Part shown: positions 1 to 64,000 of the stretch, one piece after another
Layout of the letters: the number at the start of each line of letters is the position of its first letter
Numbering within the stretch: position 1 is the first letter of the stretch
Origin: Candidatus Kryptoniota bacterium
GTDB taxonomy: Bacteria; Bacteroidota; Ignavibacteria; Kryptoniales; JAKASW01
Reading direction: 5' to 3'
DNA length: 64,000 nt
Assembly: GCA_036567965.1 (NCBI GenBank)
Contig: DATCTN010000017.1
Span: 62,001 to 126,000 of the forward strand
Made by a program: the position numbers and the translations under genes
The notes under the pieces: model-generated
The model's input: only the letters and a program-made list of their open reading frames with translations
Databases searched by the model: none
What the model was told of the DNA's origin: nothing

Positions 1-32
1 CTTGCTTTACTAGGAAAACTGATATCCTTATT

Positions 33-2867
33 TCAGAATCTGACGATCTCCTGGCTGCCGGTATATTTTATTTTCCTGTTCGGCTTCGTCTGGCTGTTCA
101 ATCCTTTCGGGGTTTGAGGTGACACGAGAACCACGTTGATCGATAACTCCGCGCGCATTCCAGGGAATTCGCCATTTCTCTTTTCAATTGTAAATGTCCT
201 GTTGCGATCATTCCACTGGAACTCTACTGTCGAGTATTCACCTTTCAAATAGTCGTTGTTCTCATTTTCATCTTCGTAAAATGTGAATCGTCCGTCCTTA
301 CCGGCGTAGATAAATATCGTGATCGCGCCGTCTGTCTTTTCTTCGGCGTATTGAATATCCGGGCCGACCGGTATTATCGATCCTTCTCTGACGAAGAGTG
401 GGATTTTGTCGAGAGGAGCCTGCACGTTCAAAGTTCTTCCGCCCTTGTGATGCTTTCCGGTGTACAGATCGTACCACCCGCAGGATGAGGGCAGGTAAAC
501 CTGCTTCGTCCGGGCTTCGTAATCCGTTACCGGCGCAACCAGTATCGACGGCCCGAACAAATATTCATTCGAAAGATTTGTGACATTCTTGTCGTTGGGG
601 AAATCCATCACGAGTCCGCGCATGATTGTATAATCGTCGAAGTAAACCATCCCGGCGAGAGAATAAATATAAGGCATAAGTTGATACCGCATCTTTGTCA
701 CGTTCACCATTGCGTCGTAATACCGACTTCCGGCAGGCGCGACATTAAATATTTCCCTGAACGGATATTGTCCATGAGACCGGTAGAGCGGACAGAACGC
801 TCCGAACTCGTACCACCTTGTCAGAAGCTCACGCCATTCGTCGAGCGCCGCTCCTTTCGCATTTATAAACTTGCTCTCGACGGCGAATCCTCCTATATCA
901 AATGTCCAATAGGGTAGACCCGACATTGCGAGGTTGAGTCCTGCGGGAATCTGTCCCTTCATGTCCTGCCATGTAGTACCAATATCACCGCTCCAGACGG
1001 CAACATTGTACCTCTGCGAGCCGGCATATGCGGATCGGCTGAGTATGAAGACGCGTTTGTCCGGGTTCTCCGACATCAACCCGTCATAAACTCCCCTGCA
1101 ATGCTCGAGGGCGTAAGCGTTGAAATACTCCGCACCGGGACCAAGTGCCGTGGGATCCATGAGATACTTCCTCGTCTCCATCGGGAGATTAGACTGCATG
1201 TCGGGTTCGTCCGAGTCTATCCACCACGCGTCAAATCCGAACGGGTACAATTTTTCGTCAATCATTTTCCAAAATAATTTTCGGGCGTCGGGATTGAGCG
1301 CGTCGTAAAAAGTGGAAAGATATCCTTTTCCGACCCAATCGCGATTGTTCAGATCGAGATTTCCTTTGTACAGGTATCCCTTGTCCATCATTCTGTCGAA
1401 ATTCGCGATTCCCTTGTAGAACTTCGCCCACACCGAGACCATGATGTGCTCGTGAAGCGCGCGGATTGAATCTACCATCGCAAGTGGATTCGGATATCGC
1501 GCGGAGTCGAATTCCATGCTGCCCCATTGATCTTCGCGCCAGTAAAACCAATCCTGTACAATATTGTCGAATGGTATTTTCAATTTTCGATACTCGTTCG
1601 CGACCTGGAGGAGTTGGTCCTGTGTCTGGTACCGTTCACGACTTTGCCAGAAGCCGAGCGACCATTTTGGCGCGAGGAACGCTTTACCAGTAAGCCTGCG
1701 ATACCCGCTCACAACATCGTCAAGGTTCGATCCCCTTATGAAATAGTAATCCAGCTGGCTTCCATATTCCGAATAAAGTGAAAGTTCATTCTGTTCCTCA
1801 GGCAGTAACGGTGTCTTTACCTTCAGTGAGATGTAGGCTTCGCCGCCGTCAGGAATCCATTCAATGCGAATCGGATACCTGTGTCCAGCCTGCAGATTGA
1901 GGTCGAACAACTGCACGAAGGCATTCCACGACTGACGCCATCTGTCTGTTATGAGCTTGTTGTCAATCCACAACTTGCTGTAGCCCGACGAGTAAAGACG
2001 AAACTTGAAAAGTCCACTCGAGTCGGGAACCAATGCGCCGCCCCACGTCACTTTTCCGCCGTCGAGAGAATAGCCGGCGGGAAACTTCTTGAGATCGGGT
2101 ATGAACTCATAATTTATTTCCGATTCATTCCGGGTTGTGAATACTTTCGCTGAGTCGTCGCGTTTCAAGTACATCGCTTTCAGTCCGCCTTCTTTTCCGT
2201 CGGAGTCATATAGTTTGAAAGTCGAAAGCGGACCGTATTCACGAATATCCCCGAATTTCGTCCTGGAATAATTGTCCCAGAGAATTCCGTAATCCTTGCT
2301 CGAAAGCACAAATGGAATTGAGATCTTCGTATTGTACTGATAAAGGTCGACGTCGTGTCCCTTATAATTGTAAAGTCCTTCCTGTTGCTGGCCGAGTCCG
2401 TAAAATGCCTCGTCCTTCGGCGATTCGAAGCGGTCCCTGACGCTGAAGAGATTTTCTCCCTCGACAGTGACGGGCTCAATTGTTTTTCCGCCGTTCTTAA
2501 CCTCCGTCAGGATAGGTCTGTCATCCTGATCGCAGAAAGTAAGCGCTCCAGTCTTTAAGGATACCCTTACATGAAGCGATGAGGTCTTTACGACAATGTG
2601 GTCGTTCGTCTCATCGACAATCCACTTGACTTCCGGAAAATCTTTCTTCTCGATCATGAGACTTTGAACATCTGGAAATGAATCCGTGCTCACGGCTGTT
2701 ACCCGAATGATCGAGTCGGTAATCGGTTCAAGCCTCACCAGGCTAGCGCCGTTCTTGGTGGGCTCGCTGACTCGCACGACGACCCCTTTGGTTGTTATGC
2801 TGTAAGGTTTTTGTGCGTAAGCCTGGATCAAACCGGCGCTCATCAGAAGAAGTAAAAGAGTTTTCAT
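33..2867 (-). CDS. GH31 alpha-glycosidase (alpha-xylosidase/alpha-glucosidase type) with N-terminal-domain PA14 insert
   Basis: Family GH31 retaining alpha-glycosidase, probably exported and acting on alpha-xylosyl or alpha-glucosyl residues of oligosaccharides. A signal peptide covers residues 1-18 (hydrophobic core, AYAQ cleavage site). The N-terminal beta-sandwich (about 25-220) is interrupted by a PA14 domain at about 225-365, then comes the (beta/alpha)8 barrel from about 395. The catalytic nucleophile is D551 in WWIDSDEPD and the acid/base is D628 in WSGDIG. The C-terminal beta domains run from about 770. At 944 residues it matches PA14-containing alpha-xylosidases such as the Bacteroides and Cellvibrio xyloglucan enzymes; that substrate is inference only. 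It lies downstream of a second GH31 gene on the same strand (gap about 125 bases), so the two may be cotranscribed. No SusC/SusD genes are in view. Confidence 0.93.
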   Translation of the reverse strand: MKTLLLLLMSAGLIQAYAQKPYSITTKGVVVRVSEPTKNGASLVRLEPITDSIIRVTAVSTDSFPDVQSLMIEKKDFPEVKWIVDETNDHIVVKTSSLHVRVSLKTGALTFCDQDDRPILTEVKNGGKTIEPVTVEGENLFSVRDRFESPKDEAFYGLGQQQEGLYNYKGHDVDLYQYNTKISIPFVLSSKDYGILWDNYSRTKFGDIREYGPLSTFKLYDSDGKEGGLKAMYLKRDDSAKVFTTRNESEINYEFIPDLKKFPAGYSLDGGKVTWGGALVPDSSGLFKFRLYSSGYSKLWIDNKLITDRWRQSWNAFVQLFDLNLQAGHRYPIRIEWIPDGGEAYISLKVKTPLLPEEQNELSLYSEYGSQLDYYFIRGSNLDDVVSGYRRLTGKAFLAPKWSLGFWQSRERYQTQDQLLQVANEYRKLKIPFDNIVQDWFYWREDQWGSMEFDSARYPNPLAMVDSIRALHEHIMVSVWAKFYKGIANFDRMMDKGYLYKGNLDLNNRDWVGKGYLSTFYDALNPDARKLFWKMIDEKLYPFGFDAWWIDSDEPDMQSNLPMETRKYLMDPTALGPGAEYFNAYALEHCRGVYDGLMSENPDKRVFILSRSAYAGSQRYNVAVWSGDIGTTWQDMKGQIPAGLNLAMSGLPYWTFDIGGFAVESKFINAKGAALDEWRELLTRWYEFGAFCPLYRSHGQYPFREIFNVAPAGSRYYDAMVNVTKMRYQLMPYIYSLAGMVYFDDYTIMRGLVMDFPNDKNVTNLSNEYLFGPSILVAPVTDYEARTKQVYLPSSCGWYDLYTGKHHKGGRTLNVQAPLDKIPLFVREGSIIPVGPDIQYAEEKTDGAITIFIYAGKDGRFTFYEDENENNDYLKGEYSTVEFQWNDRNRTFTIEKRNGEFPGMRAELSINVVLVSPQTPKGLNSQTKPNRKIKYTGSQEIVRF

Positions 2868-2992
2868 TTGGAAAAGCCTCGAGAGTTATTTTGACAGTCG
2901 ATTGACTTGATCATGTAATTCAAAAACAATTTCCGGACTCATAATTGAGAAGAGTAAAAAAGAAATTGATGTCCTGAGGCGATTCGTGAAAT

Positions 2993-5833
2993 TCACAATT
3001 TTACCTTTGACTCGCTGCCGCTGTATTTGATAACTTCAGTGACTCTTTTTTCCGACTCGACGCCGATCCCGAGCTCCTTGTCGACGAGAATTACATTAAA
3101 CGTTCTGTCCTTCAGCATGCCGGGAAAAGTCCCGACTCTTTTCCCGACTGTAAGAGTTCCCGCTGAATCAATCCACTCGAAAGTGATTGTTGAGTAGATA
3201 CCTTTTTCATAATCATAGTTGTCGTTCTCGTCTTCGTAGAGAGTAAATCGGCCGTCGGCACCGGGATAGATGCGAAGTTCTATCGGGTCGGCGGGTTTCT
3301 CGGTCGAGTATTGGACAAAGGGTCCCATCGGTATTATCGAGCCGGTCCGAACGTAAATGGGAATCTTGTCAATGGGTGCGTCCGCCAGGATGTTCTGTCC
3401 GCCTTCGTACTTCTCGCCTGTCCAGAAATCGTACCAGCCTCCGCAATTTGGCAGATAGACCTCTGTGGTCTTCGGACGAGGCTCATTTACATTCTCGCGA
3501 CCGAATATCGATGGCGTTTTCCAGTTCAACTCCATGTGGGCCGCTCCAGGTGTCGCGTTCTCCGTTTCGAGGACGAAGCTGTATTCTTTTCCCGCGATCA
3601 GGTCTAAAGTATCTGTGAATTGTTCGACGCTCGTATAGACGATCGGTAGCTGCTTTCCATCGAGAATGATTCTTTTCGCATCATAACTTCTCATATGGAA
3701 CTGGTATTTCCCACTTTCCACGGGAACGAGCTTGCCTTCCCACCTGATCGAGAAGGATGAATCGGTCACGTAGGCCGGTCTTCCCGTTGCATACCAATTC
3801 ATGTTTATGTTCGGTTCAACTTCCTGCTTTGTGACAATCTTGTGTTTGCTGTCGCGGCAATATGTCGCGAGTATACCGGGTTCGCCATTGTCTGTTCGGA
3901 AGGATTCCGGCCCGATGAGGACACTTGGCTCCGGGGGACGATAGTACATCCATCGCGTGACGGGGCAGACAAGGATTGAGGGGCCGAACATGAATTCATT
4001 GTCGATGTCATAAGTCTTTGGGTCCGACTCAAAATCCATCGGGAGTCCGCGCATGATCGTGTATCCCTGGCTTGTGACCTTCCAGGCGAGAGAATAAATG
4101 TAGGGAAGGAGGCGGTACCGCAGGTTGTCGACTTCTAACATGGCGTCGGAGAACTTCTCGCCGGTGCCGATCGTGTCTGAGAACGCCCAGATTTCGCGCG
4201 GCGTTTCGGATCCGTGGGCGCGGAATATCGGGCAGAACGCTCCGAACTGGAACATCCGTGCGTACAATTCCTCGTATGCGGGATCGTTCCCGCCCCTGTT
4301 GAAGACTCCGCCGTACGCGCCGAGAACGAACGCGCCGATGTCAAAAGTATAGTACGGTATTCCAGACATCGAGTGATTTATTCCCGCTGAGATCTGGTTC
4401 CTGTAGATTTCCCAGCTCGCTCCGATGTCGCCCGTCCAGGTCGTTGCGGCCGCGCGCTGCTGGCCGGCGAAAGTAGACCTTGTCAGGACGTAGAACCGCT
4501 TATCGGAATATTCTCTCCTGTAGTTAGAATAAAGCTGGTCGGTCATCGCGAGCGAGAACGCGTTGAGATACCTTGCCCACGACCCGAGATGGTTGTTGCC
4601 GACTCGCTTCATCTCGTACTCGGTCGACTCGACAGTGTTCGCGTTTATCAGGTCGGGCTCAGTGGAGTCGATCCACCACGCGTCGACACCCTTTGAGAGA
4701 AGCCCATTCTTCAAATACTTCCAGTAGAGTTTGTCCGCGGCCGGGTTATATGCGTCATAATATTTGAAACCGCCCCAGCCTACCGGCGAATATAGAAATC
4801 CTCTTTTCTCCATATCATGGTATATCTCGGTGTTCGGACCGAGTGCCGGCCAAATGGAAATCATGAAATGGAAATTCATGCCGTGCAAGCTGTCGGTCAT
4901 CTCTTTCGGGTGAGGGAACCGCGTTTTATCGAAGAACATGCCGCTCCAGTTCTTTGCACCGTTCCAGTAATCCCAATCCTGTATGACATTGTCGATCGGG
5001 ATTCTTAAATCGCGGTACTTCTTCGCGATCGAGAGCACTTCGTCTTGTGTTTTGTAATGTTCTTTGCTTTGCCAGTAGCCGTATGCCCACTTACCGTACA
5101 TTGGCGCCTGTCCTGTGAGCTCTCTATAGCCTGCGATTACGCTGTCGATGTTCGCTCCGTAAATGAAATAGTAATCAAGATTGTCGCCCACATCGGACCA
5201 AATACTGGCGCGAGATTTTCCGTCATCCTGGAAAACTGTTTTCGAGTAGTTATCCCATAAGATGCCATAGTTCATCGTTGACACAAGGAATGGGCTGATT
5301 GCATTTGTATTAGTCTGGACGAGCGTCACCGTTTTCGCGCGGTAGTTCATGTACCCGTGCTGGTCTTCGCCAAGCCCATAGATACCTTCGTTCGGAGTCA
5401 AAACGAATTCTTGCTCCATTGAAAAGGCGGAATCGGAACCGTAGATAGCGCGCTGAAAAAAGCACGAATCCTCCATTAACAATGAATTGCCATCCTTCGT
5501 GGTGAAACGCACTCTTCCATCAGGTTTTGAAATCACAACCGAAATCCATGAAGAGGAGATTACGAGCGTCTCGTTCTTCTCAACACACACCGTCTTCAGA
5601 TGAGGCATCGGCTTCATTATTACTGAAAGACTCTTCTTCTTTTCGATGCCTTGGGCGGGCCACTTTTCCACTCTGACAATCCTGTCGCTGAAGAACTGCA
5701 CCTTGACGGTAGCCGATTGCGTCGTGACAGCCACGCCGTTCGTGATGTGCTTCATGTTTTGACATTCCGCCGGTGGAGAGCTGAAGGCAATAACCAGAAT
5801 TGGAATCAAGCATTGAATGGACCGGAAGATCAT
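2993..5833 (-). CDS. GH31 alpha-glycosidase with PA14 insert in the C-terminal region
   Basis: Second GH31 enzyme, 946 residues, with a signal peptide (about 1-24). Catalytic nucleophile D389 (WWIDSTEPD) and acid/base D469 (WTGDIG) are intact. The N-terminal sandwich here has no insertion, so the barrel starts near residue 245. A PA14-like domain is inserted at about 650-780, between the proximal C-terminal strands and the distal C-terminal domain. That is a different site from the neighbouring paralog. The two enzymes share the barrel and the tail motifs (IPxxVRxGSIIPxGP, YEDEN). Likely an exported or periplasmic exo-glycosidase; the different PA14 position suggests a different substrate length or branch preference (inference). 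It is the upstream gene of a probable two-gene transcript. Confidence 0.93.
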   Translation of the reverse strand: MIFRSIQCLIPILVIAFSSPPAECQNMKHITNGVAVTTQSATVKVQFFSDRIVRVEKWPAQGIEKKKSLSVIMKPMPHLKTVCVEKNETLVISSSWISVVISKPDGRVRFTTKDGNSLLMEDSCFFQRAIYGSDSAFSMEQEFVLTPNEGIYGLGEDQHGYMNYRAKTVTLVQTNTNAISPFLVSTMNYGILWDNYSKTVFQDDGKSRASIWSDVGDNLDYYFIYGANIDSVIAGYRELTGQAPMYGKWAYGYWQSKEHYKTQDEVLSIAKKYRDLRIPIDNVIQDWDYWNGAKNWSGMFFDKTRFPHPKEMTDSLHGMNFHFMISIWPALGPNTEIYHDMEKRGFLYSPVGWGGFKYYDAYNPAADKLYWKYLKNGLLSKGVDAWWIDSTEPDLINANTVESTEYEMKRVGNNHLGSWARYLNAFSLAMTDQLYSNYRREYSDKRFYVLTRSTFAGQQRAAATTWTGDIGASWEIYRNQISAGINHSMSGIPYYTFDIGAFVLGAYGGVFNRGGNDPAYEELYARMFQFGAFCPIFRAHGSETPREIWAFSDTIGTGEKFSDAMLEVDNLRYRLLPYIYSLAWKVTSQGYTIMRGLPMDFESDPKTYDIDNEFMFGPSILVCPVTRWMYYRPPEPSVLIGPESFRTDNGEPGILATYCRDSKHKIVTKQEVEPNINMNWYATGRPAYVTDSSFSIRWEGKLVPVESGKYQFHMRSYDAKRIILDGKQLPIVYTSVEQFTDTLDLIAGKEYSFVLETENATPGAAHMELNWKTPSIFGRENVNEPRPKTTEVYLPNCGGWYDFWTGEKYEGGQNILADAPIDKIPIYVRTGSIIPMGPFVQYSTEKPADPIELRIYPGADGRFTLYEDENDNYDYEKGIYSTITFEWIDSAGTLTVGKRVGTFPGMLKDRTFNVILVDKELGIGVESEKRVTEVIKYSGSESKVKL

Positions 5834-6304
5834 GATCCCCCCACGAAGGTAAGTTGAGGAAGAATTGAAATGGTAGAATTTTGTCTCAAGATTTCTCGTC
5901 TTGATCGTGAAACATGAGAACGGCGGATATTACTGATTCTCGTTTCCGAACCCGCCCGCCCGAATTTGATACAGGTTAATTTAGTCCCACATGCGCCGAT
6001 ATTCAACGATGCGCGGACTTAGCTAACGACTCAATTTGCCGACACAATCCGGCCCCTGAAGTCCAAACCGAAGGGGTCCCTCGGAACTGACTCATTCGAA
6101 TGGTCCTTCCCGTCCTGAACTCATTCTCCGATCCAATACATTCCCTTGGAAAGGAGTCCGTAGAAAGTCGGACGCCTCTTACCGTTGCTTAGGATGTCGC
6201 CATTAAATATATTCTATCCCGTAACGATCCTCTTGCCCCCAAGAATCAAGACGTTAGCGTATGTCAAGATGATTCCGATCTGATCACTTTATGAAAGCGA
6301 GCCA
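5834..6304. other. Intergenic region between divergent genes
   Basis: About 470 bases between the start of the GH31 pair (minus) and the GT-B gene (plus), so it should hold promoters for both. I see no convincing ORF. A five-codon ATG...TGA mini-ORF at 6292-6309 ends overlapping the TTG start of the next gene. Confidence 0.5.
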
Positions 6305-7501
6305 TTGAAAAGAGGATACTTGATTACTTCCGCCCTGATGGGGTTCGGGCATTTGAGAGCGGCTCACAACTTGTCGAGCTTCAGCCATATGCCGGTGCTC
6401 AGAGTGGATCGCGAGCCGTACGTAAACTTTGTCGACCGGCTCGTATGGGGAATGGGTCAGTACTCACACACGTACGCTTCGAGAGATGCCGAGAGCAGGA
6501 GCAAGTTCCTGTACACGAGATTTGAGAAGCTGATGACAATCCCCAAGGATCACGAGAAGCCGCCGCTTGGCCCCTCTCGATTCATCAGGACGATAGAACG
6601 GTTCGGTGCCGGGAAAGAGCTGTTCCGGCAATTGGGCGAAGACAACCCGCGTCTCATCCACACTTTTTACCTCCCCGCGATGCTTTCGGTTTACCGCGAA
6701 TATCCGGGAAAGAGTTTTCTCCTTTTATGCGATACCGACTTTCATAGAGTGTGGGCGCCGCTTGAACCCGAAAACGGCCCGCTCGAGTACTGCGTGCCTA
6801 TTTCAAAATCAGCAGACAGGCTTATTTCATACGGAGTAAAATCAGAGAAGATTCACGTAACCGGATTTCCGCTTCCCCCTGTTCACACAGGAGTCGGTGA
6901 AACCGTGACCGCAGAAAATGATTTTGAAGTGAGGAGAACCAGGCTTCAGACCAACTCTTCTCTCCCGCTCACAATAATGTTTCCGTTCAGCGGGGCTGGA
7001 GCCTACTCGAACGTGCTCGCGGAGATGGTGAAGAGTATTCTCGACGAACTGCGAGAGGGCACTTTGAGACTCGTCGTATCATGTGGAGACAACGAGGACG
7101 CGTTGTGGAACGCCGAGAACTTATTCACAAATTACGGCATTGACGAGCTCGAGTATGTCGAAATCATTTATGATGCGGACCTTTTCAAATCATTTGAGAG
7201 ATTCAATCTTGCCTTGAAATCCTCAGACGTAGTCGTGACAAAGCCCAGCGAAATGGTTTTCTATGCGGCCCTCGGCATTCCAATGGTCTTTCTTCCCCCG
7301 ATCGGAGCGCATGAGGCAAGGAACCGTGAGTACTTACTCGAAAGCGGTTGTGCCTCCGACATGATATCGATACCTGATTTTGCCAAATGGTTGTTCGAGG
7401 CGAGGCGAAGCGGGCTTCTTCTGGAACTTGCGGAAAACGGCTTCAGGAAATTATTGCGGGAAGGGGCAGATAAGATTAATGAGATAGTGTCAGGGTCGTG
7501 A
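6305..7501 (+). CDS. GT-B-fold glycosyltransferase-like protein (MurG/MGDG-synthase type)
   Basis: A 398-residue cytoplasmic protein. The N-terminus has the glycine-rich SALMGFGHLRAA loop seen in GT-B enzymes such as MurG and diacylglycerol glycosyltransferases. The C-terminal half has a nucleotide-sugar-binding type segment (KPSEMVFYAALGIPMVFLPP, about 318-337) resembling the donor-binding loop of GT28-like proteins. The probable role is transfer of a sugar to a lipid or envelope acceptor; donor and acceptor are unknown. The start is TTG, chosen because the conserved N-terminal loop follows at once and no in-frame ATG lies nearby. Its stop faces the next gene, a ceramide-glucosyltransferase-like enzyme on the other strand, so this pair could serve glycolipid synthesis (inference). 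Confidence 0.7.
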   Translation: MKRGYLITSALMGFGHLRAAHNLSSFSHMPVLRVDREPYVNFVDRLVWGMGQYSHTYASRDAESRSKFLYTRFEKLMTIPKDHEKPPLGPSRFIRTIERFGAGKELFRQLGEDNPRLIHTFYLPAMLSVYREYPGKSFLLLCDTDFHRVWAPLEPENGPLEYCVPISKSADRLISYGVKSEKIHVTGFPLPPVHTGVGETVTAENDFEVRRTRLQTNSSLPLTIMFPFSGAGAYSNVLAEMVKSILDELREGTLRLVVSCGDNEDALWNAENLFTNYGIDELEYVEIIYDADLFKSFERFNLALKSSDVVVTKPSEMVFYAALGIPMVFLPPIGAHEARNREYLLESGCASDMISIPDFAKWLFEARRSGLLLELAENGFRKLLREGADKINEIVSGS

Positions 7502-7560
7502 CCTGGAGAGTTGTTGTTGTGGTTTGTGGCGGCGTGGCCTGTAATGACCGGATTGGAATC

Positions 7561-8706
7561 CTATTCGGTGGGAAGAAGAAGTGTATTGCGCGTTATCTTC
7601 ACCGGATTTCCGCGCCATTTTGTTTTGCGATTCACTAGAGGGACGGGCCATGTCATCCCAATCACGATATCTTTGAAGGGGGCTGCCACGCAATGACGAA
7701 AGCCGAGACCGGTGTTCAACGTGTAGTTCATCAGCGAGTCGCCGGTTATTTTGACGAGCCAACACAGGCCGGCTATGACGGACGCTTCGTAAGAAAATCC
7801 AGAGAAAATCATGTATGCCAGGGACCAGAGCGAGAAGTTGGCCAGGAGCTCGCCGATGTACGCCAGCTTATTCAAATTCCATCTGAGTTGCGCCCACCTC
7901 GTGTGTCTGTTCAGAAATCGCTTCATGTTCCATGAATGGTTTGTCGTGGTGATAACGTTCGGCGAAACCACGACCTTGTAACCGTTCTTCTTGTAGATCC
8001 TTCCCATCAGATAGTCTTCCGCGAGGTAATTCCGCAGCTCCCATATCCCGCCCAGCGTATCGAACTGCGACTTTCTGAAGAAAATCGATTTCCCAACGAC
8101 AACCTGTCTGCTCGCAAGCGCGAGTAGGCTGACATTTCCGATCACAAACGAGTTTAGATGAAGATTCTCGAATAGTGCGCCGATATTCTCGCCGCCTACC
8201 CCTCGTATGAGATTAGTAACCAGTCCGACATTCTTGTCCTGAAAGTGCTGGATGTTAGTTCGCAGGTAATCGTCTCTCACAATCACGTTGCTGTCGCTTA
8301 TGACCATGTAATCATACGAAGCATGCGGCATCATGCCATAGAGATTATTTATTTTCGGATTGAATCCCAGTGTTCGATCGCTGACAACAAGCTCGATTTT
8401 GCTTTCCGGAAATTCTTCGATGAGTTCGTGGATAAGCTGGATTGCGGGATCGTCAGGCGATTGGATTCCCACCACGATTTCGAATTCAGGATAGTCCTGG
8501 TTAATGAATGAAAGAAGATTTTCCCGGAGATTCCCGTCCACACCGGTCACGGGTTTGAGAATTGTAATTGGTGGAAGGAATTCAGTTCTTGTAGCCTTGA
8601 CCTTCGACCCTACTCTCGCGGTCAGGATTTTAACATAAGTTGCTATAAGGGTGATGAGGTAGTACGCGATACCGACGCTGAGGACGAGTTCCATTATTTC
8701 TTTCAT
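7561..8706 (-). CDS. Ceramide glucosyltransferase-like GT2/GT21 family glycosyltransferase
   Basis: Membrane glycosyltransferase related to ceramide glucosyltransferases and HpnI-type enzymes. An N-terminal membrane segment lies in the first 25 residues. The GT-A domain shows the D1 region (QSPDD), the D2 motif SDSNV, the D3 motif AEDYLMG and the processive-type RHTRW motif, followed by C-terminal membrane segments. It should transfer a hexose from a nucleotide sugar to a lipid on the cytoplasmic face. I use the ATG at 8706 because AAGGGA lies five bases upstream; a longer reading to 8748 lacks an RBS and adds a polar tail before the membrane anchor. Convergent with the GT-B gene. Confidence 0.85.
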   Translation of the reverse strand: MKEIMELVLSVGIAYYLITLIATYVKILTARVGSKVKATRTEFLPPITILKPVTGVDGNLRENLLSFINQDYPEFEIVVGIQSPDDPAIQLIHELIEEFPESKIELVVSDRTLGFNPKINNLYGMMPHASYDYMVISDSNVIVRDDYLRTNIQHFQDKNVGLVTNLIRGVGGENIGALFENLHLNSFVIGNVSLLALASRQVVVGKSIFFRKSQFDTLGGIWELRNYLAEDYLMGRIYKKNGYKVVVSPNVITTTNHSWNMKRFLNRHTRWAQLRWNLNKLAYIGELLANFSLWSLAYMIFSGFSYEASVIAGLCWLVKITGDSLMNYTLNTGLGFRHCVAAPFKDIVIGMTWPVPLVNRKTKWRGNPVKITRNTLLLPTE

Positions 8707-9237
8707 GTTGTCCCTTTGCTTCTCATGCGTACGTAAGTAAGGGTGCAAATGTTAACACCTCGTGAAGATATAGTGAAATTTCGAAGATATTTTCGCTGCA
8801 GTTGACCTCCAATTCCAAATTGAATGTCCACTCATTCCAGTTTGAACGTGACGAGAATTCCGATTTTCATTGGTCCGGGGAATAGATCTGATCAAGATTT
8901 CGCTTGGTGCTGCCCGCACAGCAGATAAGTTTGTGAGACGAATCACATCTGCGGAATCTTCTGTTGAGATCGCAAGTTAGCTAGTTATATTGAGTCAGGT
9001 GTAGCGGGATAGAGATTTATTTCGAAGTGACCGGCGAGTAGGTAAGGACGGTCGAGTGCTTACATGAAGGACGAACGTCGAAGTCCGAGCGGGAGGAGAG
9101 CCACAACAGACGTATACGACTTTATTTCAGCGTCTCCAAGCTGTGCAGACTCTCAAACGTTCTCTTAAGAAGCATCGTTGCGATTGTCCCCCTATCCCGG
9201 AGAGCGATTAGCGTATAGACACCGGTAGGAGACCAAG
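8707..9237. other. Intergenic region between divergent genes
   Basis: About 530 bases upstream of both the GT2 gene and the hybrid histidine kinase. I see no supported gene; the short minus-strand reading frame at 8752-8946 is arginine/serine-rich and lacks an RBS. The kinase has a good RBS (GGAG, seven bases before its ATG). Confidence 0.5.
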
Positions 9238-11205
9238 ATGAGCGATAGGGCGTCCGAATCCGCGGGGCTTCTAGATGAGGCCTGGTTGAGTTTACTCACC
9301 GAACAAATTCCTCTCGGCTCACTTCACATTTTTGACAAGGACCTCAGGCACGTCTTCAATGCTGGAGACGAGCTTCGAAAATGGGGGACATCCGGACAAG
9401 CTCTCTGTAACAGAAACATCCGAGAAGTTCTGGATGATAAGCTAGCGGACTTAATGGAGAAGAATCTTTCGCGGGTTCTGAAAGGCGAGACCGTTACCTT
9501 CGAAGGGGAATATTCAGGAAACCGTTATCTTTCGCGCGCTGTTCCATTTACGAATCCGTCGGACGGTCAAACGTACATAATTCTTCATTCGCTGAACCTG
9601 ACCGAGCTGGAAAATGGAAATGGTTTCTCGAACCAGGAGGAGCCGGTTGAAGGTCGCGGCACAACTTTTCGTGGTGACGGTAATCCGGTGAGGAAGGACG
9701 ACGGCGTTTCATTCCGGCCGTTGTCCGAAAAAGTTAGCGATTTTGTCGCGATTCTCGACAGGGAGGGAAAACATATCTATGCAAACCCGGCATACCGCAG
9801 CCTGTTCAAAGATCCTGACACGCTTAGTCAGAAAACATTTTTGGATCTCGTCCATATCGACGATCGCAAGAAAGTGGCGCAATTCATAGGCGAGGATTCG
9901 ACCCCGGGTGTCGATAGACGGGTGGAATTGCGGTTGATGGCAGGAGACGGGAATGCCCGCTACGTCGAAGCCAGGGCGGAACGCCTCGACAACGAGGCCT
10001 CGTCACACATTTTGGTTGTTAGTCATGATATCACGGAAAGCAAGAAACTCGAGGAACAGTTCCTGAGGGCGCAGCGGCTGGAAAGTCTGGGCACACTCGC
10101 ATCAGGGATTTCCCACGATCTGAATAACGTGCTCACGCCGGTGATCCTCGGAGTGGCGGCTCTTGATCGCACGCTTACGGATGATCGGAGCAAGATCATT
10201 CTTAAGATGATCGAATCGAGTCTAAGCAGGGGCCGCGATATCGTCAAGCAGGTGCTGACGTTCGCGCGCGGTGTCGAGGGCGAGCATATGGTGGTACAAC
10301 CGCGTCACATCATTCACGAGGCCGTGACACTGATGAGGGCAACCTTCTCCAAATCGATTTCGATAGTCGAAGCTACTCCGCAAACCCTATGGCTCATCAG
10401 CGGTGATGCCACACGGCTTACTCAGCTTTTGATGAACCTCGGAGTGAACGCCCGCGATGCTATGCCTGATGGCGGCACGTTAAACATCACCGCTGAGAAT
10501 ATTTTCGTGGATTCAAAGCATGCGGCGATGCACGAAAACATCACCCCCGGCCGATTTGTTCTGATCGGTGTGCAAGATACCGGCACCGGAATGGATCCGG
10601 AGCTGATGGAGCGGATCTTCGAGCCTTTTTTCACCACAAAAGAATATGGCAAGGGTTCAGGGCTTGGCTTGTCTATCGTCCGCGACATAGTCAACGGCCA
10701 TTCCGGCTTCATCGAGCTCCAGAGCGAGCCGGGAGTCGGTACGACTTTCAAGGTTTACATCCCCGCCACGGATGGAGAGACCACCATACAAGCCGACGAA
10801 TGGGACGGTAAATCGCCTTACGGTCATAATGAGCTTCTCCTCGTTGTCGACGACGAGCTTTCCGTCTGTCAGATTACAAAACAGACGCTGGAATCTTTCG
10901 GCTACAGGGTGTTGACAGCAAATGACGGGGCAGAGGCAGTTGCCATTTACGCGGATCAGGGACGTGAGATCGCTCTGGTACTGATCGATATCATGATGCC
11001 TGTTATGGACGGACCGAGAACCATCCGCGCGCTGAAAAGGCTGAACCCGCGCCTGAAAGTCATCGCCACAAGCGGCCTCGTAAGCGAAAACCACGCCGCC
11101 CTTGAGGGAGAACTCATCCCGGATGCCTTCATAGCGAAACCTTATACCGCGGCGAAATTCCTCAGGACGATAGACTCAGTGCTCCGCGACAATAAAAATA
11201 CGTGA
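9238..11205 (+). CDS. Hybrid PAS histidine kinase with C-terminal receiver domain
   Basis: Soluble hybrid sensor kinase of 655 residues without membrane segments. Two PAS-like sensor regions (about 14-115 and 155-265) are followed by the dimerisation/phosphoacceptor helix with H293 in GISHDLNNVLTP, the HATPase domain (N-box LGVNARD around 401-407, G1 DTGTGMD, F-box FEPFFTTK, G2 GSGLGL), and a receiver domain (about 531-650) with phosphoacceptor D584 in LIDIMMPVMDG and the conserved lysine in AKPYT. The HDLNNVLTP H-box is typical of HWE-unlike, NtrB-style kinases with attached receivers. No separate output regulator lies beside it, so its partner is elsewhere. It is convergent with the M1 peptidase gene. 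Confidence 0.93.
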   Translation: MSDRASESAGLLDEAWLSLLTEQIPLGSLHIFDKDLRHVFNAGDELRKWGTSGQALCNRNIREVLDDKLADLMEKNLSRVLKGETVTFEGEYSGNRYLSRAVPFTNPSDGQTYIILHSLNLTELENGNGFSNQEEPVEGRGTTFRGDGNPVRKDDGVSFRPLSEKVSDFVAILDREGKHIYANPAYRSLFKDPDTLSQKTFLDLVHIDDRKKVAQFIGEDSTPGVDRRVELRLMAGDGNARYVEARAERLDNEASSHILVVSHDITESKKLEEQFLRAQRLESLGTLASGISHDLNNVLTPVILGVAALDRTLTDDRSKIILKMIESSLSRGRDIVKQVLTFARGVEGEHMVVQPRHIIHEAVTLMRATFSKSISIVEATPQTLWLISGDATRLTQLLMNLGVNARDAMPDGGTLNITAENIFVDSKHAAMHENITPGRFVLIGVQDTGTGMDPELMERIFEPFFTTKEYGKGSGLGLSIVRDIVNGHSGFIELQSEPGVGTTFKVYIPATDGETTIQADEWDGKSPYGHNELLLVVDDELSVCQITKQTLESFGYRVLTANDGAEAVAIYADQGREIALVLIDIMMPVMDGPRTIRALKRLNPRLKVIATSGLVSENHAALEGELIPDAFIAKPYTAAKFLRTIDSVLRDNKNT

Positions 11206-11269
11206 CTCTGATCGTGCCCCGACCGCGCCTGGTTTGATCACGATCGGGACTTTCGTCGGATTAGTTTCC

Positions 11270-12982
11270 CTAAAAAAGTTTGACCTCGCTGTTCGGATCG
11301 AGATAAAACCGCAAGATCCTCACCTTGCAGAAGAACTCATCCTCATCGACCTTGAAATCCTTTGGATCAAGATTCTTCACTTTCATCGTCTGCCAATCAG
11401 TCGTCGGGTGAATGAACTCGAAATGATCCCTGGCGGTCGTGACCTTTATCGGCATCTTGAAGGCCTTATCGTCCGCGTTCCATTTAAATCGCAACTCAGT
11501 CTCGTTCCCCTTCTTTCCTGCGATTACCATCAATTCCGGAAGCGTGGCGTATCGGTAATACTGCTCGAAGAAATAGTTATAATCTGAATTGGTTCTCTCA
11601 TTTATATAGTTGATGAGATCATCCGCGTCGACGGTTTTGTACGCATACTTCTCCTGGAAGCCCTTCAGGATTGAGAACCACAGCGGATCATCGTTTATGA
11701 CATCCCGTAGCGTGTTCAGCACGAGCTGACCTTTGTCGTACATGTCGCCGGAGCCTTCCTGGTTCACATTGTACGGCCCGATCATCGGCTTGTCGTTCCT
11801 GACATTCTGCCTCTTTGCATTTATATAATCGAGCGCCGCTTTGTGACCCCAGTTGTACTCGACATACAGGGCTTCGGCATAAGCGCCGAAACTTTCGTGC
11901 ATCCACATATCGGCAAGATCCTTGGATGTCAAGCTGTTTCCCCACCACTCGTGCGCGCTCTCGTGTACGATTATGAAATCGAATTTCAATCCGACATCCG
12001 AACTTGCGCGACCTTCGTATCCCATCTGGTAGTGGTTGCCATAAGCCACCGCGGTCTGATGTTCCATACCGTTGTGAGACGACTCTATCAATTTGTAGCC
12101 GTCCCGGTAAAACGGGTATTTGCCGAAATATTTCTCATATGCTGCCAGCATCGTCTTTACTTCTTTGAATTGTACTTTGGCCTTTTGCAAATTTTCCGGA
12201 AGGACGTAATAATCGAGCGTCAGTTTGCTGCCGTCACTGCTCGTGTAAGTATCGCTGAAGTGCGAGTAGACGCCAATGTTGAGCGTGACATCGTAATTGT
12301 TGATCGGATAACTCATGAACCAGTTGTATTGGCTCATGCCGTTCGGCAAATCGATCTTGCTGCGTAGTCTTCCGTTGGAGACATCCTCGAGATTTGATGG
12401 TACGGTAACAGTGAGCAGCATACTGTCCGGCTCGTCGGATTGGTGATCCTTGTTCGGCCACCACAAGCTCGCACCGGTGCCCTGACACGTGACCATGATC
12501 CACGGGCGGCCTTCCTTGTCCCTCTTCCAAACGAAGCCGCCGTCCCAGGGCGGATTCTTGGCGATCTGCGGTTTGCCCGAGTAGTAGAACAAGATCTGGT
12601 GCTCGGTCCCGGCCTCGAGAAGTTTGGGAAGGTCGATGAATACCGCCCCGAACTCGCGCGAATATTTCAGCAGTGTGCCGTCTTCCGCTGCGATGCTGTC
12701 TACATTCATGTTCGCGAACAAATCCACCTGCATCCTGTCGAAAGGGGTCACGACCTTGAACCTGATTGTGTTTGATCCGCGGACCGACTGAGTCGATGTA
12801 TCAACCGTGATATCGAGGTGATAATACGTGACATCATAGCACGTCCGGACAGGAGAGAGAAAACCGCGGAGGGTATCGGCCTTGGTGAACGGTCCCCAGT
12901 TATAATGCGACGGCTCCTGCGCCAAGATTTTCTGGGACGTTAGAATCGAAATGAATAAGAAAAGGTATGCGAGTCTCTTCAT
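11270..12982 (-). CDS. M1 family metallopeptidase (exported aminopeptidase)
   Basis: Zinc aminopeptidase of the M1 (gluzincin) family. With the start at 12982 it has a clean signal peptide (MKRLAYLFLFISILTSQKIL, then AQE). The HEXXH-18-E zinc site is H340-E-S-A-H344 followed by E363 (MWMHESF), and the substrate-binding GxMEN-type motif appears as GMEHQ (about 305-309). Length about 570 residues fits single-chain bacterial M1 enzymes lacking the long ERAP-like C-terminal domain. The chosen ATG follows GGTGGA; reading further upstream adds a non-conserved tail in front of the signal peptide. It probably degrades peptides in the periplasm or outside the cell. Confidence 0.93.
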   Translation of the reverse strand: MKRLAYLFLFISILTSQKILAQEPSHYNWGPFTKADTLRGFLSPVRTCYDVTYYHLDITVDTSTQSVRGSNTIRFKVVTPFDRMQVDLFANMNVDSIAAEDGTLLKYSREFGAVFIDLPKLLEAGTEHQILFYYSGKPQIAKNPPWDGGFVWKRDKEGRPWIMVTCQGTGASLWWPNKDHQSDEPDSMLLTVTVPSNLEDVSNGRLRSKIDLPNGMSQYNWFMSYPINNYDVTLNIGVYSHFSDTYTSSDGSKLTLDYYVLPENLQKAKVQFKEVKTMLAAYEKYFGKYPFYRDGYKLIESSHNGMEHQTAVAYGNHYQMGYEGRASSDVGLKFDFIIVHESAHEWWGNSLTSKDLADMWMHESFGAYAEALYVEYNWGHKAALDYINAKRQNVRNDKPMIGPYNVNQEGSGDMYDKGQLVLNTLRDVINDDPLWFSILKGFQEKYAYKTVDADDLINYINERTNSDYNYFFEQYYRYATLPELMVIAGKKGNETELRFKWNADDKAFKMPIKVTTARDHFEFIHPTTDWQTMKVKNLDPKDFKVDEDEFFCKVRILRFYLDPNSEVKLF

Positions 12983-13161
12983 AGCATCCACCATTTTTGA
13001 TTGTGATTGTGTTCCACAAAACACGACGAAATTTACTGCTCGAGGCGCTGTCATACAAAGAAGATTGATACTTAGTTCGCCCGAATATGCCGCCCGATCA
13101 GACATCACGATCGAATTGACTTTAGTCGGCCTTTCGCCTAAAATGTGGGCGGAAAACAGAT

Positions 13162-13635
13162 ATGAAACTCAGGTCGTTCATCGCAATTAGTCTCCTCCTC
13201 GTTGCATCGAGTGCGGCTGCTCGCGCGGAATCGAAGTCTGGTCCTTCTTCGATCGCATTTTCGCTTCAACTTTGTGAGCCTGTCGCGCAGCTGCAATCCT
13301 GCGAATGTCCCGATCCGGAGCTTGTCGGACGAACGCTTTCAAACGACATTGGGACCGCCGCCCTTGAATCAGTCAAGCCGGATTTCACAACGGTGAGCAC
13401 GTCAATTGAAAGAAGTTCGAACGGTGAGCGTGGCGATCCCGAGGCTTCCCGACATCTTAGCGTTGATAATTCAGGCGCGCTCGTGAATGACGGTGGCTCA
13501 GGCGGAAATACATTCACATTCTCAGTGACATCTCCTTCATATCTCCAGACCGCTCGTGCACTTTCCTCTCAGCATTTTCTCTCACCTTACGATCCTCAAC
13601 ACGATTTTCGGGCTTCCCTGGAAACGAAGAAATAG
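13162..13635 (+). CDS. Small exported protein of unknown function
   Basis: A 157-residue protein with a typical signal peptide (residues 1-22, LLLVASSAAARAES). The mature part is serine-rich with a short CECPDPE segment and no recognisable domain. It is divergent from the M1 peptidase and about 150 bases upstream of the DUF2723 gene. I do not recognise it; its signal peptide, ATG and length make it a plausible gene, but its low-complexity body leaves real doubt. Confidence 0.5.
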   Translation: MKLRSFIAISLLLVASSAAARAESKSGPSSIAFSLQLCEPVAQLQSCECPDPELVGRTLSNDIGTAALESVKPDFTTVSTSIERSSNGERGDPEASRHLSVDNSGALVNDGGSGGNTFTFSVTSPSYLQTARALSSQHFLSPYDPQHDFRASLETKK

Positions 13636-13786
13636 GGATCAGTTCATAAGTCAAATCCGGTAGTCCAACCCAAGAAGTGCGGGTATGCATTTCGGATTGA
13701 CTCGGATTATCCAGCGGTAATAACTCACGAACCGATTACTGTCAACCGCATTCGTCGAAAGACGATATGCAGATTGGAGTTTGAAA

Positions 13787-16552
13787 ATGAACTGCCCAAA
13801 CGGATCGCAGCAGAAAAGAAACCTGAATCGATACATAGCATTCTCCATATTCGTTCTATCATTTGCGCTTTATGCTCTTACCGCACAAGAGTCCGTATCC
13901 TTCTGGGACTGTGCAGAGTACGCGGCTACGGCGCCTGCCCTTGAGGTTCCTCATCCTCCCGGCGCGCCGTTGTTTGTGCTTGTGGGAAGGTTTGCAATGA
14001 TGGGCACATTCGTAAATGATCCAGCTTTCAGAATTAATCTCGTCTCATCCCTGGCGAGCGCGCTCGCCGTCATGCTACTCTATCTCATCGGCGTCAAGGT
14101 CATCTCTAGGTGGGAAGGATTTCCAACGGACACCAGGGGAGCCGTACTTGTGTTTGGATCAGCGGGAATCGGAGCGCTTACACTTGCGGTCTCGGACACA
14201 TTCTGGTTTAATGCGGCGGAGTCGTGTCTGTTCGCCTCGGCGATTTTTTTTATTGCACTGATGATCTGGCTAGCTCTGGTCTGGTACGAGAAATGGAAAG
14301 AACCAGGTGCGTCCAGATATCTTCTCATTGTCGCCTACGTCCTGGGCCTTTCCTGTGGAATCCATCAACTCTGTCTTCTTGCTTTCTTCCCCCTGGCTGC
14401 TATAATCTTCTTCCGATATTTTGAATTTGAGTGGAAGCGTTTCTTGAAATTCCTTGTGGTGACCGGTGCCGCGTTCGCAGTCATTTATCCCGGAATCGTG
14501 AGGTGGATCGTGAGCGCGCTTTCCGGAAATTTGAGTATCGGACCGATTGACATTGAAAATAGTTCGCTGGTGAAGCTGACACCGATATTGGGAGTCATTG
14601 GGGCTATATATTTCACAAGATTGGCGGTCAGGCGGAAGAACCTGCTGGTGAGCAGCGCATTGACTGCGGCGCTTATGATCGTGCTTGGTTACTCGACCTA
14701 TGCTCTGGTTGTCGTGCGTGCGAACGCGTTCCCTCCCATAAATGAAAACAGTCCGGTAAACATGGCGAGGTTGTCGAGTTACATTGGACGGGACCAGTAC
14801 GGCAAGCAGCCTTCTGTCTGGCCAAGAAGATGGAGCAGCGAACCGCAATATCAAAAAAGCTATGAAAAATATTCCTCGGACTTGGACTATTTCTGGAATT
14901 ACCAGCTCGGTCACATGTTCTTTAGATATATCGGTTTCAATTTCATCGGAAGACAAGGGGACGCTCAGGATTCTTCCGTTGAACTCTTGGGCAATCACGG
15001 GCGATCGAAATCTGAAAATTATGGCTATCCAGCAAGCTACTACGGCATTCCTTTTCTCTTAGGATTGTTCGGGTTGTGGTACATTTTCGAGCAAGATTGG
15101 AAATTTGGTTTGGTTTTTCTGACGATGTTTGTAATGATGGGGTTCGCTCTTGCGGTTTACTTCAACATGGCGGAGCCGCAGCCCAGGGAACGAGATTACT
15201 TTTTCGTAGGGGCTTTCTTTGTTTACGCGTTATGGATCGGAATCGGAGCGAGCGGACTTCTAAAATCTTCAATCCAAAAATTCGGGTGGGTTACTCGGAA
15301 GACGGGGGTGACCGTGCTGCTGACGGGGTTGGTCTTAACAGCTGGCCCGCTAAACATGTTTCGTGAGAACCTCTTTAGTCATGACCGGCATAGGAATTTC
15401 TCCGCGCTCGATGTATCGTATGACATCTTGCAGTCGTGTCCGCCCAACACGATCCTTTTCACCGGAGGAGACAACGACACATTTCCTCTGTGGTATCTGC
15501 AGGAAGCGCTCGGTGTCCGGACAGATGTGAGAGTAGTCTGTCTCAGCCTGTCGAATACCGGCTGGTACCTTCTCCAACTCAAGCACGAAACGCCGCACGG
15601 TTCGCCGCAGGTCCCGATCGGGCTCTCGGACCCGCAAATTGAGGAGATCGCCAATGCAGGCGCAATCCAGTGGGAGTCGAAGAAGATCAGAATGGCAGTC
15701 CCGGCCGATGTTTACCGAAAGTTCGGAATTGAAGACTCGAGCGCATCATACAAGAGCTACATAGAATACACACTCCAACCCACGCTGCAGTTCGGCGATA
15801 TCCATGCGTTGAGGGTCCAGGACATCATGGTCAACAACATTGTTTCCACAAACAAGTGGAATCGACCTGTGTGCTTTACGACCCTCACTCCACCGTCTGA
15901 TTTCATCGGGCTACAGGGATACTTCAGGAGAATCGGACTTGTTTACGAGGTGACTCCTGTCCCGGATAATGGTTCATATTTCGACGCGATGGATGTGTCT
16001 CTTATGAAAAAATGTCTTTTCTCCGACAATGCCAAAATTGTGGATGGACAGAAATACGGATTCATTTATGAGGGGTTGAACATATCAGGAGTGTATTATG
16101 ACAGCAATGCTAGGAACACAATTTCTGCGATAAGAGACTCTTTCCTGACACTCGCCATTTATTATCAGGCGCATGGAGATCTCACCAATTCGCTGTCGGT
16201 ACTTAACGAGATGGAGAAGAGAATTCCACTCGCCGCGATCCCGATGGACTACAGGTTGACAGAATACATTTCAAGATTGTATTTTGCGCTCGGCGACAAA
16301 TCTCATTTTCGCGAGTATGCGGACTCAGCAGAGCGAGGTGCGCTCGCCGCGATCGATTACAGCCAGAGCGGAAATGAGGATGCGTACGGAGTGCTTCTGA
16401 ATATTTATACGATGGAAGTCGACTATTCGAAATCTTTGGCACTCCTGAAAAAACTTCAGTCGATGTATCCCGGTGATCCAGGGATCGCTTCGCGCATAAG
16501 CGTGCTGGAAAGCCAGGTGAGTAAGTCGAAGGATTCGGTCGGCAATAGATAG
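13787..16552 (+). CDS. DUF2723 family membrane glycosyltransferase (PMT-like) with C-terminal repeat region
   Basis: Large polytopic protein (about 921 residues). The N-terminal half has about ten membrane helices and the acidic loop motif SFWDCAEYAATAPALEVPHP seen in DUF2723 proteins, which belong to the GT-C superfamily near protein O-mannosyltransferases. The C-terminal portion (from about 520) is soluble, with helical TPR-like repeats at the end (about 780-915). Expected role: transfer of a sugar from a polyprenyl-linked donor to protein or glycan on the periplasmic side; the acceptor is unknown. I place the start at ATG 13787 because GGAG sits seven bases upstream; a TTG six bases earlier would touch the RBS. 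Confidence 0.85.
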   Translation: MNCPNGSQQKRNLNRYIAFSIFVLSFALYALTAQESVSFWDCAEYAATAPALEVPHPPGAPLFVLVGRFAMMGTFVNDPAFRINLVSSLASALAVMLLYLIGVKVISRWEGFPTDTRGAVLVFGSAGIGALTLAVSDTFWFNAAESCLFASAIFFIALMIWLALVWYEKWKEPGASRYLLIVAYVLGLSCGIHQLCLLAFFPLAAIIFFRYFEFEWKRFLKFLVVTGAAFAVIYPGIVRWIVSALSGNLSIGPIDIENSSLVKLTPILGVIGAIYFTRLAVRRKNLLVSSALTAALMIVLGYSTYALVVVRANAFPPINENSPVNMARLSSYIGRDQYGKQPSVWPRRWSSEPQYQKSYEKYSSDLDYFWNYQLGHMFFRYIGFNFIGRQGDAQDSSVELLGNHGRSKSENYGYPASYYGIPFLLGLFGLWYIFEQDWKFGLVFLTMFVMMGFALAVYFNMAEPQPRERDYFFVGAFFVYALWIGIGASGLLKSSIQKFGWVTRKTGVTVLLTGLVLTAGPLNMFRENLFSHDRHRNFSALDVSYDILQSCPPNTILFTGGDNDTFPLWYLQEALGVRTDVRVVCLSLSNTGWYLLQLKHETPHGSPQVPIGLSDPQIEEIANAGAIQWESKKIRMAVPADVYRKFGIEDSSASYKSYIEYTLQPTLQFGDIHALRVQDIMVNNIVSTNKWNRPVCFTTLTPPSDFIGLQGYFRRIGLVYEVTPVPDNGSYFDAMDVSLMKKCLFSDNAKIVDGQKYGFIYEGLNISGVYYDSNARNTISAIRDSFLTLAIYYQAHGDLTNSLSVLNEMEKRIPLAAIPMDYRLTEYISRLYFALGDKSHFREYADSAERGALAAIDYSQSGNEDAYGVLLNIYTMEVDYSKSLALLKKLQSMYPGDPGIASRISVLESQVSKSKDSVGNR

Positions 16553-16903
16553 ACATTCGTTTTCCAAAATGCCGGTTCAGTTAGAAGCTTGATTGAGTGA
16601 GAACAATGACGTCATGAATTGTGAAAAGGGAGAGCGGGAATCTCCCAAAGGTCCGACCGCAGGTCACTTCGTGAAGTACTCCTTTGGAGGATTCCTTCGA
16701 AAGAACCCGCACGAGGAATCTCGTCACGACAAATTGAGACTTCATCGGGATGCGTCTACCGGAGATTGACGTGATATTGACTCGCTGCTTTCAACACCTG
16801 TTCTGCAGCCATCGGGTGTTTCGGGTTAGTCCTGTTTAAAACATCTGGAGCTATGGGAATTTCTCTAGCACTGAAGTGGATATTCACCCCGGTTTGAATT
16901 TTG
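16553..16903. repeat. Intergenic stretch with hairpin-rich sequence
   Basis: No gene seen. From about 16634 to 16710 there is a run of short inverted repeats (GCGGGAATCTCCC, CACTTCGTGAAGT, CTCCTTTGGAG). It resembles the hairpin-rich stretch at 52416-52471, which has the same order of GCGGGA.TCTCCC and CTCCTTCGGAG blocks. Probably a diverged dispersed intergenic element. Confidence 0.4.
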
Positions 16904-16990
16904 TGCCGAGAGCGGGAATCGAACCCGCACGAGGGGTTAAGCCTCGCTGGATTTTGAGTCCAGTGCGTCTACCAGTTCCGCCATCTCGGC
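16904..16990 (-). tRNA. tRNA-Leu (anticodon CAA)
   Basis: A complete class II tRNA reads on the minus strand: 7-bp acceptor stem GCCGAGA/TCTCGGC, D arm, anticodon stem CTGGA/TCCAG with loop CTCAAAA (anticodon CAA, leucine), a long variable arm with GAGG pairing, and a T arm GCGGG-TTCGAAT-CCCGC. The discriminator is A at 16904; CCA is not clearly encoded. An integrase remnant begins only about 40 bases beyond its 5' end. Confidence 0.96.
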
Positions 16991-17031
16991 TTATGTGAAA
17001 ATATAACATTTTGAAGGATTTCAACAAAAAT

Positions 17032-17188
17032 TCAGGCGTTACTGTCGACTTTTCCCGAGCCGAGTAACCAAAATGTGACCGGCGCTTTGAGATTTTCGAA
17101 CAGCTTGACTGCGCCTTTCATGGCACCAAGCCGAACCTTCGCGTAGATCAAAGTGGTTTTGATATCCGAGTGTCCTCAGATCTTGCTC
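17032..17188 (-). pseudogene. C-terminal remnant of a tyrosine recombinase/integrase
   Basis: On the minus strand one frame reads LSKI, a stop, then GHSDIKTTLIYAKVRLGAM and on to a stop at 17032-17034. This is the typical end of phage/transposon integrases (LSKMLGHSDIKTTxIYAKV), including the conserved GH and the catalytic tyrosine of IYAKV. The in-frame TGA sits where leucine is expected, and nothing of the rest of the enzyme is present upstream, so the gene is dead. It overlaps the truncated heme-binding gene read from the other strand, marking a recombination junction near 17170-17200 beside tRNA-Leu. Confidence 0.75.
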
Positions 17189-17494
17189 AAGGTTAGTGAC
17201 CAGCCCCCGATTATGAAATGCATCTCGATTCCCAGAGGCGTTTCGTTGGTCGCTGGCGGTATAGTAGAGCCTGATGCAAAGCATTTCAAACTGACTGCCC
17301 ATGAGGGATCTTCCATCTTCGGGATCGGTTGCAACCCTTTCCTCAACGGCGAGTTCAAGACAGTTGCATTCGAGCTTGAAATGTCTTTCCACGACGACCA
17401 GAGTCTCAGCTACTACCAGGTTACCATGATGGAAATAAAGGGGCAAGAGGCGCTGTTCGAGCATATTGACCGGAACAGGTTGAAACGAGTCTAG
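17153..17494 (+). pseudogene. Truncated heme-binding beta-barrel (FABP/nitrobindin-like) gene
   Basis: The open frame to 17494 gives a recognisable C-terminal two thirds of the FABP-like heme-binding beta-barrel family: IPRGVSLVAGG, EPDAKHFKLTA, NPFLNGEFKTVAFELEM, SFHDDQSLSYY and the terminal DRNRLKRV are its family hallmarks. The N-terminal GxWxGxGxG strand region is missing: upstream sequence instead matches an integrase remnant on the opposite strand, and the apparent GTG at 17153 has no RBS. I therefore treat it as a 5'-deleted pseudogene. Homology starts at about 17190 (PPIMKCIS). Confidence 0.7.
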
Positions 17495-17614
17495 TCCGGC
17501 GGGCTGCTCATACCATTTTCCAGATTTAATCGTCGGCAATGGGATGGCCGCTTGAACATCCATTTCTGCTGCAGGCAGATTGCCACCTTTCATTGCGGCG
17601 ACTTACTTTCCGCA

Positions 17615-19177
17615 TCATCGCGGGTTCAGATGTCTTTCGAGGTTGTTTACCCGCGCACTCAGAATATTGTTCGATCCATATTCGCTCGTGTCTTTTACCT
17701 TGCGCAGAGACCTTCTTGCACCCGAAAGGTCACCAAGGCGGTAATTCCCCAGGGCAGTCAAGTACCATGACATCGGCTCAATCCGTTCATCGTCACCGCG
17801 GTCGATGGAGTCCGCCATGGTTGCGAACCGTGTTCCTTCAGAGAACTCTCCCATGTGAATCGCTGACTCCGATAAGAGGAGAAATGCTTCCGCACGCGCA
17901 TCCATATCCTGGATCTGGTCAACAACTGGCATCAACGTAGAATAAACATTTTCATACTCACCGGCGTCGATATTGTTTTTCATTTCTATTGTCATGAGCT
18001 CGTCGCTGGAGATTCCCCTCTTGAGGAAGAGTTTGCTCCGGGACTTTGCCTGCGCGTCGTCGTAAATGCGATCGTTCCCGTGCATCGCATCCGACAGACT
18101 CTTCTTCATCAGGGAATCGTTGCCAATCGCCCTGTAGCTGACCGCGAGCCGGTAATTAGCTATCCCCGAGTAATCGGGCTCCTTAGTGTTTTCCAGGAAC
18201 ATCTTGTTGTATTTGACGGCATTCCGGAAATCATTCAGCTTGAAATGAATATCTCCTTTAAGAAAGACCGACAGGTTGTTCAGCACGGCAAAATCAGGGT
18301 CGTTCAGATTAAGAATGGTATCCAGGTGCTTCTCGGCTTCGTGAAGACGTCCTTCTCTTATAAGTATGACGGCGAGATGGTAATTGAACAACGGGTTTCT
18401 GGGGAACCTGGTTACAAGCTCACGCATCAGGATCTCCGCGCTGTCGTACTCCGCAACGTAGTCGGAATAAATCTGCGCGAGCGAGAGAGCCGACTTTACC
18501 TTATCCAGGGTTCCTTTCTCGTGCGCCAGCCTCAACTCAGAAAACCCTTTGGCCTTGTTTGCCTCCATACCGAAGAGGGTGATCGCCCATTTCACACTTC
18601 CGGGCAAAAAGTCGAGGAAGTAATGAATCTCACCGGCGCCCCGGTACGCATCATAAAAGTCCGGGGCCAGTTTAAGAGTCCTTTCGAAACTGCCGGATGC
18701 TGACTTAGTTGCCCAAAAGGCGTCGAGATAAGAATGCGCGGCGACTCCGGCGATCGCGCGGAGCTGGTAAGTCTCGCCCAGGAGATACGTCGCCCTGTAG
18801 TCTCCTGGGTTGGAATCGATGATCTTCTCTGACTTCGTGACAGTACTGTCGTACCATCTTGTAAATGTCTCGTATTCACCACGGTTGTTCGTCCAAAGAA
18901 AGAGCCACAGATGGACTTGCGCGATATTAAAATAGCTTTCGGCTCTTCCGGGAGAAATACGGGCGGCTTCAGTAAAGAGGCTTTCGGCCTCCTCGAACCG
19001 CACGTTGTACGCCAGGTCCCGGCCTTTGCCGACGAGTATATCGTAGCTATCCTGCCCCTTGGCATTTAGAACTAGTCCAAGCATAAGGATGGCCGAACAA
19101 AAAAAGGGACGAATGCCCCCATACCGTATCTGCAATTGAAACTCACGCTTCGTGTTTGGAGCAACAAACAGTAACAA
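17615..19177 (-). CDS. Exported TPR-repeat protein
   Basis: A 520-residue protein with a hydrophobic export segment (about residues 24-41, ending NAKGQD) and tandem tetratricopeptide-like helical hairpins over most of its length (for example AESYFNIAQVHLWLF, NYHLAVILIREGRLHEAEKH, ANYRLAVSYRAIGNDSL). No enzymatic domain is visible, so it is probably a periplasmic scaffold or binding protein. The start is uncertain: the TTG at 19177 leaves a 23-residue polar lead before the signal peptide; an internal TTG at residue 14 is an alternative. The end of the gene lies about 120 bases from the truncated heme-binding gene. Confidence 0.8.
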   Translation of the reverse strand: MLLFVAPNTKREFQLQIRYGGIRPFFCSAILMLGLVLNAKGQDSYDILVGKGRDLAYNVRFEEAESLFTEAARISPGRAESYFNIAQVHLWLFLWTNNRGEYETFTRWYDSTVTKSEKIIDSNPGDYRATYLLGETYQLRAIAGVAAHSYLDAFWATKSASGSFERTLKLAPDFYDAYRGAGEIHYFLDFLPGSVKWAITLFGMEANKAKGFSELRLAHEKGTLDKVKSALSLAQIYSDYVAEYDSAEILMRELVTRFPRNPLFNYHLAVILIREGRLHEAEKHLDTILNLNDPDFAVLNNLSVFLKGDIHFKLNDFRNAVKYNKMFLENTKEPDYSGIANYRLAVSYRAIGNDSLMKKSLSDAMHGNDRIYDDAQAKSRSKLFLKRGISSDELMTIEMKNNIDAGEYENVYSTLMPVVDQIQDMDARAEAFLLLSESAIHMGEFSEGTRFATMADSIDRGDDERIEPMSWYLTALGNYRLGDLSGARRSLRKVKDTSEYGSNNILSARVNNLERHLNPR

Positions 19178-19293
19178 TACGACAATATAACACTATCATG
19201 ACTTATGACGGTGACATAAGAGTTTGCGCGGTTAACACGATATCCATATATTATTCGGAAAATCACGTGGCGATCACTAAATGAGGGGAGTAC

Positions 19294-20805
19294 ATGATCA
19301 ATTGTCTGCTGGTCGCGAGTTCGAAGATCACCGGGTACGGCGCATTTCTGATGACACAGCCCAACGGCGGGCTATCATCCCTTGCGGCGAATGTGAATCG
19401 CGAAATCTGTAAGGTAAAGATCCTGGACCTGGTGGCTGTTCGGTTCAATGCGAAATCCTATTTCACGAAATACATCACGAAGAATCACTTCGACGTAATC
19501 GGTTTCAGTGCCATGGTGTTCCAGTATGCCGAGATGCTGGAGCTTGCGAAAATCGCGAAGAAGATCAACCCGAATGTGAAGACGGTTCTTGGCGGTTACC
19601 ATGCAACGGTAGCATACGAAGAGGTTCTTCAAAGCAACGATACGGACTACCTGGACTTTATCGTAAGTGGAGAAGGTGAGGTCGCTTTCCGCAAACTCAC
19701 AGAGGCGTTGTACCACGGCACCAGCTGCGATAAGATACCGGGCGTTTCGTTCAAAAAGGACGGAAGGATTGTTCAGAATCCTCCCGACGAATTGCTTAAC
19801 CTGGACGACATTGAGTTGCCAAACAGAGACTGTAGGGTAATCAAGAACAAGAACTTCAGGCTCTTTGGGTACCAGACCGATGTGGTCGAGACTTCGAGGG
19901 GCTGCACCTTCACATGTAGCTACTGTACGATAACGAAAATGTACGGCCGCAGCTTCCGACAATTCAGCAACGAGAGAGTGTTGCGGGATATCCAGGCAGC
20001 GAAAGATCATGGTGCAAAGGCAATATTTTTCACCGACGACAATATCGTCCTGAACAAAACCCATTTTGAGGAGCTTTGCAACGGAATAATCGACCGCGGG
20101 CTGAACGATATCAAGTATTTGACTCAGGCAAGTGTCCAGGGATTTAGCCGCAATCCTTATCTGACGAAGCTGATGAGGAAGGCCGGATTTGAATGGGTGT
20201 TCCTGGGAATCGAGAGCGACTCCGACGATTCGCTGAAATTCTTCAAGAAGGACAATCAATTTGAAACCAGTGAAACCGAAACCGTAGTCAGGGCGCTTCA
20301 GGAGAATGATATTTTTGTCTTCGGCGGATTCATAGTCGGCAATCCCTCCGACGATAAAGAGAGTCTTTGGAGAACGTATGAATACACAAAGAAACTCAGG
20401 CTGGATGCGACGTTGTTCTTCACGCTGACTCCGTACCCCGGTACTGAACTTCGGAAGCAACTTCTCGAAGGGAATTACATAACTAATCTCGACGATTATT
20501 CTTATTACGATTGCATCAACACGAATATCAGGACGGATCATCTTGACTCGTATGCACTGTACAGGGTCATAGATTCGATGAACCATATGACCTTCACCGA
20601 CGGCGGCGTCTACAGGAGGATCTGGAAGAGGTATCCGCTGTTCTTCGTGAAGACGCTGTTGATGATGATCTATCATTATCCCGATTGGGTGTTCCATCAT
20701 TTCACCCGGGGGCGCTTCCTCGAAGGGAAACGCCGTAAGGAATTTGCACTGCGAATGCAATCGGCCGGTTTGGCCGGGAACGTTTCCGCTCAAGGAAAAG
20801 GGTAG
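19294..20805 (+). CDS. B12-binding-type radical SAM protein
   Basis: A 503-residue radical SAM enzyme of the BchE/HpnJ-like class. The N-terminal 140 residues resemble a cobalamin-binding domain (DVIGFSAMVFQY, TVLGGYHATV, SGEGEVAF) although the cobalt-ligating DxHxxG histidine is not apparent. The radical SAM domain has the [4Fe-4S] cysteines C204, C208 and C211 in GCTFTCSYC, followed by the TIM-barrel strands (IFFTDDNIVLN, VFLGIESDSDD). A C-terminal helical extension follows. The substrate is unknown; the setting among glycosyltransferases and membrane proteins suggests modification of a lipid or envelope component. A strong RBS (AGGGGAG) precedes the ATG. First gene of the 19.3-26.5 kb cluster. 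Confidence 0.88.
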   Translation: MINCLLVASSKITGYGAFLMTQPNGGLSSLAANVNREICKVKILDLVAVRFNAKSYFTKYITKNHFDVIGFSAMVFQYAEMLELAKIAKKINPNVKTVLGGYHATVAYEEVLQSNDTDYLDFIVSGEGEVAFRKLTEALYHGTSCDKIPGVSFKKDGRIVQNPPDELLNLDDIELPNRDCRVIKNKNFRLFGYQTDVVETSRGCTFTCSYCTITKMYGRSFRQFSNERVLRDIQAAKDHGAKAIFFTDDNIVLNKTHFEELCNGIIDRGLNDIKYLTQASVQGFSRNPYLTKLMRKAGFEWVFLGIESDSDDSLKFFKKDNQFETSETETVVRALQENDIFVFGGFIVGNPSDDKESLWRTYEYTKKLRLDATLFFTLTPYPGTELRKQLLEGNYITNLDDYSYYDCINTNIRTDHLDSYALYRVIDSMNHMTFTDGGVYRRIWKRYPLFFVKTLLMMIYHYPDWVFHHFTRGRFLEGKRRKEFALRMQSAGLAGNVSAQGKG

Positions 20806-20880
20806 TTATGTAGTGTCGTGCCGGAGAACTGATCAACCAGGCTTCAATCCAGATAGACTGATCAAAAAAAGGAGTGCGGT

Positions 20881-22596
20881 GTGAGAAACCTTGGAAGGGG
20901 TATACTGCGGCATATTGTGGTCCTTTCCATCTTGCTTCCGGTTGTTTCAATGGCACAAACGGAGCTGGTTCCTGTCGATCATAAAGTGTATCCTTTTCTG
21001 GAAACGATGAGCATGAAAGGGTTAATCGATTATAACAGCGCCAGTATTCCGATAAGCAGGGGGGAAGTCGCATCGTATTTAAAAGATATTGCGAAGGCCA
21101 AAGAGAAATTATCACCTACCGAGCGGAAGATACTCGCAGACGTAATGGTGGAGTTTAGGTACGATATCGATAAGAGCATGGATGAATCGTATTCCTTTCT
21201 TCATGAGTTCAAACTCGATAGCGTCCTGCAGATCTTCAGCAACGATAAGCAGAAATATCTGGCTTCATACGCGGACTCGAACTTTTCATTGTTCCTGGAC
21301 GGTATCGGAGCGGTCTCATACAGAAATTTCGACGCGAAAAGTTTTCAAAAAGCGCAGCTCTCGCTCTTCGAGATCGGCCCGAGGCTGAGAGGCACACTCT
21401 ACGATAACCTTGCGTTTTATGTCCAGGTCACTGAAGGTCAATCGTTTAGCGGTAGTAAATACGCACGCCAGGTTGCAACCGGCTACGATCCGTCGTTGGC
21501 GGCTTCAACTAAGTTCGTCGACGATAAATTTATCACAGCCTTCAATGCCGGGTACATGCGTTATGAAACTGCAAATCATGCTGTCTCCCTGACTATCGGA
21601 AGAGACAATTTCGAAATGGGAAACGGCTATATCGATAAACTTTTTATCTCAGACAATATTCCTCCGTTTGATTTTGGCAAACTGGATATCGATTACAAGT
21701 TCTTCCGTTACTCGTTTTTCTACGGTAACCTCCAGGGGGATTCGCTGGGAGCCCCACTCACATCGAAAAGCATATTGGGCCATCGCCTGGATATTGAACT
21801 GTCGCGCAGTTTCCGCTTTGGTCTTTTCGAAAGCCTTATCCTTAGTAACGTACCCTTCTCATTCACATATCTCAATCCAGCAAGTGTAATCGAGTCGGAG
21901 AATCTGGGCACTCATGAGGATCCCCTCAGTAACGCACTGATCGGTTTCGATTGCGAGTTCAGGCCTCACACGAATATCGGGATACAGCTTTCGTTCCTTA
22001 TAGATGACCTGAATACAAGCACACTGGGCAAGAAGACTCCGGCCGGGAATGACAACAAGTTCGGTTATCAGGCCGGATTCATGTACGTCGAGCCCTTCGG
22101 ACTCAATGACCTCTCGGCCTCTGTGGAATACACCCGAATCGATCCGTTCGTCTACTCGCACCGGACTAATATGAGCAATTATACCAACTGGGGAATCAGC
22201 ATCGGAGCTGCCCTCCCGCCGAACTCCGATGAGGTGGCCTTCAAGCTGGGTTACTATCTGACGAATCGAATTACTCTCAACTTCTTGTACAAGCATCAGC
22301 GTTCTGGGGAAGGCTTCCTGGACGTCAATGGAAACCCGACATTCAGTGATAGGGGGATCATCACCAGGAATTTTGGCGGTGACGTCAACCGGGGAGATCT
22401 TGACTTCAAATACACCAACGTGTTCCTGATGGGTTTCAGGGTCAACAGGGACATTTTCGACATTTCAACGCGCATCGAGCCTGTGAGACAGTACTTCCTG
22501 GATATCAGTTACTCTCTTCAGTCGATCGACCAACTCTATTTATCGAAAGCATCTATAGACCAATTCCTCTATGTGACAGCTTCTACGGATTTCTGA
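20881..22596 (+). CDS. Wzi-like capsule-assembly outer-membrane beta-barrel
   Basis: A 571-residue exported protein: signal peptide 1-25 (SILLPVVSMAQ), a short helical region with a TSxKGLIDY-like start, then beta-barrel-like alternating strands to a C-terminal aromatic residue (TASTDF). Overall form and the sequence GRDNFEMGNGYID, plus DISYSLQS near the end, resemble Wzi-family capsule assembly proteins that hold polysaccharide at the outer membrane. It begins with GTG, with AGGAG eight bases upstream. The next glycosyltransferase starts three bases after its stop, so the two are in one operon. Family assignment is moderate; outer-membrane barrel is more certain. Confidence 0.65.
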   Translation: MRNLGRGILRHIVVLSILLPVVSMAQTELVPVDHKVYPFLETMSMKGLIDYNSASIPISRGEVASYLKDIAKAKEKLSPTERKILADVMVEFRYDIDKSMDESYSFLHEFKLDSVLQIFSNDKQKYLASYADSNFSLFLDGIGAVSYRNFDAKSFQKAQLSLFEIGPRLRGTLYDNLAFYVQVTEGQSFSGSKYARQVATGYDPSLAASTKFVDDKFITAFNAGYMRYETANHAVSLTIGRDNFEMGNGYIDKLFISDNIPPFDFGKLDIDYKFFRYSFFYGNLQGDSLGAPLTSKSILGHRLDIELSRSFRFGLFESLILSNVPFSFTYLNPASVIESENLGTHEDPLSNALIGFDCEFRPHTNIGIQLSFLIDDLNTSTLGKKTPAGNDNKFGYQAGFMYVEPFGLNDLSASVEYTRIDPFVYSHRTNMSNYTNWGISIGAALPPNSDEVAFKLGYYLTNRITLNFLYKHQRSGEGFLDVNGNPTFSDRGIITRNFGGDVNRGDLDFKYTNVFLMGFRVNRDIFDISTRIEPVRQYFLDISYSLQSIDQLYLSKASIDQFLYVTASTDF

Positions 22597-22598
22597 TC

Positions 22599-23321
22599 AT
22601 GAAATATTCCATAATAATACCCACGTTGAACGAAGAAAAACTCCTGCCCGGGCTTCTTGAGTCGCTTGGCAATCCGTCTCTCAAATCGAAATTCGACTAT
22701 GAAATCATTGTATCAGATGGTGGAAGCTCGGACGGCACGCTTGAGATCGCCAAACAATATTGCGACAAGGTGCTCTGCTATCAGCTAAGTGAAACAAGGA
22801 CCATCTCAGCCTGCCGGTCGAAGGGTGCCGGGTCGGCCAGCGGGGATAACCTCCTCTTTATCAACGCGGATGTCAGAATCGATTTGGACAAGCTGTTGTC
22901 GATGGCGCAGACGAAATTCGCTTCGAATGGTTACGTGGCAATGACATGTCCTATCAGGTGCCTGCCGGAACAGGAGAATATGAATGATAGAATCTTCAGC
23001 CTGGTTTTAAATGTCTTTTACTTTCTTTCAAATCTTCTGGGGCGCGGGATAGCAAGGGGCGAGTGCCAATTAATCAGAAGAAAAGTATACGAGAGCGTGG
23101 GAGGCTATAAAGAAGAGCTCGTCACGGGCGAAGACTTTGAACTGTTTACTAGGCTAAGAAAACATGGGAGGGTCTTGTTCTTGCGGGGAGTGACCGTATA
23201 TGAGTCTCCTCGAAGGTATCGCAGATGGGGCTATTGGAGAACGGTCGCGTCGTGGATCCTGAGCGCAGGACCCTGGACTAAGTTGAAGCGATTCTATAAA
23301 GAGTGGGAAGCAATAAGGTGA
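22599..23321 (+). CDS. GT2 family glycosyltransferase
   Basis: A 240-residue GT-A glycosyltransferase. It opens with the standard SIIPTLNEEKLLPGLLESL strand, has the nucleotide-binding VSDGGSSDGT and the DxD-like FINADVRI, and the acceptor-side GEDFELFTRLR. A hydrophobic helix (about 130-150) may attach it to the membrane. It would add a sugar from a nucleotide donor to a growing glycan or lipid carrier. Tightly coupled: three bases after the Wzi-like gene and overlapping the next radical SAM gene. Confidence 0.88.
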   Translation: MKYSIIIPTLNEEKLLPGLLESLGNPSLKSKFDYEIIVSDGGSSDGTLEIAKQYCDKVLCYQLSETRTISACRSKGAGSASGDNLLFINADVRIDLDKLLSMAQTKFASNGYVAMTCPIRCLPEQENMNDRIFSLVLNVFYFLSNLLGRGIARGECQLIRRKVYESVGGYKEELVTGEDFELFTRLRKHGRVLFLRGVTVYESPRRYRRWGYWRTVASWILSAGPWTKLKRFYKEWEAIR

Positions 23322-24361
23322 GCGTGAACGGATTCGTGTTCCAAGCTTATCTTTCTCTCTGGCAAAGAGTACCTATAAACATCCAAAACAAGATTGTTGA
23401 ATGGCTTAAGTACAGATTCAACCCGAATGATCTGAGACCTAAACTCCCGACAGTCGCGACTGTCGATCCGATAAACATCTGCAACCTTGAGTGCCCTCTT
23501 TGCGCATCGAAGAATCAGGACTACCAGAAAGGAAAGATGTCTATCGATACGTTCAACATGGTCCTGGAAAAGATTCCCTCGCTTAAGGTCTTAGTGCTGT
23601 TTAATTGGGGTGAACCTCTTCTGTACCATGAAACATTGCACATGATAAAGGAATCCGTTTCAAGAAATATTTATACCGCTGTGCATACAAACTTTAGTTT
23701 TAAACAAAAACCCGAGTTTTTTGAGCAATTAATTAGTTCCGGTTTGCATCTGCTGGTGATTTCAGCGGACGGAGCCTCTCAGGAAACTTACGAGAAATAT
23801 AGAGTTAAAGGACGTCTCGATTGGGTTATCGAGAATATTAAAATGACAGTCGAAGCCAAAAAAAGGTTGAAGAAAAGGGATCCGAAAATCGTCTGGAAAT
23901 TCATCGTAAATAAATTCAATGAGCATGAAATCGACTTCGCAAAAAAGTTGGCTAAAGAACTGCGTATCGAAATTACTTTCGATAAAATGGGATTGGCTGA
24001 CGACATCCCCGACATGACATTTGCAGGCACGGTTGAAGAAAGGAAGAAGAAATGGCTGCCTGACAATCCTGGATTTGTTCTGGATTACTACAAAAATGGT
24101 AATAAGCCTCCAATAAACGACAAGCCATGCAACCAGCTTTTCACATCTCCCGTTATTAATCCCGATGGAAAGGTTACACCATGCTGCTGGGTTACGAGCA
24201 GGGAAAATGTTTGGGGAGATTTAACGAAAGAGTCTTTCGAAGAAATCTGGTACAATGACAAATATGTGTATTCGCGAAGCTTATTCGGCAAAATGAACTA
24301 TCAAGGCGAGACTGACCATACCATTTGTACCAATTGTGAGATTTTCAAAAGGGTAAGGTAG
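23318..24361 (+). CDS. Radical SAM/SPASM domain protein
   Basis: Radical SAM enzyme with a C-terminal SPASM-like auxiliary cluster region. The CxxxCxxC motif is INICNLECPLC near the N-terminus; the C-terminal cysteines lie in NPDGKVTPCCWV and HTICTNCEIF, as in SPASM proteins that modify peptides or other substrates. I place the start at GTG 23318, which overlaps the stop of the preceding gene as GTGA; another GTG at 23303 is possible. No small precursor peptide is visible beside it, so peptide maturation is not supported by context. Membership in a glycan cluster suggests an envelope-related job. The gene is more AT-rich than its neighbours. Confidence 0.85.
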   Translation: MSVNGFVFQAYLSLWQRVPINIQNKIVEWLKYRFNPNDLRPKLPTVATVDPINICNLECPLCASKNQDYQKGKMSIDTFNMVLEKIPSLKVLVLFNWGEPLLYHETLHMIKESVSRNIYTAVHTNFSFKQKPEFFEQLISSGLHLLVISADGASQETYEKYRVKGRLDWVIENIKMTVEAKKRLKKRDPKIVWKFIVNKFNEHEIDFAKKLAKELRIEITFDKMGLADDIPDMTFAGTVEERKKKWLPDNPGFVLDYYKNGNKPPINDKPCNQLFTSPVINPDGKVTPCCWVTSRENVWGDLTKESFEEIWYNDKYVYSRSLFGKMNYQGETDHTICTNCEIFKRVR

Positions 24362-24571
24362 AATCTGTAATCATGCCTGGCTGTCTTACCGCAAATGGAC
24401 GCTAGGAATATTTAAATCAATATTGTAATCTTAGCGTGTCTTTTGGACCTTGACGGTTAAAGTCGTTTCCCACTTGAGAAAGACTCTAATCAGGACAGTA
24501 CTCGACCTCGAATATTCTTCCTTCTTGAATAACATTTCAGTATAATTCAGAAAAGTAAAGGCGCCAGGCGA

Positions 24572-25324
24572 ATGAAGTTTTCAGTAGTGATACCTGCCTT
24601 CAATGAAGATGCGCAAATCGCACCGGCTGTCCACGCCGTTCAATCTCAGGTCTTAAAGGACGGTGACTCTCTTGAAGTCATAGTCGTCGACAACAACTCC
24701 AGCGATGGAACCCGCAATGCTGCGGTCATCGCACTGGGAGGAAAAGGGAAAGTTGTGTCAGAGAAACAGCCCGGGCCGAATTTTGCGCGGCAGCGGGGAT
24801 TCCTGGAATCGACCGGCGATGTGATTTGTTTTATCGACTCCGATTGTAGGATCCCTGACGATTGGATCGCAAGCATCAGGGTTGAGATTGAGAAGGGGGC
24901 GATAGCAGTGAGCGGTCCGTATTTCTACGGCTTCTCCACCGGATATCAACTTTGGTTGAACAAGTTGTATACGCGGGTAATATTGCCCGCGTTGCCGTCC
25001 GTCCTGAGGGTTCTCTTCTGGCGCAGGGCGGCCATCTTGATCGGCGGCAACTTCGCGGCAACTCGCGAGGCTCTGCATAAAATCGGCGGCATACCTCCCA
25101 TCAAGTTCTGGGGCGATGACGCCGTGCTGGCAATGATGCTGGCACGCTCGGCGGGTAAGGTTAAGTTTTCACAGAAGGTATGGGCTCAGTCTTCACCCAG
25201 GCGCTTCGACGAGTCGGGATTCTGGAGAGTGAACTACGAATACGCCAGGGCTTACTTCCATGCCTTCTTTACTAAAGATTGCTCGACGTTTGTGCATTCC
25301 GTGAAAATTGGTGAGCGCGTCTGA
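24572..25324 (+). CDS. GT2 family glycosyltransferase
   Basis: A 250-residue GT-A enzyme starting FSVVIPAFNEDAQIAPAVHA, with VVDNNSSDGT and the metal-binding DSDCRIP. It has LIGGNFAATREAL and WGDDAVLAMMLA as acceptor-side motifs. A hydrophobic stretch (about 125-155) may be membrane-associated. About 210 non-coding bases separate it from the radical SAM gene. It probably belongs to the same envelope glycan pathway. Confidence 0.87.
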   Translation: MKFSVVIPAFNEDAQIAPAVHAVQSQVLKDGDSLEVIVVDNNSSDGTRNAAVIALGGKGKVVSEKQPGPNFARQRGFLESTGDVICFIDSDCRIPDDWIASIRVEIEKGAIAVSGPYFYGFSTGYQLWLNKLYTRVILPALPSVLRVLFWRRAAILIGGNFAATREALHKIGGIPPIKFWGDDAVLAMMLARSAGKVKFSQKVWAQSSPRRFDESGFWRVNYEYARAYFHAFFTKDCSTFVHSVKIGERV

Positions 25325-25432
25325 ATCCCGGGCCTTGGGACAGTTCAACTGTCGAAACACGGGGCGAAGACCGAAACCATCCAGCATCAATGCGACATTC
25401 AAAGAGTTGAACCCGATCACCGGAAATATTCT

Positions 25433-26473
25433 TTGAACAGATCTAATTTACTGAGAGCGGTCGTAGGTGTGCTCATCGCGGCCTTGTTCATCTATTTCGC
25501 TTTTAGAGGGATATCTTTCTCTTCGTTGCTCCACGACTCGCTGAAGGCCAACTTCTACATACTCCTCCTGACTGTTATCGTAGTCGTTCTAAGCCATTTC
25601 ATCCGCGCGCTCAGATGGCGCGTGATAATTCGGGAGCTCAAGGAGGAAGTCTCGCTGGTCAACGCCTGGGGCAGCATAACGGTTGGGTACCTCTTCAATA
25701 ACTTCCTCCCCCAGCTCGGCGAGATTGTGCGCGGGTACATTACCGGGCGGCTTGAGGAAGTGAGAGTCAGCGGCGTATTCGGGACGATAGTCCTGGAAAA
25801 ACTCTTCGACATGATCTCCTCCGGGATACTCTTCGGCGTGGCCCTGTTCCTCTATCACGGTGGGCTCACTGAGTCCTTCCCGTTCCTCCGCGTCGCAGGC
25901 GTGTTGCTCGTCGCCGGGTCGCTAGTGGTCGGCGGATGTCTTTACATGTCTTCGATTTCGGACAGAGTCCAGCGCATGCTCCTTCATATCGTGGAGTTCA
26001 TCCTTCCCCGGAAATTTGCTCTTAAGGTCGATTCCGCGATCCTGTCCTTTCTAGCATCGTTCAGACTTCTCCGGTCAGGAAAGCGGGTCGGTGCCGTTGC
26101 GATTTATACGGCAGTGATGTGGATCGTTTATATATTCGCCATGTACATCCCCTTTTTCGCTTTTTCCTTCGGTACGAGATTGCACCCCACTTTCTTCGAC
26201 GCGTTCCTCCTGATGCTCGTGAGCTCTATAGCATGGAATTTGCCGAGTCCCGGCGGGATGGGAGTCTACCATTTGTTCGTCTCCCAGGCCCTGGTCATAA
26301 TATCAGGAGTACCGAAGGTTGAGGCATTAGCTTACGCGTCTCTGACATATCTGTTCGGATACGTGGAGATTACGATCGTAGGTTCAGTTTTCGTTTTGAT
26401 TTTCGCGCACAGGCTGAAGATTAATACGCTCGGCAAGCTGATTAGAACCGAAGAGACGACTGGCGCGACCTGA
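25433..26473 (+). CDS. Lysylphosphatidylglycerol synthase transmembrane-type (UPF0104) membrane protein
   Basis: A 346-residue polytopic membrane protein with about eight hydrophobic helices and the family hallmarks FNNFLPQLGEIVRGY and LPSPGGMGVYH. It corresponds to the flippase-like membrane domain of MprF without an aminoacyltransferase domain. Such proteins are commonly found next to glycosyltransferases and are thought to move or present lipid-linked substrates; that is inference here. The TTG start is the only sensible one before the first helix; its RBS (GGAAA) is weak. Confidence 0.85.
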   Translation: MNRSNLLRAVVGVLIAALFIYFAFRGISFSSLLHDSLKANFYILLLTVIVVVLSHFIRALRWRVIIRELKEEVSLVNAWGSITVGYLFNNFLPQLGEIVRGYITGRLEEVRVSGVFGTIVLEKLFDMISSGILFGVALFLYHGGLTESFPFLRVAGVLLVAGSLVVGGCLYMSSISDRVQRMLLHIVEFILPRKFALKVDSAILSFLASFRLLRSGKRVGAVAIYTAVMWIVYIFAMYIPFFAFSFGTRLHPTFFDAFLLMLVSSIAWNLPSPGGMGVYHLFVSQALVIISGVPKVEALAYASLTYLFGYVEITIVGSVFVLIFAHRLKINTLGKLIRTEETTGAT

Positions 26474-26710
26474 GACGGTTCAGCCCGGCCTTTAACCAGT
26501 TCGTATCGGCGTCAATTTCCTCTGATAATCTCGGGTAATGCATAGGTTTCTTTATCCAACCGCGAAAGGGTAATCTGTAGTTGCGAAGTACGATTCGCGA
26601 CTCTCAATTCCATTATTTCAATTTTCTTTTGCAGCAGTCGAATGGTTTGAACTGACGGTAGTTTCTGTTTGACTAATCCGCCTGAATTTATCTCGTGTCA
26701 AATAGAGATG

Positions 26711-26747
26711 GGAGAAAAACTCCTTCTTCGAAGGACTTTTTCTCCCG
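26711..26747. terminator. Strong 16-17 bp hairpin, probable bidirectional terminator
   Basis: Near-perfect inverted repeat: the arms GGGAGAAAAACTCCTTC and GAAGGACTTTTTCTCCC pair with a single mismatch around a 3-base loop. The A-run/T-run lies inside the stem, so it could terminate in either direction. It lies about 240 bases after the flippase-like gene and just before a decayed region. Confidence 0.6.
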
Positions 26748-26772
26748 TTAAGTCAGAATGAGGATTGGAATT

Positions 26773-27109
26773 ATGAAAACCAAAAATGCTTCTGCATATC
26801 ATGCAGCCGTTCTATAAGCGGCGGTAATGAAGGGCGTGAATAACCCCACCAAATTCACATTGGAACATAACCATCCCAACCCATTCAACCCGACAACAAA
26901 GAAAAATTATCAGCTGCCAGCGAGTAGTCATTTCATGCTGATAGTATATGATGCGCTCGGCAGAGGGGTTAAGACGCTCGTGGACGAACAAAAAAGCGCA
27001 TGATCTTATCAGGTGACATTTGATGGATCTTGGCTTGTAAGCCGAGTTTATTTTTATCGGATTCAGGCTGGCCTATTTACTGCAACTAAAAGGTTTGTAC
27101 TGATAAACT
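26773..27109 (+). pseudogene. Remnant of a T9SS-sorted protein (sorting domain with in-frame stops)
   Basis: An RBS-like GAGGA and ATG at 26773 give only 14 codons before TAA. A second segment from 26827 reads a T9SS type A sorting domain: HNHPNPFNPTTKKNYQLP, VYDALGRGVKTLVDEQKSA, then a TGA where glycine is expected (GGA to TGA), then SYQVTFDG, VYFYRIQAGLFTATKRFVLI. The gene is dead and lacks any passenger domain, so it is a deleted copy of an exported protein. Confidence 0.75.
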
Positions 27110-27997
27110 CGGGATTAATGGAAAGTCCGTGGCCAGGTTCCCTTCATGGCTGATCGTGGCGGCTCTTTCTATTCTTGGCTGTCAGTTTATGCGTTTCAAA
27201 GAACAGATACTTGCAACGTCAAATCGGGTGACCTGCCCCCAGAGAGTGAAACATTTTGAACTTTGTAAAAAGTAGATTGTGGTACCAGGGAGATGATAGG
27301 CGACAGCTGAACCTGTGGAGAACCACAAGCAGGTGAAAAAATAGCAGTCCCCAAAACAGAGACTGCCATGATTTCACTTCCCATTCAGAATCGTCTTAAT
27401 GATGTGTCGATTACCAATCCCTTTTGATTCTCCATTCCACGTTTTTCTCCGTTTCCGTGTAACAAATTTTTCCCACTCATCATTCGCAAATGGAGATTAG
27501 CAATATGTACCACTCCACTTGGCTAGACGAAATACCTTGCAATTTGCTTCCTGATTGGAGTTTCTTTCGAATTTGGCAGGACTCTCCCGCTAAAGTTTTT
27601 CATTTTTGCTCCATTATGAAAATGTAACGAAGGATTACGGTTTTGCTATCAGAAACACCTTCTATCGTGAGAAAGATCTCAAAACATCGGAAATTGGGCA
27701 GAAGATCTTCGGTGCGAATATTGCACCAACGTGTAGCGGACGGTCCCACCGCACACGGCAGCGGTCGAAGAGTGGATTGTAAATCCTTGGAATGCAAGAT
27801 CCGCTCGATTATTTTATTTAGCCGTGTGGTGCGCACTGCGCCATGTCCCGCAAGTCCAATTCTAATGAGAAGGGCGGGAAATGGTGCTTTCGGCGTTTAC
27901 TCAAAGAGGGGGGATTTGATCGAGGAGAGCGTGAAACGTCCAATGGAAGATATTAGGTTAACTAACCCTTGCCAATTGGCGTAGAGGAGGGTGCTGC
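27110..27997. other. Non-coding or decayed region
   Basis: About 890 bases with no gene I can support. A 48-codon frame at 27129-27275 has a lipoprotein-like start (SWLIVAALSILGC) but ends at once and may be a remnant. Longer frames at 27643-27984 have biased, arginine-rich composition and no RBS. The end of the stretch carries GAGGAGG, the RBS of the pilin-like gene. Confidence 0.4.
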
Positions 27998-28528
27998 ACG
28001 GGAACACAGCAATTTCTTTTAATCGCCCTTGTGGCGATTATTGTAGCAGCGGGAGTCGCGATCGCTATCTCTTACTTTATTTCAAATAAACAGGACGCTG
28101 AGATTGACGAGACCATTAACCAACTTACGAATATTACAGCTGAGGCGCAGCAATGGTATAGGAAGCCGTCGGTGCTTGGAGGTGGCAACTGGTCGTTCAC
28201 CGGTTTTACTCTGGCGGCGATTTCTCAACCTGATTCTACCGAAGTTGCTTCGTTCAATGTCGTTTCTGCAAAGGGAGACACGCTCTCTCTAGAGGCAATG
28301 GGCTCAGATTTCACCGTTGACGTAAATGTCACCCATACCTCTATGGGGAATTGTCAAGTCATCAAGGGAAAGGGAAAGGGAAACGGCAAGGGAAATGGCA
28401 ACGGGAACGGCAATGGAAATGGTAACGGGAATGGAAATAGTAATGGTAATGGGAATGGAAATAGTAATGGTAACGGGAATGGAAATGGTAATGGTAACCG
28501 CAATGGTAATAGTAATGGGGGAAATTAA
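27998..28528 (+). CDS. Pilin-like single-TM protein with Gly-Asn repeat tail; non-AUG (ACG) start
   Basis: One of three paralogs here (others at 39364 and 41947). The N-terminus GTQQFLLIALVAIIVAAGVA is a membrane helix right after the start, as in pilins, followed by the family motif WYRKPSVLGGG and a small beta-rich part. The tail (from about residue 122) is a long GN/GNGNSN low-complexity run. The first residue aligned with the methionine of the 39801 paralog is encoded by ACG at 27998, seven bases after GAGGAGG; the nearest standard start (GTG 28031) would remove a third of the membrane helix and has no RBS. An in-frame stop at 27959 excludes an upstream start. Function unknown; a surface filament or envelope subunit is inference. 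Confidence 0.7.
   Translation, partial: TGTQQFLLIALVAIIVAAGVAIAISYFISNKQDAEIDETINQLTNITAEAQQWYRKPSVLGGGNWSFTGFTLAAISQPDSTEVASFNVVSAKGDTLSLEAMGSDFTVDVNVTHTSMGNCQVIKGKGKGNGKGNGNGNGNGNGNGNGNSNGNGNGNSNGNGNGNGNGNRNGNSNGGN
28361..28525 (+). repeat. Low-complexity Gly-Asn coding repeat
   Basis: Tandem imperfect 6-base units of the type GGNAAY (GGAAAT, GGTAAC, GGCAAC) encode alternating glycine and asparagine with a few lysine, serine and arginine replacements. Such tracts readily expand or contract by slippage, so length variation between strains is likely. Confidence 0.85.
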
Positions 28529-28551
28529 CCTCATTCAATTCATTGCCCTTT

Positions 28552-28890
28552 ATGACAACGCCGATCATTGAGCCGTTCAAGATCAAATCAGTAGAACCTA
28601 TAAACTTCACGAGCCGCGAATACCGTGAGAAGGTACTCAACGAAGCCTGTTACGATCTCTTCTTGATCAGGGCGGACGATGGCCCTGATAGATTTTCTTA
28701 CTGACTCTCGGACTGCCGCTATGAGCTCAAGACAGTGGGCGGCTATCATGGGTGGCGAAGAATTGCACGCAAGCTTCCGAAGTTTTACGAGTTCCAAAAA
28801 GCCGCGAAAAGAACTGAACAGTCCTATGCGTATTGCTTTGTCCTTGCAATGAAGAACATAGCAGCGACCGATCTTATGTCGCACGTCTAA
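28552..28890 (+). pseudogene. Frameshifted 5' fragment of a tryptophanase/tyrosine phenol-lyase gene
   Basis: From ATG 28552 the frame reads IEPFKIKSVEPINFTSREYR and EKVLNEACYDLFLIRADD, the N-terminus of tryptophanase. A frameshift near 28680 moves the match to another frame (ALIDFLTDSRTAAMSSRQWA, AIMGGEE), and a second shift continues as KFYEFQKAAK. Similarity then ends and the frame closes at 28890. The PLP-binding and catalytic regions are absent, so this is a dead 5' fragment of a gene normally near 460 codons. Confidence 0.75.
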
Positions 28891-29282
28891 AAGGGAACTT
28901 CTTTCACTGCATTCACGATGTCCGCACTGTCACGTACGCACTGAAGCATAATCTCTTTCAGGTTGTCTTGATTCGGGGTGTGGTTACCATTGCCGGTCGA
29001 TGAAGCTGCAACGAGAGCAAGTTCCAACTTCGGTTTGCTCTGATCCATGATTTTCTTCAACTTGAATTCCGATCCGGCTTTGAGTTTGTTTGCCTGAAGT
29101 ACTTCGTGGATCTCAATCGGCGCGAAGAATGACTTTTCGAAACCGCCTTTCTCTACATTGTAGAGATAGTATTTCCCGAATGAAGATTCACCGATGTGCG
29201 GTTTGTCTCTGAGCAATTTATCTGTTACTTCCATGTTTAGTTCAGGATCGAGCTTCGGTATATTGTTCTTCTCCGTCGCCAT
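28887..29282 (-). CDS. Small protein of unknown function, possibly phage-related
   Basis: About 131 residues from the ATG at 29282. It has a compact, conserved-looking middle (GESSFGKYYLYNVEKGG, SFFAPIEIHEVLQANKL) ending in lysine-rich LKKIMDQSKPK. The pattern resembles small single-strand-binding or replication-accessory proteins of mobile elements, but I cannot assign a family. A longer reading upstream to 29375 overlaps the next gene. Its start overlaps the end of the gene at 29454 by about 40 bases, suggesting translational coupling. Confidence 0.5.
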   Translation of the reverse strand: MATEKNNIPKLDPELNMEVTDKLLRDKPHIGESSFGKYYLYNVEKGGFEKSFFAPIEIHEVLQANKLKAGSEFKLKKIMDQSKPKLELALVAASSTGNGNHTPNQDNLKEIMLQCVRDSADIVNAVKEVPF

Positions 29283-29454
29283 TGTTGTTACGTCCATTTG
29301 TGAGTGAGTATGAAAAGTTTGTTGAAGAAGGAACGAATTTCGAGCCCGGGGGGATCTCGCCAGTTTTCTTAACATATGCTAGAATTGCGATCAGATCTGG
29401 CTCCCCTTTTGCCGGCGTTATTTTAACCAGACCGCGCTTTTTTGCGGCCTTCAT
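29242..29454 (-). CDS. Small basic protein of unknown function
   Basis: A 70-residue frame starting at an ATG with AAGGAG seven bases upstream. It begins with a lysine-rich helix (MKAAKKRGLVKITPAK) and has LIAILAYVKKTGEIPPGSKF; after that the sequence looks less like protein. A C6 run in the GEIPPG codons is a possible frameshift site, so the frame may originally have continued into the downstream gene. I do not recognise it. Confidence 0.4.
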   Translation of the reverse strand: MKAAKKRGLVKITPAKGEPDLIAILAYVKKTGEIPPGSKFVPSSTNFSYSLTNGRNNNGDGEEQYTEARS

Positions 29455-29673
29455 GAACCGCTCCTTGTCCTCGATCTCGATCCTGTCCCGCTCATTATTT
29501 TGTATACTTGATACGGGGGATGTCGCTAGAAGCTCACGGGGACGTGCTTCTCAACTATTCTTCTACGCATTACTGCATTTACCTCTTGCCAATATGTTTC
29601 TAAATTGAAATAAGCAACCTTTAGAGAATACTTAAGTGGAATGTTAAGTGCTTCGACAAAAGGAGATAACTCA

Positions 29674-31914
29674 ATGAAATCATTTCACAGTCTGGCCATA
29701 AAGTTGCTCACGGTCATATTTGCGCTCATCTTGGTAAATGTTGCCGATGCAGGAAGACGTTATAGAGACATTGTTTTTTCCTCTGCAACAATCACGACGG
29801 GCATTCAATTCGGCAGGGCGCTCGACATTAATGGGGCGACCGATTCCCTGTACCTCGATTTATACGAACCGACGGGCGACACTCTGACGTCGAGACCGCT
29901 CGTCATCTGCATACACGGGGGAAGCCTCGTCAGCGGCGTAAGAAGCGATATGAGCTTAAACTGCACCGACTTCGCTGAGCGCGGGTATGTCTCGGCTACA
30001 ATAGATTACAGACTCGGCATTGGATCTCCGAAGGGAGTTACGACAATACTGGAAGCGCTGTTGCGAGGAGTTCAAGATACTAAAGCTGCGGTTCGCTTCT
30101 TCCGCTTAAATGCCGCCCAATATGGAATTGATACTTCACAAATTTATCTTGAAGGTTCATCTGCGGGATCGATGGTTGCGGTCCATTATGGTTACTGGAA
30201 TGAGGATGAAATCCCGACCGACGTGAATCAGGCGAAGTGGGGAGATATTGAAGGCACAAGCGGGAATCCCGGATTATCATCTTCGATTAAAGGCATAATA
30301 AATTATTGTGGTGGAATTGTAGATCCAACATGGATCAATGCCGGGGAAGTACCTGTTGCGAGCATCGATGGTGTGCCAGACACGATCGTACCACAAGATA
30401 GCGGCGTGTCGGGTGATTTTGGCATAGAATTATATGGCGGCATAACGATCTCCAGAATTGCTACCCAACTGGGAATATATAATCAGGCCGTTTTCTTTCC
30501 TGGCCAGGGTCATGGCGGCGGAGCAGACAGCCTGCAAGGGTTCGCTTCAAATTTCTTTTACACTTTAATGGTGCTTTCCTCTTCTTCGCCGACGGATCTT
30601 ACCTCGATGCATCTCTCAGACCATTCCCTCAATCTCTTTCGCTATGACACTCACTCTTTCTTCACAACTGCGGTCGATAAGAACGGCAATACGATTATAC
30701 TCCCTCATTCGATGGTACAGTATTCCTGCGACAGCAGTCTCGGTTCGATAGAGCCGTATGGTGTATTTACTCCGTCGGCCCACCCCGACAGCGGATATGT
30801 CCTCGCAAAATTCAACGGCACTACGGACTCATGCTTCGTGAGAACTTACGACTTCAAGTATTTCGCACTAAGTCCGAAACTTGCGGTTACGGATTCATTG
30901 ACAACTCTACAGATTAGCGTAAATATCTTCGACGCCGATTCGGTACAGCATTATTTGCCGATAACGATGTTCAGACTGACCTCAACGGTTCCCTCCGTGG
31001 GGACAATCGATTCGACAGGTTTATTTACCGGGCTGAAGACAGGCATTACAAAAATAATTGCTTCGTTCAACGGCACATCCGATACGGGCGTGGTAAGAGT
31101 CGAGTGCGCCACCGGTTTGGTCAGCTTCGATCCTCTTGAGAGCGTCAGCGGCTGGACCTTTGATGGATCGAATCTGGATTCGCTTTCCGTCACGCTTGCG
31201 ACGGACCAGATGTCCGTGGGGAGTGCATCCTTCAGAATAAACTACAAGTACACTTATGCCGCATCAACGACATACATGGTTTACCTCAACAAGGATATTC
31301 CTGTCTACGGGATTCCCGATTCCATATTCCTTGATGTGAAGTCGGACGGTCGAAATCACAGACTCTACTACCGCTTTGCGGATGTCGACTCGGATCTTTT
31401 CCGTGCCATAGGGAGGAAGTACCTCAACGACAGCACCTCTTTCGCAAACATAAATGCCGGGATGACGGCGATGTCGGAGCTTTCAGGCACTGCCCTACCG
31501 ACTTATCCGCTGACGTTCGAGAGAATAGAGATCCAGCTTGCCGGGAGTACTGTTATAGGGCAGTCAAGTTCAGGAACGATTTATGTGGATAATCTGAGGT
31601 TAGAGTATCCGGGCGGTGTCAGCGGTATCGAGAACAAACCGATTTCTCCAACCGTGTTCAGGCTTGAGCAAAACTTTCCGAATCCTTTTAATCCATCTAC
31701 TTTCATCAACTATCAGCTGTCTACGAGCGGTCTGGTGACTTTAAGGGTGTACGATATCCTGGGGAGGCTGGTGAGAACATTGCTTTATGAGAGGCAAAAT
31801 CCCGGCAATCACTCCGTCATTTTCAATGCAGGCAACCTACCGAGCGGAGTTTATTTCTACACACTTCGAGTAGGGAACCACCAGGATTCCAAGAAGTTCC
31901 TCTTGTTAAAGTGA
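29674..31914 (+). CDS. T9SS-exported alpha/beta-hydrolase (carboxylesterase-like)
   Basis: Secreted hydrolase of about 746 residues. Signal peptide ends near VADAG. The alpha/beta-hydrolase domain shows the oxyanion motif CIHGGSLVSG, the nucleophile elbow EGSSAGS (Ser of GxSxG type) and a late histidine in GQGHGGG. A bacterial Ig-like segment (ITMFRLTSTVPSVGTIDSTG) and a carbohydrate-binding-like beta region follow. The last 80 residues are a T9SS type A sorting domain (NFPNPFNPSTFINYQL, GVYFYTLRVGNHQDSKKFLL). The ATG at 29674 has AAAGGAG eight bases upstream; the longer frame from 29641 does not. It probably deacylates plant or microbial polysaccharide outside the cell. Confidence 0.9.
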   Translation: MKSFHSLAIKLLTVIFALILVNVADAGRRYRDIVFSSATITTGIQFGRALDINGATDSLYLDLYEPTGDTLTSRPLVICIHGGSLVSGVRSDMSLNCTDFAERGYVSATIDYRLGIGSPKGVTTILEALLRGVQDTKAAVRFFRLNAAQYGIDTSQIYLEGSSAGSMVAVHYGYWNEDEIPTDVNQAKWGDIEGTSGNPGLSSSIKGIINYCGGIVDPTWINAGEVPVASIDGVPDTIVPQDSGVSGDFGIELYGGITISRIATQLGIYNQAVFFPGQGHGGGADSLQGFASNFFYTLMVLSSSSPTDLTSMHLSDHSLNLFRYDTHSFFTTAVDKNGNTIILPHSMVQYSCDSSLGSIEPYGVFTPSAHPDSGYVLAKFNGTTDSCFVRTYDFKYFALSPKLAVTDSLTTLQISVNIFDADSVQHYLPITMFRLTSTVPSVGTIDSTGLFTGLKTGITKIIASFNGTSDTGVVRVECATGLVSFDPLESVSGWTFDGSNLDSLSVTLATDQMSVGSASFRINYKYTYAASTTYMVYLNKDIPVYGIPDSIFLDVKSDGRNHRLYYRFADVDSDLFRAIGRKYLNDSTSFANINAGMTAMSELSGTALPTYPLTFERIEIQLAGSTVIGQSSSGTIYVDNLRLEYPGGVSGIENKPISPTVFRLEQNFPNPFNPSTFINYQLSTSGLVTLRVYDILGRLVRTLLYERQNPGNHSVIFNAGNLPSGVYFYTLRVGNHQDSKKFLLLK

Positions 31915-31948
31915 CGGGCAAGTGCAACCGAATGGATGATGGAGTTTC

Positions 31949-31966
31949 CCGAAGGGATGCCTTCGG
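31949..31966. terminator. Short GC-rich hairpin after the T9SS esterase
   Basis: CCGAAGG-GATG-CCTTCGG forms a 7-bp stem 35 bases after the stop. There is no T-run, so it may slow rather than end transcription. Confidence 0.3.
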
Positions 31967-32049
31967 CACACTCAACGCCGGTGATGCGGCACGGGCGTGA
32001 TTCGCACGGTCGTATTCTAAATTGACAAACTAAATAATTCTGGGTACCA

Positions 32050-32769
32050 ATGAATAAGAAAGTCATTTTATCCTGGAGTGGCGGCAAGGATAGTGCCATG
32101 TCTCTACATGAAATACAGAAGCCCAATAACTATGAAGTATCAGCGCTACTTACGACCGTAACAGAGGACTACGACAGGATCAGCATGCACGGCGTTCGGC
32201 GTATTCTTCTCGAACAGCAGGCGGAATCTTTGGGTCTTCCGCTTGAAAAGATCTATATCACGAAGAACGCATCCAACGATGAGTATGAAACAAGAATGAG
32301 AGAGAAGCTAGTAGAATATCAGCGTAAAGGTGTATCATCAGTTGTTTTTGCGGACATTTTTTTAGAGGACCTAAGGAAGTATAGAGAAGGAAACCTGTCG
32401 CAAATAGGAATGAAGGGAATCTTCCCGATATGGAAGAGGGATACAACTGAGCTTGCCAACACATTCATGGATTTGGAATTCAAAGCAGTTGTTACCTGCG
32501 TTGACTCAAAAGTCCTGGATAAAACATTTGTCGGCAGGATGTTTGATAAGCAATTTCTGACCGATCTCCCGCCCGGCGTTGACCCATGCGGGGAAAATGG
32601 AGAGTTTCATTCGTTTGTATATGACGGACCGATATTTCGAGAAAAGATAACATTTACAATTGGAGAGATCGTTTTGCGGGACAATCGTTTTTACTTTTGT
32701 GATTTGATACCTGCTAATGGTATAGTTGCCAGTACTGAAAACGGCGCCCACGTTGAAAATGGAGAGTAA
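32050..32769 (+). CDS. Dph6-like ATP pyrophosphatase (diphthine-ammonia ligase family)
   Basis: A 239-residue PP-loop ATP pyrophosphatase with SGGKDSAMSLHE (PP-loop, residues 10-15) close to the N-terminus, and the family motifs FADIFLEDLRKYRE, GIFPIWKRDTTEL and DPCGENGEFHSFVYDGPIF. In eukaryotes and archaea this family amidates diphthine on EF-2; bacteria lack diphthamide, so the substrate here is unknown. The family's alternative name is DUF71/COG2102. It stands alone between two T9SS genes. The GTACCAATG context gives no strong RBS. Confidence 0.9.
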   Translation: MNKKVILSWSGGKDSAMSLHEIQKPNNYEVSALLTTVTEDYDRISMHGVRRILLEQQAESLGLPLEKIYITKNASNDEYETRMREKLVEYQRKGVSSVVFADIFLEDLRKYREGNLSQIGMKGIFPIWKRDTTELANTFMDLEFKAVVTCVDSKVLDKTFVGRMFDKQFLTDLPPGVDPCGENGEFHSFVYDGPIFREKITFTIGEIVLRDNRFYFCDLIPANGIVASTENGAHVENGE

Positions 32770-32975
32770 AGGAAGCACAATCTCTCCTCGAGCAATGATG
32801 AAATACAAAATGGTGGCAGGGGGGTTCATTGCTTTTTAATAGCCGTTTGATTAGTCTTTTACCAGAATCACAGGCGGGCAGGTGACATCGCATGCGAGAG
32901 GCTGTGGGAGAGATGAACAGTGAGCATCTAAAGAATTACAGATGGCTTCATGGTCTGAGGGTCAGGGAGGGCGGC

Positions 32976-33524
32976 ATGAAATTCTGCAAGCTCATCACAC
33001 TTGTATTATCCTCGATATTCCTCCTCGCGAATGTGAAGTCCTATTTACAGGAGCGCGCAATTTCCGAGAGGAAGAATTACCCCCGCAAAATCCTCGGCTC
33101 TTCTTATTCCACAGTTCTCAACACAAACAACATCACTGCATGGGTTCAGGATGACGGACTCTTTCCTCCGAAGGTGCCCCGGGGTCAGAATGAATGGAAT
33201 GGAGAGTTTCGAAAAGGCTCGGGCGTTGGGGTGATATTCCAGGAGGGGATTGTATTTGGCGGACTTGTGCACGACAACCAGCCGGTGACGGTTCGTATTT
33301 GTGGATCCGCTTACGGCACAGGCATGCAGGCGGGGAAAATTCTGAGTGATGCCAGTGGTAATGTAACGGGAGCAGAAAATCCAAGTGACCTTGACGTCAG
33401 AATTTGGAGAGTGAGATCAGACGTCCGACCTGGCCAGACTGTTGTTCCGGGCGTGAAAAGGTCCAGGTATCACGTGGATTATGCTTCTGCAGGATTGAAT
33501 CGTCCAGATTCATTTCGACAATGA
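32976..33524 (+). pseudogene. Internally deleted copy of the downstream T9SS protein
   Basis: From ATG 32976 (RBS GGGAGGG) a signal-peptide-like start leads into STVLNTNNITAWVQDDGLFP, GSGVGVIFQEGIVFGGLV, GTGMQAGKI and RIWRVRSDVRPGQ. Each aligns with residues about 45-155 of the large protein at 33650. Similarity ends and the frame closes at 33524. Immediately overlapping, another frame reads KMLLVK-stop (to 33545), the usual last residues of a T9SS sorting domain. So the first ~170 codons are joined out of frame to the last few codons of a sister gene. Confidence 0.75.
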
Positions 33525-33649
33525 AAATGCTTTTAGTCAAGTAAGACGGCCCTTTTGTCGGATGAAGCCGGATAAGGACACAAATTAATACTGTTCATTA
33601 GAATAGGTCTACGGCCCGGGAACATATCCGTGGCCAGGAGGAATCAGAC

Positions 33650-36600
33650 ATGCGAGAAATGAGAGTGCTTCTCCTGTTGGCAATAACAACTCTTTACTTT
33701 CAGAGTTCTTTCGCGGGAAATCCCGATGGCAGAAAATCAAAGCCCATGCCGCTAAAGGTGAACGGTGTACCGGCAAGTACGGTTCTGAACTTCAATAACC
33801 TGACTTCTTGGACTACTGATAATGCTTTGTTCCCGCCAAACATTTCCAACGGAAAGTGGAACGGCGAGTTTCCCAAAGGTTCCGGAATCGGTTTAATCTT
33901 CCAGGAAGGAATTGTGTTCGGTGGAATGGTGAGAGATGGCGGAAGCGAAATTCTCCGTGTAGGGGGCGCGACGTATCCCACCGGCATGCAGGCGGGAAGA
34001 ATCATCACCAATGGATCGGGAATTGTTACAGGAGCCGATGATACTGCAGGAGCCAACGCCAGGATATGGAGAGTGAGACCCGACGTGGTTCCAGGTCAGG
34101 CCTCGCCTCCCGATCTGACTTCAGACGCCGCATCATACTTTCAGGTGTCAACCAGTGAAGTTACCGCCGCCGAGCTCGATCAAATTAAGCAGCAGTATTA
34201 TACTGACTGGCTCCAGTGGCCTGCCTCGATCGGTGCACCATGGTACATCGACTCCGTCGGCGTGGTGAGAAATGATAACGCTTTCGATCCGACAAGCCCG
34301 CATTGCATCCCTGGTGTCCCCGGCGCCGGACAGACCGTCTGGTATGTCTGCAACGACCTCGATCCGAATCAAGCAGTGGCTTTGTACGGCTCAGAACCGA
34401 TAGGTATTGAAGAACAAGTGACTCTCTGGGCGTATGATTCGCCTGCTGAACTCAACAGCATGACATTCAAGCAGGTCAAGTTGATCTACAAAGGCACGAC
34501 TACAAGTGCGTCGAACTCGGAAATCGACAGCATGTACATCGTCCAGTGGCGGGATCCCGACAACGGAGATATGTCGGACGATTATTCCGGATGCGACTCG
34601 ACCCTTAATCTTGGATTTTGCTACAACGGAGAGCCGGTGGATTCAAAGTACGCCTCCGTAGGTTTGTCGCCACCCGCAAGCGGAGTGTGTGTTCTGGAGG
34701 GACCGGCTCAATACACCGGCAATTCATCGGATAGCGTCCAAATCAACTTTCGCTGGAGAAGAGGGTACAAACCCTGGCATTCAAATCCTATGACGGGGTA
34801 CGACTACTTCGGAGTCGGATCTACCATAGGCGACCCCGATCTCGGTTTCTACCCCGGGACGATGCAGATGTTTAACCTCATGCGTGGGGATCTTCCGCGA
34901 CCGCAGTATCCCGCGGGGGTGCCGTTCTACACATCCTCACCATATGCGACAGCGCATGCGATCGTGACAAACTTCATCTTGTCCGGCGATCCTGTCACCC
35001 ACACCGGCTGGGTGGACGGATACGACTTGACCCCCGGCGATCGGCGCGACCTATGTATCTCGGGTCCATTTACGCTGAAACTACACGATACAGCGGAGGT
35101 GGTGGTGGCATCGATCGGCGCGATTGGCCCAAGTTACCTTTCGTCCGTCGCAGTGTTAAAACAGGGCGCGATAGTCGCCCGCAACTTTTATAACTCCCTT
35201 TTCAAAGCCCCTCCCCCGAATGCGAATGTCTCCGTGGCTTACGGAGCTTCTTCGTCTCGTCTTACAATAGTTGCAAATGGAAGCACCGGCGCACTTAAGT
35301 CAATGACAGCCAGCCTGAGACATCGCGACGGATCTTTATTGATTACCGTCCCCCTTTATGACGACGGCCAACATGGAGATGGCACAGCTTCAGACGGAGT
35401 CTTCGCCGACACCGTTACAATTCCTTCACAGTTTGACGGCCTCCGTCTCGACATATCAGGAACAGGAGCATTCGGGAGCGGCATCTGGCAGGATGTCTTC
35501 GATCATATCACAACCAACGGCCCTTTGATTCTCAGCGGTGTCACGATCGAACAGGATAATCTTAATCAGGATGGCCTTGCAAATCCTGGAGAGGTTCTCA
35601 GGCTCGGCATGAAAATGGAAAACGCCGGAATCTATCCGGTGAATGATTTGAAGTTGCAGCTTCAGAATGAGATGAACGGAAAATTAATAACGGTGAATCA
35701 AATTTCTTCAGACTCTTCATTCACGATGAATTATGCTCCGGACAGCGCGAACAGTTTCTTTTCACTGCAAATACCAGCATCGTACAGCGCTCCTGATTAT
35801 GAAGTGGTACTGACGGTTGCTGATACAGCAGGAAACTCCTGGCAGGATTCACTTCAACTCCCCGTGTACCAGTTTGAATCGCCTCTTCGCGTTGCAGTAG
35901 TCCAACATGTTTCGGGGAAGGCGGATGGTGATTTTACGCTGCGGATTGTTCGCCCTGATTCGGTCAAGGATCATTCTTATTTAATACTTGGAGTGGACTC
36001 TATTGACGCGCAAGGCGATCCCGGAATTTCTCTGCAAGATTCGACCACTGGAACATTTCTATTCAGAAACCATCCTCTTCCAGATCGGCTAGGTGATAAT
36101 ATGCCGCTGACTGATGGATTCATAGTTGCCGGCACCACTGTCAATTCGGCGATCGGCATGAGCGGTTGGGAGGTGCCGAGCGGTGTGAGAAACATTACAT
36201 GGTTAAATGCAACTGGAATGAATCTGGAGGGCTTCAACGGTGCAATCGGAATGGGATACCAGAACTGGTTCAGCAGCTCAACCGTGTTGCCGTCGCAGCT
36301 TCACAACGTGCTCCTGAAGTTTGTCTCGACTGATACCAACGGTAATCCGTTCAATCCAAGCGATTCGAATGTTACGATGGCATACAGATATTTGCGCCAC
36401 GCGGACCTAGGTTCTGCTGATCCATCATTTACACCATTTATAATAAATCAGAATCCCGGCTATGCCTACCAGGACAGGCGCCCGATTCCAATCGCTGCAT
36501 ATGACGAAGAAAATTCAAATCAAAGACTTGAATTAGGATTCCTTGAGAATAACGTCCTCGGTGGACTTGTCGATGCGAAGTACTGGCCTCCATTATATTC

Positions 36601-37150
36601 AAATGGAATCAATAACGTTACAACAACCAGAGAATGGCTCTTCGTCTTTGCGTCACATTACTCGAAACTCACCAATAACCCTGCACTCGCCACTGATATA
36701 CTGGATAATACAATGCCTCTAATGTGGGTCTCAACCGCCAATAGGGAGGTAGCTGCGTTTGATTCCACCGAAGAATTTGAAATACTCGCGCGCCATTATC
36801 TAACCTCAGCAGACAGATGGACATTCAATCCGACGGTTCTCGGAATCAAAGTTGACCCGAATTTTCCAACTAAGTTCGATCTCAGCCAGAACTACCCGAA
36901 TCCTTTCAATCCTCAAACGGCAATCCGGTTCTCCATTCCCAAATCGGGTCACGTGACGTTGAAGATATACAACATCCTTGGACAGGAAATCGCCACGATT
37001 GTCAATCAGCAGTTTCAGCCGGGAACGTACACGTATTACTGGGACGGAAAAAACAAGTACAACGTACAAGTGGCTAGCGGAGTATATTTGTACCGAATCG
37101 AATCCTCATCAGGTTTCGCTTCTACAAGGAAAATGGTTCTCGTTAAATAG
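33650..37150 (+). CDS. Large T9SS-sorted secreted protein of unknown function
   Basis: An 1166-residue exported protein. Signal peptide about 1-22 (TLYFQSSFAG). The N-terminal 160 residues form the unit shared with the truncated copy upstream (LFPPNISNGKWNGEF, FQEGIVFGGM). The middle contains Ig-like and beta-rich segments (ASLRHRDGSLLITVPLYDDG, a choice-of-anchor-like region) and no catalytic motif I can name. The last 85 residues are a T9SS type A sorting domain (NYPNPFNPQTAIRFSIPKSG, GVYLYRIESSSGFASTRKMV). It likely ends on the cell surface or in the medium, as an adhesin or structural protein (inference). Confidence 0.85.
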   Translation: MREMRVLLLLAITTLYFQSSFAGNPDGRKSKPMPLKVNGVPASTVLNFNNLTSWTTDNALFPPNISNGKWNGEFPKGSGIGLIFQEGIVFGGMVRDGGSEILRVGGATYPTGMQAGRIITNGSGIVTGADDTAGANARIWRVRPDVVPGQASPPDLTSDAASYFQVSTSEVTAAELDQIKQQYYTDWLQWPASIGAPWYIDSVGVVRNDNAFDPTSPHCIPGVPGAGQTVWYVCNDLDPNQAVALYGSEPIGIEEQVTLWAYDSPAELNSMTFKQVKLIYKGTTTSASNSEIDSMYIVQWRDPDNGDMSDDYSGCDSTLNLGFCYNGEPVDSKYASVGLSPPASGVCVLEGPAQYTGNSSDSVQINFRWRRGYKPWHSNPMTGYDYFGVGSTIGDPDLGFYPGTMQMFNLMRGDLPRPQYPAGVPFYTSSPYATAHAIVTNFILSGDPVTHTGWVDGYDLTPGDRRDLCISGPFTLKLHDTAEVVVASIGAIGPSYLSSVAVLKQGAIVARNFYNSLFKAPPPNANVSVAYGASSSRLTIVANGSTGALKSMTASLRHRDGSLLITVPLYDDGQHGDGTASDGVFADTVTIPSQFDGLRLDISGTGAFGSGIWQDVFDHITTNGPLILSGVTIEQDNLNQDGLANPGEVLRLGMKMENAGIYPVNDLKLQLQNEMNGKLITVNQISSDSSFTMNYAPDSANSFFSLQIPASYSAPDYEVVLTVADTAGNSWQDSLQLPVYQFESPLRVAVVQHVSGKADGDFTLRIVRPDSVKDHSYLILGVDSIDAQGDPGISLQDSTTGTFLFRNHPLPDRLGDNMPLTDGFIVAGTTVNSAIGMSGWEVPSGVRNITWLNATGMNLEGFNGAIGMGYQNWFSSSTVLPSQLHNVLLKFVSTDTNGNPFNPSDSNVTMAYRYLRHADLGSADPSFTPFIINQNPGYAYQDRRPIPIAAYDEENSNQRLELGFLENNVLGGLVDAKYWPPLYSNGINNVTTTREWLFVFASHYSKLTNNPALATDILDNTMPLMWVSTANREVAAFDSTEEFEILARHYLTSADRWTFNPTVLGIKVDPNFPTKFDLSQNYPNPFNPQTAIRFSIPKSGHVTLKIYNILGQEIATIVNQQFQPGTYTYYWDGKNKYNVQVASGVYLYRIESSSGFASTRKMVLVK

Positions 37151-37495
37151 AATCTATCGCGGATGAATTTGAAAAGTTGAAGAAGAGATAAATCAGAACG
37201 AGCGTGGTTATTGGATGGAGTGGTTTGCCAATCAGATTTGGATTACTTCTTTTCTTCATTATCTGTTTTTTATTTATGAATGGTAAATGAATTCTTTTCT
37301 AAAGTCTCTGGCTGTACATCAAACCAAGACATTGAAGGGGGAATGAAGAACCATAGATGAAGAGTCTCGCTCAATCCGTCCAAAGAACACGGATGAACTG
37401 CGCTCTTCGCCGAGAAGTTGGTTGGAGCGCAATGTTAACGAGAACTCAGCTTGGGCAGGACCGGTCATCTAACGCATCTTAAGGAAGTGAACAGC
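37151..37495. other. Intergenic region
   Basis: About 345 bases between the T9SS protein and the ArnT-like gene. Nothing recognisable apart from the downstream RBS (GGAAG before ATG 37496). Confidence 0.4.
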
Positions 37496-39019
37496 ATGAA
37501 AGTGCGGGAGTCCCTTCGAGGGCTGATCACAATTCCCAACGGTGCAGCGATCCTTTTTCTCGCGCTCACTCTTGCCACAGCGGGGCGATACGGATTCTTC
37601 GGAGATGAGCTCTACTACTTCGCCTGCAGCAAACATCTTGCATGGGGCTATGTTGATCATCCTCCCCTGGTCGCGCTGTTGACTTTTTTGAGCACTCAGA
37701 TATTTGGTGAGACGATCTTCGGCCTTCGTCTCATGTCGGGGCTTTCTGGCGCCGTTACAGTTCTCCTTGCAGCACGAATTGCCAAGATTCTCGGAGGAGG
37801 CGGATTTTCACAATCGCTCGCCGCACTGTCGATATGTTTCTCCTCGGCTTTTCCTGCCATGAGCAGTTTCTTTTCAATGAATCCGGTAGATATCATGCTG
37901 TGCACTCTTTTTGTTGTGCTGTTTTTGACTACAATCAAAGCGCCATCCGGAACAAAATGGATCGGCCTGGGAATTCTTCTCGGAGTTGGACTACTGAATA
38001 AGTACACCTTCCTGGTGTTGGACTTTTCATTATTTGTTTCACTTGTCATCACAAAGCGGTGGAGCGTATTGGGGTCGCCCTGGTTGTATCTCAGCGGCGC
38101 TGTAGGTCTTATCATATTCCTCCCGCATATCTTTTGGCAAATAAACCACGGTTGGCCGACACTCGAATTCATTCGCAACGCTACAGAATACAAAAATCTT
38201 TCATTGTCACCGCTTGCCTTTCTTTTCCAGTTGGCAATAGGTCTCAATCCCTTCACGCTCCCCGTTTGGCTTTCCGGTCTGGCGTATCTCCTTTTTAGCA
38301 AGGATGCGCGGGAGTTCCGGTTTCTTGGATGGACAGCCATAATATTCCTTGTTGTCTATATGGTTCAGAATTCAAAAATATATTATGTCGTCCCCATCTT
38401 TCCGGTTTTGTTTGCCGCCGGCGCAGTTGCGGTAGAACGGTTCTCTCTGAGAAAAGAAGTAAGATGGCCGCGATGGATCACAGTCTCAACCCTGATCGTG
38501 TCGGGCACCATACTCATGCCTCTTGCGGTTCCCGTTCTTCCGGTGAAACAATTTGTCGCGTATGCAAAAACTCTCAGCGTGTGGAACATGATCAGGATGG
38601 AGAAGGATGAGGGTGATGTCCTGCCGCTTCATTTTGTATACAGATTGGGGTGGGAAGAACTTGTCGGTACCGTCAGAGTTGCTTACAACTCGCTGCCCCA
38701 GCATGAACGGGATAGTTGTGCTGTGCTCGCTTCGTGGTACGGGATAGCGGGTGCGATAGACCACTTCGGTCCAACGGTCGGTCTGCCTAATGCGATATGC
38801 CCAAGGAATAATTACTGGCTTTGGGGCACCCGGAACTACAGCGGCAAAATTGTTCTTGCAGTCGGTTACGACGCTGCTTTCCTTGGGAGGTTCTTTGACA
38901 ATGTTGAACGTGTAGCGAGGTTTGACCAACCGTACGCATACGGTGCAGAGGTCTATTTGTGCAAAGGGCCCAAATATCCACTCGACAAATTGTGGCAACA
39001 GCTCAAGCGGTTCATTTGA
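37496..39019 (+). CDS. ArnT-like/PMT_2 family membrane glycosyltransferase (GT83-like)
   Basis: A 507-residue GT-C enzyme. The first periplasmic loop has the acidic FFGDELYYFACSKHLAWGYV followed by DHPPL, which is diagnostic for ArnT/PMT_2 proteins using polyprenyl-phosphate sugars. About ten membrane helices follow and a soluble C-terminal domain (from about 395) carries SWYGIAGAIDHFG and NNYWLWGTRNYSG. It should glycosylate a lipid or protein on the periplasmic face. The ATG at 37496 has GGAAG upstream and gives a short cytoplasmic start; a longer frame to 37451 adds no conserved sequence. Confidence 0.9.
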   Translation: MKVRESLRGLITIPNGAAILFLALTLATAGRYGFFGDELYYFACSKHLAWGYVDHPPLVALLTFLSTQIFGETIFGLRLMSGLSGAVTVLLAARIAKILGGGGFSQSLAALSICFSSAFPAMSSFFSMNPVDIMLCTLFVVLFLTTIKAPSGTKWIGLGILLGVGLLNKYTFLVLDFSLFVSLVITKRWSVLGSPWLYLSGAVGLIIFLPHIFWQINHGWPTLEFIRNATEYKNLSLSPLAFLFQLAIGLNPFTLPVWLSGLAYLLFSKDAREFRFLGWTAIIFLVVYMVQNSKIYYVVPIFPVLFAAGAVAVERFSLRKEVRWPRWITVSTLIVSGTILMPLAVPVLPVKQFVAYAKTLSVWNMIRMEKDEGDVLPLHFVYRLGWEELVGTVRVAYNSLPQHERDSCAVLASWYGIAGAIDHFGPTVGLPNAICPRNNYWLWGTRNYSGKIVLAVGYDAAFLGRFFDNVERVARFDQPYAYGAEVYLCKGPKYPLDKLWQQLKRFI

Positions 39020-39096
39020 CCACGATAGAGAGTGCCATAAGTGAGCGAAGATTCTCGAATCGAGTAGATTATAGTAATCGTTACGCGCTGATCTAC

Positions 39097-39261
39097 AAGT
39101 TACCAACCGGCAGGGAATTGGCTACTCTTGTTCATGAATATCAAACGGCGGGTGATCACGTCGCGTTGTTCAACGGGATCCAGTTAACGAGCGGAGTGTA
39201 CATTTATAGAATGACATCGGGAAATTACTTCTCATCGAAAGAGATGATAATACTGAAATAA
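39097..39261 (+). pseudogene. Orphan 3' end of a T9SS sorting domain
   Basis: The frame running into 39261 reads GRELATLVHEYQTAGDHVAL, FNGIQLTSGVYIYRMTSG and NYFSSKEMIILK, the second half of a T9SS type A sorting domain. The PNPFNP half and any exported passenger are missing: upstream lies the end of the ArnT-like gene, and the frame has no RBS or start of its own. It is a deletion remnant. Confidence 0.75.
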
Positions 39262-39285
39262 TCTAACGAACAGCATTACTGAAAT

Positions 39286-39321
39286 GTCCCGTCATCCGGT
39301 CGGTGGCGGGACTTCCTTTTT
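39286..39321. terminator. Rho-independent terminator between convergent units
   Basis: GTCCCG...CGGGAC outer stem (39286-39291 with 39307-39312), partly paired inner arm, followed by TTCCTTTTT. It lies between the plus-strand sorting-domain remnant and the minus-strand pilin-like gene. Confidence 0.65.
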
Positions 39322-39363
39322 GCGGGGAAGAGAAGTTACGGCTATTCCAGGAAACTTCTCATG

Positions 39364-39801
39364 TCAATTAAGCACATAGGCGCTTAGCGAATCTTGAGTT
39401 ACCTCCATGAAGATTTTCACGGGGTTCGTTTCGTCATTTCCGATTTCCTTTCCGCAACCGAGCAAGAATATTGTCTGTGTCGATGTGTTGATGGGGTCTG
39501 TGTTCCCCGGCGTGTAATCCGGGCCGCTAGGCTGTGTTGCGGCTATCGAGTAGCTGCCGTCCTCATTTCCGGTGTCGAGTCCTATAATGTTGAATCCAAG
39601 ATAATTGTAGCCGCCGCCTGCTAAGGTCGTTGGCTTTCTGTAGTACTGTTGGGCTATTGTGGCGAGATTTTCAAGGTCGGCCGTGATCGCGTCCCGGTTG
39701 GCACTCTGGGAATTACCTTTGAATAACAGAATCGCGATGAAAACTGCTACACCGACAATTATTATCCCCAATACTATCAGTAGGAGTTGTTGGGTTCCCA
39801 T
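39364..39801 (-). CDS. Pilin-like single-TM protein (ATG-started paralog)
   Basis: A 145-residue protein whose N-terminus MGTQQLLLIVLGIIIVGVAV is a membrane helix starting at residue 4, like a type IV pilin with a two-residue leader; the glutamate at +5 of classical pilins is absent. The shared family motif is QQYYRKPTTLAGGGYNYLGF, followed by a small globular part with one conserved GCG segment (LLGCGKEIGNDETNPVKIF). Paralogs are at 27998 and 41947; the latter has exactly the same length. AGGAG lies six bases before the ATG. Cellular role unknown; surface filament or envelope subunit is inference. Confidence 0.75.
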   Translation of the reverse strand: MGTQQLLLIVLGIIIVGVAVFIAILLFKGNSQSANRDAITADLENLATIAQQYYRKPTTLAGGGYNYLGFNIIGLDTGNEDGSYSIAATQPSGPDYTPGNTDPINTSTQTIFLLGCGKEIGNDETNPVKIFMEVTQDSLSAYVLN

Positions 39802-40123
39802 TTGATGCTCCTATCTTTGTTTTCCCTTCATTTGAGCGATAAAAAGCGGACACCTACCTCCAAGTTCCGCTCCCCCCTCGACTGGGAACTTCAATCGACA
39901 AGCGAATTTAATAACTGTGAGTTCAGATGCAAGTGTCGAAGTTCACATTGTGTCTGACTTCGGCTCCCGAATGGGAACTTGTGAGAAAATACTTGCTTGT
40001 GGGAGAACACCTGTGGGAAATGTATGGTAACTGGTCCTTCGGCATATAACGTTTCACTTTCCGCAGCCGGATGAGCCTGTCCTGTCGCGCTCAGGCCATC
40101 TCTCAGGCTTCTTCGAAACGATC
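39802..40123. other. Intergenic region
   Basis: About 320 bases upstream of the pilin-like gene and downstream of the squalene/phytoene synthase gene, both on the minus strand. It should hold the pilin promoter. I see no gene. Confidence 0.4.
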
Positions 40124-41191
40124 TCAGTCTGCCGTTATCGGGGCGGACGTAGCCGGTACGAGTAAAGATGAATCGACTTCGTGCAGACGGCGGTAGTAAT
40201 TTACGAGCCAGTCATTTGACCACCCGAACATCGTGGTCTCTCTAACGATTTTCCGTATCTCTGCTCTCGTAATTTTCGCTTCGCTGAGAATAACGTTGAT
40301 ATTGTTGCGGCTCACTGCGAGTGTCCTCACTGCGAACATCAGCGGCCAGATGCAAGCGAGCCGTATACCGTGCAGCCTGTTGGGAAGACTTGTAATGTAG
40401 TTCAAACCATAAACAAGATGTGTCTCAGCCTTGTCGGCAAGCTTGTCGATCATCTGAAGAATCTGGTCGGCGTTCTCACGCGCGAGGAGACTCTCTCGCG
40501 TCAAGCCGAGCGGTTCGTAAAATGTTCTGGGCACGTATACCCAACCGCGCTCGTAGTCTTTTCTGATCCCGCGGATGATGTTGACTGTCTGGAGGGCGAG
40601 CCCGAACTGCCGCGCCAAAGGAAGAAGCTTCGGTTTTCGTTCCATGATAGCTGGTGAATACCAGGCAAACAGATCTGTGATCAGGTAGCCGACACGCCCT
40701 GCGACCTCATGCATGTAATCGTCAAGCTCCTGTTCATCCTGAACCTCGGGTCCGATCTCCTGCCAGCGCGCCATGCCGAGCGATGTCTGATTTACGTGGT
40801 TTGCGATAATCTCCTGGATTCCCGCAGGGAGCTGGTGCAGCCGATCGAGCACCTCATCCGCATGGCGGGCGACATATACTTCGGGGTCGCTTTCATCAAG
40901 GTGTCGGATCGCACCCGTTAGAGATTCAACCGGGACGGAGTCAACAAGCATCTTAGCCCATAAACGCAAGAGCTCCGCCTTGCGAGGCGCGATCAGATTG
41001 TTGTTGTCCTCGAGACAATCCGACACACGAAAAAGGAGATACGCTGTGGTAGTTGCATCGCGAAGACGCCCCGGAAGCCGCTCTATCGAAAGAGCGAAGG
41101 TCCTGCTCACGGCGCGCAACATTTCACTTGTGTGCATGATCTTTAGACCGATGAGGTGTAACCGGCAGCGCAGCGCTCCGGTCGTTTCCAT
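40124..41191 (-). CDS. Squalene/phytoene synthase family protein
   Basis: A 355-residue trans-isoprenyl diphosphate synthase that should join two prenyl diphosphates head to head. The start of the catalytic domain (AVSRTFALSIERLPGRLRDA) and the first aspartate-rich motif (DCLED, D58-D62) are intact. The second motif sits in NIIRGIRKDYERGWVYVP, where the first aspartate of the usual DxxxD is glycine (G208, with D212 kept). Squalene is more likely than phytoene given the SRTFALSI start, but this is not decisive. No hopanoid or carotenoid genes adjoin it. The start could also be the internal ATG at residue 19. Confidence 0.85.
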   Translation of the reverse strand: METTGALRCRLHLIGLKIMHTSEMLRAVSRTFALSIERLPGRLRDATTTAYLLFRVSDCLEDNNNLIAPRKAELLRLWAKMLVDSVPVESLTGAIRHLDESDPEVYVARHADEVLDRLHQLPAGIQEIIANHVNQTSLGMARWQEIGPEVQDEQELDDYMHEVAGRVGYLITDLFAWYSPAIMERKPKLLPLARQFGLALQTVNIIRGIRKDYERGWVYVPRTFYEPLGLTRESLLARENADQILQMIDKLADKAETHLVYGLNYITSLPNRLHGIRLACIWPLMFAVRTLAVSRNNINVILSEAKITRAEIRKIVRETTMFGWSNDWLVNYYRRLHEVDSSLLVPATSAPITAD

Positions 41192-41946
41192 CTTCTAAGT
41201 GGTACTGTGAGCGTCCCGCGAGCGTGCTCTGTCATACCAAAAATCATTTCATCGCTCAGTCTAGTCGGTAAAACGTTAAAATGCCTGCGAACCAAAGTCA
41301 ATATTCTCTAACACATATTAAAATGCTGGTCAACGATTACCTGGACATAATTTAATTGTTTTCATATCCAATCGCGAATCGCTCCTTTGATTTCCGATAT
41401 CATTTTGCAATTTGTTATTTGCTTGAATCCACAATTCCCAAACATGGTGAACAATGCGCCGACAATGAATTGATTGTCAATCGACAAAGCGGTTTGTCAA
41501 TTCACTTTTAAGCATTTGTGCACTTCTTCATTTTCTCACGCCTTTGAACCTTTCAATATCAGGCTCTGTATCATGCTAAAGTGGATAATCACGCCGCATA
41601 CAAACTTGCATATGGGTCTGGCAAGAATATCAGGGTGGTTCTCTCTGTGCTACATATATCGGCTGGAAATCCTGTGAAGCTGAAATTTAGAGTTTTGATG
41701 GCTTGGAAACCTTTCCCAATCAACGTGTCTGCTTGCTTGCACGTCAAAATGGCGAAAAAATACAGTATTTGCTCCTTCCCGCAACATATTTCCGTGGCAT
41801 GCAGCGGATTACCTCTTCGAGTTTCTATCTACGGTCGTTATATTAAGGCGAGTGTTGGGTTGCTCTGATGTAACGTTTTCGGCCAAAAAGGTCAGGGATG
41901 TTTTGAAATTCATCCTTGAACCGTTGAGAAAGGCGAGGAGGAGTAC
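41192..41946. other. Long intergenic region
   Basis: About 755 AT-rich bases between divergent genes. No frame has an RBS plus protein-like composition. It ends with GAGGAGGAG, the RBS of the pilin-like gene that follows. It may hold a long leader for that gene. Confidence 0.4.
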
Positions 41947-42384
41947 ATAGGAACACAGAAGCTCTTGCTGGTTGTGCTGGGCGTGTTTGTAGTCGGTATC
42001 GCGGTCGCTATAGCACTCACCATGTTCAAAAGTGGCAGCCAGAGCTCCAATCGTGATCAGATTGTCAACGATCTGAATAACATCGGAGCAAAGGCGCTGG
42101 AGTATTACCGCAAGCCGCAAGCTCTTGCGGGGGGTGGTTATACTTTCATGGGTTTTGGTTTACTCAGCAGCGACACCGGTAACGCGAATGGAAGTTATTT
42201 GGCGACCGAGACTCTTCCTGCCGGAGCGGCATACGTCCCCGGAGGGACGTCGAGCATTCCCTCACCTGTTCAGGTCATGTACATTGTCGGATGCGGCAGG
42301 CAAGTGGGAAACGATGGTGTGAATATGGTGAAGGTTTTCATTAGGGTAACCGGCGACTCGGCGATCACCACTGTCCTTAATTAG
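41947..42384 (+). CDS. Pilin-like single-TM protein; non-AUG (ATA) start
   Basis: Close paralog of the gene at 39364: GTQKLLLVVLGVFVVGIAVA helix, motif LEYYRKPQALAGGGYTFMGF, and the tail VGCGRQVGNDGVNMVKVFI. Reading from ATA 41947 gives 145 residues, the same as the ATG-started paralog, with GAGGAGGAG three to five bases upstream. The next standard start, TTG 41965, lies over 20 bases from that RBS and would drop the conserved GTQ. A TGA at 41917 closes the frame upstream. Convergent with hisS (16-base gap). Confidence 0.75.
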   Translation: MGTQKLLLVVLGVFVVGIAVAIALTMFKSGSQSSNRDQIVNDLNNIGAKALEYYRKPQALAGGGYTFMGFGLLSSDTGNANGSYLATETLPAGAAYVPGGTSSIPSPVQVMYIVGCGRQVGNDGVNMVKVFIRVTGDSAITTVLN

Positions 42385-42400
42385 CGATCGACTGAAGTTT

Positions 42401-43795
42401 TTAGTCTCTTCCGATCAAATCGCGTAAAGTTGAAACCATCTCGGAGCGGGGTACTTCCTTTTGAATTTCCCTGCTTTTCTTGAGCCACTCCTCGCGCTTC
42501 GCGGAGTCTTTACTCGCCTCGGATCCCGCAGAGAGATCCTTAATCGTAACCGTAGACTTTTCAAATTCGTTCGATCCAATTATGATCGCGAACCTCGCGC
42601 CGACCCTGTCCGCATATTGAAGTTGTTTCCTCAGACTTCTTTCTGTCCCGAGATAAAGGTCCGTCTTCAGCCCGGCCTCTCTAAGGTCGTGTGCGACCTT
42701 CAGGTAATCCCCGAGCTTTTGCTGTTCCATGATTGTCACAACAACGTCTACAAATTTGTTCTCGTCAGTCTCCGCGATAGCGGAAACGAGCCGATCGATT
42801 CCGATTGAAAATCCGACTGCCGGTATGTCGGTATCGGAAAACCGCCTCACGAGGTTGTCATATCTCCCTCCGCCGGCCACACTTCCGAAATTCGGCTTGT
42901 CGGCCAGGGTCACTTCGAAAACCGGGCCCGTGTAATAATCGAGTCCGCGAGCGACAGTCGGATCGAATACCACGACACTCTCATCCATGCCGAGATCCGA
43001 GAGGAATTCATGAAGGCGCTGGAGATCGGCGCAACTCTCATCTCCAAGTAATTCCCCCAGCTCTTTCAGAACGAAGCGTCTTTCTCCTCTCGGCAGATTA
43101 AGATAGTCCTTCAGTCTCGAGACGTTCCGGTCGGTCAATCCGAGTCCTTGTATGAAATCGCCCGAAACATCCCGGCGACCTGTTGTAAGTTCAAGTTCAA
43201 CATTCTTGATTCCGACTTTGTTCAGTTTATCCAGTACCCTGAAGATATCATGCGCCCGTTCCCTCGCAATACCGGCGTAGTCCACGACAGCGTTCAGGAC
43301 ATTTCTGCTATTTACACTTACGACGAATCGCCCCGCGCCTACTTCCCGGAGAGAATCACACACAGCGGAGATTACTTCTGCTTCGGCGAGTTGGCTGGAG
43401 GTCCCCACCACGTCGACGTCGAACTGAGTGAACTCGCGAAATCGTCCCGGGTCAGGTTTGTCCGCGCGCCATACCGAACCGACCTGGTATCTCTTGAATG
43501 GTTTTGGCAGCTCATTGTATTGTGCTACGATCCGCGCGAGCGGGACAGTGAGATCAAAGCGGAGCGCGATCGCTGCGTCTTCGGGAGACTTCAAGCGGAA
43601 AATCTGCTTCGTGTTTTCATCACCGTACTCGCCCAGAAGTATTTCCAGATACTCGAGTCCCGGCGTCTCCACCGGCAGAAAACCGTATCTCTCATAGACC
43701 AGCCGGACGGTTTCAATTATGCGGTTCTTGTTCAACGCGGCTGCGGGGAGAAGATCCCGGAATCCCTTTACGTTTTGCGGCTCAATTCTTTCCAT
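42401..43795 (-). CDS. hisS: Histidyl-tRNA synthetase
   Basis: Class II aminoacyl-tRNA synthetase charging tRNA-His, 464 residues from the chosen ATG. Visible motifs: motif 2 RYQVGSVWRADKPDPGRFRE with FTQFDVDVVG, the histidine-specific LDYYTGPVFEV and AGGRYDNL, and motif 3 VGFSIGIDRL, then the anticodon-binding domain (LYLGTERSLRKQLQYADRVG). The ATG at 43795 has AGGAAA just upstream and begins MERIEPQNVKGFRD, as in the family; a reading to 43840 adds a low-quality tail. Cytoplasmic housekeeping enzyme, single copy in the window. Confidence 0.97.
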   Translation of the reverse strand: MERIEPQNVKGFRDLLPAAALNKNRIIETVRLVYERYGFLPVETPGLEYLEILLGEYGDENTKQIFRLKSPEDAAIALRFDLTVPLARIVAQYNELPKPFKRYQVGSVWRADKPDPGRFREFTQFDVDVVGTSSQLAEAEVISAVCDSLREVGAGRFVVSVNSRNVLNAVVDYAGIARERAHDIFRVLDKLNKVGIKNVELELTTGRRDVSGDFIQGLGLTDRNVSRLKDYLNLPRGERRFVLKELGELLGDESCADLQRLHEFLSDLGMDESVVVFDPTVARGLDYYTGPVFEVTLADKPNFGSVAGGGRYDNLVRRFSDTDIPAVGFSIGIDRLVSAIAETDENKFVDVVVTIMEQQKLGDYLKVAHDLREAGLKTDLYLGTERSLRKQLQYADRVGARFAIIIGSNEFEKSTVTIKDLSAGSEASKDSAKREEWLKKSREIQKEVPRSEMVSTLRDLIGRD

Positions 43796-44262
43796 GGTTT
43801 CCTGCGGTGGTGATGAAGTTGATCTCAGAATTCGCATCAATTTACAAACAAATCCGGAAATATCTTAAGATCATGGAAATACGCAGCATTCTCCTTCCAG
43901 TGCTATAGGATGCTCGAGCTTCAGTTAAATACACTCCAAGCCGCCTCAAAGAAAAACTCATCCCTCGTCACTCGCTTAACTGGAAGATACGTTTGTCTCT
44001 CTTCACTATCAGAGCGGTTCGAGTTTGCACGGACAAGGGCGTTCGGCCCGCGGTCATGAGTTCGAAAAGTGATTTAGCATGCGGAGGGATGATCTACACT
44101 GAACGTCTCACCCAGCTTCCGGAATCGTCAGTTTGGTTTCTCTCCCTTTACCCATTATAATTTGGCTGCAAGGGCTTTCGTAGAGCCGAAAATATCTCAC
44201 GGCTGCCAATCGCTGTGAATGTCAGGGCAAAACATAGATCTTAAACACTGCGGGGCTTGTTA
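43796..44262. other. Intergenic region between divergent genes
   Basis: About 465 bases upstream of both hisS and the sensor kinase. I see no gene or clear RNA; promoters for both units are expected here. A T-box would not be expected in this group and I see no T-box-like sequence. Confidence 0.4.
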
Positions 44263-46728
44263 ATGAAGCCTCCAAGGAATGCCACTCCGGTTTTCATACT
44301 GGACGGGGTCCTTTACATTTTCTGCCTCCTGGGTATATGGCAGATTGCCGAGAAGACGGCTCTCCCGCTCTCACTTTTCAGGAGTCCGGAGGGGACTTTT
44401 GTCGTCAGCCGTTCGACCAGTAGACTTCCCTCCGGTTTAAGCGTCGGAGACACAGTCTCGTTAGTCGACGGCAAAAAAATTTCAATACCAGAGGACATTG
44501 AGTTCCTGCTCGACGGCATCAGAGTAGGAAATGATATTCCGGTCACGGTGCAGAGTACCGGCGGATCGAGGGAAGTCGTGCTCACTGGAGTACCCGCATA
44601 CAGCAGGATGTATGTTCTGATCGCCTGGTTTGTCGGCACGCTGTTCTTCTTTTCGGGCGTTTTCGTATTCGTCAAGAAAAGAAATGAGATCGCTGCCGAG
44701 GTCTATCACTACGGTGCAGTTGGGGTCGCGTCAATAATTATGATGACGTGGGGCTGCTACACCATCAGTCCCACTGGACTCGGACATGCAATAAGGATCA
44801 TCTTTTCATCTGCATACGCATTCGTGCCCGCTCTTCTCCTGCATCTGAGCCTTGTCTTTCCAACAAAAAAGGAAACCTCCGTCCGCGTCCTGGTAAAGCC
44901 GTTGTATGTGCTAACGTCACTACTATCCATCGGAATGGCTGTCACTTTTCTGAAGGCAACATTCCCGGTGTCCGTCGAAGAGTTTCATACGTTCATGTTT
45001 TTCTTCAACGTGACAAGATGGGTTTACGCCATGAGTGTATTCCTGGCTATCTTTTTCTTCGTGCTTTCGTACCGGTCGGCGCACCAGGAAATGGAGAGGC
45101 GGCAGCTAAGATGGGTGTTTCTCGGATTGATAGTCAGCTCGCTCGGATTCGTCAGCCTGTGGCAGGTGCCTGAACTACTAACTTCCCACGGACTTATAAG
45201 CGAAGAGGTGGTGATACTGATATCTGCCGCCACTCCGGTAGCTTTTGCGGTCGCCATCATCAAGTACCATGTAATGGACATCGATTACTTCGTAAACAGA
45301 AGTTCCGTCTATGTCATCGTTCTCATAATCTTGTTTTCGATCTATGCACTGGTGGTGGGCTCGGTTGCTGCCGTCGTTGCGAGCTTCACTGTCACAAGAT
45401 CGATTCTCGTGTCGGCAGTCGCCGCGGCGATCGTTGCGATCCTCTTTCAACCTGTGCGCGTCAGGGTTCAGAGATTTGTGGACAGGAACTTCTTCCGGGT
45501 CAAATACGACATGAAATTGATTGATAGGAAGTTCGACGACGAGATATGGAAATGCGCGACAGTGGAAGAGATAGGGACTCTCCTGATCAAGAACGTGGTG
45601 GCGGCCATCCCTGTGGAGAGAATTGGATTCTTCGCGATCGATGAACCGGGTTATCTCCTGCGGCCGATTTTTAACGAAGGTCTTGACCCGGAAATATTGA
45701 AGACCTGCGCGGTTGAGTTGCAGGATATCACTTCACGCTTGTCGGTTCCTTTGATTCTGAAACAAGAAGTGGAGCCGGGAGTCCGATACGAAGAAGCCGA
45801 CGAACAGGTGTTCCTGAGACTGAACGCCGCGGCAGTTCTCCCGATGAGATCCGAGAAGGGAGATGTCTCAGGGCTTCTCATACTTGGTCCGAAAAAGTCC
45901 GGTAATCTCTTCAGTATAGAAGACGTCGAACTCCTGACGTCTCTCATGCGCCAATCCGGATTGGCTTACGGCAGGATAGTGATGCGAAACAGGTTGAGGC
46001 GAGAGCAGGAGGAGAGAGAACGGTTGGAAGAACTCAACCGCATGAAAACCTACTTCGTCTCGAGTGTTTCTCACGATCTCAAGACGCCGCTGACGACCAT
46101 AAGAATGTACACGGAGATACTGAAGTCGCGAGGCGGTTCTCACGCTTCAAGAACCGGAAAGTATCTCGATACTATCTGGGGAGAATCTCTTCGGCTGACA
46201 AGATTGATCGATAATGTCCTGGATGTTGCGAAAGCTGAACGCGGAACTGTTTCGTTTGCACTCGGGACTGAAGACCTGAATGAGATCGTCGCGGCAAGCG
46301 TGAAGATGATGGAGTACGAATTGAAAAAGGAAGGCTTCGCATGCAAAGTCAAAATTCGTTCACACCTTCAACCTATCTCAGCCAATAGAGATGCCGTAAT
46401 GGAAGCTCTAGGCAATCTGATTTCCAACGCGATTGAGTATTCGACGAAAAAGAAGATTATCCGGATCGAGACATTCAAGAGAGACGAGTCTGTGTGTGTT
46501 TCAGTCATCGATAGAGGAGTTGGAATTGCGCGAGAGGATCTGCCGCATGTGTTCGACGCCTTTTACAGAGGTGCAGCGACGAAGACACTGCGACCGGGAG
46601 GGACCGGACTGGGACTGGCGGTGGTCAAAAACGTAATGGACGCCCACCATGGCGCGGTAAACATCAATAGCGAGCCAGGATATGGTACGAGGATCACATT
46701 ACTGTTTCCAATTACGGAGCGATCATGA
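44263..46728 (+). CDS. Membrane sensor histidine kinase with multi-TM input and GAF-like domain
   Basis: An 821-residue kinase. A first membrane helix (about 10-30) precedes a periplasmic PDZ-like loop (GLSVGDTVSLVDGKKI, about 60-105), then about seven membrane helices (about 115-400). A GAF-like domain (about 430-585) leads to HisKA with the H-box SSVSHDLKTPLTTIRMYTEI, and HATPase with ALGNLISNAIEYS, DRGVGIA, FDAFYRG and GTGLGLAVVK. The ATG at 44263 is preferred to the TTG two codons earlier. Its stop overlaps the start of the response regulator as ATGA, so the two form a two-component pair. The signal sensed is unknown. Confidence 0.93.
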   Translation: MKPPRNATPVFILDGVLYIFCLLGIWQIAEKTALPLSLFRSPEGTFVVSRSTSRLPSGLSVGDTVSLVDGKKISIPEDIEFLLDGIRVGNDIPVTVQSTGGSREVVLTGVPAYSRMYVLIAWFVGTLFFFSGVFVFVKKRNEIAAEVYHYGAVGVASIIMMTWGCYTISPTGLGHAIRIIFSSAYAFVPALLLHLSLVFPTKKETSVRVLVKPLYVLTSLLSIGMAVTFLKATFPVSVEEFHTFMFFFNVTRWVYAMSVFLAIFFFVLSYRSAHQEMERRQLRWVFLGLIVSSLGFVSLWQVPELLTSHGLISEEVVILISAATPVAFAVAIIKYHVMDIDYFVNRSSVYVIVLIILFSIYALVVGSVAAVVASFTVTRSILVSAVAAAIVAILFQPVRVRVQRFVDRNFFRVKYDMKLIDRKFDDEIWKCATVEEIGTLLIKNVVAAIPVERIGFFAIDEPGYLLRPIFNEGLDPEILKTCAVELQDITSRLSVPLILKQEVEPGVRYEEADEQVFLRLNAAAVLPMRSEKGDVSGLLILGPKKSGNLFSIEDVELLTSLMRQSGLAYGRIVMRNRLRREQEERERLEELNRMKTYFVSSVSHDLKTPLTTIRMYTEILKSRGGSHASRTGKYLDTIWGESLRLTRLIDNVLDVAKAERGTVSFALGTEDLNEIVAASVKMMEYELKKEGFACKVKIRSHLQPISANRDAVMEALGNLISNAIEYSTKKKIIRIETFKRDESVCVSVIDRGVGIAREDLPHVFDAFYRGAATKTLRPGGTGLGLAVVKNVMDAHHGAVNINSEPGYGTRITLLFPITERS

Positions 46729-47405
46729 ACAAAATACTTGTAATCGAAGACGATGCCGCAATAAGGAACGGCCTTGCCGAGACTCTCAAAGGAGAACACT
46801 ATCAGGTGGACACCTCCTCGGATGGGGAAGAAGGATATAAGAAGGCAGTCAAGAAAAGTGTAAACCTGGTAATTCTCGACCTAATGCTTCCATCAATCAA
46901 CGGCGAAGAGATTTGCCGGAGGCTCAGAAGCGAAGGGGTCAACACGCCCATACTTATCCTTACAAGCAAGAAGGAAGAGACGAGCAAAGTTCTCGGACTC
47001 GAATTGGGGGCGGACGATTATGTCACCAAACCATTCAGTATTCCGGAATTGCTCGCGAGAGTAAAAGCGATTCTCAGGAGGCAGGTCAGGAAGGCGGAGA
47101 TCATCGACGAATTCTCGTTCGGAAATGTCAGGATCGAAATGAAGAAACACGAAGCGACTAAGAAAGGGAAATCAATCAAGCTTACAGAGAGGGAATTCCG
47201 GGTGTTGAAATACCTGATCGACCATAAGTGCGAAGTCGTGACACGCGATATGCTTCTCGACGAAGTCTGGGGGTACGAGACTTTCCCGACCACACGTACG
47301 GTCGATAACTACATTCTCTCTATCCGTCATAAGTTGGAGGACAACCCTGCGCGTCCAAGGTACATCCTCACTGTCCATACCTCCGGATACAAGCTTGATG
47401 TTTGA
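46725..47405 (+). CDS. OmpR/PhoB family response regulator
   Basis: A 226-residue transcription factor. The receiver domain (1-120) has the acidic pair EDDAA, the phosphoacceptor in LVILDLMLPSINGEE, T in LILTSKK and K in DYVTKPF. A winged-helix DNA-binding domain follows (KLTEREFRVLKYLIDHKCEV, TVDNYILSIRHKLE). Start overlaps the kinase stop (ATGA). Likely targets include the outer-membrane genes just downstream (inference from order; no repeated binding site recognised). Confidence 0.95.
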   Translation: MNKILVIEDDAAIRNGLAETLKGEHYQVDTSSDGEEGYKKAVKKSVNLVILDLMLPSINGEEICRRLRSEGVNTPILILTSKKEETSKVLGLELGADDYVTKPFSIPELLARVKAILRRQVRKAEIIDEFSFGNVRIEMKKHEATKKGKSIKLTEREFRVLKYLIDHKCEVVTRDMLLDEVWGYETFPTTRTVDNYILSIRHKLEDNPARPRYILTVHTSGYKLDV

Positions 47406-47749
47406 AGGAAGGGGGTAATTTGACCGGACCGTGACAATTTCCTGACAAAAGGGGGAACATGCATTTATAGATTTCAACAAGTCATGGAAGAGCCAGATTG
47501 CTTTTCGAATCGAAAAATATTTACGTGAGCTTCCAATTGTGTGTAGACAGCAGTTCTCCGCATCCATCAAGAGCGGGGCGAGAAGCTCGGACTCGCCCGT
47601 GTGGAATATCCGGCGGGAGACTTCGTCTCGACCATAAAGGAAGCGGCAAAGAAGTCGTCATCAGGATCTGCTCTTCATATGCAGGAGTAACGTCGTGCGT
47701 CCTGTCGCTTCGCTTGCTTCCACTACACAAATAAAAAAAGGAGACGAAA
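47406..47749. other. Intergenic region with a possible gene fragment
   Basis: About 340 bases. One frame (about 47546-47689) reads LRIHQERGEKLGLARVEYPA and GDFVSTIKEAAKKS before a stop; it looks protein-like but has a stop just upstream and no start, so it may be the end of a lost gene. The last 20 bases carry AAAGGAG, the RBS of the next gene. Confidence 0.35.
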
Positions 47750-48373
47750 ATGAAACGCGTACTCATGCAGCTTGTCATTCTGTTCGTCATAATGATTCCG
47801 GCCGCATTCGCACAGTTGCCGCTGAGCGTCGGAGTACTTGGCGGATTGAACCTGGCAAATGCGACAACTTCGCCGTCATTATCTACTACAACCAGGACCG
47901 GCATGATTGTCGGCGGCTCGATCGAATTCGGGCTTGCCCCAATGTTATCTGTGCAGCCCGAAGTCCTTTACATCCAGAAGGGCGCGAAGTATTCCATGAT
48001 TTTCCTGGGGCAAACAATCGACGCAACATTCAAATTTGATTATGTCGAAGTCCCGATCCTCATCAAGGCTAAACTTCCTGTCGGCCCGCTGAAACCGTAC
48101 GTCTTTGTCGGCCCAAATATCGGCTTTAGTGTGAACGCCCAGGGAGAGGTCACTGCATTCGGTCAAACTCAAACGAGCAAGATAGACTCCACTAAATCGA
48201 CCGACTTCTGTCTCGACATCGGAGCTGGAGTGGAGTACTCATTAATCGCGAATCTGAGTTTGACGGGTGACGTCCGATATTCGTTAGGTCTCACAAATAT
48301 CGGAACCGAATCCGAATCGTGGAAATCAACCGGCGTCCAGATCCTGGTCGGCGTCAAGATTTCACTGATGTAA
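47750..48373 (+). CDS. PorT-like outer-membrane beta-barrel protein
   Basis: A 207-residue exported barrel: signal peptide 1-21 (IMIPAAFAQ), then eight or so amphipathic strands (GVLGGLNLANATT, MLSVQPEVLYIQKGAKYSM, FKFDYVEVPILIKAKLPVG, KPYVFVGPNIGFSV, LDIGAGVEYSLIANLSLTGD). This is the common Bacteroidota porin-family/PorT-like barrel. It is the first of three envelope genes after the two-component pair. Substrate or partner unknown. Confidence 0.85.
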   Translation: MKRVLMQLVILFVIMIPAAFAQLPLSVGVLGGLNLANATTSPSLSTTTRTGMIVGGSIEFGLAPMLSVQPEVLYIQKGAKYSMIFLGQTIDATFKFDYVEVPILIKAKLPVGPLKPYVFVGPNIGFSVNAQGEVTAFGQTQTSKIDSTKSTDFCLDIGAGVEYSLIANLSLTGDVRYSLGLTNIGTESESWKSTGVQILVGVKISLM

Positions 48374-48401
48374 ACCCTTTTAGAAACCGCTGACACATCG
48401 A

Positions 48402-50627
48402 ATGAGAATTTCTTTTTCCCGAATTGGGTTTCGAGGTTTTGAAGTAAGGAATCGTTTGGATAGTACACTCGGTATAGTCGTATTTGCGAGTCTCTTACTG
48501 CTCGATGTGTCAGCTCTTTTCGCCTCTTCGGCAAATAATTCTGCCGATACAGCCGGAACACAAAACCTTCTCAAAGTGGTTACAATCAACATCTGGTCCG
48601 GTTTGGATTACACCGGCTTCTTTCGTTTCGGCGAGTATGAGACAGCAAAGAGAAGGGAACTTCGTCTGCAGCTTCTCATCGCGCAGCTGAGGAGACTCGA
48701 CCCGGACGTCATCTGCATTCAGGAGGCGAACCCGGTCAGTGAGTATTCATGCCGGCTTGCAGACTCGCTCGGCTTCGATGAAGTTCACCAGGTATGCAAC
48801 GCGGGAATCAAGTTTGGCGGAGTGGGACTGCCGACGAACTTTGACGAAGGAATCGCAATTCTTGCACGCAGGAACTTGCAGCTGCGCTATCTTCCACCCT
48901 GGAAGTTGTCCGGATCGTTCGGAATTTATGGCGGCGCCATTACCCTGAACTTCGATGAATCCGAGTTTGCCCAGGTCGCCCAGATCACGGTGGGCGGGAA
49001 GGCAATATACCTCGTCAATGTTCACCTGAGTGCCTATCCTCCTGACGATCGAACCATCAAGGAGGAAATCGAAAAGGAGATAATTGAGGGGAGGATCGAC
49101 AGTGCCGAAGCGCAGCAGCTTTCTGAAGATATTTCTGCGGGAGCCGGAAGAAGAGTTGAGGAAGTATCCGAGCTTCTGGACCACCTGGCTGAATTTCCCG
49201 CCGGTATTCCGGTGACCATGGCGGGCGATTTCAATTCGATCCAGGACTCCCGAGAGATGAAATTGATCGGTGGCAGAGGCGAATTTTCCTGTGTGCGTGA
49301 CAGCGCCGCTAATGCTTCCCATCCTACCTGGGATCCGCTTCGGAACCCGAATATAAAGTTCTCCACTGATCTTTCTGCGGAGGGCGTGAATGACTTCAGC
49401 ACTTTCGACAGATTGTCCGCCATGTATGACCGCGTCCCAAGAACAATCGATTACATATTCCTGAACAATCGCTTCACGGAGGGAAGTACAGTGGAGGCGC
49501 ACATTGCGATGGATGAATCTCGTGACAGTGTTTTTGCGTCCGACCATTTCGGTGTTTTTGCGGTCATCGATATGAATAAGATTGCGCGCGATTCTCTATC
49601 GACTGACAATGAAAAGAGCTCTGCGCGGAGTCCGGTTGAACCTCTTCCGATTTTGTCTTACGACACGGACACACATTTTGGATACGGCGCGAAACTTTTT
49701 CTCTTCGATCTGTTCAAGCTGAACGAGTCGTTTGACATCGTGCTTTTTAACAGCACGAAGGGAGAGCAATGGTACCGGTTCGTATTTTCAATTCCTGATT
49801 TCGAATCGAGAGAGGGTACACGGTACCCTGTCGCTCTCGATTTGATTTTCGATTATGACAAATGGCTTCGAAATAACTTCTACGGAATCGGAAATGCCAG
49901 CAGAGTTTCCGAAGGTGAACAATACACCAGGATCCCGATCGATGCGGAAGTGGATATCAGCAGGGGTTTTAGCCCTACTTTCGTAGGTCAGGTGATATTG
50001 AAATACATGTCGGTAAGAAATTATAATTTTGCAGTAGGAAGCAAGCTGGCCACTCTTCCACCCGCGTTGAACTCTGCGACGGTGAAATACAATTCTCTTG
50101 GTTTGACATTGAGATACGACACGAGGAACAGTTTCATTAATGCGTCTAAAGGCGTCGTGCTGCAGGGTGAGACTGAGTATTCACCGCGGTGGAGTCTCGG
50201 AAATACATCGTTCGCCCGTGCGGCAGGATGGATCCAATACTATTCCGTTCTCTTTTACCCTACCACCGTGTTCGCTTTGAGGATCGGAGCCCAGCAGGTA
50301 TTCGGGAGCAACATTCCTGTCCAGGTGATGAGTTCGCTTGGCGGTACGCTGAATCTCCGCGGGTACCCGCAGGACAGATTTCTCGACAAGTCCGACGCTT
50401 TGCTGAATGCAGAGTTGAGATTTCCGATTTTCTGGAGAATCGGCGGCGTAGCGGGAATCGATGCGGGAAAAGTTTGGCCGTCACTGAAAGACATCGACTT
50501 TCGTAACTGGCCTTACAATCCGCTCGCGGGACTGCGTTTGTATATGGACAATTACGTTGTCCGAGTTGACATCGGGTTTGGAAGAGAGGGTACGGGTTTC
50601 TATTTCAATTTCGGTCAGCTGTTCTAA
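48402..50627 (+). CDS. Endonuclease/exonuclease/phosphatase domain fused to an Omp85-type beta-barrel
   Basis: A 741-residue outer-membrane protein with two parts. After a hydrophobic export segment (about 23-43), residues 55-392 form an EEP (DNase I-like) domain with the metal and catalytic set: TINIWSG, E108 in CIQEAN, H208 in VNVHLS, D276/N278 in AGDFNS, D350 in RTIDYIF and D381-H382 in SDHFGVFA. Residues about 410-741 resemble an Omp85/BamA-type barrel (bacterial surface antigen D15), with SLGGTLNLRGYPQDRF and a C-terminal phenylalanine (YFNFGQLF). No POTRA repeats are visible between them. This recalls type Vd patatin transporters such as PlpD, but with a phosphodiesterase/nuclease passenger. 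The enzymatic substrate (DNA, RNA, phospholipid or inositol phosphate) is unknown. Confidence 0.85.
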   Translation: MRISFSRIGFRGFEVRNRLDSTLGIVVFASLLLLDVSALFASSANNSADTAGTQNLLKVVTINIWSGLDYTGFFRFGEYETAKRRELRLQLLIAQLRRLDPDVICIQEANPVSEYSCRLADSLGFDEVHQVCNAGIKFGGVGLPTNFDEGIAILARRNLQLRYLPPWKLSGSFGIYGGAITLNFDESEFAQVAQITVGGKAIYLVNVHLSAYPPDDRTIKEEIEKEIIEGRIDSAEAQQLSEDISAGAGRRVEEVSELLDHLAEFPAGIPVTMAGDFNSIQDSREMKLIGGRGEFSCVRDSAANASHPTWDPLRNPNIKFSTDLSAEGVNDFSTFDRLSAMYDRVPRTIDYIFLNNRFTEGSTVEAHIAMDESRDSVFASDHFGVFAVIDMNKIARDSLSTDNEKSSARSPVEPLPILSYDTDTHFGYGAKLFLFDLFKLNESFDIVLFNSTKGEQWYRFVFSIPDFESREGTRYPVALDLIFDYDKWLRNNFYGIGNASRVSEGEQYTRIPIDAEVDISRGFSPTFVGQVILKYMSVRNYNFAVGSKLATLPPALNSATVKYNSLGLTLRYDTRNSFINASKGVVLQGETEYSPRWSLGNTSFARAAGWIQYYSVLFYPTTVFALRIGAQQVFGSNIPVQVMSSLGGTLNLRGYPQDRFLDKSDALLNAELRFPIFWRIGGVAGIDAGKVWPSLKDIDFRNWPYNPLAGLRLYMDNYVVRVDIGFGREGTGFYFNFGQLF

Positions 50628-50701
50628 CTTATTGATGCGAGGTTGGTCCCTCAATTGGAGACAGCTTCAGAAATCAGGGACTATGTCAGGAGGAAAATTT
50701 T

Positions 50702-51781
50702 ATGAAACGAATCGGACTTCTCCTTTTGTTTTTCTCAATCTCATTTCCGGTTAGAGCCCAGGATCTCGGGAAACCGGTTCAACTCAACTCACTCGTGGGA
50801 GACACGCTCTGGCCGATGTTGAGGCAGCATTACGGTCTCCTGTCAAACGTCGATAAGTTCGTGTGCGCAAGATTCTTCGTTTCGAATGATTCGATCGTGA
50901 ACGCATGTGTGAGATACATGGGAAAAGACGGAACGCCGGAAGATACGCTTGTCCAGCAAGTGGGAATCCAACATGTGGTCGTCGCAATGATGAATCGAAA
51001 AGATTCGTTATTGGAATCGACGCAGTTACTTCTCAAGGACGGGCTGATCGTGAGCGGGAAAATTCTTAGGGAGACTACCGATTCGTTAACGTTCGCAGCG
51101 GGGAGTTTGGGAAACGTCGCCATAGCCAAAGCTAATATCGAAAACATAAGCGAGCGGACGCGCGGACCCGCCCGAAAGTATTCGGATCTTGTAAAGGACC
51201 CAGACATGACAAGGGCATACCTCATGCCCACCGCCTCCACGCTTCCTGCCGGCACCGGCTACATCGGAGACTATGAGCTCATCTTCTTTACGGCGGCTTA
51301 TGGCCTGACAGATTGGCTGATGATAAATGGAGGAACCGTGCTGCTCCCGCTTCGCCCTGAGGACATGATTTTCGATTACGGCGCAAAGGTGCGACTACTT
51401 CCGGCCGCCTCCAGGTTGAACTTCTCGCTTGGTGTTCAAATGTTCGGAGGAGGACTAATTGAAAATGTCTCGGGGATCGCGTACGGCGTCGCGAGTGTTG
51501 GAAACCGTGACCGCGCGCTCAACTTTGCTGTCGGCGACGCGTTCTCCGGGAGCGGAAGCCAGATTCTTTTCGGAATAAGCGGCGATGAACGTGTCGGCGA
51601 AAGCATCAAGCTGATGGCCGAGTTCTGGACGATGAAGGATGCCAACTGGTCTCCGTTGGTGATCGGCCTGAGGTTTTTCGGGAGCAAGCTTTCAGGCGAC
51701 ATCGGTCTTCTTTATCCGCTTGGTCAAAGCTGGGACTCACTCATCGGAATTCCGGTTGTAAGTATTACCTATTCGTTCTGA
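50702..51781 (+). CDS. Exported outer-membrane protein of unknown function
   Basis: A 359-residue exported protein with signal peptide 1-19 (FFSISFPVRAQ). The region around 112-150 (LLLKDGLIVSGKILRETTDS, then GNVAIAKANIENI) resembles the short SH3-like motif found in many Bacteroidota envelope proteins. The C-terminal 200 residues look like beta-strands ending in an aromatic residue (VVSITYSF), so a barrel is likely. Good RBS (AGGAGG). About 75 bases after the EEP-Omp85 gene and probably cotranscribed. I cannot name a family. Confidence 0.7.
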   Translation: MKRIGLLLLFFSISFPVRAQDLGKPVQLNSLVGDTLWPMLRQHYGLLSNVDKFVCARFFVSNDSIVNACVRYMGKDGTPEDTLVQQVGIQHVVVAMMNRKDSLLESTQLLLKDGLIVSGKILRETTDSLTFAAGSLGNVAIAKANIENISERTRGPARKYSDLVKDPDMTRAYLMPTASTLPAGTGYIGDYELIFFTAAYGLTDWLMINGGTVLLPLRPEDMIFDYGAKVRLLPAASRLNFSLGVQMFGGGLIENVSGIAYGVASVGNRDRALNFAVGDAFSGSGSQILFGISGDERVGESIKLMAEFWTMKDANWSPLVIGLRFFGSKLSGDIGLLYPLGQSWDSLIGIPVVSITYSF

Positions 51782-52601
51782 TCCTTAATATCGGAGGAGC
51801 TCCGTCGAAATGCGGAGCGGAGCGGGTGAAGAGGGCGCCCGAGGTGATTCTAGATTTCAATTGATAATCCGGATAATGACTCCTTTGATGCCACTGAAAT
51901 GCACCATCATTGACTACCCTATCTCGCCCAAAGATGACAGTAAGAGAATTTGTCGGTGTGACATTTATTTTAAAGTAGTCCGCTGCCAATCTTGGTTGTG
52001 ACTCAGTTTGAGTTTTGATTAGACACCTTCACAAACGGCCTTCGGAAAAAATGGCGATTAGTCCCGATCCCGGCCCGCGGGATCGAGGATGCCGCATCAG
52101 AAATAAAACCATAATGTAGAAGCGGCAGAAATTTCCAGAGTGGGTTTAAGTCCCGCCCATTTTTTTCCGTAAGCTCGACGGGTCGAGCGGATGCGCCGCA
52201 TATACAATAATTGGAGGCGCAAAAAGGACGCCCCGCGAAAATGGTCCCGACTGCCGTCCCGTCCAAATATTTGTGTGTCGGGATGCCGCAAGGCGGCATC
52301 GGGAACGTCCCGCCCTCTGTTGTGCGCGATTTTTTGAATAGCTCTGTTAATCCTCTGTTGAACAAAAAATCGCCATAACCATTCTGTCGAGACATGAATA
52401 AACTGTTCCTCTTCAGCGGGACTCTCCCGAAGGGATCCCTTTCCCTAAGGGACTCCTTCGGAGCGGGACATTTTCGCAAGGGGTACAACAGTTACTTATT
52501 GAAATTGAATCACCACCCCAATCTTAAAATCCGTAAATCTCTTTCGCACTTTTATTATATTTTCCACGTTAAATCATTGACAAGATTCTAAGGAGATGCA
52601 A
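51782..52601. repeat. Long intergenic region with dispersed repeats and hairpins
   Basis: About 820 bases without a supported gene. It contains a copy of the repeat found in the cassette array (52256-52304), a hairpin-rich stretch at 52416-52471 (CTCCCGAAGGGA, CCCTTTCCCTAAGGG, CTCCTTCGGAG), and a 9-base inverted pair ATGGCGATT (52051) / AATCGCCAT (52368). TTCACAAACGG at about 52028 resembles the 5' end of the attC-like sites (CCTAACAAACGG), so part of it may be a decayed site. Confidence 0.5.
52256..52304 (+). repeat. Dispersed repeat, copy 1
   Basis: GTCCCGTCCAAATATTTG followed by TGTCGGGATGCCGC-AAG-GCGGCATCGGGA. The same 49-base block recurs at 58267-58315 and 61263-61311, inside the attC-like elements. 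Its second half folds into a GATGCCGC/GCGGCATC stem. This copy lies outside the array. Confidence 0.75.
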
Positions 52602-53618
52602 ATGTCGGTGACCGTTGTATCCAAGTACGAACTCTGGTATAACGCCTTCCGCGGTTTTTATCGGAAGGAACTCCCGATCGATCAACTTGACCCGGTGTCA
52701 AGATGGCTATATGCCTCGCGGAGTATCATCCTTGTGATTTCGGCTCAGGCCGCTGTCATCGCAGGCCTCCTCGCCATTTCGTCGGGATCGTTCGATCTCC
52801 TCTACTTTCTGCTTCTCCTGATCGGACTTGTCGTCGCACATGCGGTCAGCAATCTATCTAATGACTACTTCGGCTTTCATCGCGGCCACGACACTCCCGA
52901 CTCGCCACGCATGAGATACACCCTTCACCCGCTAGCGAGCAACATGATGAGCGCCGGCTCGCTCAAGAAAGGGATCTGGATCCTGATTTCCATCGGGATC
53001 ATCATTGCGATATTCTTCACTTTCGTAAGAGGTCTCGTTGCGGCTGTGTTAGCTGCCCTTGGACTAGGAATCCTTTACTGGTACGATGGTGCTCCACGCG
53101 ATCTCAAGAGCATCGGGTTCGGCGAGATCGCCACCTTCATCGTGTGGGGACCGCTGATGATCGGAGGGGGATACTTCTGCATGACAGGTTCATTATCGAC
53201 AGCGGCATTTCTCGCGTCGATACCATACGGACTCGGAGTAATGTCAATACTCGTCGGGAAACATATTGACCAGATGGAATTTGACAAAACCCAGAACCAG
53301 CGTACGCTGCCGATAGTTCTGGGTGAGAAGAACGCGCGCCTCTTTAACCAGACCTCGATTTTCCTGATGTACTTCGTAGTGGTCGTCCTTGTCGTGTTCA
53401 GGTATCTCACCCCGTTCGCGCTTATCGTCTTCCTCAATTTCCCGCGCGGCTGGAAGGCGATGGGAGTATTCTCGAAGGCACGTCCCGATTCTCCTCCTGA
53501 AGGTTATGTCGGCTGGCCATTGTGGTATCATCGGTTCAGTCTGGTGCACAACAAGAGGTTCGGGTGGCTGTACATCCTGGGCCTCGCTCTGGGCGCCGTC
53601 TATTCTTCACTCTTGTGA
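52602..53618 (+). CDS. UbiA family prenyltransferase
   Basis: Membrane prenyltransferase of about 338 residues with eight or nine helices. The first aspartate-rich motif is NDYFGFHRGHDTPDS, the second DQMEFDKTQNQRTLPIVLG, as in MenA/UbiA enzymes that attach a prenyl chain to an aromatic acceptor. Quinone synthesis is a reasonable guess, but no other quinone gene is near, and the C-terminal region is longer than MenA. The ATG at 52602 is preferred: AGGAG lies six bases before it but directly abuts the ATG at 52596. Confidence 0.88.
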   Translation: MSVTVVSKYELWYNAFRGFYRKELPIDQLDPVSRWLYASRSIILVISAQAAVIAGLLAISSGSFDLLYFLLLLIGLVVAHAVSNLSNDYFGFHRGHDTPDSPRMRYTLHPLASNMMSAGSLKKGIWILISIGIIIAIFFTFVRGLVAAVLAALGLGILYWYDGAPRDLKSIGFGEIATFIVWGPLMIGGGYFCMTGSLSTAAFLASIPYGLGVMSILVGKHIDQMEFDKTQNQRTLPIVLGEKNARLFNQTSIFLMYFVVVVLVVFRYLTPFALIVFLNFPRGWKAMGVFSKARPDSPPEGYVGWPLWYHRFSLVHNKRFGWLYILGLALGAVYSSLL

Positions 53619-53830
53619 TTATTTCCAACTTGCCGGAGCCAAGTGAGTTTTAATATTTTCGAAATGACCTATCGGCTATGCGATTCGTGCACATGCGAGG
53701 AACCAGAGCTTGATCTATCCCAAAGGGTGCGTGATTGCAGTTTCAATCGTCGGTCTTGATTCTGGCATAGCGCGGGAATTAGAATACTTTCAGACATAGA
53801 CACTTATCATAACCAGCCAGGGATCAGAAA

Positions 53831-55291
53831 ATGAAGTCGTGCGTAAAAAGAAGCCTCATTCCAATTTTGATTCTCCTCTTCTCATTTCCTGTGATGTCGT
53901 TCGGCCAGGACTTTCAACACTTTTTGGATCGAGTCAATTCTTTACCCGATTCTCTCCGGCAAACGGTCACTGACAGTCTAATGAACGCGGTGACGACAGT
54001 TCCGCTCATCGAGCAGGACACCGTCGTGCACTTTGTCTACCGCGGGTCGGCGAGCACGTTAACACTCGCCGGAGACGTAAATAATTGGTCGGTGACCGCG
54101 TTAAGCATGATACACGTAGGCGGCACAAATTTCTGGCACGTCGACCAGGTATATCCCACGGACGCACGGCTCGAGTATAAATACGTGATCAACGGCTCGA
54201 ATTGGATTTTAGATCCGCGAAATCCCAACCAGGTCATGGAAGGTTTTGGGCCCAACTCTGAACTGAGAATGCCGGCATATGTTTCGCCGCCTGAAATAAC
54301 ATACTACCCCGATATTCCGCACGGTACTTCAGTCGACACGACGTGGTACAGCACAAATCTTTCCAACTCAAGGAAGATTGAGATCTATCTCCCGGCCGGT
54401 TACAGCACTTCGTCCGACAGTTTCCCCGTGATATATTTTCAGGATGGATCCGAAGCTGTCTCTCTTGAAAATGGCGAGAATGTGATCGACTATCTTACCG
54501 CTCATAAGATGATTCGACCGATCATCGCGGTGTTCGTGTCTTATGTCAACAGGACACCGGAATATGCCGGCAACCAGGTTACTTCATATATGAATTTTTT
54601 CGTTAACGAGCTCGTTCCATTTGTGGATTCGAGATTCCGCACACTCAAGAGTTCGCACGACAGGGGTGTAATCGGAGCTTCGTATGGCGGCAACATTTCG
54701 CTTTGGCTCGGCATGACTTATCCGAGTGTATTTGGAAACATCGGCGCGCAATCGAGTTATGTGGATCCGACCATCTCGTCGACATTTCAGAGCGGAAGCA
54801 AGCTCGATTTGAAATTGTACATGGACCTCGGCACATATGATATCACGAGTCTCATACCGATGGTGCACAGTTTCCTCCAGATTGTAAAAGACAAGGGATA
54901 TGAATACGAATATCACGAGTACAATGAAGGTCACAGCTGGGCGAACTGGCGCGCGCATATAAAAAACGCTCTCGAGTTATTTTATCCGCCGTTGCCGGCA
55001 GGTGTGAAGAAAACATCGCCGAAGTCGACGGGATATTATTTGAACCAGAATTTTCCGAACCCATTTAATCCGAGTACGGTGATCAGCTATCAGCTGTCAG
55101 CTAACAGCTACGTCAGCTTGCGAGTCTACGACATACTTGGAAGGGAAGTTGAGACAATCGTCGAGGCGCGTCAGCCGGCGGGGAGCCATATGGTCAGATT
55201 CGACGGGACGAGTCTGGCGGGCGGGGTTTACATTTGTTGCCTGACTGCAGATGGCCGATCCGATATAACAAAGATGATAATGTTAAAGTGA
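53831..55291 (+). CDS. T9SS-exported esterase (enterochelin esterase-like) with CBM48/E-set domain
   Basis: A 486-residue secreted protein. Signal peptide 1-25 (FPVMSFGQ). Residues 65-150 form an early-set/CBM48-like domain (TLAGDVNNWS, LEYKYVINGSNWILDP). The esterase D/Fes-type alpha/beta-hydrolase domain (about 175-395) has the nucleophile elbow GASYGG and a catalytic-type histidine in NEGHSWANW. The last 80 residues are a T9SS sorting domain (NFPNPFNPSTVISYQL, GVYICCLTADGRS). It probably cleaves feruloyl, acetyl or siderophore esters outside the cell; xylan esterases often have this E-set plus esterase layout. Confidence 0.9.
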   Translation: MKSCVKRSLIPILILLFSFPVMSFGQDFQHFLDRVNSLPDSLRQTVTDSLMNAVTTVPLIEQDTVVHFVYRGSASTLTLAGDVNNWSVTALSMIHVGGTNFWHVDQVYPTDARLEYKYVINGSNWILDPRNPNQVMEGFGPNSELRMPAYVSPPEITYYPDIPHGTSVDTTWYSTNLSNSRKIEIYLPAGYSTSSDSFPVIYFQDGSEAVSLENGENVIDYLTAHKMIRPIIAVFVSYVNRTPEYAGNQVTSYMNFFVNELVPFVDSRFRTLKSSHDRGVIGASYGGNISLWLGMTYPSVFGNIGAQSSYVDPTISSTFQSGSKLDLKLYMDLGTYDITSLIPMVHSFLQIVKDKGYEYEYHEYNEGHSWANWRAHIKNALELFYPPLPAGVKKTSPKSTGYYLNQNFPNPFNPSTVISYQLSANSYVSLRVYDILGREVETIVEARQPAGSHMVRFDGTSLAGGVYICCLTADGRSDITKMIMLK

Positions 55292-55444
55292 AGATGGTGC
55301 TCGGTGAAAGAAGTTAGACACGGATGAGACGGATTCCCACGGATGAGATTGTTCATAAATAGCTTTTGTAAAACCATTATTTTTTGAATGTCGATGTTCG
55401 ATGGGGCAAATGAACCGTCTGCATCTTCAAGCGAAGCGGAGATC

Positions 55445-55786
55445 ATGGCATACAACGAAGAATTGATGGTGCGTATAAGATCTTTGTTAGCAGGCCAGCG
55501 CAGCGTCAAAGAGAAAAAGATGTTCAGTGGAGTGACCTTCATGGTGAACGGCAAGATGTGTGTGAGCACAAGTCACGAGAGGATATTGTGCAGGATCGAT
55601 CCTGCGCTACATGAAGAAGCGATCAGTAAGGAAGGTTGCCGTGCCATGAGGATGAAAGGGAAGGAACTAAGAGGGTGGGTATTTGTCAGCGAGGACGCAA
55701 TTCAAACTAAGAAAGAGCTCGAGTATTGGGTAGGACTCGCCCTAGATTTCAACAGGAGGGCGAAGTCATCGAAGAAAAAGGGCTAA
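55445..55786 (+). CDS. TfoX N-terminal domain protein
   Basis: A 113-residue small protein matching the TfoX_N fold: MAYNEELMVRIRSLLAGQRS, KKMFSGVTFMVNGKMC, and a lysine-rich C-terminus. Isolated TfoX_N proteins are common and not shown to be competence regulators. I place the start at ATG 55445, where the family usually begins and GCGGAG lies upstream; the frame is open to 55388. Confidence 0.8.
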   Translation: MAYNEELMVRIRSLLAGQRSVKEKKMFSGVTFMVNGKMCVSTSHERILCRIDPALHEEAISKEGCRAMRMKGKELRGWVFVSEDAIQTKKELEYWVGLALDFNRRAKSSKKKG

Positions 55787-55939
55787 GGGCTGTTGGGCAA
55801 ACTTACTCCAACCTGCTAATCTCAAGATACGGCGAACCACAAACGGATCGAGGATCCCGGCAGCCGCAAGATCAAGGATGATCTGCTGGTGACATTACAA
55901 AGTGTAACGGGTAGAGTCATGGCCATGCGCCCGATGATA

Positions 55940-55968
55940 TTGACAATTGCGGGCGAACAAGATACATT
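55940..55968 (+). promoter_or_regulatory. Candidate promoter upstream of the cassette array
   Basis: TTGACA at 55940-55945 and TACATT at 55963-55968 with a 17-base spacer form a good sigma-70-like promoter pointing towards the first cassette. Bacteroidota often use a different consensus, so this is tentative; it would play the role of an integron Pc promoter. Confidence 0.35.
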
Positions 55969-56120
55969 TTTGCAAGCATAGGGATGCGGGAAAGTGAAAC
56001 TGGATGTAATCAAAGCTAGTTTGTTATCTCCACGATAAGTAGGATCCGCATTTATGTGGATGAAGAATCGTCAGGGAAAATAGATAGTCCATTTGGTTGC
56101 GTTTAGCAGACAAAAAGAAA

Positions 56121-56180
56121 ATAACCGCCATATGGCGTATTTCATCCTATACGGGCAGCATAAACGACATATGACGTGAT
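56121..56180 (+). promoter_or_regulatory. Twin near-identical palindromes before the first cassette
   Basis: ATAACCGCCATATGGCGTAT and ATAAACGACATATGACGTGA are two related palindromes centred on CATATG, 39 bases apart centre to centre (about four helical turns). They could be operators, or recombinase-binding repeats of an attI-like site, since a GTTAGGC core lies 15 bases downstream. Confidence 0.45.
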
Positions 56181-56187
56181 TGCAGTA

Positions 56188-56194
56188 GTTAGGC
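56188..56194 (+). other. GTTAGGC core (putative first recombination site of the array)
   Basis: Matches the integron core GTTRRRY and is followed by GCC, as in the site at 59426. It lies 27 bases before the first cassette gene. No matching GCCTAAC half is found upstream, so it could be an attI-type simple site or the end of a decayed attC. Confidence 0.45.
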
Positions 56195-56220
56195 GCCATT
56201 TTTAAAAAGGAGGTTGAAGT

Positions 56221-56631
56221 ATGAAAAGGTATTGGATGCTTCTTTGCTCTCTGCTGTTTGTCGCTTGCACTACCACGGGTCCGTCATCGAATCTTTCAAT
56301 TCAGTCAGGGACCTACACTGGCACTTTCTCTATCACGAATTATGTGGGAACTGATAGTGCCTCAACGCAACAAACCCAAGCAACTTTTGCTTTCTCAGAT
56401 ACTGGATGGTACACTTGCGGAGGTGGACTCGTCCCGACAGGCGGAGGGAAGTACAATGTCACTGGCGACTCATTGTATTTGCAAGATATGGTGGCCCACC
56501 TTGCTATCTTTGACTGGACACTTATACTTAATGGATCGTTTCACGGGGCAGTGGATGGAAACAAGTTGACTCTAACACAAGACGACAAAGCTTACCATCG
56601 CTACCGGAATATTGTGATCACTCGTCAATGA
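56221..56631 (+). CDS. Cassette gene 1: small lipoprotein of unknown function
   Basis: A 136-residue protein with a lipoprotein signal (MLLCSLLFVAC, lipobox LFVAC, C16) and a beta-rich body (GTYTGTFSITNY, TFAFSDTGWYTCGGG, NGSFHGAVDGNKLTLT), which resembles lipocalin-like or calycin-like envelope lipoproteins. AAGGAGG lies about nine bases upstream of the ATG. First gene of the putative cassette array, on the same strand as all others. Unknown function. Confidence 0.75.
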   Translation: MKRYWMLLCSLLFVACTTTGPSSNLSIQSGTYTGTFSITNYVGTDSASTQQTQATFAFSDTGWYTCGGGLVPTGGGKYNVTGDSLYLQDMVAHLAIFDWTLILNGSFHGAVDGNKLTLTQDDKAYHRYRNIVITRQ

Positions 56632-56653
56632 AAGGAGTTTAGAAAACGGCGGG

Positions 56654-56807
56654 TAATAACGGGAATCAACGACGCTCGATGATTGTGTATCATGGTGCTC
56701 GCCCGCCTTCCGCAAGTCCCGCCTTGCGGGACGGCGGACAGGCTCCACGCCGCGCACATTCCAGGAAGAAGGTGCGGGGCTCGGCGTGAATCCCGCAAAC
56801 GTTATGC
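56654..56807 (+). other. attC-like site a
   Basis: Begins near TAATAAC-GGGAATC and ends with GTTATGC (56801-56807). CGGGA and TCCCG near the two ends can pair. The core (56698-56752) holds the hairpin GTCCCGC-CTT-GCGGGAC nested in CCGCC...GGCGG. From GAATCA onward about 90 bases are nearly identical to site c at 59286. It starts 23 bases after the stop of gene 1, as expected for a cassette-borne site. Confidence 0.6.
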
Positions 56808-56872
56808 GCAAGCGGCACGCTCGGATTTTCCGAATGCCCTTGCCCAAAACCCGTTTGGCCGTAGGACTTTAG

Positions 56873-57427
56873 ATGAATCGCACAAATCACAGGTATGAGC
56901 GGGCACTTTTGCGTAACCTGCATGAGCTTCTCCGTTGTCTTTCATACCGCAACGCATATAACAGCCTCTGTGAAGCTGCCCCCGTTACCGATTGGTCATT
57001 CTTCTCGTATGCATCGCTGGCCCTGTACAATGGTATGTTTGACCACGCGATGAAGGTTCTAGACAAACACAAGGACTCAGCTTCGTTCTTCTACCTTTAT
57101 AAATGCAACCCAACTCTTATCCAAACCGAGCTTGACAAGGTGGGCCTTAGGTATGAGGATGCTGAGGCTCTTTCAACCAAACTCAAGGCAATACGAGATA
57201 AAGACCAATTTCATATTGATAGGAAAGCCCTCTTCAATCCAAAAGCTGTGTGGGCCGACGCGAACATAACGGGCGATTCCTTCAACGTCGTGATGGACAA
57301 GCTCTGGACTGCGCTGAATTCTCTTTACGAAAGTCATCATGAACGCAAGTTTGGACAACCGGTTTACTCTGGCGAAGATGTTAAATCAATCATCGATGCA
57401 GTCAAATCAAAAGGAATAATAGTGTGA
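56873..57427 (+). CDS. Cassette gene 2: HEPN-like protein
   Basis: A 184-residue all-helical protein. The segment KLKAIRDKDQFHIDRKA contains R108-x5-H114, the R-X4-6-H signature of HEPN RNase domains, and VMDKLWTALNSLYES looks like the matching last helix, similar to AbiU2/AbiV-type HEPN proteins. No signal or membrane segment. If HEPN is right, it may cut RNA in defence or stress. It shares one cassette interval with the two-TM protein 91 bases downstream, since no attC-like site lies between them. Family call is inference from motif and helicity. Confidence 0.6.
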   Translation: MNRTNHRYERALLRNLHELLRCLSYRNAYNSLCEAAPVTDWSFFSYASLALYNGMFDHAMKVLDKHKDSASFFYLYKCNPTLIQTELDKVGLRYEDAEALSTKLKAIRDKDQFHIDRKALFNPKAVWADANITGDSFNVVMDKLWTALNSLYESHHERKFGQPVYSGEDVKSIIDAVKSKGIIV

Positions 57428-57518
57428 TCTTCAAGATTATCTCGCGGCTGTTCTGACAATGGATAGTCAGGGAGTCAGCAATTAGTCGAGGACAGAGGTT
57501 AATTTAATCGGAGCTTGC

Positions 57519-58157
57519 ATGTCTAACTTATTATCTAGATTGAATGGTTGGCAGAGGCTTTGGTTTGTCTTTACTATCATTTGTTTTATTCTGACCACAA
57601 TCTTTGTCGTGGTTGGACAGAGGAAAACCAACGCTGTGGAAGATGAAGCTATTATAACGAAGCTCAATGCAGATGAGGTCAAGAAATTCCGAATTACTTT
57701 TCTTTCCAGTAGTGACACATCACATAAGGAGCCATGGACGAAATATCAGGCTCAGGAAAAAATCTTTGTGAAAGAAATGAATCCATTTGACCAGTTTGTC
57801 GGACGATCTAACAGTAAAAAGACAGCAAATGAATTTGACCCCGACGCTTATTTACAGAAGTTACGTCTTGCCGTTATCGATACGGTTGAATTTCCCAATG
57901 ATATGAGTAACAATGACGTCCAAGACTTTATTAGGAAATACGATAATCTGGATACCATTCGTATTCGTGCCGCAGGTTTAATTGTGGAGCGAAACAGAAA
58001 GCAAGTCACACAAGCGAGAAATGAAAATAACAAAGGCAGGCAATCGAATGTCAGGTTGATACTGTACGGATACGTTGCCTGGCTCAGCTTTGTCGTGTCG
58101 ATCTATCTACTCGGTTATGGAATAGGTTGGATTTATCATGGCTTCAAGAAAAGTTGA
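57519..58157 (+). CDS. Cassette gene 3: two-TM protein of unknown function
   Basis: A 212-residue protein with one membrane helix near the N-terminus (LWFVFTIICFILTTIFVVV, about 14-32), a central soluble region of about 140 residues rich in charged residues, and a second helix near the C-terminus (VAWLSFVVSIYLLGYGIGWI). The NGWQRLWFV start occurs in many small membrane proteins of mobile elements. RBS GGAG five bases before the ATG. AT-rich compared with the chromosome genes. With the HEPN-like gene it may form a toxin plus membrane-sensor pair; that is speculation. Confidence 0.65.
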   Translation: MSNLLSRLNGWQRLWFVFTIICFILTTIFVVVGQRKTNAVEDEAIITKLNADEVKKFRITFLSSSDTSHKEPWTKYQAQEKIFVKEMNPFDQFVGRSNSKKTANEFDPDAYLQKLRLAVIDTVEFPNDMSNNDVQDFIRKYDNLDTIRIRAAGLIVERNRKQVTQARNENNKGRQSNVRLILYGYVAWLSFVVSIYLLGYGIGWIYHGFKKS

Positions 58158-58180
58158 CGGAGTCACGCAACACAACGAAC

Positions 58181-58421
58181 GCCTAACAAACGGGACAAAG
58201 ACGCCGACCTGCGTCGCGATGGAGAGCATTGCGACTTCGGTCGACAAGCTCCCCGACAAAGAGCATGTCCCGTCCAAATTATTTATATGTCGGGATGCCG
58301 TGAAGCGGCATCGGGTCAGGCTCAAATGGAATCCCGCTTCCCCGAAGGGGTCCTTCGGGCATGGCGCGGACATTTTATGAAGAAGGAGCGCGCCACGACT
58401 CTTTTCTCTTGGACGCTATGC
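58181..58421 (+). other. attC-like site b
   Basis: Starts GCCTAAC-AAAC-GGGACAAAG (58181-58200), a good 5' half. The 3' core is GCTATGC (58415-58421), a poor match, so the site may be inactive. It contains the 49-base dispersed repeat and the hairpin CTTCCCCGAAGGGG. About 125 bases (58192-58316) are nearly identical to site e. At 241 bases it is long for an attC. Confidence 0.5.
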
Positions 58422-58449
58422 GCAATTTTACTCAGCACAGCGAAGCTTT

Positions 58450-59262
58450 ATGAAGAAACTGCAACGATTCATCAATTCTGAGGCAGTGAACCGCCTCGCT
58501 AGCATTGCAACGTTACTGGCGTTTCTGCTAAGTATTCTCAGTTACCTGATCGCAAAATTACCAGTTCCCTCATATCTTCATCAGCTAAGTATTTTCCTTC
58601 AACAGTATATAAACACGATATACTCGTTGTTTATTCTCTTTGCATTGCTTTACCTGTACTTAGTTTATCGCAGACTGAAGCGGCGCCTTACCATTGGCTT
58701 TCGGGATAATTTCAAAGGGAACCCTCATCGCAACTGGGAATACAAGGGTGAATGGACGGTTCAAGACGAGGACACACTCTGTGTTCGTGCATCCGACGAA
58801 GGTGGAATTACGAAAGTTGGGGCGCTTTGGGAAAACTATGATTTTTCTTTCCAAGCTAAGATTGTAAATAAATGTTCGGGATGGATTGTGCGGGCTCAAG
58901 ATCTTAACAGTTATGTAATGATACAGTGTCAAAGAGATATACTCGTCCCACATCAAAAGCTGGTACAGCCTCTTTTTCAGCAGGCTCCGAATCCGCAACC
59001 TCAAGGAAGTCCTGCTTTCGTAATCACTAGTTACCAGGTTGGCTGGAGGGTCCTTCCAACCGTAACTCACAATCTTCATCTTGATGACTGGTTCAATGTA
59101 AAGGTGAGGGTACGTGGATCATCCATTGAGGTTTACATCAATGGCTCGCTGGTCTTCCATGAGGACAACTTCACAACAAACCCAATGGGTAGAGTCGGCT
59201 TTCGATGCTTTGGTGATGAAGAATCACACTTCAAAAATGTTAGAGTGGAGCTTATCGATTGA
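58450..59262 (+). CDS. Cassette gene 4: membrane-anchored protein with concanavalin-like (DUF1080-type) domain
   Basis: A 270-residue protein. Two membrane helices lie in the first 75 residues (ASIATLLAFLLSILSYLIA, TIYSLFILFALLYLYLVY). The remaining 190 residues look like a beta-jelly-roll of the 3-keto-disaccharide hydrolase/LamG type: WEYKGEWTVQDEDTLCV, DFSFQAKIV, DWFNVKVRVRGSSIEVYING, GRVGFRCFGDEESHFKNVRV. This kind of domain binds or cleaves glycans; active residues cannot be named. Sole gene between sites b and c. Weak RBS. Confidence 0.65.
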   Translation: MKKLQRFINSEAVNRLASIATLLAFLLSILSYLIAKLPVPSYLHQLSIFLQQYINTIYSLFILFALLYLYLVYRRLKRRLTIGFRDNFKGNPHRNWEYKGEWTVQDEDTLCVRASDEGGITKVGALWENYDFSFQAKIVNKCSGWIVRAQDLNSYVMIQCQRDILVPHQKLVQPLFQQAPNPQPQGSPAFVITSYQVGWRVLPTVTHNLHLDDWFNVKVRVRGSSIEVYINGSLVFHEDNFTTNPMGRVGFRCFGDEESHFKNVRVELID

Positions 59263-59274
59263 CCGTGAAACTGA

Positions 59275-59432
59275 GCCTAACAACGCGAATCATCGACTCT
59301 CGATTATTGTTTAGCATGGTTCTCGCCCGCCTTCCGCAAATCCCGCCTTGCGGGACGGCGGACAGGCTTCATGGCGCGCACATTATGTACCCCATGGAGC
59401 GCGCCACGACTTTGTCCGGCAACACGTTAGGC
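59275..59432 (+). other. attC-like site c
   Basis: GCCTAAC (59275-59281) and GTTAGGC (59426-59432) are perfect inverse complements, as the outer R''/R' boxes of an attC must be. The central part (59286-59375) is the same hairpin core as in site a. Length 158 bases. It starts 13 bases after the stop of gene 4 and ends 44 bases before gene 5. Confidence 0.7.
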
Positions 59433-59476
59433 GCCACGCACCCTCATCATAATTCAATCATCAATCGAGTTCGACC

Positions 59477-59992
59477 ATGAGCACAACACGAAAAGCTATC
59501 CCCCTTGCAACGAGACGCCTTGTCCTTCATGAATCAGGCTATCGATGTGCCGTGCCAGTTTGCCGGACGATCCTCACACTCGAGATCCATCATCTCGAGT
59601 ACGTCTCTGAACGGGGCTCTAATGACGCCTCAAACTTGTTGCCCCTTTGTCCGAATTGTCATGCGCTCGAGCAGCAAGGTGTCATTTCCAAGGACTCTCT
59701 CCGATCTTGGAAGATGCTCCTTCTTAGTTTGAATGAAGCGTTCGATAAGCGTTCACTCGATTTTCTTCTTGCTCTTGACAAAATCGAAGATGGGTTGTTT
59801 GTTTCCGGTGAAGGCGTCCTGACGTGCTCATCACTAGTCGCTTCAGATATGATAACCGTGGAGCAAATCGTTCAGGAGGGTATTCGCGAACTCGACGTGA
59901 CCTATCATATCTCATTTACAGCGAAGGGACGCTCTTTCGTCAAGGCTTGGAAAGCAGGCGACCAGAATGCAGCTGTATCGAGGACAACTTGA
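59477..59992 (+). CDS. Cassette gene 5: HNH endonuclease-like protein
   Basis: A 171-residue protein with an N-terminal HNH domain: CAVPVCRTILTLEIHHLEYV, then the Asn in NDASNLLPLCPNCH completes the H-N-H set with zinc-binding CxxxxC and CPNC pairs (about 24-62). The C-terminal 100 residues have no recognised domain and contain strand-like sequence. It is a likely DNA nuclease, probably of the restriction or defence type; the target is unknown. Only gene between sites c and d. Confidence 0.8.
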   Translation: MSTTRKAIPLATRRLVLHESGYRCAVPVCRTILTLEIHHLEYVSERGSNDASNLLPLCPNCHALEQQGVISKDSLRSWKMLLLSLNEAFDKRSLDFLLALDKIEDGLFVSGEGVLTCSSLVASDMITVEQIVQEGIRELDVTYHISFTAKGRSFVKAWKAGDQNAAVSRTT

Positions 59993-60031
59993 TGATCTGG
60001 TGGCTCTCGCAAGGGTTGTGGGCTGTGCGGC

Positions 60032-60185
60032 GCCTAACAAACGGCAACACGGCGCTCGCACGCTGGATAGGCGAAGTTGAAACAAGATTTGGCTAAATGT
60101 AAAGTGCTCGCTCCATTGCTCGCCGCCACGAAATTAGATCACTCATAGTGGCGGCTCGCAGCGGCGTGTTGCCTAAACGTTGGGC
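60032..60185 (+). other. attC site d (textbook integron recombination site)
   Basis: Outer boxes GCCTAAC (60032-60038) and GTTGGGC (60179-60185); inner boxes GGCAACACGGC and GGCGTGTTGCC are inverse complements in 10 of 11 positions, each separated from its outer box by an AAAC or TAAAC spacer. The core has a further hairpin GCCGCCAC/GTGGCGGC (60122-60129 and 60148-60155). This R''-L''...L'-R' order with imperfect inner stem is the defining form of attC. Length 154 bases, 40 bases after the stop of gene 5. Confidence 0.85.
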
Positions 60186-60250
60186 GACACTGTTTTGCTA
60201 TCTGTTTTCGACCATTGAGTTGATGGAGCATCTCACTATCGTTAAGAGCA

Positions 60251-61105
60251 ATGGACAACGATAACACTAGACAGAAGATTCATGAGGTTGCAATGGATCC
60301 GCCACTAGTGGAGAGCAGCAATGCTTACCGGCCTGACGACAACCTCACACTAAGCGCCCTTGGCATCGGCGCTTTCATATTTGCGGATCTGGTGCATGAA
60401 GTGATTGGACACGGCGGTGCGTGCTTGGCAAGTGGAGGAACCATAACACTTTTAACTTCTGTCTACTTCCGCTGCAATCTAAATAGCAAGATTATTGATG
60501 CCGCTGGTCCTCTGGCAAATCTCTTGTTTGGCGGTCTTTTCTGGGCGATTCCTCGCTTTTGGAAAAACATTTCGATACACACACGTGTGTTTGTAGCGTC
60601 CACTATGAGCTTCAACTTCTTTTGGGGATCGGGTTATCTCATATATTCCGGCATCACTAATATTGGGGATTGGGCATATGTGGTTGAAGGCTTGCAGCCG
60701 GTTTGGTTTTGGAGATTCCTCCTATTGCTTCTCGGTGTTACACTATATTACTTGTCGATGCGCGCCCTCGCAAACGGCTTATGGACACTCGTCGCCGTCA
60801 GTGAAGGAGAGAAATCTCGCAGGATAAGAGTGATTTTTATGATCCCTTACGTTGCAGCTGGACTGGCGGAATGTCTTGCTGCATCTTTCGATCGTCAGGG
60901 GTCTCTTTTAGCTATAAAAGATGGAGCGCTTGAAACCTTCTGTGCTTCTATAGGATTCTTGATCGTTGCACGTCGGCTTGCTCAACGAAAAACAAAGGAT
61001 CAATTCAAGTACACCCCAGTCACACGAAAGCTTAGTTGGGTGGTCTTTGTAGCATTGTTGTTAGTCGCGTTCATTGTGACAATGGGGCGCGGGATGAGGT
61101 TTTGA
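60251..61105 (+). CDS. Cassette gene 6: membrane protein with HExxxH motif (M50-like)
   Basis: A 284-residue polytopic protein with six or so membrane helices. In the first helix ADLVHEVIGHGGACLASGG holds a histidine-glutamate-histidine set in HEVIGH (HExxxH, one residue longer than HExxH), and the next segment has DAAGPLANLLFG, recalling the M50 site-2-protease fold, where HExxH and a downstream NPDG-like loop bind zinc. It may be an inactive or unusual intramembrane peptidase, or another metal-binding membrane protein. Only gene between sites d and e. Confidence 0.65.
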   Translation: MDNDNTRQKIHEVAMDPPLVESSNAYRPDDNLTLSALGIGAFIFADLVHEVIGHGGACLASGGTITLLTSVYFRCNLNSKIIDAAGPLANLLFGGLFWAIPRFWKNISIHTRVFVASTMSFNFFWGSGYLIYSGITNIGDWAYVVEGLQPVWFWRFLLLLLGVTLYYLSMRALANGLWTLVAVSEGEKSRRIRVIFMIPYVAAGLAECLAASFDRQGSLLAIKDGALETFCASIGFLIVARRLAQRKTKDQFKYTPVTRKLSWVVFVALLLVAFIVTMGRGMRF

Positions 61106-61163
61106 TGAATCTGGCCTGGCAACAATTCGATGTGCCAATCGAGAATTATTCGCGACTGAAATC

Positions 61164-61516
61164 GCAAAACAACGGACGCATACCATGCGGGACAAAGACG
61201 CCGACCTGCGTCACCATGGAGAGCATCGCGACTTCGGTCGACAAGCTCCCGACCAAGAGCATGTCCCGTCCAAATTATTTATATGTCGGGATGCCGTGAA
61301 GCGGCCTCGGGGCAGGCTTGCGTGCCGAAGGGCACTTCAGCCCGCAGGCAGGCTATTTATGGATCGCTTCCCCGAAGGGGTCCTTGAGACATGCCGCGCA
61401 CATCGCAGGCTTCACGGAGCGCGGCACGAACTTGCGGACCGAAGCGCCTACCTGCCACGAAGCGTTTCGCGTACGCAGGCTTCAGCACGCAGGCGTGATT
61501 GCCGTAAACGTTATTC
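61164..61516 (+). other. attC-like site e (long, partly degenerate)
   Basis: Begins near GCAAAACAACGGACGC (weak 5' box) and ends with GTTATTC (61510-61516). The first half (61191-61311) matches site b almost base for base, including the 49-base repeat. The second half contains further hairpins (CTTCCCCGAAGGGG, GCAGGC repeats). At about 350 bases it is far longer than usual attC sites and may be a composite. Confidence 0.45.
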
Positions 61517-61582
61517 GTCATCGACGGCCGCGGCAAATGGCTGTTGATCTTCTAATCTTAACATAGTAAGGGTCTGTAACAT

Positions 61583-62191
61583 ATGGTTACCAACGATAGC
61601 AGAAAGGATGTTGAGCCTTTCAACCGCTGGTCTCACTCGTACGACGATTCATGGATTCGACGATACGCCGATCGAGTGCACGTGGAAATGCTCAATGTGG
61701 TCACCAATGAAAATGCCGCGCCAAATATTGTCCTTGATGTCGGATGCGGGACAGGGCGGTTGCTGCGCAAAGGGCGTGCGCTCTACCCGTCGGCGCAACT
61801 GTTTGGCATTGACCCCGCGGACGGCATGGTCGAAGTCGCACGCAGCCAAATACCATCTGCCACGATTTATTTGGCCGCGGCAGAGTCGCTGCCGCTAGCT
61901 GATTCCTCCGTCGATGTCGTGCTAAGCAGTATCTCATTTCATCACTGGAGTGACCAACTTGCAGCGCTCCGAGAGATAAGTCGCGTTCTTCGCCCGGGAG
62001 GCTGCTTCTGCTTGGCTGACATATCCATGCCAGCGTGGCTCACGAAACTCTTTCGACATTCCAAGATAAAAAGCCCCGCAGCGGTGAGTCAACTCTTAAG
62101 TGAAACAGGCTTGCGGGTTAAGGTGCAGCATGGCACTTTCACACGTTTTATTTTGTTGACCCTTGGCGTCAAGGGATCGAAGGGAGTCTGA
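61583..62191 (+). CDS. Cassette gene 7: class I SAM-dependent methyltransferase
   Basis: A 202-residue Methyltransf_11-type enzyme. SAM-binding motif I is VLDVGCGTGRLL, motif II carries FGIDPADGMVEVA, then AAESLPLADSSVDVVLSSIS and the late LRPGGCFCLADI. The substrate is unknown; related proteins methylate small molecules or quinone-like intermediates. Only gene between sites e and f. Simple RBS. Confidence 0.85.
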   Translation: MVTNDSRKDVEPFNRWSHSYDDSWIRRYADRVHVEMLNVVTNENAAPNIVLDVGCGTGRLLRKGRALYPSAQLFGIDPADGMVEVARSQIPSATIYLAAAESLPLADSSVDVVLSSISFHHWSDQLAALREISRVLRPGGCFCLADISMPAWLTKLFRHSKIKSPAAVSQLLSETGLRVKVQHGTFTRFILLTLGVKGSKGV

Positions 62192-62202
62192 GTATCATCG
62201 GA

Positions 62203-62278
62203 CGAGAACATCTTGAGCCGCCGTGCACATTATATTACGAAGAAGCGTGGCGCGCCATAATTCACGTGGACGTTAGCC
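62203..62278 (+). other. attC-like site f (weak)
   Basis: A GTTAGCC core at 62272-62278 and CGAGAAC near 62203-62209 could be the two ends; GGCGCGCC near 62250 is palindromic as in the ends of sites b and c. Short (76 bases) and poorly matched, so this may be a decayed last site. The following gene begins about 145 bases later. Confidence 0.35.
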
Positions 62279-62421
62279 GGCAGACAATTGAACTGAATTG
62301 AATCAGAGGGCGCAATGAAATCCGCAGCGAATGATCATTATCCTGAATCACGGGCGATATGTTCGTACGACATGGAATAACTGTTTTAGCCAGATCGTTA
62401 ACCGTTAATAAAGGAGAAGCC

Positions 62422-64000
62422 ATGAAATCTCTACTGAAGCATTTGCTCTTCATCCTGGTATTCGTGATTCTTGCCCCGAGAATCCATGCACAGGACGTCG
62501 ATGTTCAAAAGAAACTGGGGGACTTCGATAAGTACATGGAACAAACTCTCAAAGATTGGAACACGCCGGGGGCAGGTGTGGGTATCGTCGTGAAGGGCCG
62601 CCTGGTGTTCGCGAAGGGTTATGGCTATCGAGATTATGAAAAGAAACTCCCCGTCACTCCTAACACTCTCTTTCAAATTGCATCCAATACGAAGCTTTTC
62701 ACTTCGGTATCAATTGGGATGCTCGTTGCGGAAGGGAAACTGGACTGGGATAAGCCGATTCGTCAGTTTGTCCCCATTATTCAATTCGCGACCGAAGATC
62801 TCAACAATAGTGTTACCATTCGTGACATGCTGTCTCACCGGACCGGCATCTCGCGTCACGATCTTATCTGGTACAAGTCGGACTTCACCCGCAAAGAATT
62901 GTTCGACCGCTTGAAATATCTCGAGCCGAGTCAACCGGTTCGCCAGGGATTTCTTTACAACAACATGATGCTCGCAGCAAGCGGATATATCGTTGAGTAT
63001 CTTTCCCACGAAACGTGGGAAGACTTTGTGCGCGCGAGAATCTTCAAGCCGTTGGACATGAACAACTCGATCTTCAGTATCGACGAGATGACCAAGCAGC
63101 CCGATTGCTTTGTCCCTTACAACGAAAGACGCGACACAACAACGCTCTACAGGATTCCCTACTACGAAGAGGCTCAGGGAATCGGTCCCGCCGGGTCGAT
63201 CATCTCGAACATCAACGACCTGTCCAAGTGGCTCATCGCTCTCATGAACGGCGGAGCATATGACGGGAAACAAGTTATTCCTCCGGACGTCGTCCGCGCG
63301 ACATTAACACCTTCAATCGCGCTTCCAAACATTCAACTCGAGGACGCGGGATACACCGAGATCTTTAATTCCGTCTATGGAATGGGGAGATGGTTTGCGT
63401 CATACAGGGGACATTACCTCGCGTATCATGGCGGCGATCTCGACGGGATACATTCGCAGATTTCGTGCATGCCTTACGATAGCATCGGCGTCATAGTCTT
63501 CGTGATCGGCGACCAGAGTGCTCCATTGTATAATGTTATTTCGTACAATGTCTACGAGCGGCTGCTCGGTCTCGATCAGACACCATGGAGCAAGCGAAGA
63601 CTGGAGCAAAGGGACGCGTCGAGGAAGCGCGACAAAGAAGGTAGAGGCAAGGCGGGTGAAGAACGGGTTGCCGATACCAAGCCGTCCCACAATCTGGAGG
63701 ATTATGCCGGCGAATTCGAGAATCCTGCATACGGCGTTCTCAAAGTAACGTTGAAGGATACCGCGCTTGAGATGAGCTTCCACCACATCGAGCTGCCACT
63801 CAAACATTTTCATTACGATCGGTTCGATTCTCCGAACGATGAGCAATACGGGTTGTGGTCGCTGAATTACTCGACCAACCCGCAGGGTGAAATTGACAGG
63901 ATAAAAACTTCATTGGACGAGTCGGAAGTCACATTCGTCCGCAGGCCGGACGCGTCGTTGAGTGATCCTGAAACTTTAGGACTTTACACCGGGAAATACG
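62422..64000 (+). CDS. Serine hydrolase, class C beta-lactamase family (partial, runs off the window)
   Basis: Exported serine hydrolase, at least 526 residues. Signal peptide 1-24 (ILAPRIHAQ). The catalytic Ser-Lys motif appears as IASNTKLFTS (SxxK), the tyrosine motif as LYNNMMLAASG (YxN), and the third motif as YHGGDLDG (HGG in place of KTG). This set marks the class C beta-lactamase/D-aminopeptidase/esterase group. A spacer rich in charged residues (about 395-415) then leads to a C-terminal lipocalin-like domain still open at the end. Good RBS (AAGGAG). It may be the first chromosomal gene after the array. Confidence 0.88.
   Translation, partial: MKSLLKHLLFILVFVILAPRIHAQDVDVQKKLGDFDKYMEQTLKDWNTPGAGVGIVVKGRLVFAKGYGYRDYEKKLPVTPNTLFQIASNTKLFTSVSIGMLVAEGKLDWDKPIRQFVPIIQFATEDLNNSVTIRDMLSHRTGISRHDLIWYKSDFTRKELFDRLKYLEPSQPVRQGFLYNNMMLAASGYIVEYLSHETWEDFVRARIFKPLDMNNSIFSIDEMTKQPDCFVPYNERRDTTTLYRIPYYEEAQGIGPAGSIISNINDLSKWLIALMNGGAYDGKQVIPPDVVRATLTPSIALPNIQLEDAGYTEIFNSVYGMGRWFASYRGHYLAYHGGDLDGIHSQISCMPYDSIGVIVFVIGDQSAPLYNVISYNVYERLLGLDQTPWSKRRLEQRDASRKRDKEGRGKAGEERVADTKPSHNLEDYAGEFENPAYGVLKVTLKDTALEMSFHHIELPLKHFHYDRFDSPNDEQYGLWSLNYSTNPQGEIDRIKTSLDESEVTFVRRPDASLSDPETLGLYTGKY

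What the first reader, a model, noticed from the sequence alone, without database searches (positions are those of the whole stretch)
48402..50627. EEP nuclease/phosphodiesterase fused to an Omp85-type barrel
All EEP catalytic motifs are intact and followed directly by a barrel with the LRGYP motif and C-terminal phenylalanine, without POTRA domains. This is a type-Vd-like design known mainly for patatin passengers (PlpD). A surface or periplasmic EEP enzyme built on an Omp85 barrel would be a new class.
Basis: partly seen in the sequence, partly recalled or inferred. Interest (0 to 1): 0.72.

Follow-up and report, generated by a model that had tools for sequence, protein, structure and literature searches.

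The report
Phosphoesterase anchored on outer-membrane barrel
This gene really encodes an exported phosphate-ester-cutting enzyme built directly onto an outer-membrane barrel of the BamA type, a combination conserved in several little-known bacterial phyla and apparently not described before, and most likely an enzyme held on the inner face of the outer membrane to process phosphate-containing molecules.

Summary
One intact ORF (48402-50627, 741 aa) consists of a signal peptide, an EEP domain (Pfam PF03372) and, after an 11-21 residue linker and no POTRA, a 16-stranded Omp85 barrel (PF01103). A 54-sequence AlphaFold2 model (pLDDT 88.8) matches TDP2-like EEP enzymes and BamA/TamA barrels. It is not an assembly fusion: about 30 other loci carry the same one-ORF architecture, in Kryptoniota/Ignavibacteria, Aminicenantes, Latescibacterota and a Cloacimonadota bin. 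All EEP catalytic residues are invariant in 45 sequences. Neomarinimicrobiota encode the two parts as adjacent genes. Fusions and standalone sister barrels often follow one histidine kinase-response regulator pair. Nine loci have a UshA-like 5'-nucleotidase with a type IX secretion tail nearby. The 'surface passenger, type Vd' reading is not supported: the RGYP motif lies in predicted loop L6, which puts the N-terminus in the periplasm; the linker is short; and PlpD's own passenger was shown in 2024 to be periplasmic. Best explanation: an outer-membrane-tethered periplasmic phosphoesterase in a regulated phosphate/nucleotide (or lipid) processing module. It is a new variant of the enzyme-Omp85 kind (precedents PlpD and the POTRA-less 'Metallo' Omp85). 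Substrate and membrane side are untested.

The parts
48402..50627 (+). EEP-Omp85 fusion gene, 741 aa
   Evidence: architecture conserved in ~30 loci
48402..48536 (+). N-terminal leader, residues 1-45, Sec-type signal peptide (inferred from the hydrophobic core ending ALFASS; no lipobox)
   Evidence: sequence; helix 17-43 in the model; comparable leaders in complete homologues
48564..49586 (+). EEP (endonuclease/exonuclease/phosphatase) domain, residues 55-395, catalytic residues N63 E108 H208 D276 N278 D350 D381 H382
   Evidence: Pfam PF03372, invariance, Foldseek to TDP2
49572..49634 (+). short linker, residues 391-411, no POTRA
   Evidence: 11-21 residues between the two domain profiles in the homologues
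49635..50624 (+). Omp85 barrel, residues 412-741, 16 predicted strands, RGYP in the loop between strands 11 and 12, C-terminal F
   Evidence: Pfam PF01103, model, Foldseek to BamA/TamA, PDB profile match 9ccg E 1.9e-21
44257..46728 (+). membrane sensor histidine kinase (GAF, HisKA, HATPase), 823 aa; upstream of the fusion in 14 of 24 loci with at least 3 kb of upstream sequence
46725..47405 (+). OmpR/PhoB-type response regulator, overlaps the kinase gene by 4 bp
47750..48373 (+). small outer-membrane beta-barrel protein (OMP_b-brl_2), ends 28 bp before the fusion gene
50702..51781 (+). 359-aa exported protein of unknown family (c6), 74 bp downstream, recurrent at related loci

Best explanation
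An outer-membrane-tethered periplasmic phosphoesterase. Shown by sequence or prediction: a leader, a complete and conserved metal-dependent EEP catalytic domain, and a POTRA-less 16-strand Omp85 barrel in one chain, encoded in its own genus and in many Bacteroidota relatives behind a histidine kinase-response regulator pair. Inferred: after Sec export and BAM-dependent insertion, the barrel anchors the EEP domain at the periplasmic face of the outer membrane. There it hydrolyses a phosphodiester or phosphomonoester substrate under control of the two-component system. The recurrent neighbouring UshA-like 5'-nucleotidase makes nucleotides, oligonucleotides or other phosphorylated nutrients (phosphate/nucleoside scavenging) the likeliest substrates. 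Outer-membrane lipids are second.
For: Domains and invariant catalytic residues. Model and Foldseek: TDP2-like EEP plus 16-strand barrel with RGYP in loop L6 between strands 11 and 12, which implies a periplasmic N-terminus. Linker 11-21 residues with no POTRA in any homologue. EEP and barrel are adjacent genes in Neomarinimicrobiota (gaps of 4 and 14 by the script). Fused EEP domains form one clade, 24 fused plus one standalone row, 99% SH-aLRT. HK within 5 kb upstream, same strand, in 14 of 24 loci with 3 kb or more upstream. UshA-like 5'-nucleotidase with T9SS tail nearby in 4 fusion loci (L054, L058, L059, L065) and 5 standalone-barrel loci (L041, L042, L043, L083, L085), with gaps of only 2 and 7 in L041 and L042; the genomes of L041-L043 hold only 2-4 such genes, so immediate adjacency by chance is ~0.1-0.2% per locus. 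EEP-only relatives mostly carry export leaders, several lipobox-like, consistent with an envelope-anchored enzyme. PlpD precedent for a periplasmic enzyme domain on an Omp85 barrel (PMC11116518).
Against: Periplasmic location rests on predicted topology and analogy; no experiment. The window's own locus has no 5'-nucleotidase next to it; its only copy is on another contig. Aminicenantes fusions lack both the HK-RR pair of this type and the nucleotidase. The nucleotidase bears a T9SS tail, so it may act outside the cell, which fits less neatly with a periplasmic EEP as its direct partner. Fold and sequence cannot separate nuclease, nucleotide phosphatase and sphingomyelinase-like activity.
Confidence: 0.5

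Rival explanations
1. Autotransporter (type Vd in the original sense): the barrel translocates the EEP domain to the cell surface, where it acts as an ecto-nuclease/phosphatase together with the T9SS-exported 5'-nucleotidase.
For: Co-occurring 5'-nucleotidase has a T9SS sorting tail and so is probably exported to the surface; the passenger lies N-terminal to the barrel as in classical autotransporters.
Against: RGYP falls in predicted loop L6, so the chain enters strand 1 from the periplasm; linker only 11-21 residues; no POTRA; the type Vd prototype PlpD was shown to keep its enzyme in the periplasm.
Confidence: 0.2
2. Outer-membrane lipid enzyme: the EEP domain is a phospholipase C/sphingomyelinase-like enzyme working on lipid head groups of the inner leaflet, as PlpD works on phospholipids.
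For: The EEP profile also matches solved sphingomyelinases, weakly; PlpD deletion alters membrane lipids; the barrel anchor puts the enzyme at the membrane.
Against: Best profile and fold matches are an EEP protein of unknown role, TDP2 and nocturnin, of which the latter two act on DNA or nucleotides, not lipids; linkage to 5'-nucleotidase points to nucleotides.
Confidence: 0.2
3. Outer-membrane protein assembly factor: a POTRA-less BamA-like insertase in which the EEP domain only replaces POTRA as a docking module.
For: Barrel is a true Omp85 barrel and Omp85 proteins usually assemble membrane proteins (PMC4104836).
Against: All catalytic residues are invariant across phyla, unexpected for a pure docking domain; own genome has another Omp85 protein, a 586-aa relative of this barrel; patchy distribution, and the EEP domain absent from several related barrels.
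Confidence: 0.07
4. Assembly or annotation artefact joining two genes.
For: None beyond the unusual architecture.
Against: Same single-ORF fusion in ~30 assemblies from several phyla.
Confidence: 0.01

Closest known systems
'Metallo' subfamily of the Omp85/TpsB superfamily (PF00149 + Omp85, PMC4104836)
   Same: POTRA-less Omp85 barrel with an N-terminal phosphoesterase-type metalloenzyme domain; role unknown
   Different: Enzyme is calcineurin-like (PF00149), an unrelated fold; here it is EEP (PF03372)
PlpD / patatin-like Omp85 (type Vd)
   Same: Hydrolase domain N-terminal to a 16-strand Omp85 barrel; enzyme domain periplasmic in PlpD
   Different: PlpD has a patatin lipase and one POTRA; here an EEP domain and no POTRA
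'noNterm' Omp85 proteins (PMC4104836)
   Same: Barrel-only sister proteins occur in related genomes
   Different: The protein here carries an enzyme domain
ExeM of Shewanella (membrane-associated nuclease with EEP domain, PMC6085458)
   Same: Exported, membrane-associated EEP enzyme; linked there to phosphate limitation
   Different: ExeM is found with the inner membrane, has a predicted C-terminal anchor and carries LTD and YhcR-like domains; no barrel
TDP2 / nocturnin / neutral sphingomyelinase EEP enzymes
   Same: EEP fold and catalytic residues
   Different: None is attached to an outer-membrane barrel in the matches seen

Membership tests
EEP superfamily (PF03372) | Pfam match over the curated cut-off | tested here: met
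   54.7 bits against 24.5
EEP superfamily (PF03372) | Catalytic N, E, H, DxN, D, SDH set | tested here: met
   Invariant in 45 sequences
EEP superfamily (PF03372) | Metal-dependent phosphoesterase activity | not testable with these tools
   Needs purified protein
Omp85 superfamily (PF01103) | C-terminal 16-strand barrel | tested here: met
   55.2 bits against 24; 16 strands in the model; Foldseek BamA/TamA
Omp85 superfamily (PF01103) | RG(F/Y) motif in loop L6 | tested here: met
   R653-G654-Y655 between predicted strands 11 and 12
Omp85 superfamily (PF01103) | At least one POTRA (most members) | tested here: not met
   No POTRA match, linker 11-21 residues; POTRA-less subfamilies are known
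Type Vd / PlpD | Patatin domain | tested here: not met
   No patatin match
Type Vd / PlpD | Single POTRA before the barrel | tested here: not met
Type Vd / PlpD | Passenger at the surface or secreted | not testable with these tools
   Predicted topology says periplasmic; contested for PlpD itself
Metallo-Omp85 | PF00149 domain fused to the barrel | tested here: not met
   Only PF03372 and PF01103; PF00149 occurs in separate neighbouring genes at related loci
Metallo-Omp85 | Absence of POTRA | tested here: met

The most novel reading that the evidence does not exclude
A widespread, previously undescribed class of outer-membrane phosphoesterases in which an EEP enzyme works together with the Omp85 pore, for example by processing nucleic acid or nucleotide substrates as they pass the barrel, under a dedicated two-component system and partnered with an exported 5'-nucleotidase.
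Probability: 0.25. Interest if true: 0.75.

Novelty: new variant of a known kind. Interest (0 to 1): 0.52.

Why it matters
Omp85 proteins are known chiefly as membrane-protein insertases and translocases. This family adds a second, unrelated phosphoesterase fold to the short list of enzymes mounted on such barrels. Together with PlpD it suggests that the Omp85 barrel has repeatedly been used as a plain anchor or pore for periplasmic hydrolases. It also gives a testable candidate for envelope phosphate or nucleotide metabolism in several largely uncultured phyla.

Tried and rejected
Assembly chimera: rejected by ~30 independent loci. Hidden POTRA: rejected, no Pfam match and no room. First genome-contig scan with the single protein found nothing; the profile-based scan worked. 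First structure model from 8 sequences was poor (pLDDT 65.7) and was replaced by the 54-sequence model. The ~740-aa gene after EEP in Spirochaetes looked like a possible barrel, but by eye its translation resembles a membrane phosphatase/TPR-type regulator and it does not match the barrel profile. ~900-aa Omp85 proteins in related genomes were checked as possible Metallo-type comparators, but their N-termini match no Pfam family. Many short hits of the 5'-nucleotidase profile were only the T9SS tail and were discarded with a trimmed profile. The L045 neighbour taken for a nucleotidase is a glucose/sorbosone dehydrogenase. A paper claims sphingomyelinase activity for a chlamydial Omp85 homologue (PMC3976853), but that rests on a weak alignment and is not a domain fusion; not used.

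Full report
Observation. The ORF at 48402-50627 (+) is intact and codes for 741 aa. Pfam finds two families in it, both far above their cut-offs: Exo_endo_phos PF03372 at 60-382 and Omp85 PF01103 at 439-694; nothing POTRA-like is found. NCBIfam gives only sub-threshold Omp85-family matches. The first 45 residues look like a Sec leader without lipobox, and complete homologues start the same way.

Not an artefact. The window lies in a 4.1-Mb genome with one copy of the gene. Among 100 relatives, same-genus genomes G001, G008, G010 and G012 and more distant genomes G026, G057 and G068 carry the whole fusion, G003 has it split over contig ends and G009 has it broken by a frameshift. A profile scan of one-genome-per-species contigs found 30 ORFs matching both domain profiles, from Kryptoniota/Ignavibacteria and other Bacteroidota MAGs, Aminicenantes, Latescibacterota and a bin labelled Cloacimonadota. 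Some of these are the same loci as. An even draw of 296 genomes of the phylum shows that it is patchy: ten had any strong match, most of them to the barrel alone.

Domains. In 45 aligned EEP domains N63, E108, H208, D276, N278, W310, N315, D350, S380, D381 and H382 never vary. The EEP profile matches solved EEP proteins (3teb), TDP2, nocturnin and, more weakly, sphingomyelinases. The barrel profile matches F. nucleatum BamA (9ccg, E 1.9e-21) and TamA (9ccg is named as BamA). The AlphaFold2 model from 54 sequences has pLDDT 88.8 and pTM 0.82, and Foldseek finds TDP2 (TM ~0.80 by target length), BamA and TamA. From residue 412 the model shows 16 strands: 412-421, 425-435, 443-451, 456-464, 478-493, 506-522, 527-541, 560-573, 584-594, 604-619, 622-634, 664-677, 680-692, 705-714, 719-727 and 730-740 (the last interrupted). 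The longest loop (635-663), between strands 11 and 12, holds RGYP (653-656), the place of the L6 motif in Omp85 proteins (established knowledge of the family). With 16 strands and that register, both ends of the barrel lie on the periplasmic side, and the EEP domain is joined to strand 1 by a linker of 11-21 residues in the homologues.

Neighbourhood. In the window the order is histidine kinase (44257-46728), response regulator (46725-47405), small outer-membrane barrel (47750-48373), EEP-Omp85, and a 359-aa exported protein (50702-51781), all on the + strand. A kinase of the same family lies within 5 kb upstream on the same strand in 14 of 24 distinct fusion loci that have at least 3 kb of upstream sequence. 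It also lies upstream of several related barrels that have no EEP domain, for example L042, L082 and L086. Aminicenantes fusions lack it.

Recurrent partner. Next to standalone barrels that are 50-55% identical to this one lies a UshA-like 5'-nucleotidase (Metallophos + 5_nucleotid_C) with a type IX secretion tail: L041, L042 and L043, and also L083 and L085. In L041 and L042 the gaps are 2 and 7. The same gene follows the fusion in L054, L058 and L065 and lies 2.3 kb upstream in L059. The genomes of L041-L043 have only 2-4 genes with that domain, so chance adjacency is about 0.1-0.2% per locus, although related loci are not independent. The window's genome has one such gene, elsewhere.

Evolution. 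In the EEP tree 24 fused domains and one standalone protein form one group with 99% SH-aLRT, apart from exported, unfused relatives in Spirochaetes, Neomarinimicrobiota, Desulfobacterales and others. Several of those have lipobox-like leaders, so lipid and barrel may be alternative anchors (inference). In Neomarinimicrobiota L094 and L097 the EEP gene is followed directly (gaps of 4 and 14) by a separate barrel gene, and L098 has the same arrangement with part of the barrel masked. In the barrel tree, fused and unfused barrels intermix and need 8 changes of state. A single fusion with repeated loss of the EEP domain would explain both trees, but counts of changes cannot tell gain from loss.

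Mechanism. Best supported: an outer-membrane-anchored, periplasmic, metal-dependent phosphoesterase switched on by a two-component system. The linkage to 5'-nucleotidase favours nucleotide or nucleic-acid phosphate as substrate; this step is inferred. A T9SS tail on the nucleotidase keeps the surface model alive at lower probability.

Comparison. The 2014 survey of Omp85 proteins lists ten architectures, among them POTRA-less 'Metallo' proteins with PF00149 and barrel-only 'noNterm' proteins, and its text has no endonuclease or EEP type. The survey calls PF00149 a metalloprotease domain; the Pfam copy here names PF00149 calcineurin-like phosphoesterase. Searches of 5.4 million open papers for EEP together with Omp85 gave nothing, with the limit that subscription papers and InterPro were not searched. 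So this is a new variant of a known kind: a second, unrelated phosphoesterase fold on a POTRA-less Omp85 barrel.

Noticed in passing
L038:8765-8777 (G009, same genus; = L073): The fusion gene is broken by a frameshift between the EEP and barrel parts in this genome.
   Followed up: partly
L046:6253-7681 (G029): Remnants of the locus: truncated histidine kinase, c6-like protein and an EEP piece containing stop codons; a decaying copy.
   Followed up: partly
window 50702-51781; L044:1588-3288; L041:11007-11600: A family of exported proteins without Pfam match, apparently with a small SH3/LSm-like segment (by eye), recurs beside EEP-Omp85 and beside standalone barrels.
   Followed up: partly
L091:1109-4114 (Aminicenantes): A related barrel carries a ~660-residue N-terminal region without any Pfam match.
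   Followed up: partly
L094:4567-8358, L097:4490-8311, L098:4583-7902: The split EEP and barrel genes of Neomarinimicrobiota follow a conserved ~435-aa gene that by eye resembles the DUF1343 (exo-N-acetylmuramidase-like) family, an unexplored possible link to cell-wall turnover.
   Followed up: no
L099, L100, L102, L104, L110 (EEP-only relatives): Several unfused EEP relatives have lipoprotein-like leaders, so the same enzyme may be lipid-anchored in other phyla.
   Followed up: partly
window 53831-55291: Esterase with a type IX secretion tail; homologues lie near the fusion in other members of the genus.
   Followed up: no

Follow-up and report, generated by a model that had tools for sequence, protein, structure and literature searches.

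The closest described relatives of the locus analysed here are integrons, CALINs and the Xer family of tyrosine recombinases. The pdif modules of Acinetobacter are likewise gene modules moved by Xer-like enzymes; unlike the sites considered below, pdif sites are double-stranded and dif-like, without covarying hairpins. With integrons, the present system shares a recombinase gene that adjoins an attI-like site and a series of small cassettes; in both, the core is GTT, the sites fold and carry R and L boxes, and the start and end of a cassette are complementary. It differs from them in that its recombinase lacks the I2 insert (about 41 aa), that a covariance model of its sites (R1) matches no IntI loci, and that the sites found in other genomes of the genus are Y-shaped, with an 11-bp inner stem, a left spacer of 1-2 nt, a right spacer of 4-5 nt and no single L'' bulge. 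Like a CALIN, the array in the window (the whole 64-kb stretch of DNA that was analysed) consists of sites without an adjoining integrase; unlike one, it is bounded by an attI-like end, and the recombinase with which its sites belong, located elsewhere, is not an IntI. XerA and Xer proteins (NF040815, 5hxy, 4a8e) have the same domain layout without I2, and the recombinase encoded on contig C31 of the same genome passes NF040815; that protein, however, is nearest to the IntI structure 2a3v and adjoins a cassette array.

According to a passage of PMC7790495, cassette capture needs I2, which confers single-strand recombination and occurs in no other protein, and part of the same paper names missing intermediates as an obstacle to studying the origin of integrons. 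In an integron-like subgroup the insertion is called 'not fully conserved' in a passage of PMC8138268. Standard integron finding, as described in part of PMC9668308, requires the IntI-specific domain, and an I2-less system would therefore be overlooked or filed as a CALIN. In a literature search that did not extend to preprints and most subscription papers, no paper turned up that describes cassette arrays accompanied by an I2-less recombinase. A recombinase that lacks a part considered essential to integrons has a bearing on their origin. If active, the system would provide, in cultured strains, a natural platform on which cassettes move without I2, and would make integron origin testable. 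It would further bring to light a reservoir of cassettes in groups for which part of PMC9024848 describes IntI integrons as rare.

Site D

A sequence-only reading had singled out positions 60032-60185 (site D; 60029..60188 on the plus strand with its margins) as a textbook attC, and the boxes, spacers and 8-bp core hairpin that it named are all present. The outer boxes, GCCTAAC (60032-60038) and GTTGGGC (60179-60185), correspond to the R'' and R' of an integron attC with a GTT core. Spacers AAAC (60039-60042) and TAAAC (60174-60178) set them apart from inner boxes of 11 nt each, GGCAACACGGC (60043-60053) and GGCGTGTTGCC (60163-60173). The outer 9 bp of these pair (GGCAACACG/CGTGTTGCC), giving an intact inner stem with the paired L''/L' and unpaired central spacers of an attC, here 4 and 5 nt long. 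The core hairpin is formed by GCCGCCAC (60122-60129) and GTGGCGGC (60148-60155). Absent is the canonical extrahelical base bulged from L'': in the DNA fold the 9 bp run uninterrupted and are followed by a 1x1 mismatch at position 10. The asymmetry for which a fold of the bottom strand had been proposed as a check is there, limited to the 4/5 spacer difference and bulges further in.

Folded as DNA, the bottom strand of site D forms the stem, at -34.4 against a shuffle mean of -28.4 (z -1.9). As 5 of 200 shuffles are equally good, this is only modestly above shuffles, and fold energy alone is weak evidence for site D. The site stands beyond chance because R1, trained without window sites, finds it at E 4.7e-11 and because a copy 83% identical elsewhere in the same genome (C30:294315-294472) carries paired changes in both stems. 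Between site D and its copies, L'' CACG / L' CGTG becomes ACCG / CGGT, R''/R' change likewise, and pairing is kept. An Rfam search matched no family. A loose box-and-stem pattern was dropped as evidence, being unspecific (4.6 chance hits per shuffled window).

The cassette array in the window

The array consists of six plus-strand units of one or two genes, each closed by a related intergenic site; all features given here lie on the plus strand. It is flanked by a TfoX-like gene (55388-55786) on the left and, by eye, a serine-hydrolase-like gene from about 62423 on the right. The gene on the left adjoins the array directly and encodes a TfoX N-terminal domain. The left boundary is an attI-like site (56111..56197) with the R' core GTTAGGC at 56188-56194 and the end ..TTGCAGTAGTTAGGCG, as in the attI-like sites that follow the recombinase in congeners. 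No recombinase gene lies beside it, and tblastn with six recombinases as queries matched none in the window. Copies of this left end occur at L095 6883-6970 (C17:40882), L100 8384-8464 (C2:68375) and L099 16378-16459 (C7), and no recombinase was matched at these three loci.

The first cassette gene (56221..56631) encodes 136 aa, lipoprotein-like by eye, has copies at C6 (90%) and C2 (70%), and is followed by the attC-like site A (56648..56810; R1 E 1.5e-14). Cassette 2 (56873..58157) holds two ORFs (56873-57427 and 57519-58157) with no Pfam match; its attC-like site B (58178..58424; R1 E 4.8e-7) has a degenerate R' (GCTATGC) and halves that pair poorly. The gene of cassette 3 (58450..59262) encodes a 3-keto-disaccharide hydrolase-like domain (PF06439) and precedes site C (59272..59435; R1 E 3.1e-11), attC-like with mismatched inner boxes. 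The R' of site C, GTTAGGCGCC (59426-59435), is the start of cassette 4, whose gene (59477..59992) encodes an HNH endonuclease domain (PF01844). The R'' of site D, GGCGCCTAAC, matches that start exactly (10/10) as its reverse complement. Cassette 5 encodes 284 aa without a Pfam match (60251..61105) and is followed by site E (61163..61516), a degenerate copy with R' GTTATTC whose left part is common with site B and which R1 missed. The methyltransferase gene of cassette 6 (61583..62191; PF08241) leads to site F (62187..62281; R' GTTAGCC), the weak right end of the array.

Across the 64-kb window R1 finds sites A, B, C and D with confidence and site F at E 0.06, all on the plus strand and in the array, with none outside it. 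A CALIN is defined by at least two attC sites with no intI beside them; the window has four R1 sites and no recombinase match, and R1 differs from the standard attC model. Among the three adjacent site pairs tested, cassette 4 alone has a start-end match of 10/10, the other two having 7, and site D is the best-preserved copy in the window. Left halves are common to sites A and C and to sites B and E, right parts are common to B and C, and several inner boxes are unpaired. Judging from these shared segments, several of the sites may be hybrids produced by exchange of halves between sites, as by homologous recombination. The array looks partly decayed: apart from D, most of its sites seem to have decayed completely or in part.

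A palindromic block, GTCGGGATGCCG..., lies inside sites B (58277-58315) and E (61273-61311) and again outside the array (52265-52303), and related blocks are found on C7, C15, C16 and C21. Elsewhere in the window, a run of twelve-base repeats (28346-28525) falls inside an ORF that is asparagine/glycine-rich by eye.

Arrays beside a recombinase

The source genome (4.15 Mb) is rated 100% complete and is divided into 32 contigs, with arrays at contig ends. On the minus strand of C31, a recombinase gene is followed within 75 nt by the attI-like site GTTAGCCGCA and then by cassettes ending in window-type sites, four R1 sites standing in a row. The first cassette gene after this recombinase (L093 13967-14761) encodes a CAP12/Pycsar TIR protein, a candidate anti-phage defence. 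The same layout follows the recombinase in five congeners (G002, G003, G007, G008 and G012). Past the recombinase gene no more than about 200 nt of contig remain at G006, G009:C38 and G011:C1, too little to show a site, and at G011:C37 an attI-like end is present with no site in the remaining 2.3 kb. In a Bacteroidetes MAG (L119), a D-type site lies 213 nt past an attI-like site that itself follows the recombinase, with a start-end match of 10/10.

In the recombinase-linked arrays of congeners, the first ten bases of a cassette are the reverse complement of its last ten, mostly 10/10 from attI on; lower values reflect partly undetected cassettes in between and partly an attI pick 20 nt too early at L113. 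In the source genome, 11 of 16 adjacent pairs match at 9/10 or better, against 0 of 5000 random pairings. Not counted among these 16 are the C6 site at 12395, over 4 kb away from its neighbour, and site F, which is set apart by the degenerate site E; their matches are 5/10 and 3/10. Complementarity of cassette start and end is a mark of excisable cassettes. Together with linkage to an attI-like site and a recombinase, it bears out the reading of the repeats as sites of cassette recombination and not as hairpins of a generic kind. A plain match of at least 9/10, sought over a wide distance and without a hairpin, was too noisy to be used (downstream 48/80 loci vs upstream 44/80).

R1 was built from 20 sites (19 distinct) of C31 and its congeners. 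Because the scan that picked the training sites requires an inner stem, pairing there is in part built in by the choice of sites. The scan made no use of helix 4, which lies within the site, and 9 of the 10 pairs of that helix change on both sides. Over all helices 22 of 30 pairs do so, with none of 500 shuffles as good and no slid version near. In the source genome R1 matches 29 places at E<=0.1, among them two C31 sites from the training set. The bottom strands of 8 of the 19 distinct sites were folded: seven gave z values of -3.9 to -6.7, and one (-0.17) was no better than shuffles. Most of the folds form a Y with two inner hairpins and extra bases on the L'-R' side. Of the textbook description, the outer boxes, paired inner boxes and spacers stand; besides the missing L'' bulge, it is qualified by the Y-shaped folds of the relatives, by a source genome without an IntI over the cut-off and by the neighbouring recombinase, which lacks the IntI-specific domain.

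Most probably, site D is where a gene cassette recombines at its right-hand end, and that cassette belongs to an integron-like system run by an IntI/XerA-like tyrosine recombinase that has no I2 insert. By function this is an integron-like cassette system, with recombinase linkage at C31 and in its relatives and a window array without a recombinase of its own. In place of a textbook attC for IntI, the most likely reading is a site belonging to a system with an I2-less recombinase. Since the recombinase beside such sites lacks the IntI-specific domain, a known IntI may be the wrong enzyme for excising the site D cassette.

A possible mechanism of cassette movement

In this scheme, a recombinase gene is followed by an attI-like site, taken to be double-stranded, and then by the cassettes, each of which opens at a GTT core and closes on the reverse complement of its own start; a covarying hairpin and the next GTT come after. 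The I2-less recombinase would cut at the GTT core and release each cassette as a circle whose R'' and R' both derive from that one cassette, and excised cassettes could be re-inserted at attI or at other sites. The window array, with its attI-like end and no recombinase, would depend on an enzyme acting in trans, such as that of C31. The sites, their pairing, the complementary cassette ends, the linkage to the recombinase and the missing insert are observed; from them we infer a folded bottom strand as the substrate, the exact position of the cut and recombination activity itself.

It may be instead that the I2-less recombinase moves the cassettes as double-stranded sites, in the manner of Xer or pdif, and that the hairpins serve another role such as transcription ends or RNA. 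Xer relatives do use double-stranded DNA, and a passage of PMC7790495 holds that I2 gives single-strand activity. This reading is nevertheless unlikely: the inner stem stays paired while its sequence varies freely, which a double-stranded, sequence-specific site would not need, and the hairpin is located between R'' and R'.

A recombinase without the I2 insert

The candidate enzyme of the integron-like system, encoded on C31, is an IntI/XerA-like tyrosine recombinase of 297 aa without the IntI-specific (I2) insert. It has Pfam integrase domains including PF00589, as expected of a tyrosine recombinase such as IntI, and the catalytic residues R150, K175, H240, R243, H266 and Y275 (R-K-HxxR-H-Y) are invariant in 8/8 aligned members. 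It aligns to TIGR02249 on both sides of model positions 180-236 and not over them. Its score on that model is 223.6 bits (cut-off 265), and on the XerA model NF040815 it reaches 222.5, above the cut-off of 220. The I2 domain is absent, as is also apparent from the span between the KG motif and HxxR, which is 65 in the C31 protein and from 61 to 68 across its family (27 of 30 rows gave a value), against 106 in 29 of 31 IntI rows (the other two give none and 72). By sequence and by the fold of an AlphaFold model (mean pLDDT 80.6), the nearest solved structure is the IntI 2a3v. In a tree of 44 rows, IntI forms one group (100/100) that joins among the I2-less rows with weak support (85/87); the root is two Xer rows from the source genome with long branches, which leaves the branching order between IntI and the I2-less rows uncertain. 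C-terminal remnants of recombinases of this family lie near array sites or blocks at L096 11062-11208 (C17:171 kb) and L097 9490-9771 (C22:21.5 kb).

More tentatively, I2-less integrons could be a separate and widespread class with folded sites, in Bacteroidota, Ignavibacteria, Spirochaetota, Nitrospirota and Bacillota, and a grade ancestral to IntI integrons, so that folded single-strand capture would predate the I2 helix. We regard this wider proposal as possible rather than probable.

Distribution and relation to IntI integrons

Eighty named loci were chosen by recombinase similarity alone, and 51 of them had at least 1 kb downstream and were testable. A start-end match with hairpin and GTT was found downstream at 25/51, upstream at 0/48 and in 9/1020 shuffled cases. 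A cassette walk gave at least one cassette downstream at 30/51 and two or more (2-7) at 15/51, leaving 21/51 with no chain; the upstream control gave 2/51, none longer than one (two or more: 0/51). The longest chains are of seven cassettes in Flavobacterium limicola and of five, all 10/10, in the complete genome of Brucepastera parasyntrophica.

Within the class, R1 sites were found in 29 of 149 genomes and the recombinase in 38, with both in 22; the site and recombinase draws are taken as the same 149 genomes, judging from the listed handles. These counts are lower bounds, given strict filters, and the 28 IntI genomes were read from a larger class draw. Presence of R1 sites is associated more strongly with the recombinase (22/29, odds ratio 20, p 1.2e-10) than with IntI (odds ratio 3, p 0.03). 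A recombinase hit is absent in 7 of the 29 genomes with R1 sites, and in 4 of those IntI is absent too. An IntI hit in the L173 genome agrees in contig number, coordinates and bits with one in the class genome G168, so that the class probably contains an Ignavibacteria genome.

A further alternative is that the array is an ordinary integron remnant, that is, that its sites are canonical attCs of a lost or trans-acting IntI, as in a CALIN, and that the I2-less recombinase beside such arrays is incidental. IntI over the cut-off is present in 2/13 genomes of the genus and 52/294 of the class, and CALINs are common according to parts of PMC9024848 and PMC9668308. The source genome itself has no TIGR02249 match over the cut-off; given its 32 contigs and the arrays at contig ends, an IntI could be missing from the assembly. 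This explanation is quite improbable in view of the sites and their neighbours: R1 gave 0 hits at 34 true IntI loci (144,611 bases), 15 genomes of the class have sites and recombinase without IntI, and the arrays begin right past the recombinase stop. True IntI is present in 3 of 18 chosen named genomes and over the cut-off absent in the other 15, the complete Brucepastera included. A last alternative, in which the sites would be REP-like hairpins of a generic intergenic kind, or RNA elements, copied by duplication and never recombined as cassettes, is already disfavoured and very improbable. Some blocks of sites B and E do recur outside arrays (52265-52303; C15 and C16), but neither start-end complementarity nor linkage to an attI-like site and a recombinase across phyla would be expected of them, and Rfam gave no match.

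In the first 3 kb of the reverse strand of L030 (G007:C4), an IntI gene fragment and an attI-like site were seen by eye. The same locus has a canonical-looking attC with an extra L'' base and a catalase-peroxidase-like gene, likewise by eye. Among phage records there were 13 distant matches to the recombinase, all under 60% identity. In Fusibacter sp. 3D3 (the L163 genome, G307), several genes for recombinase-like proteins of about 300 aa are spread over at least five contigs.
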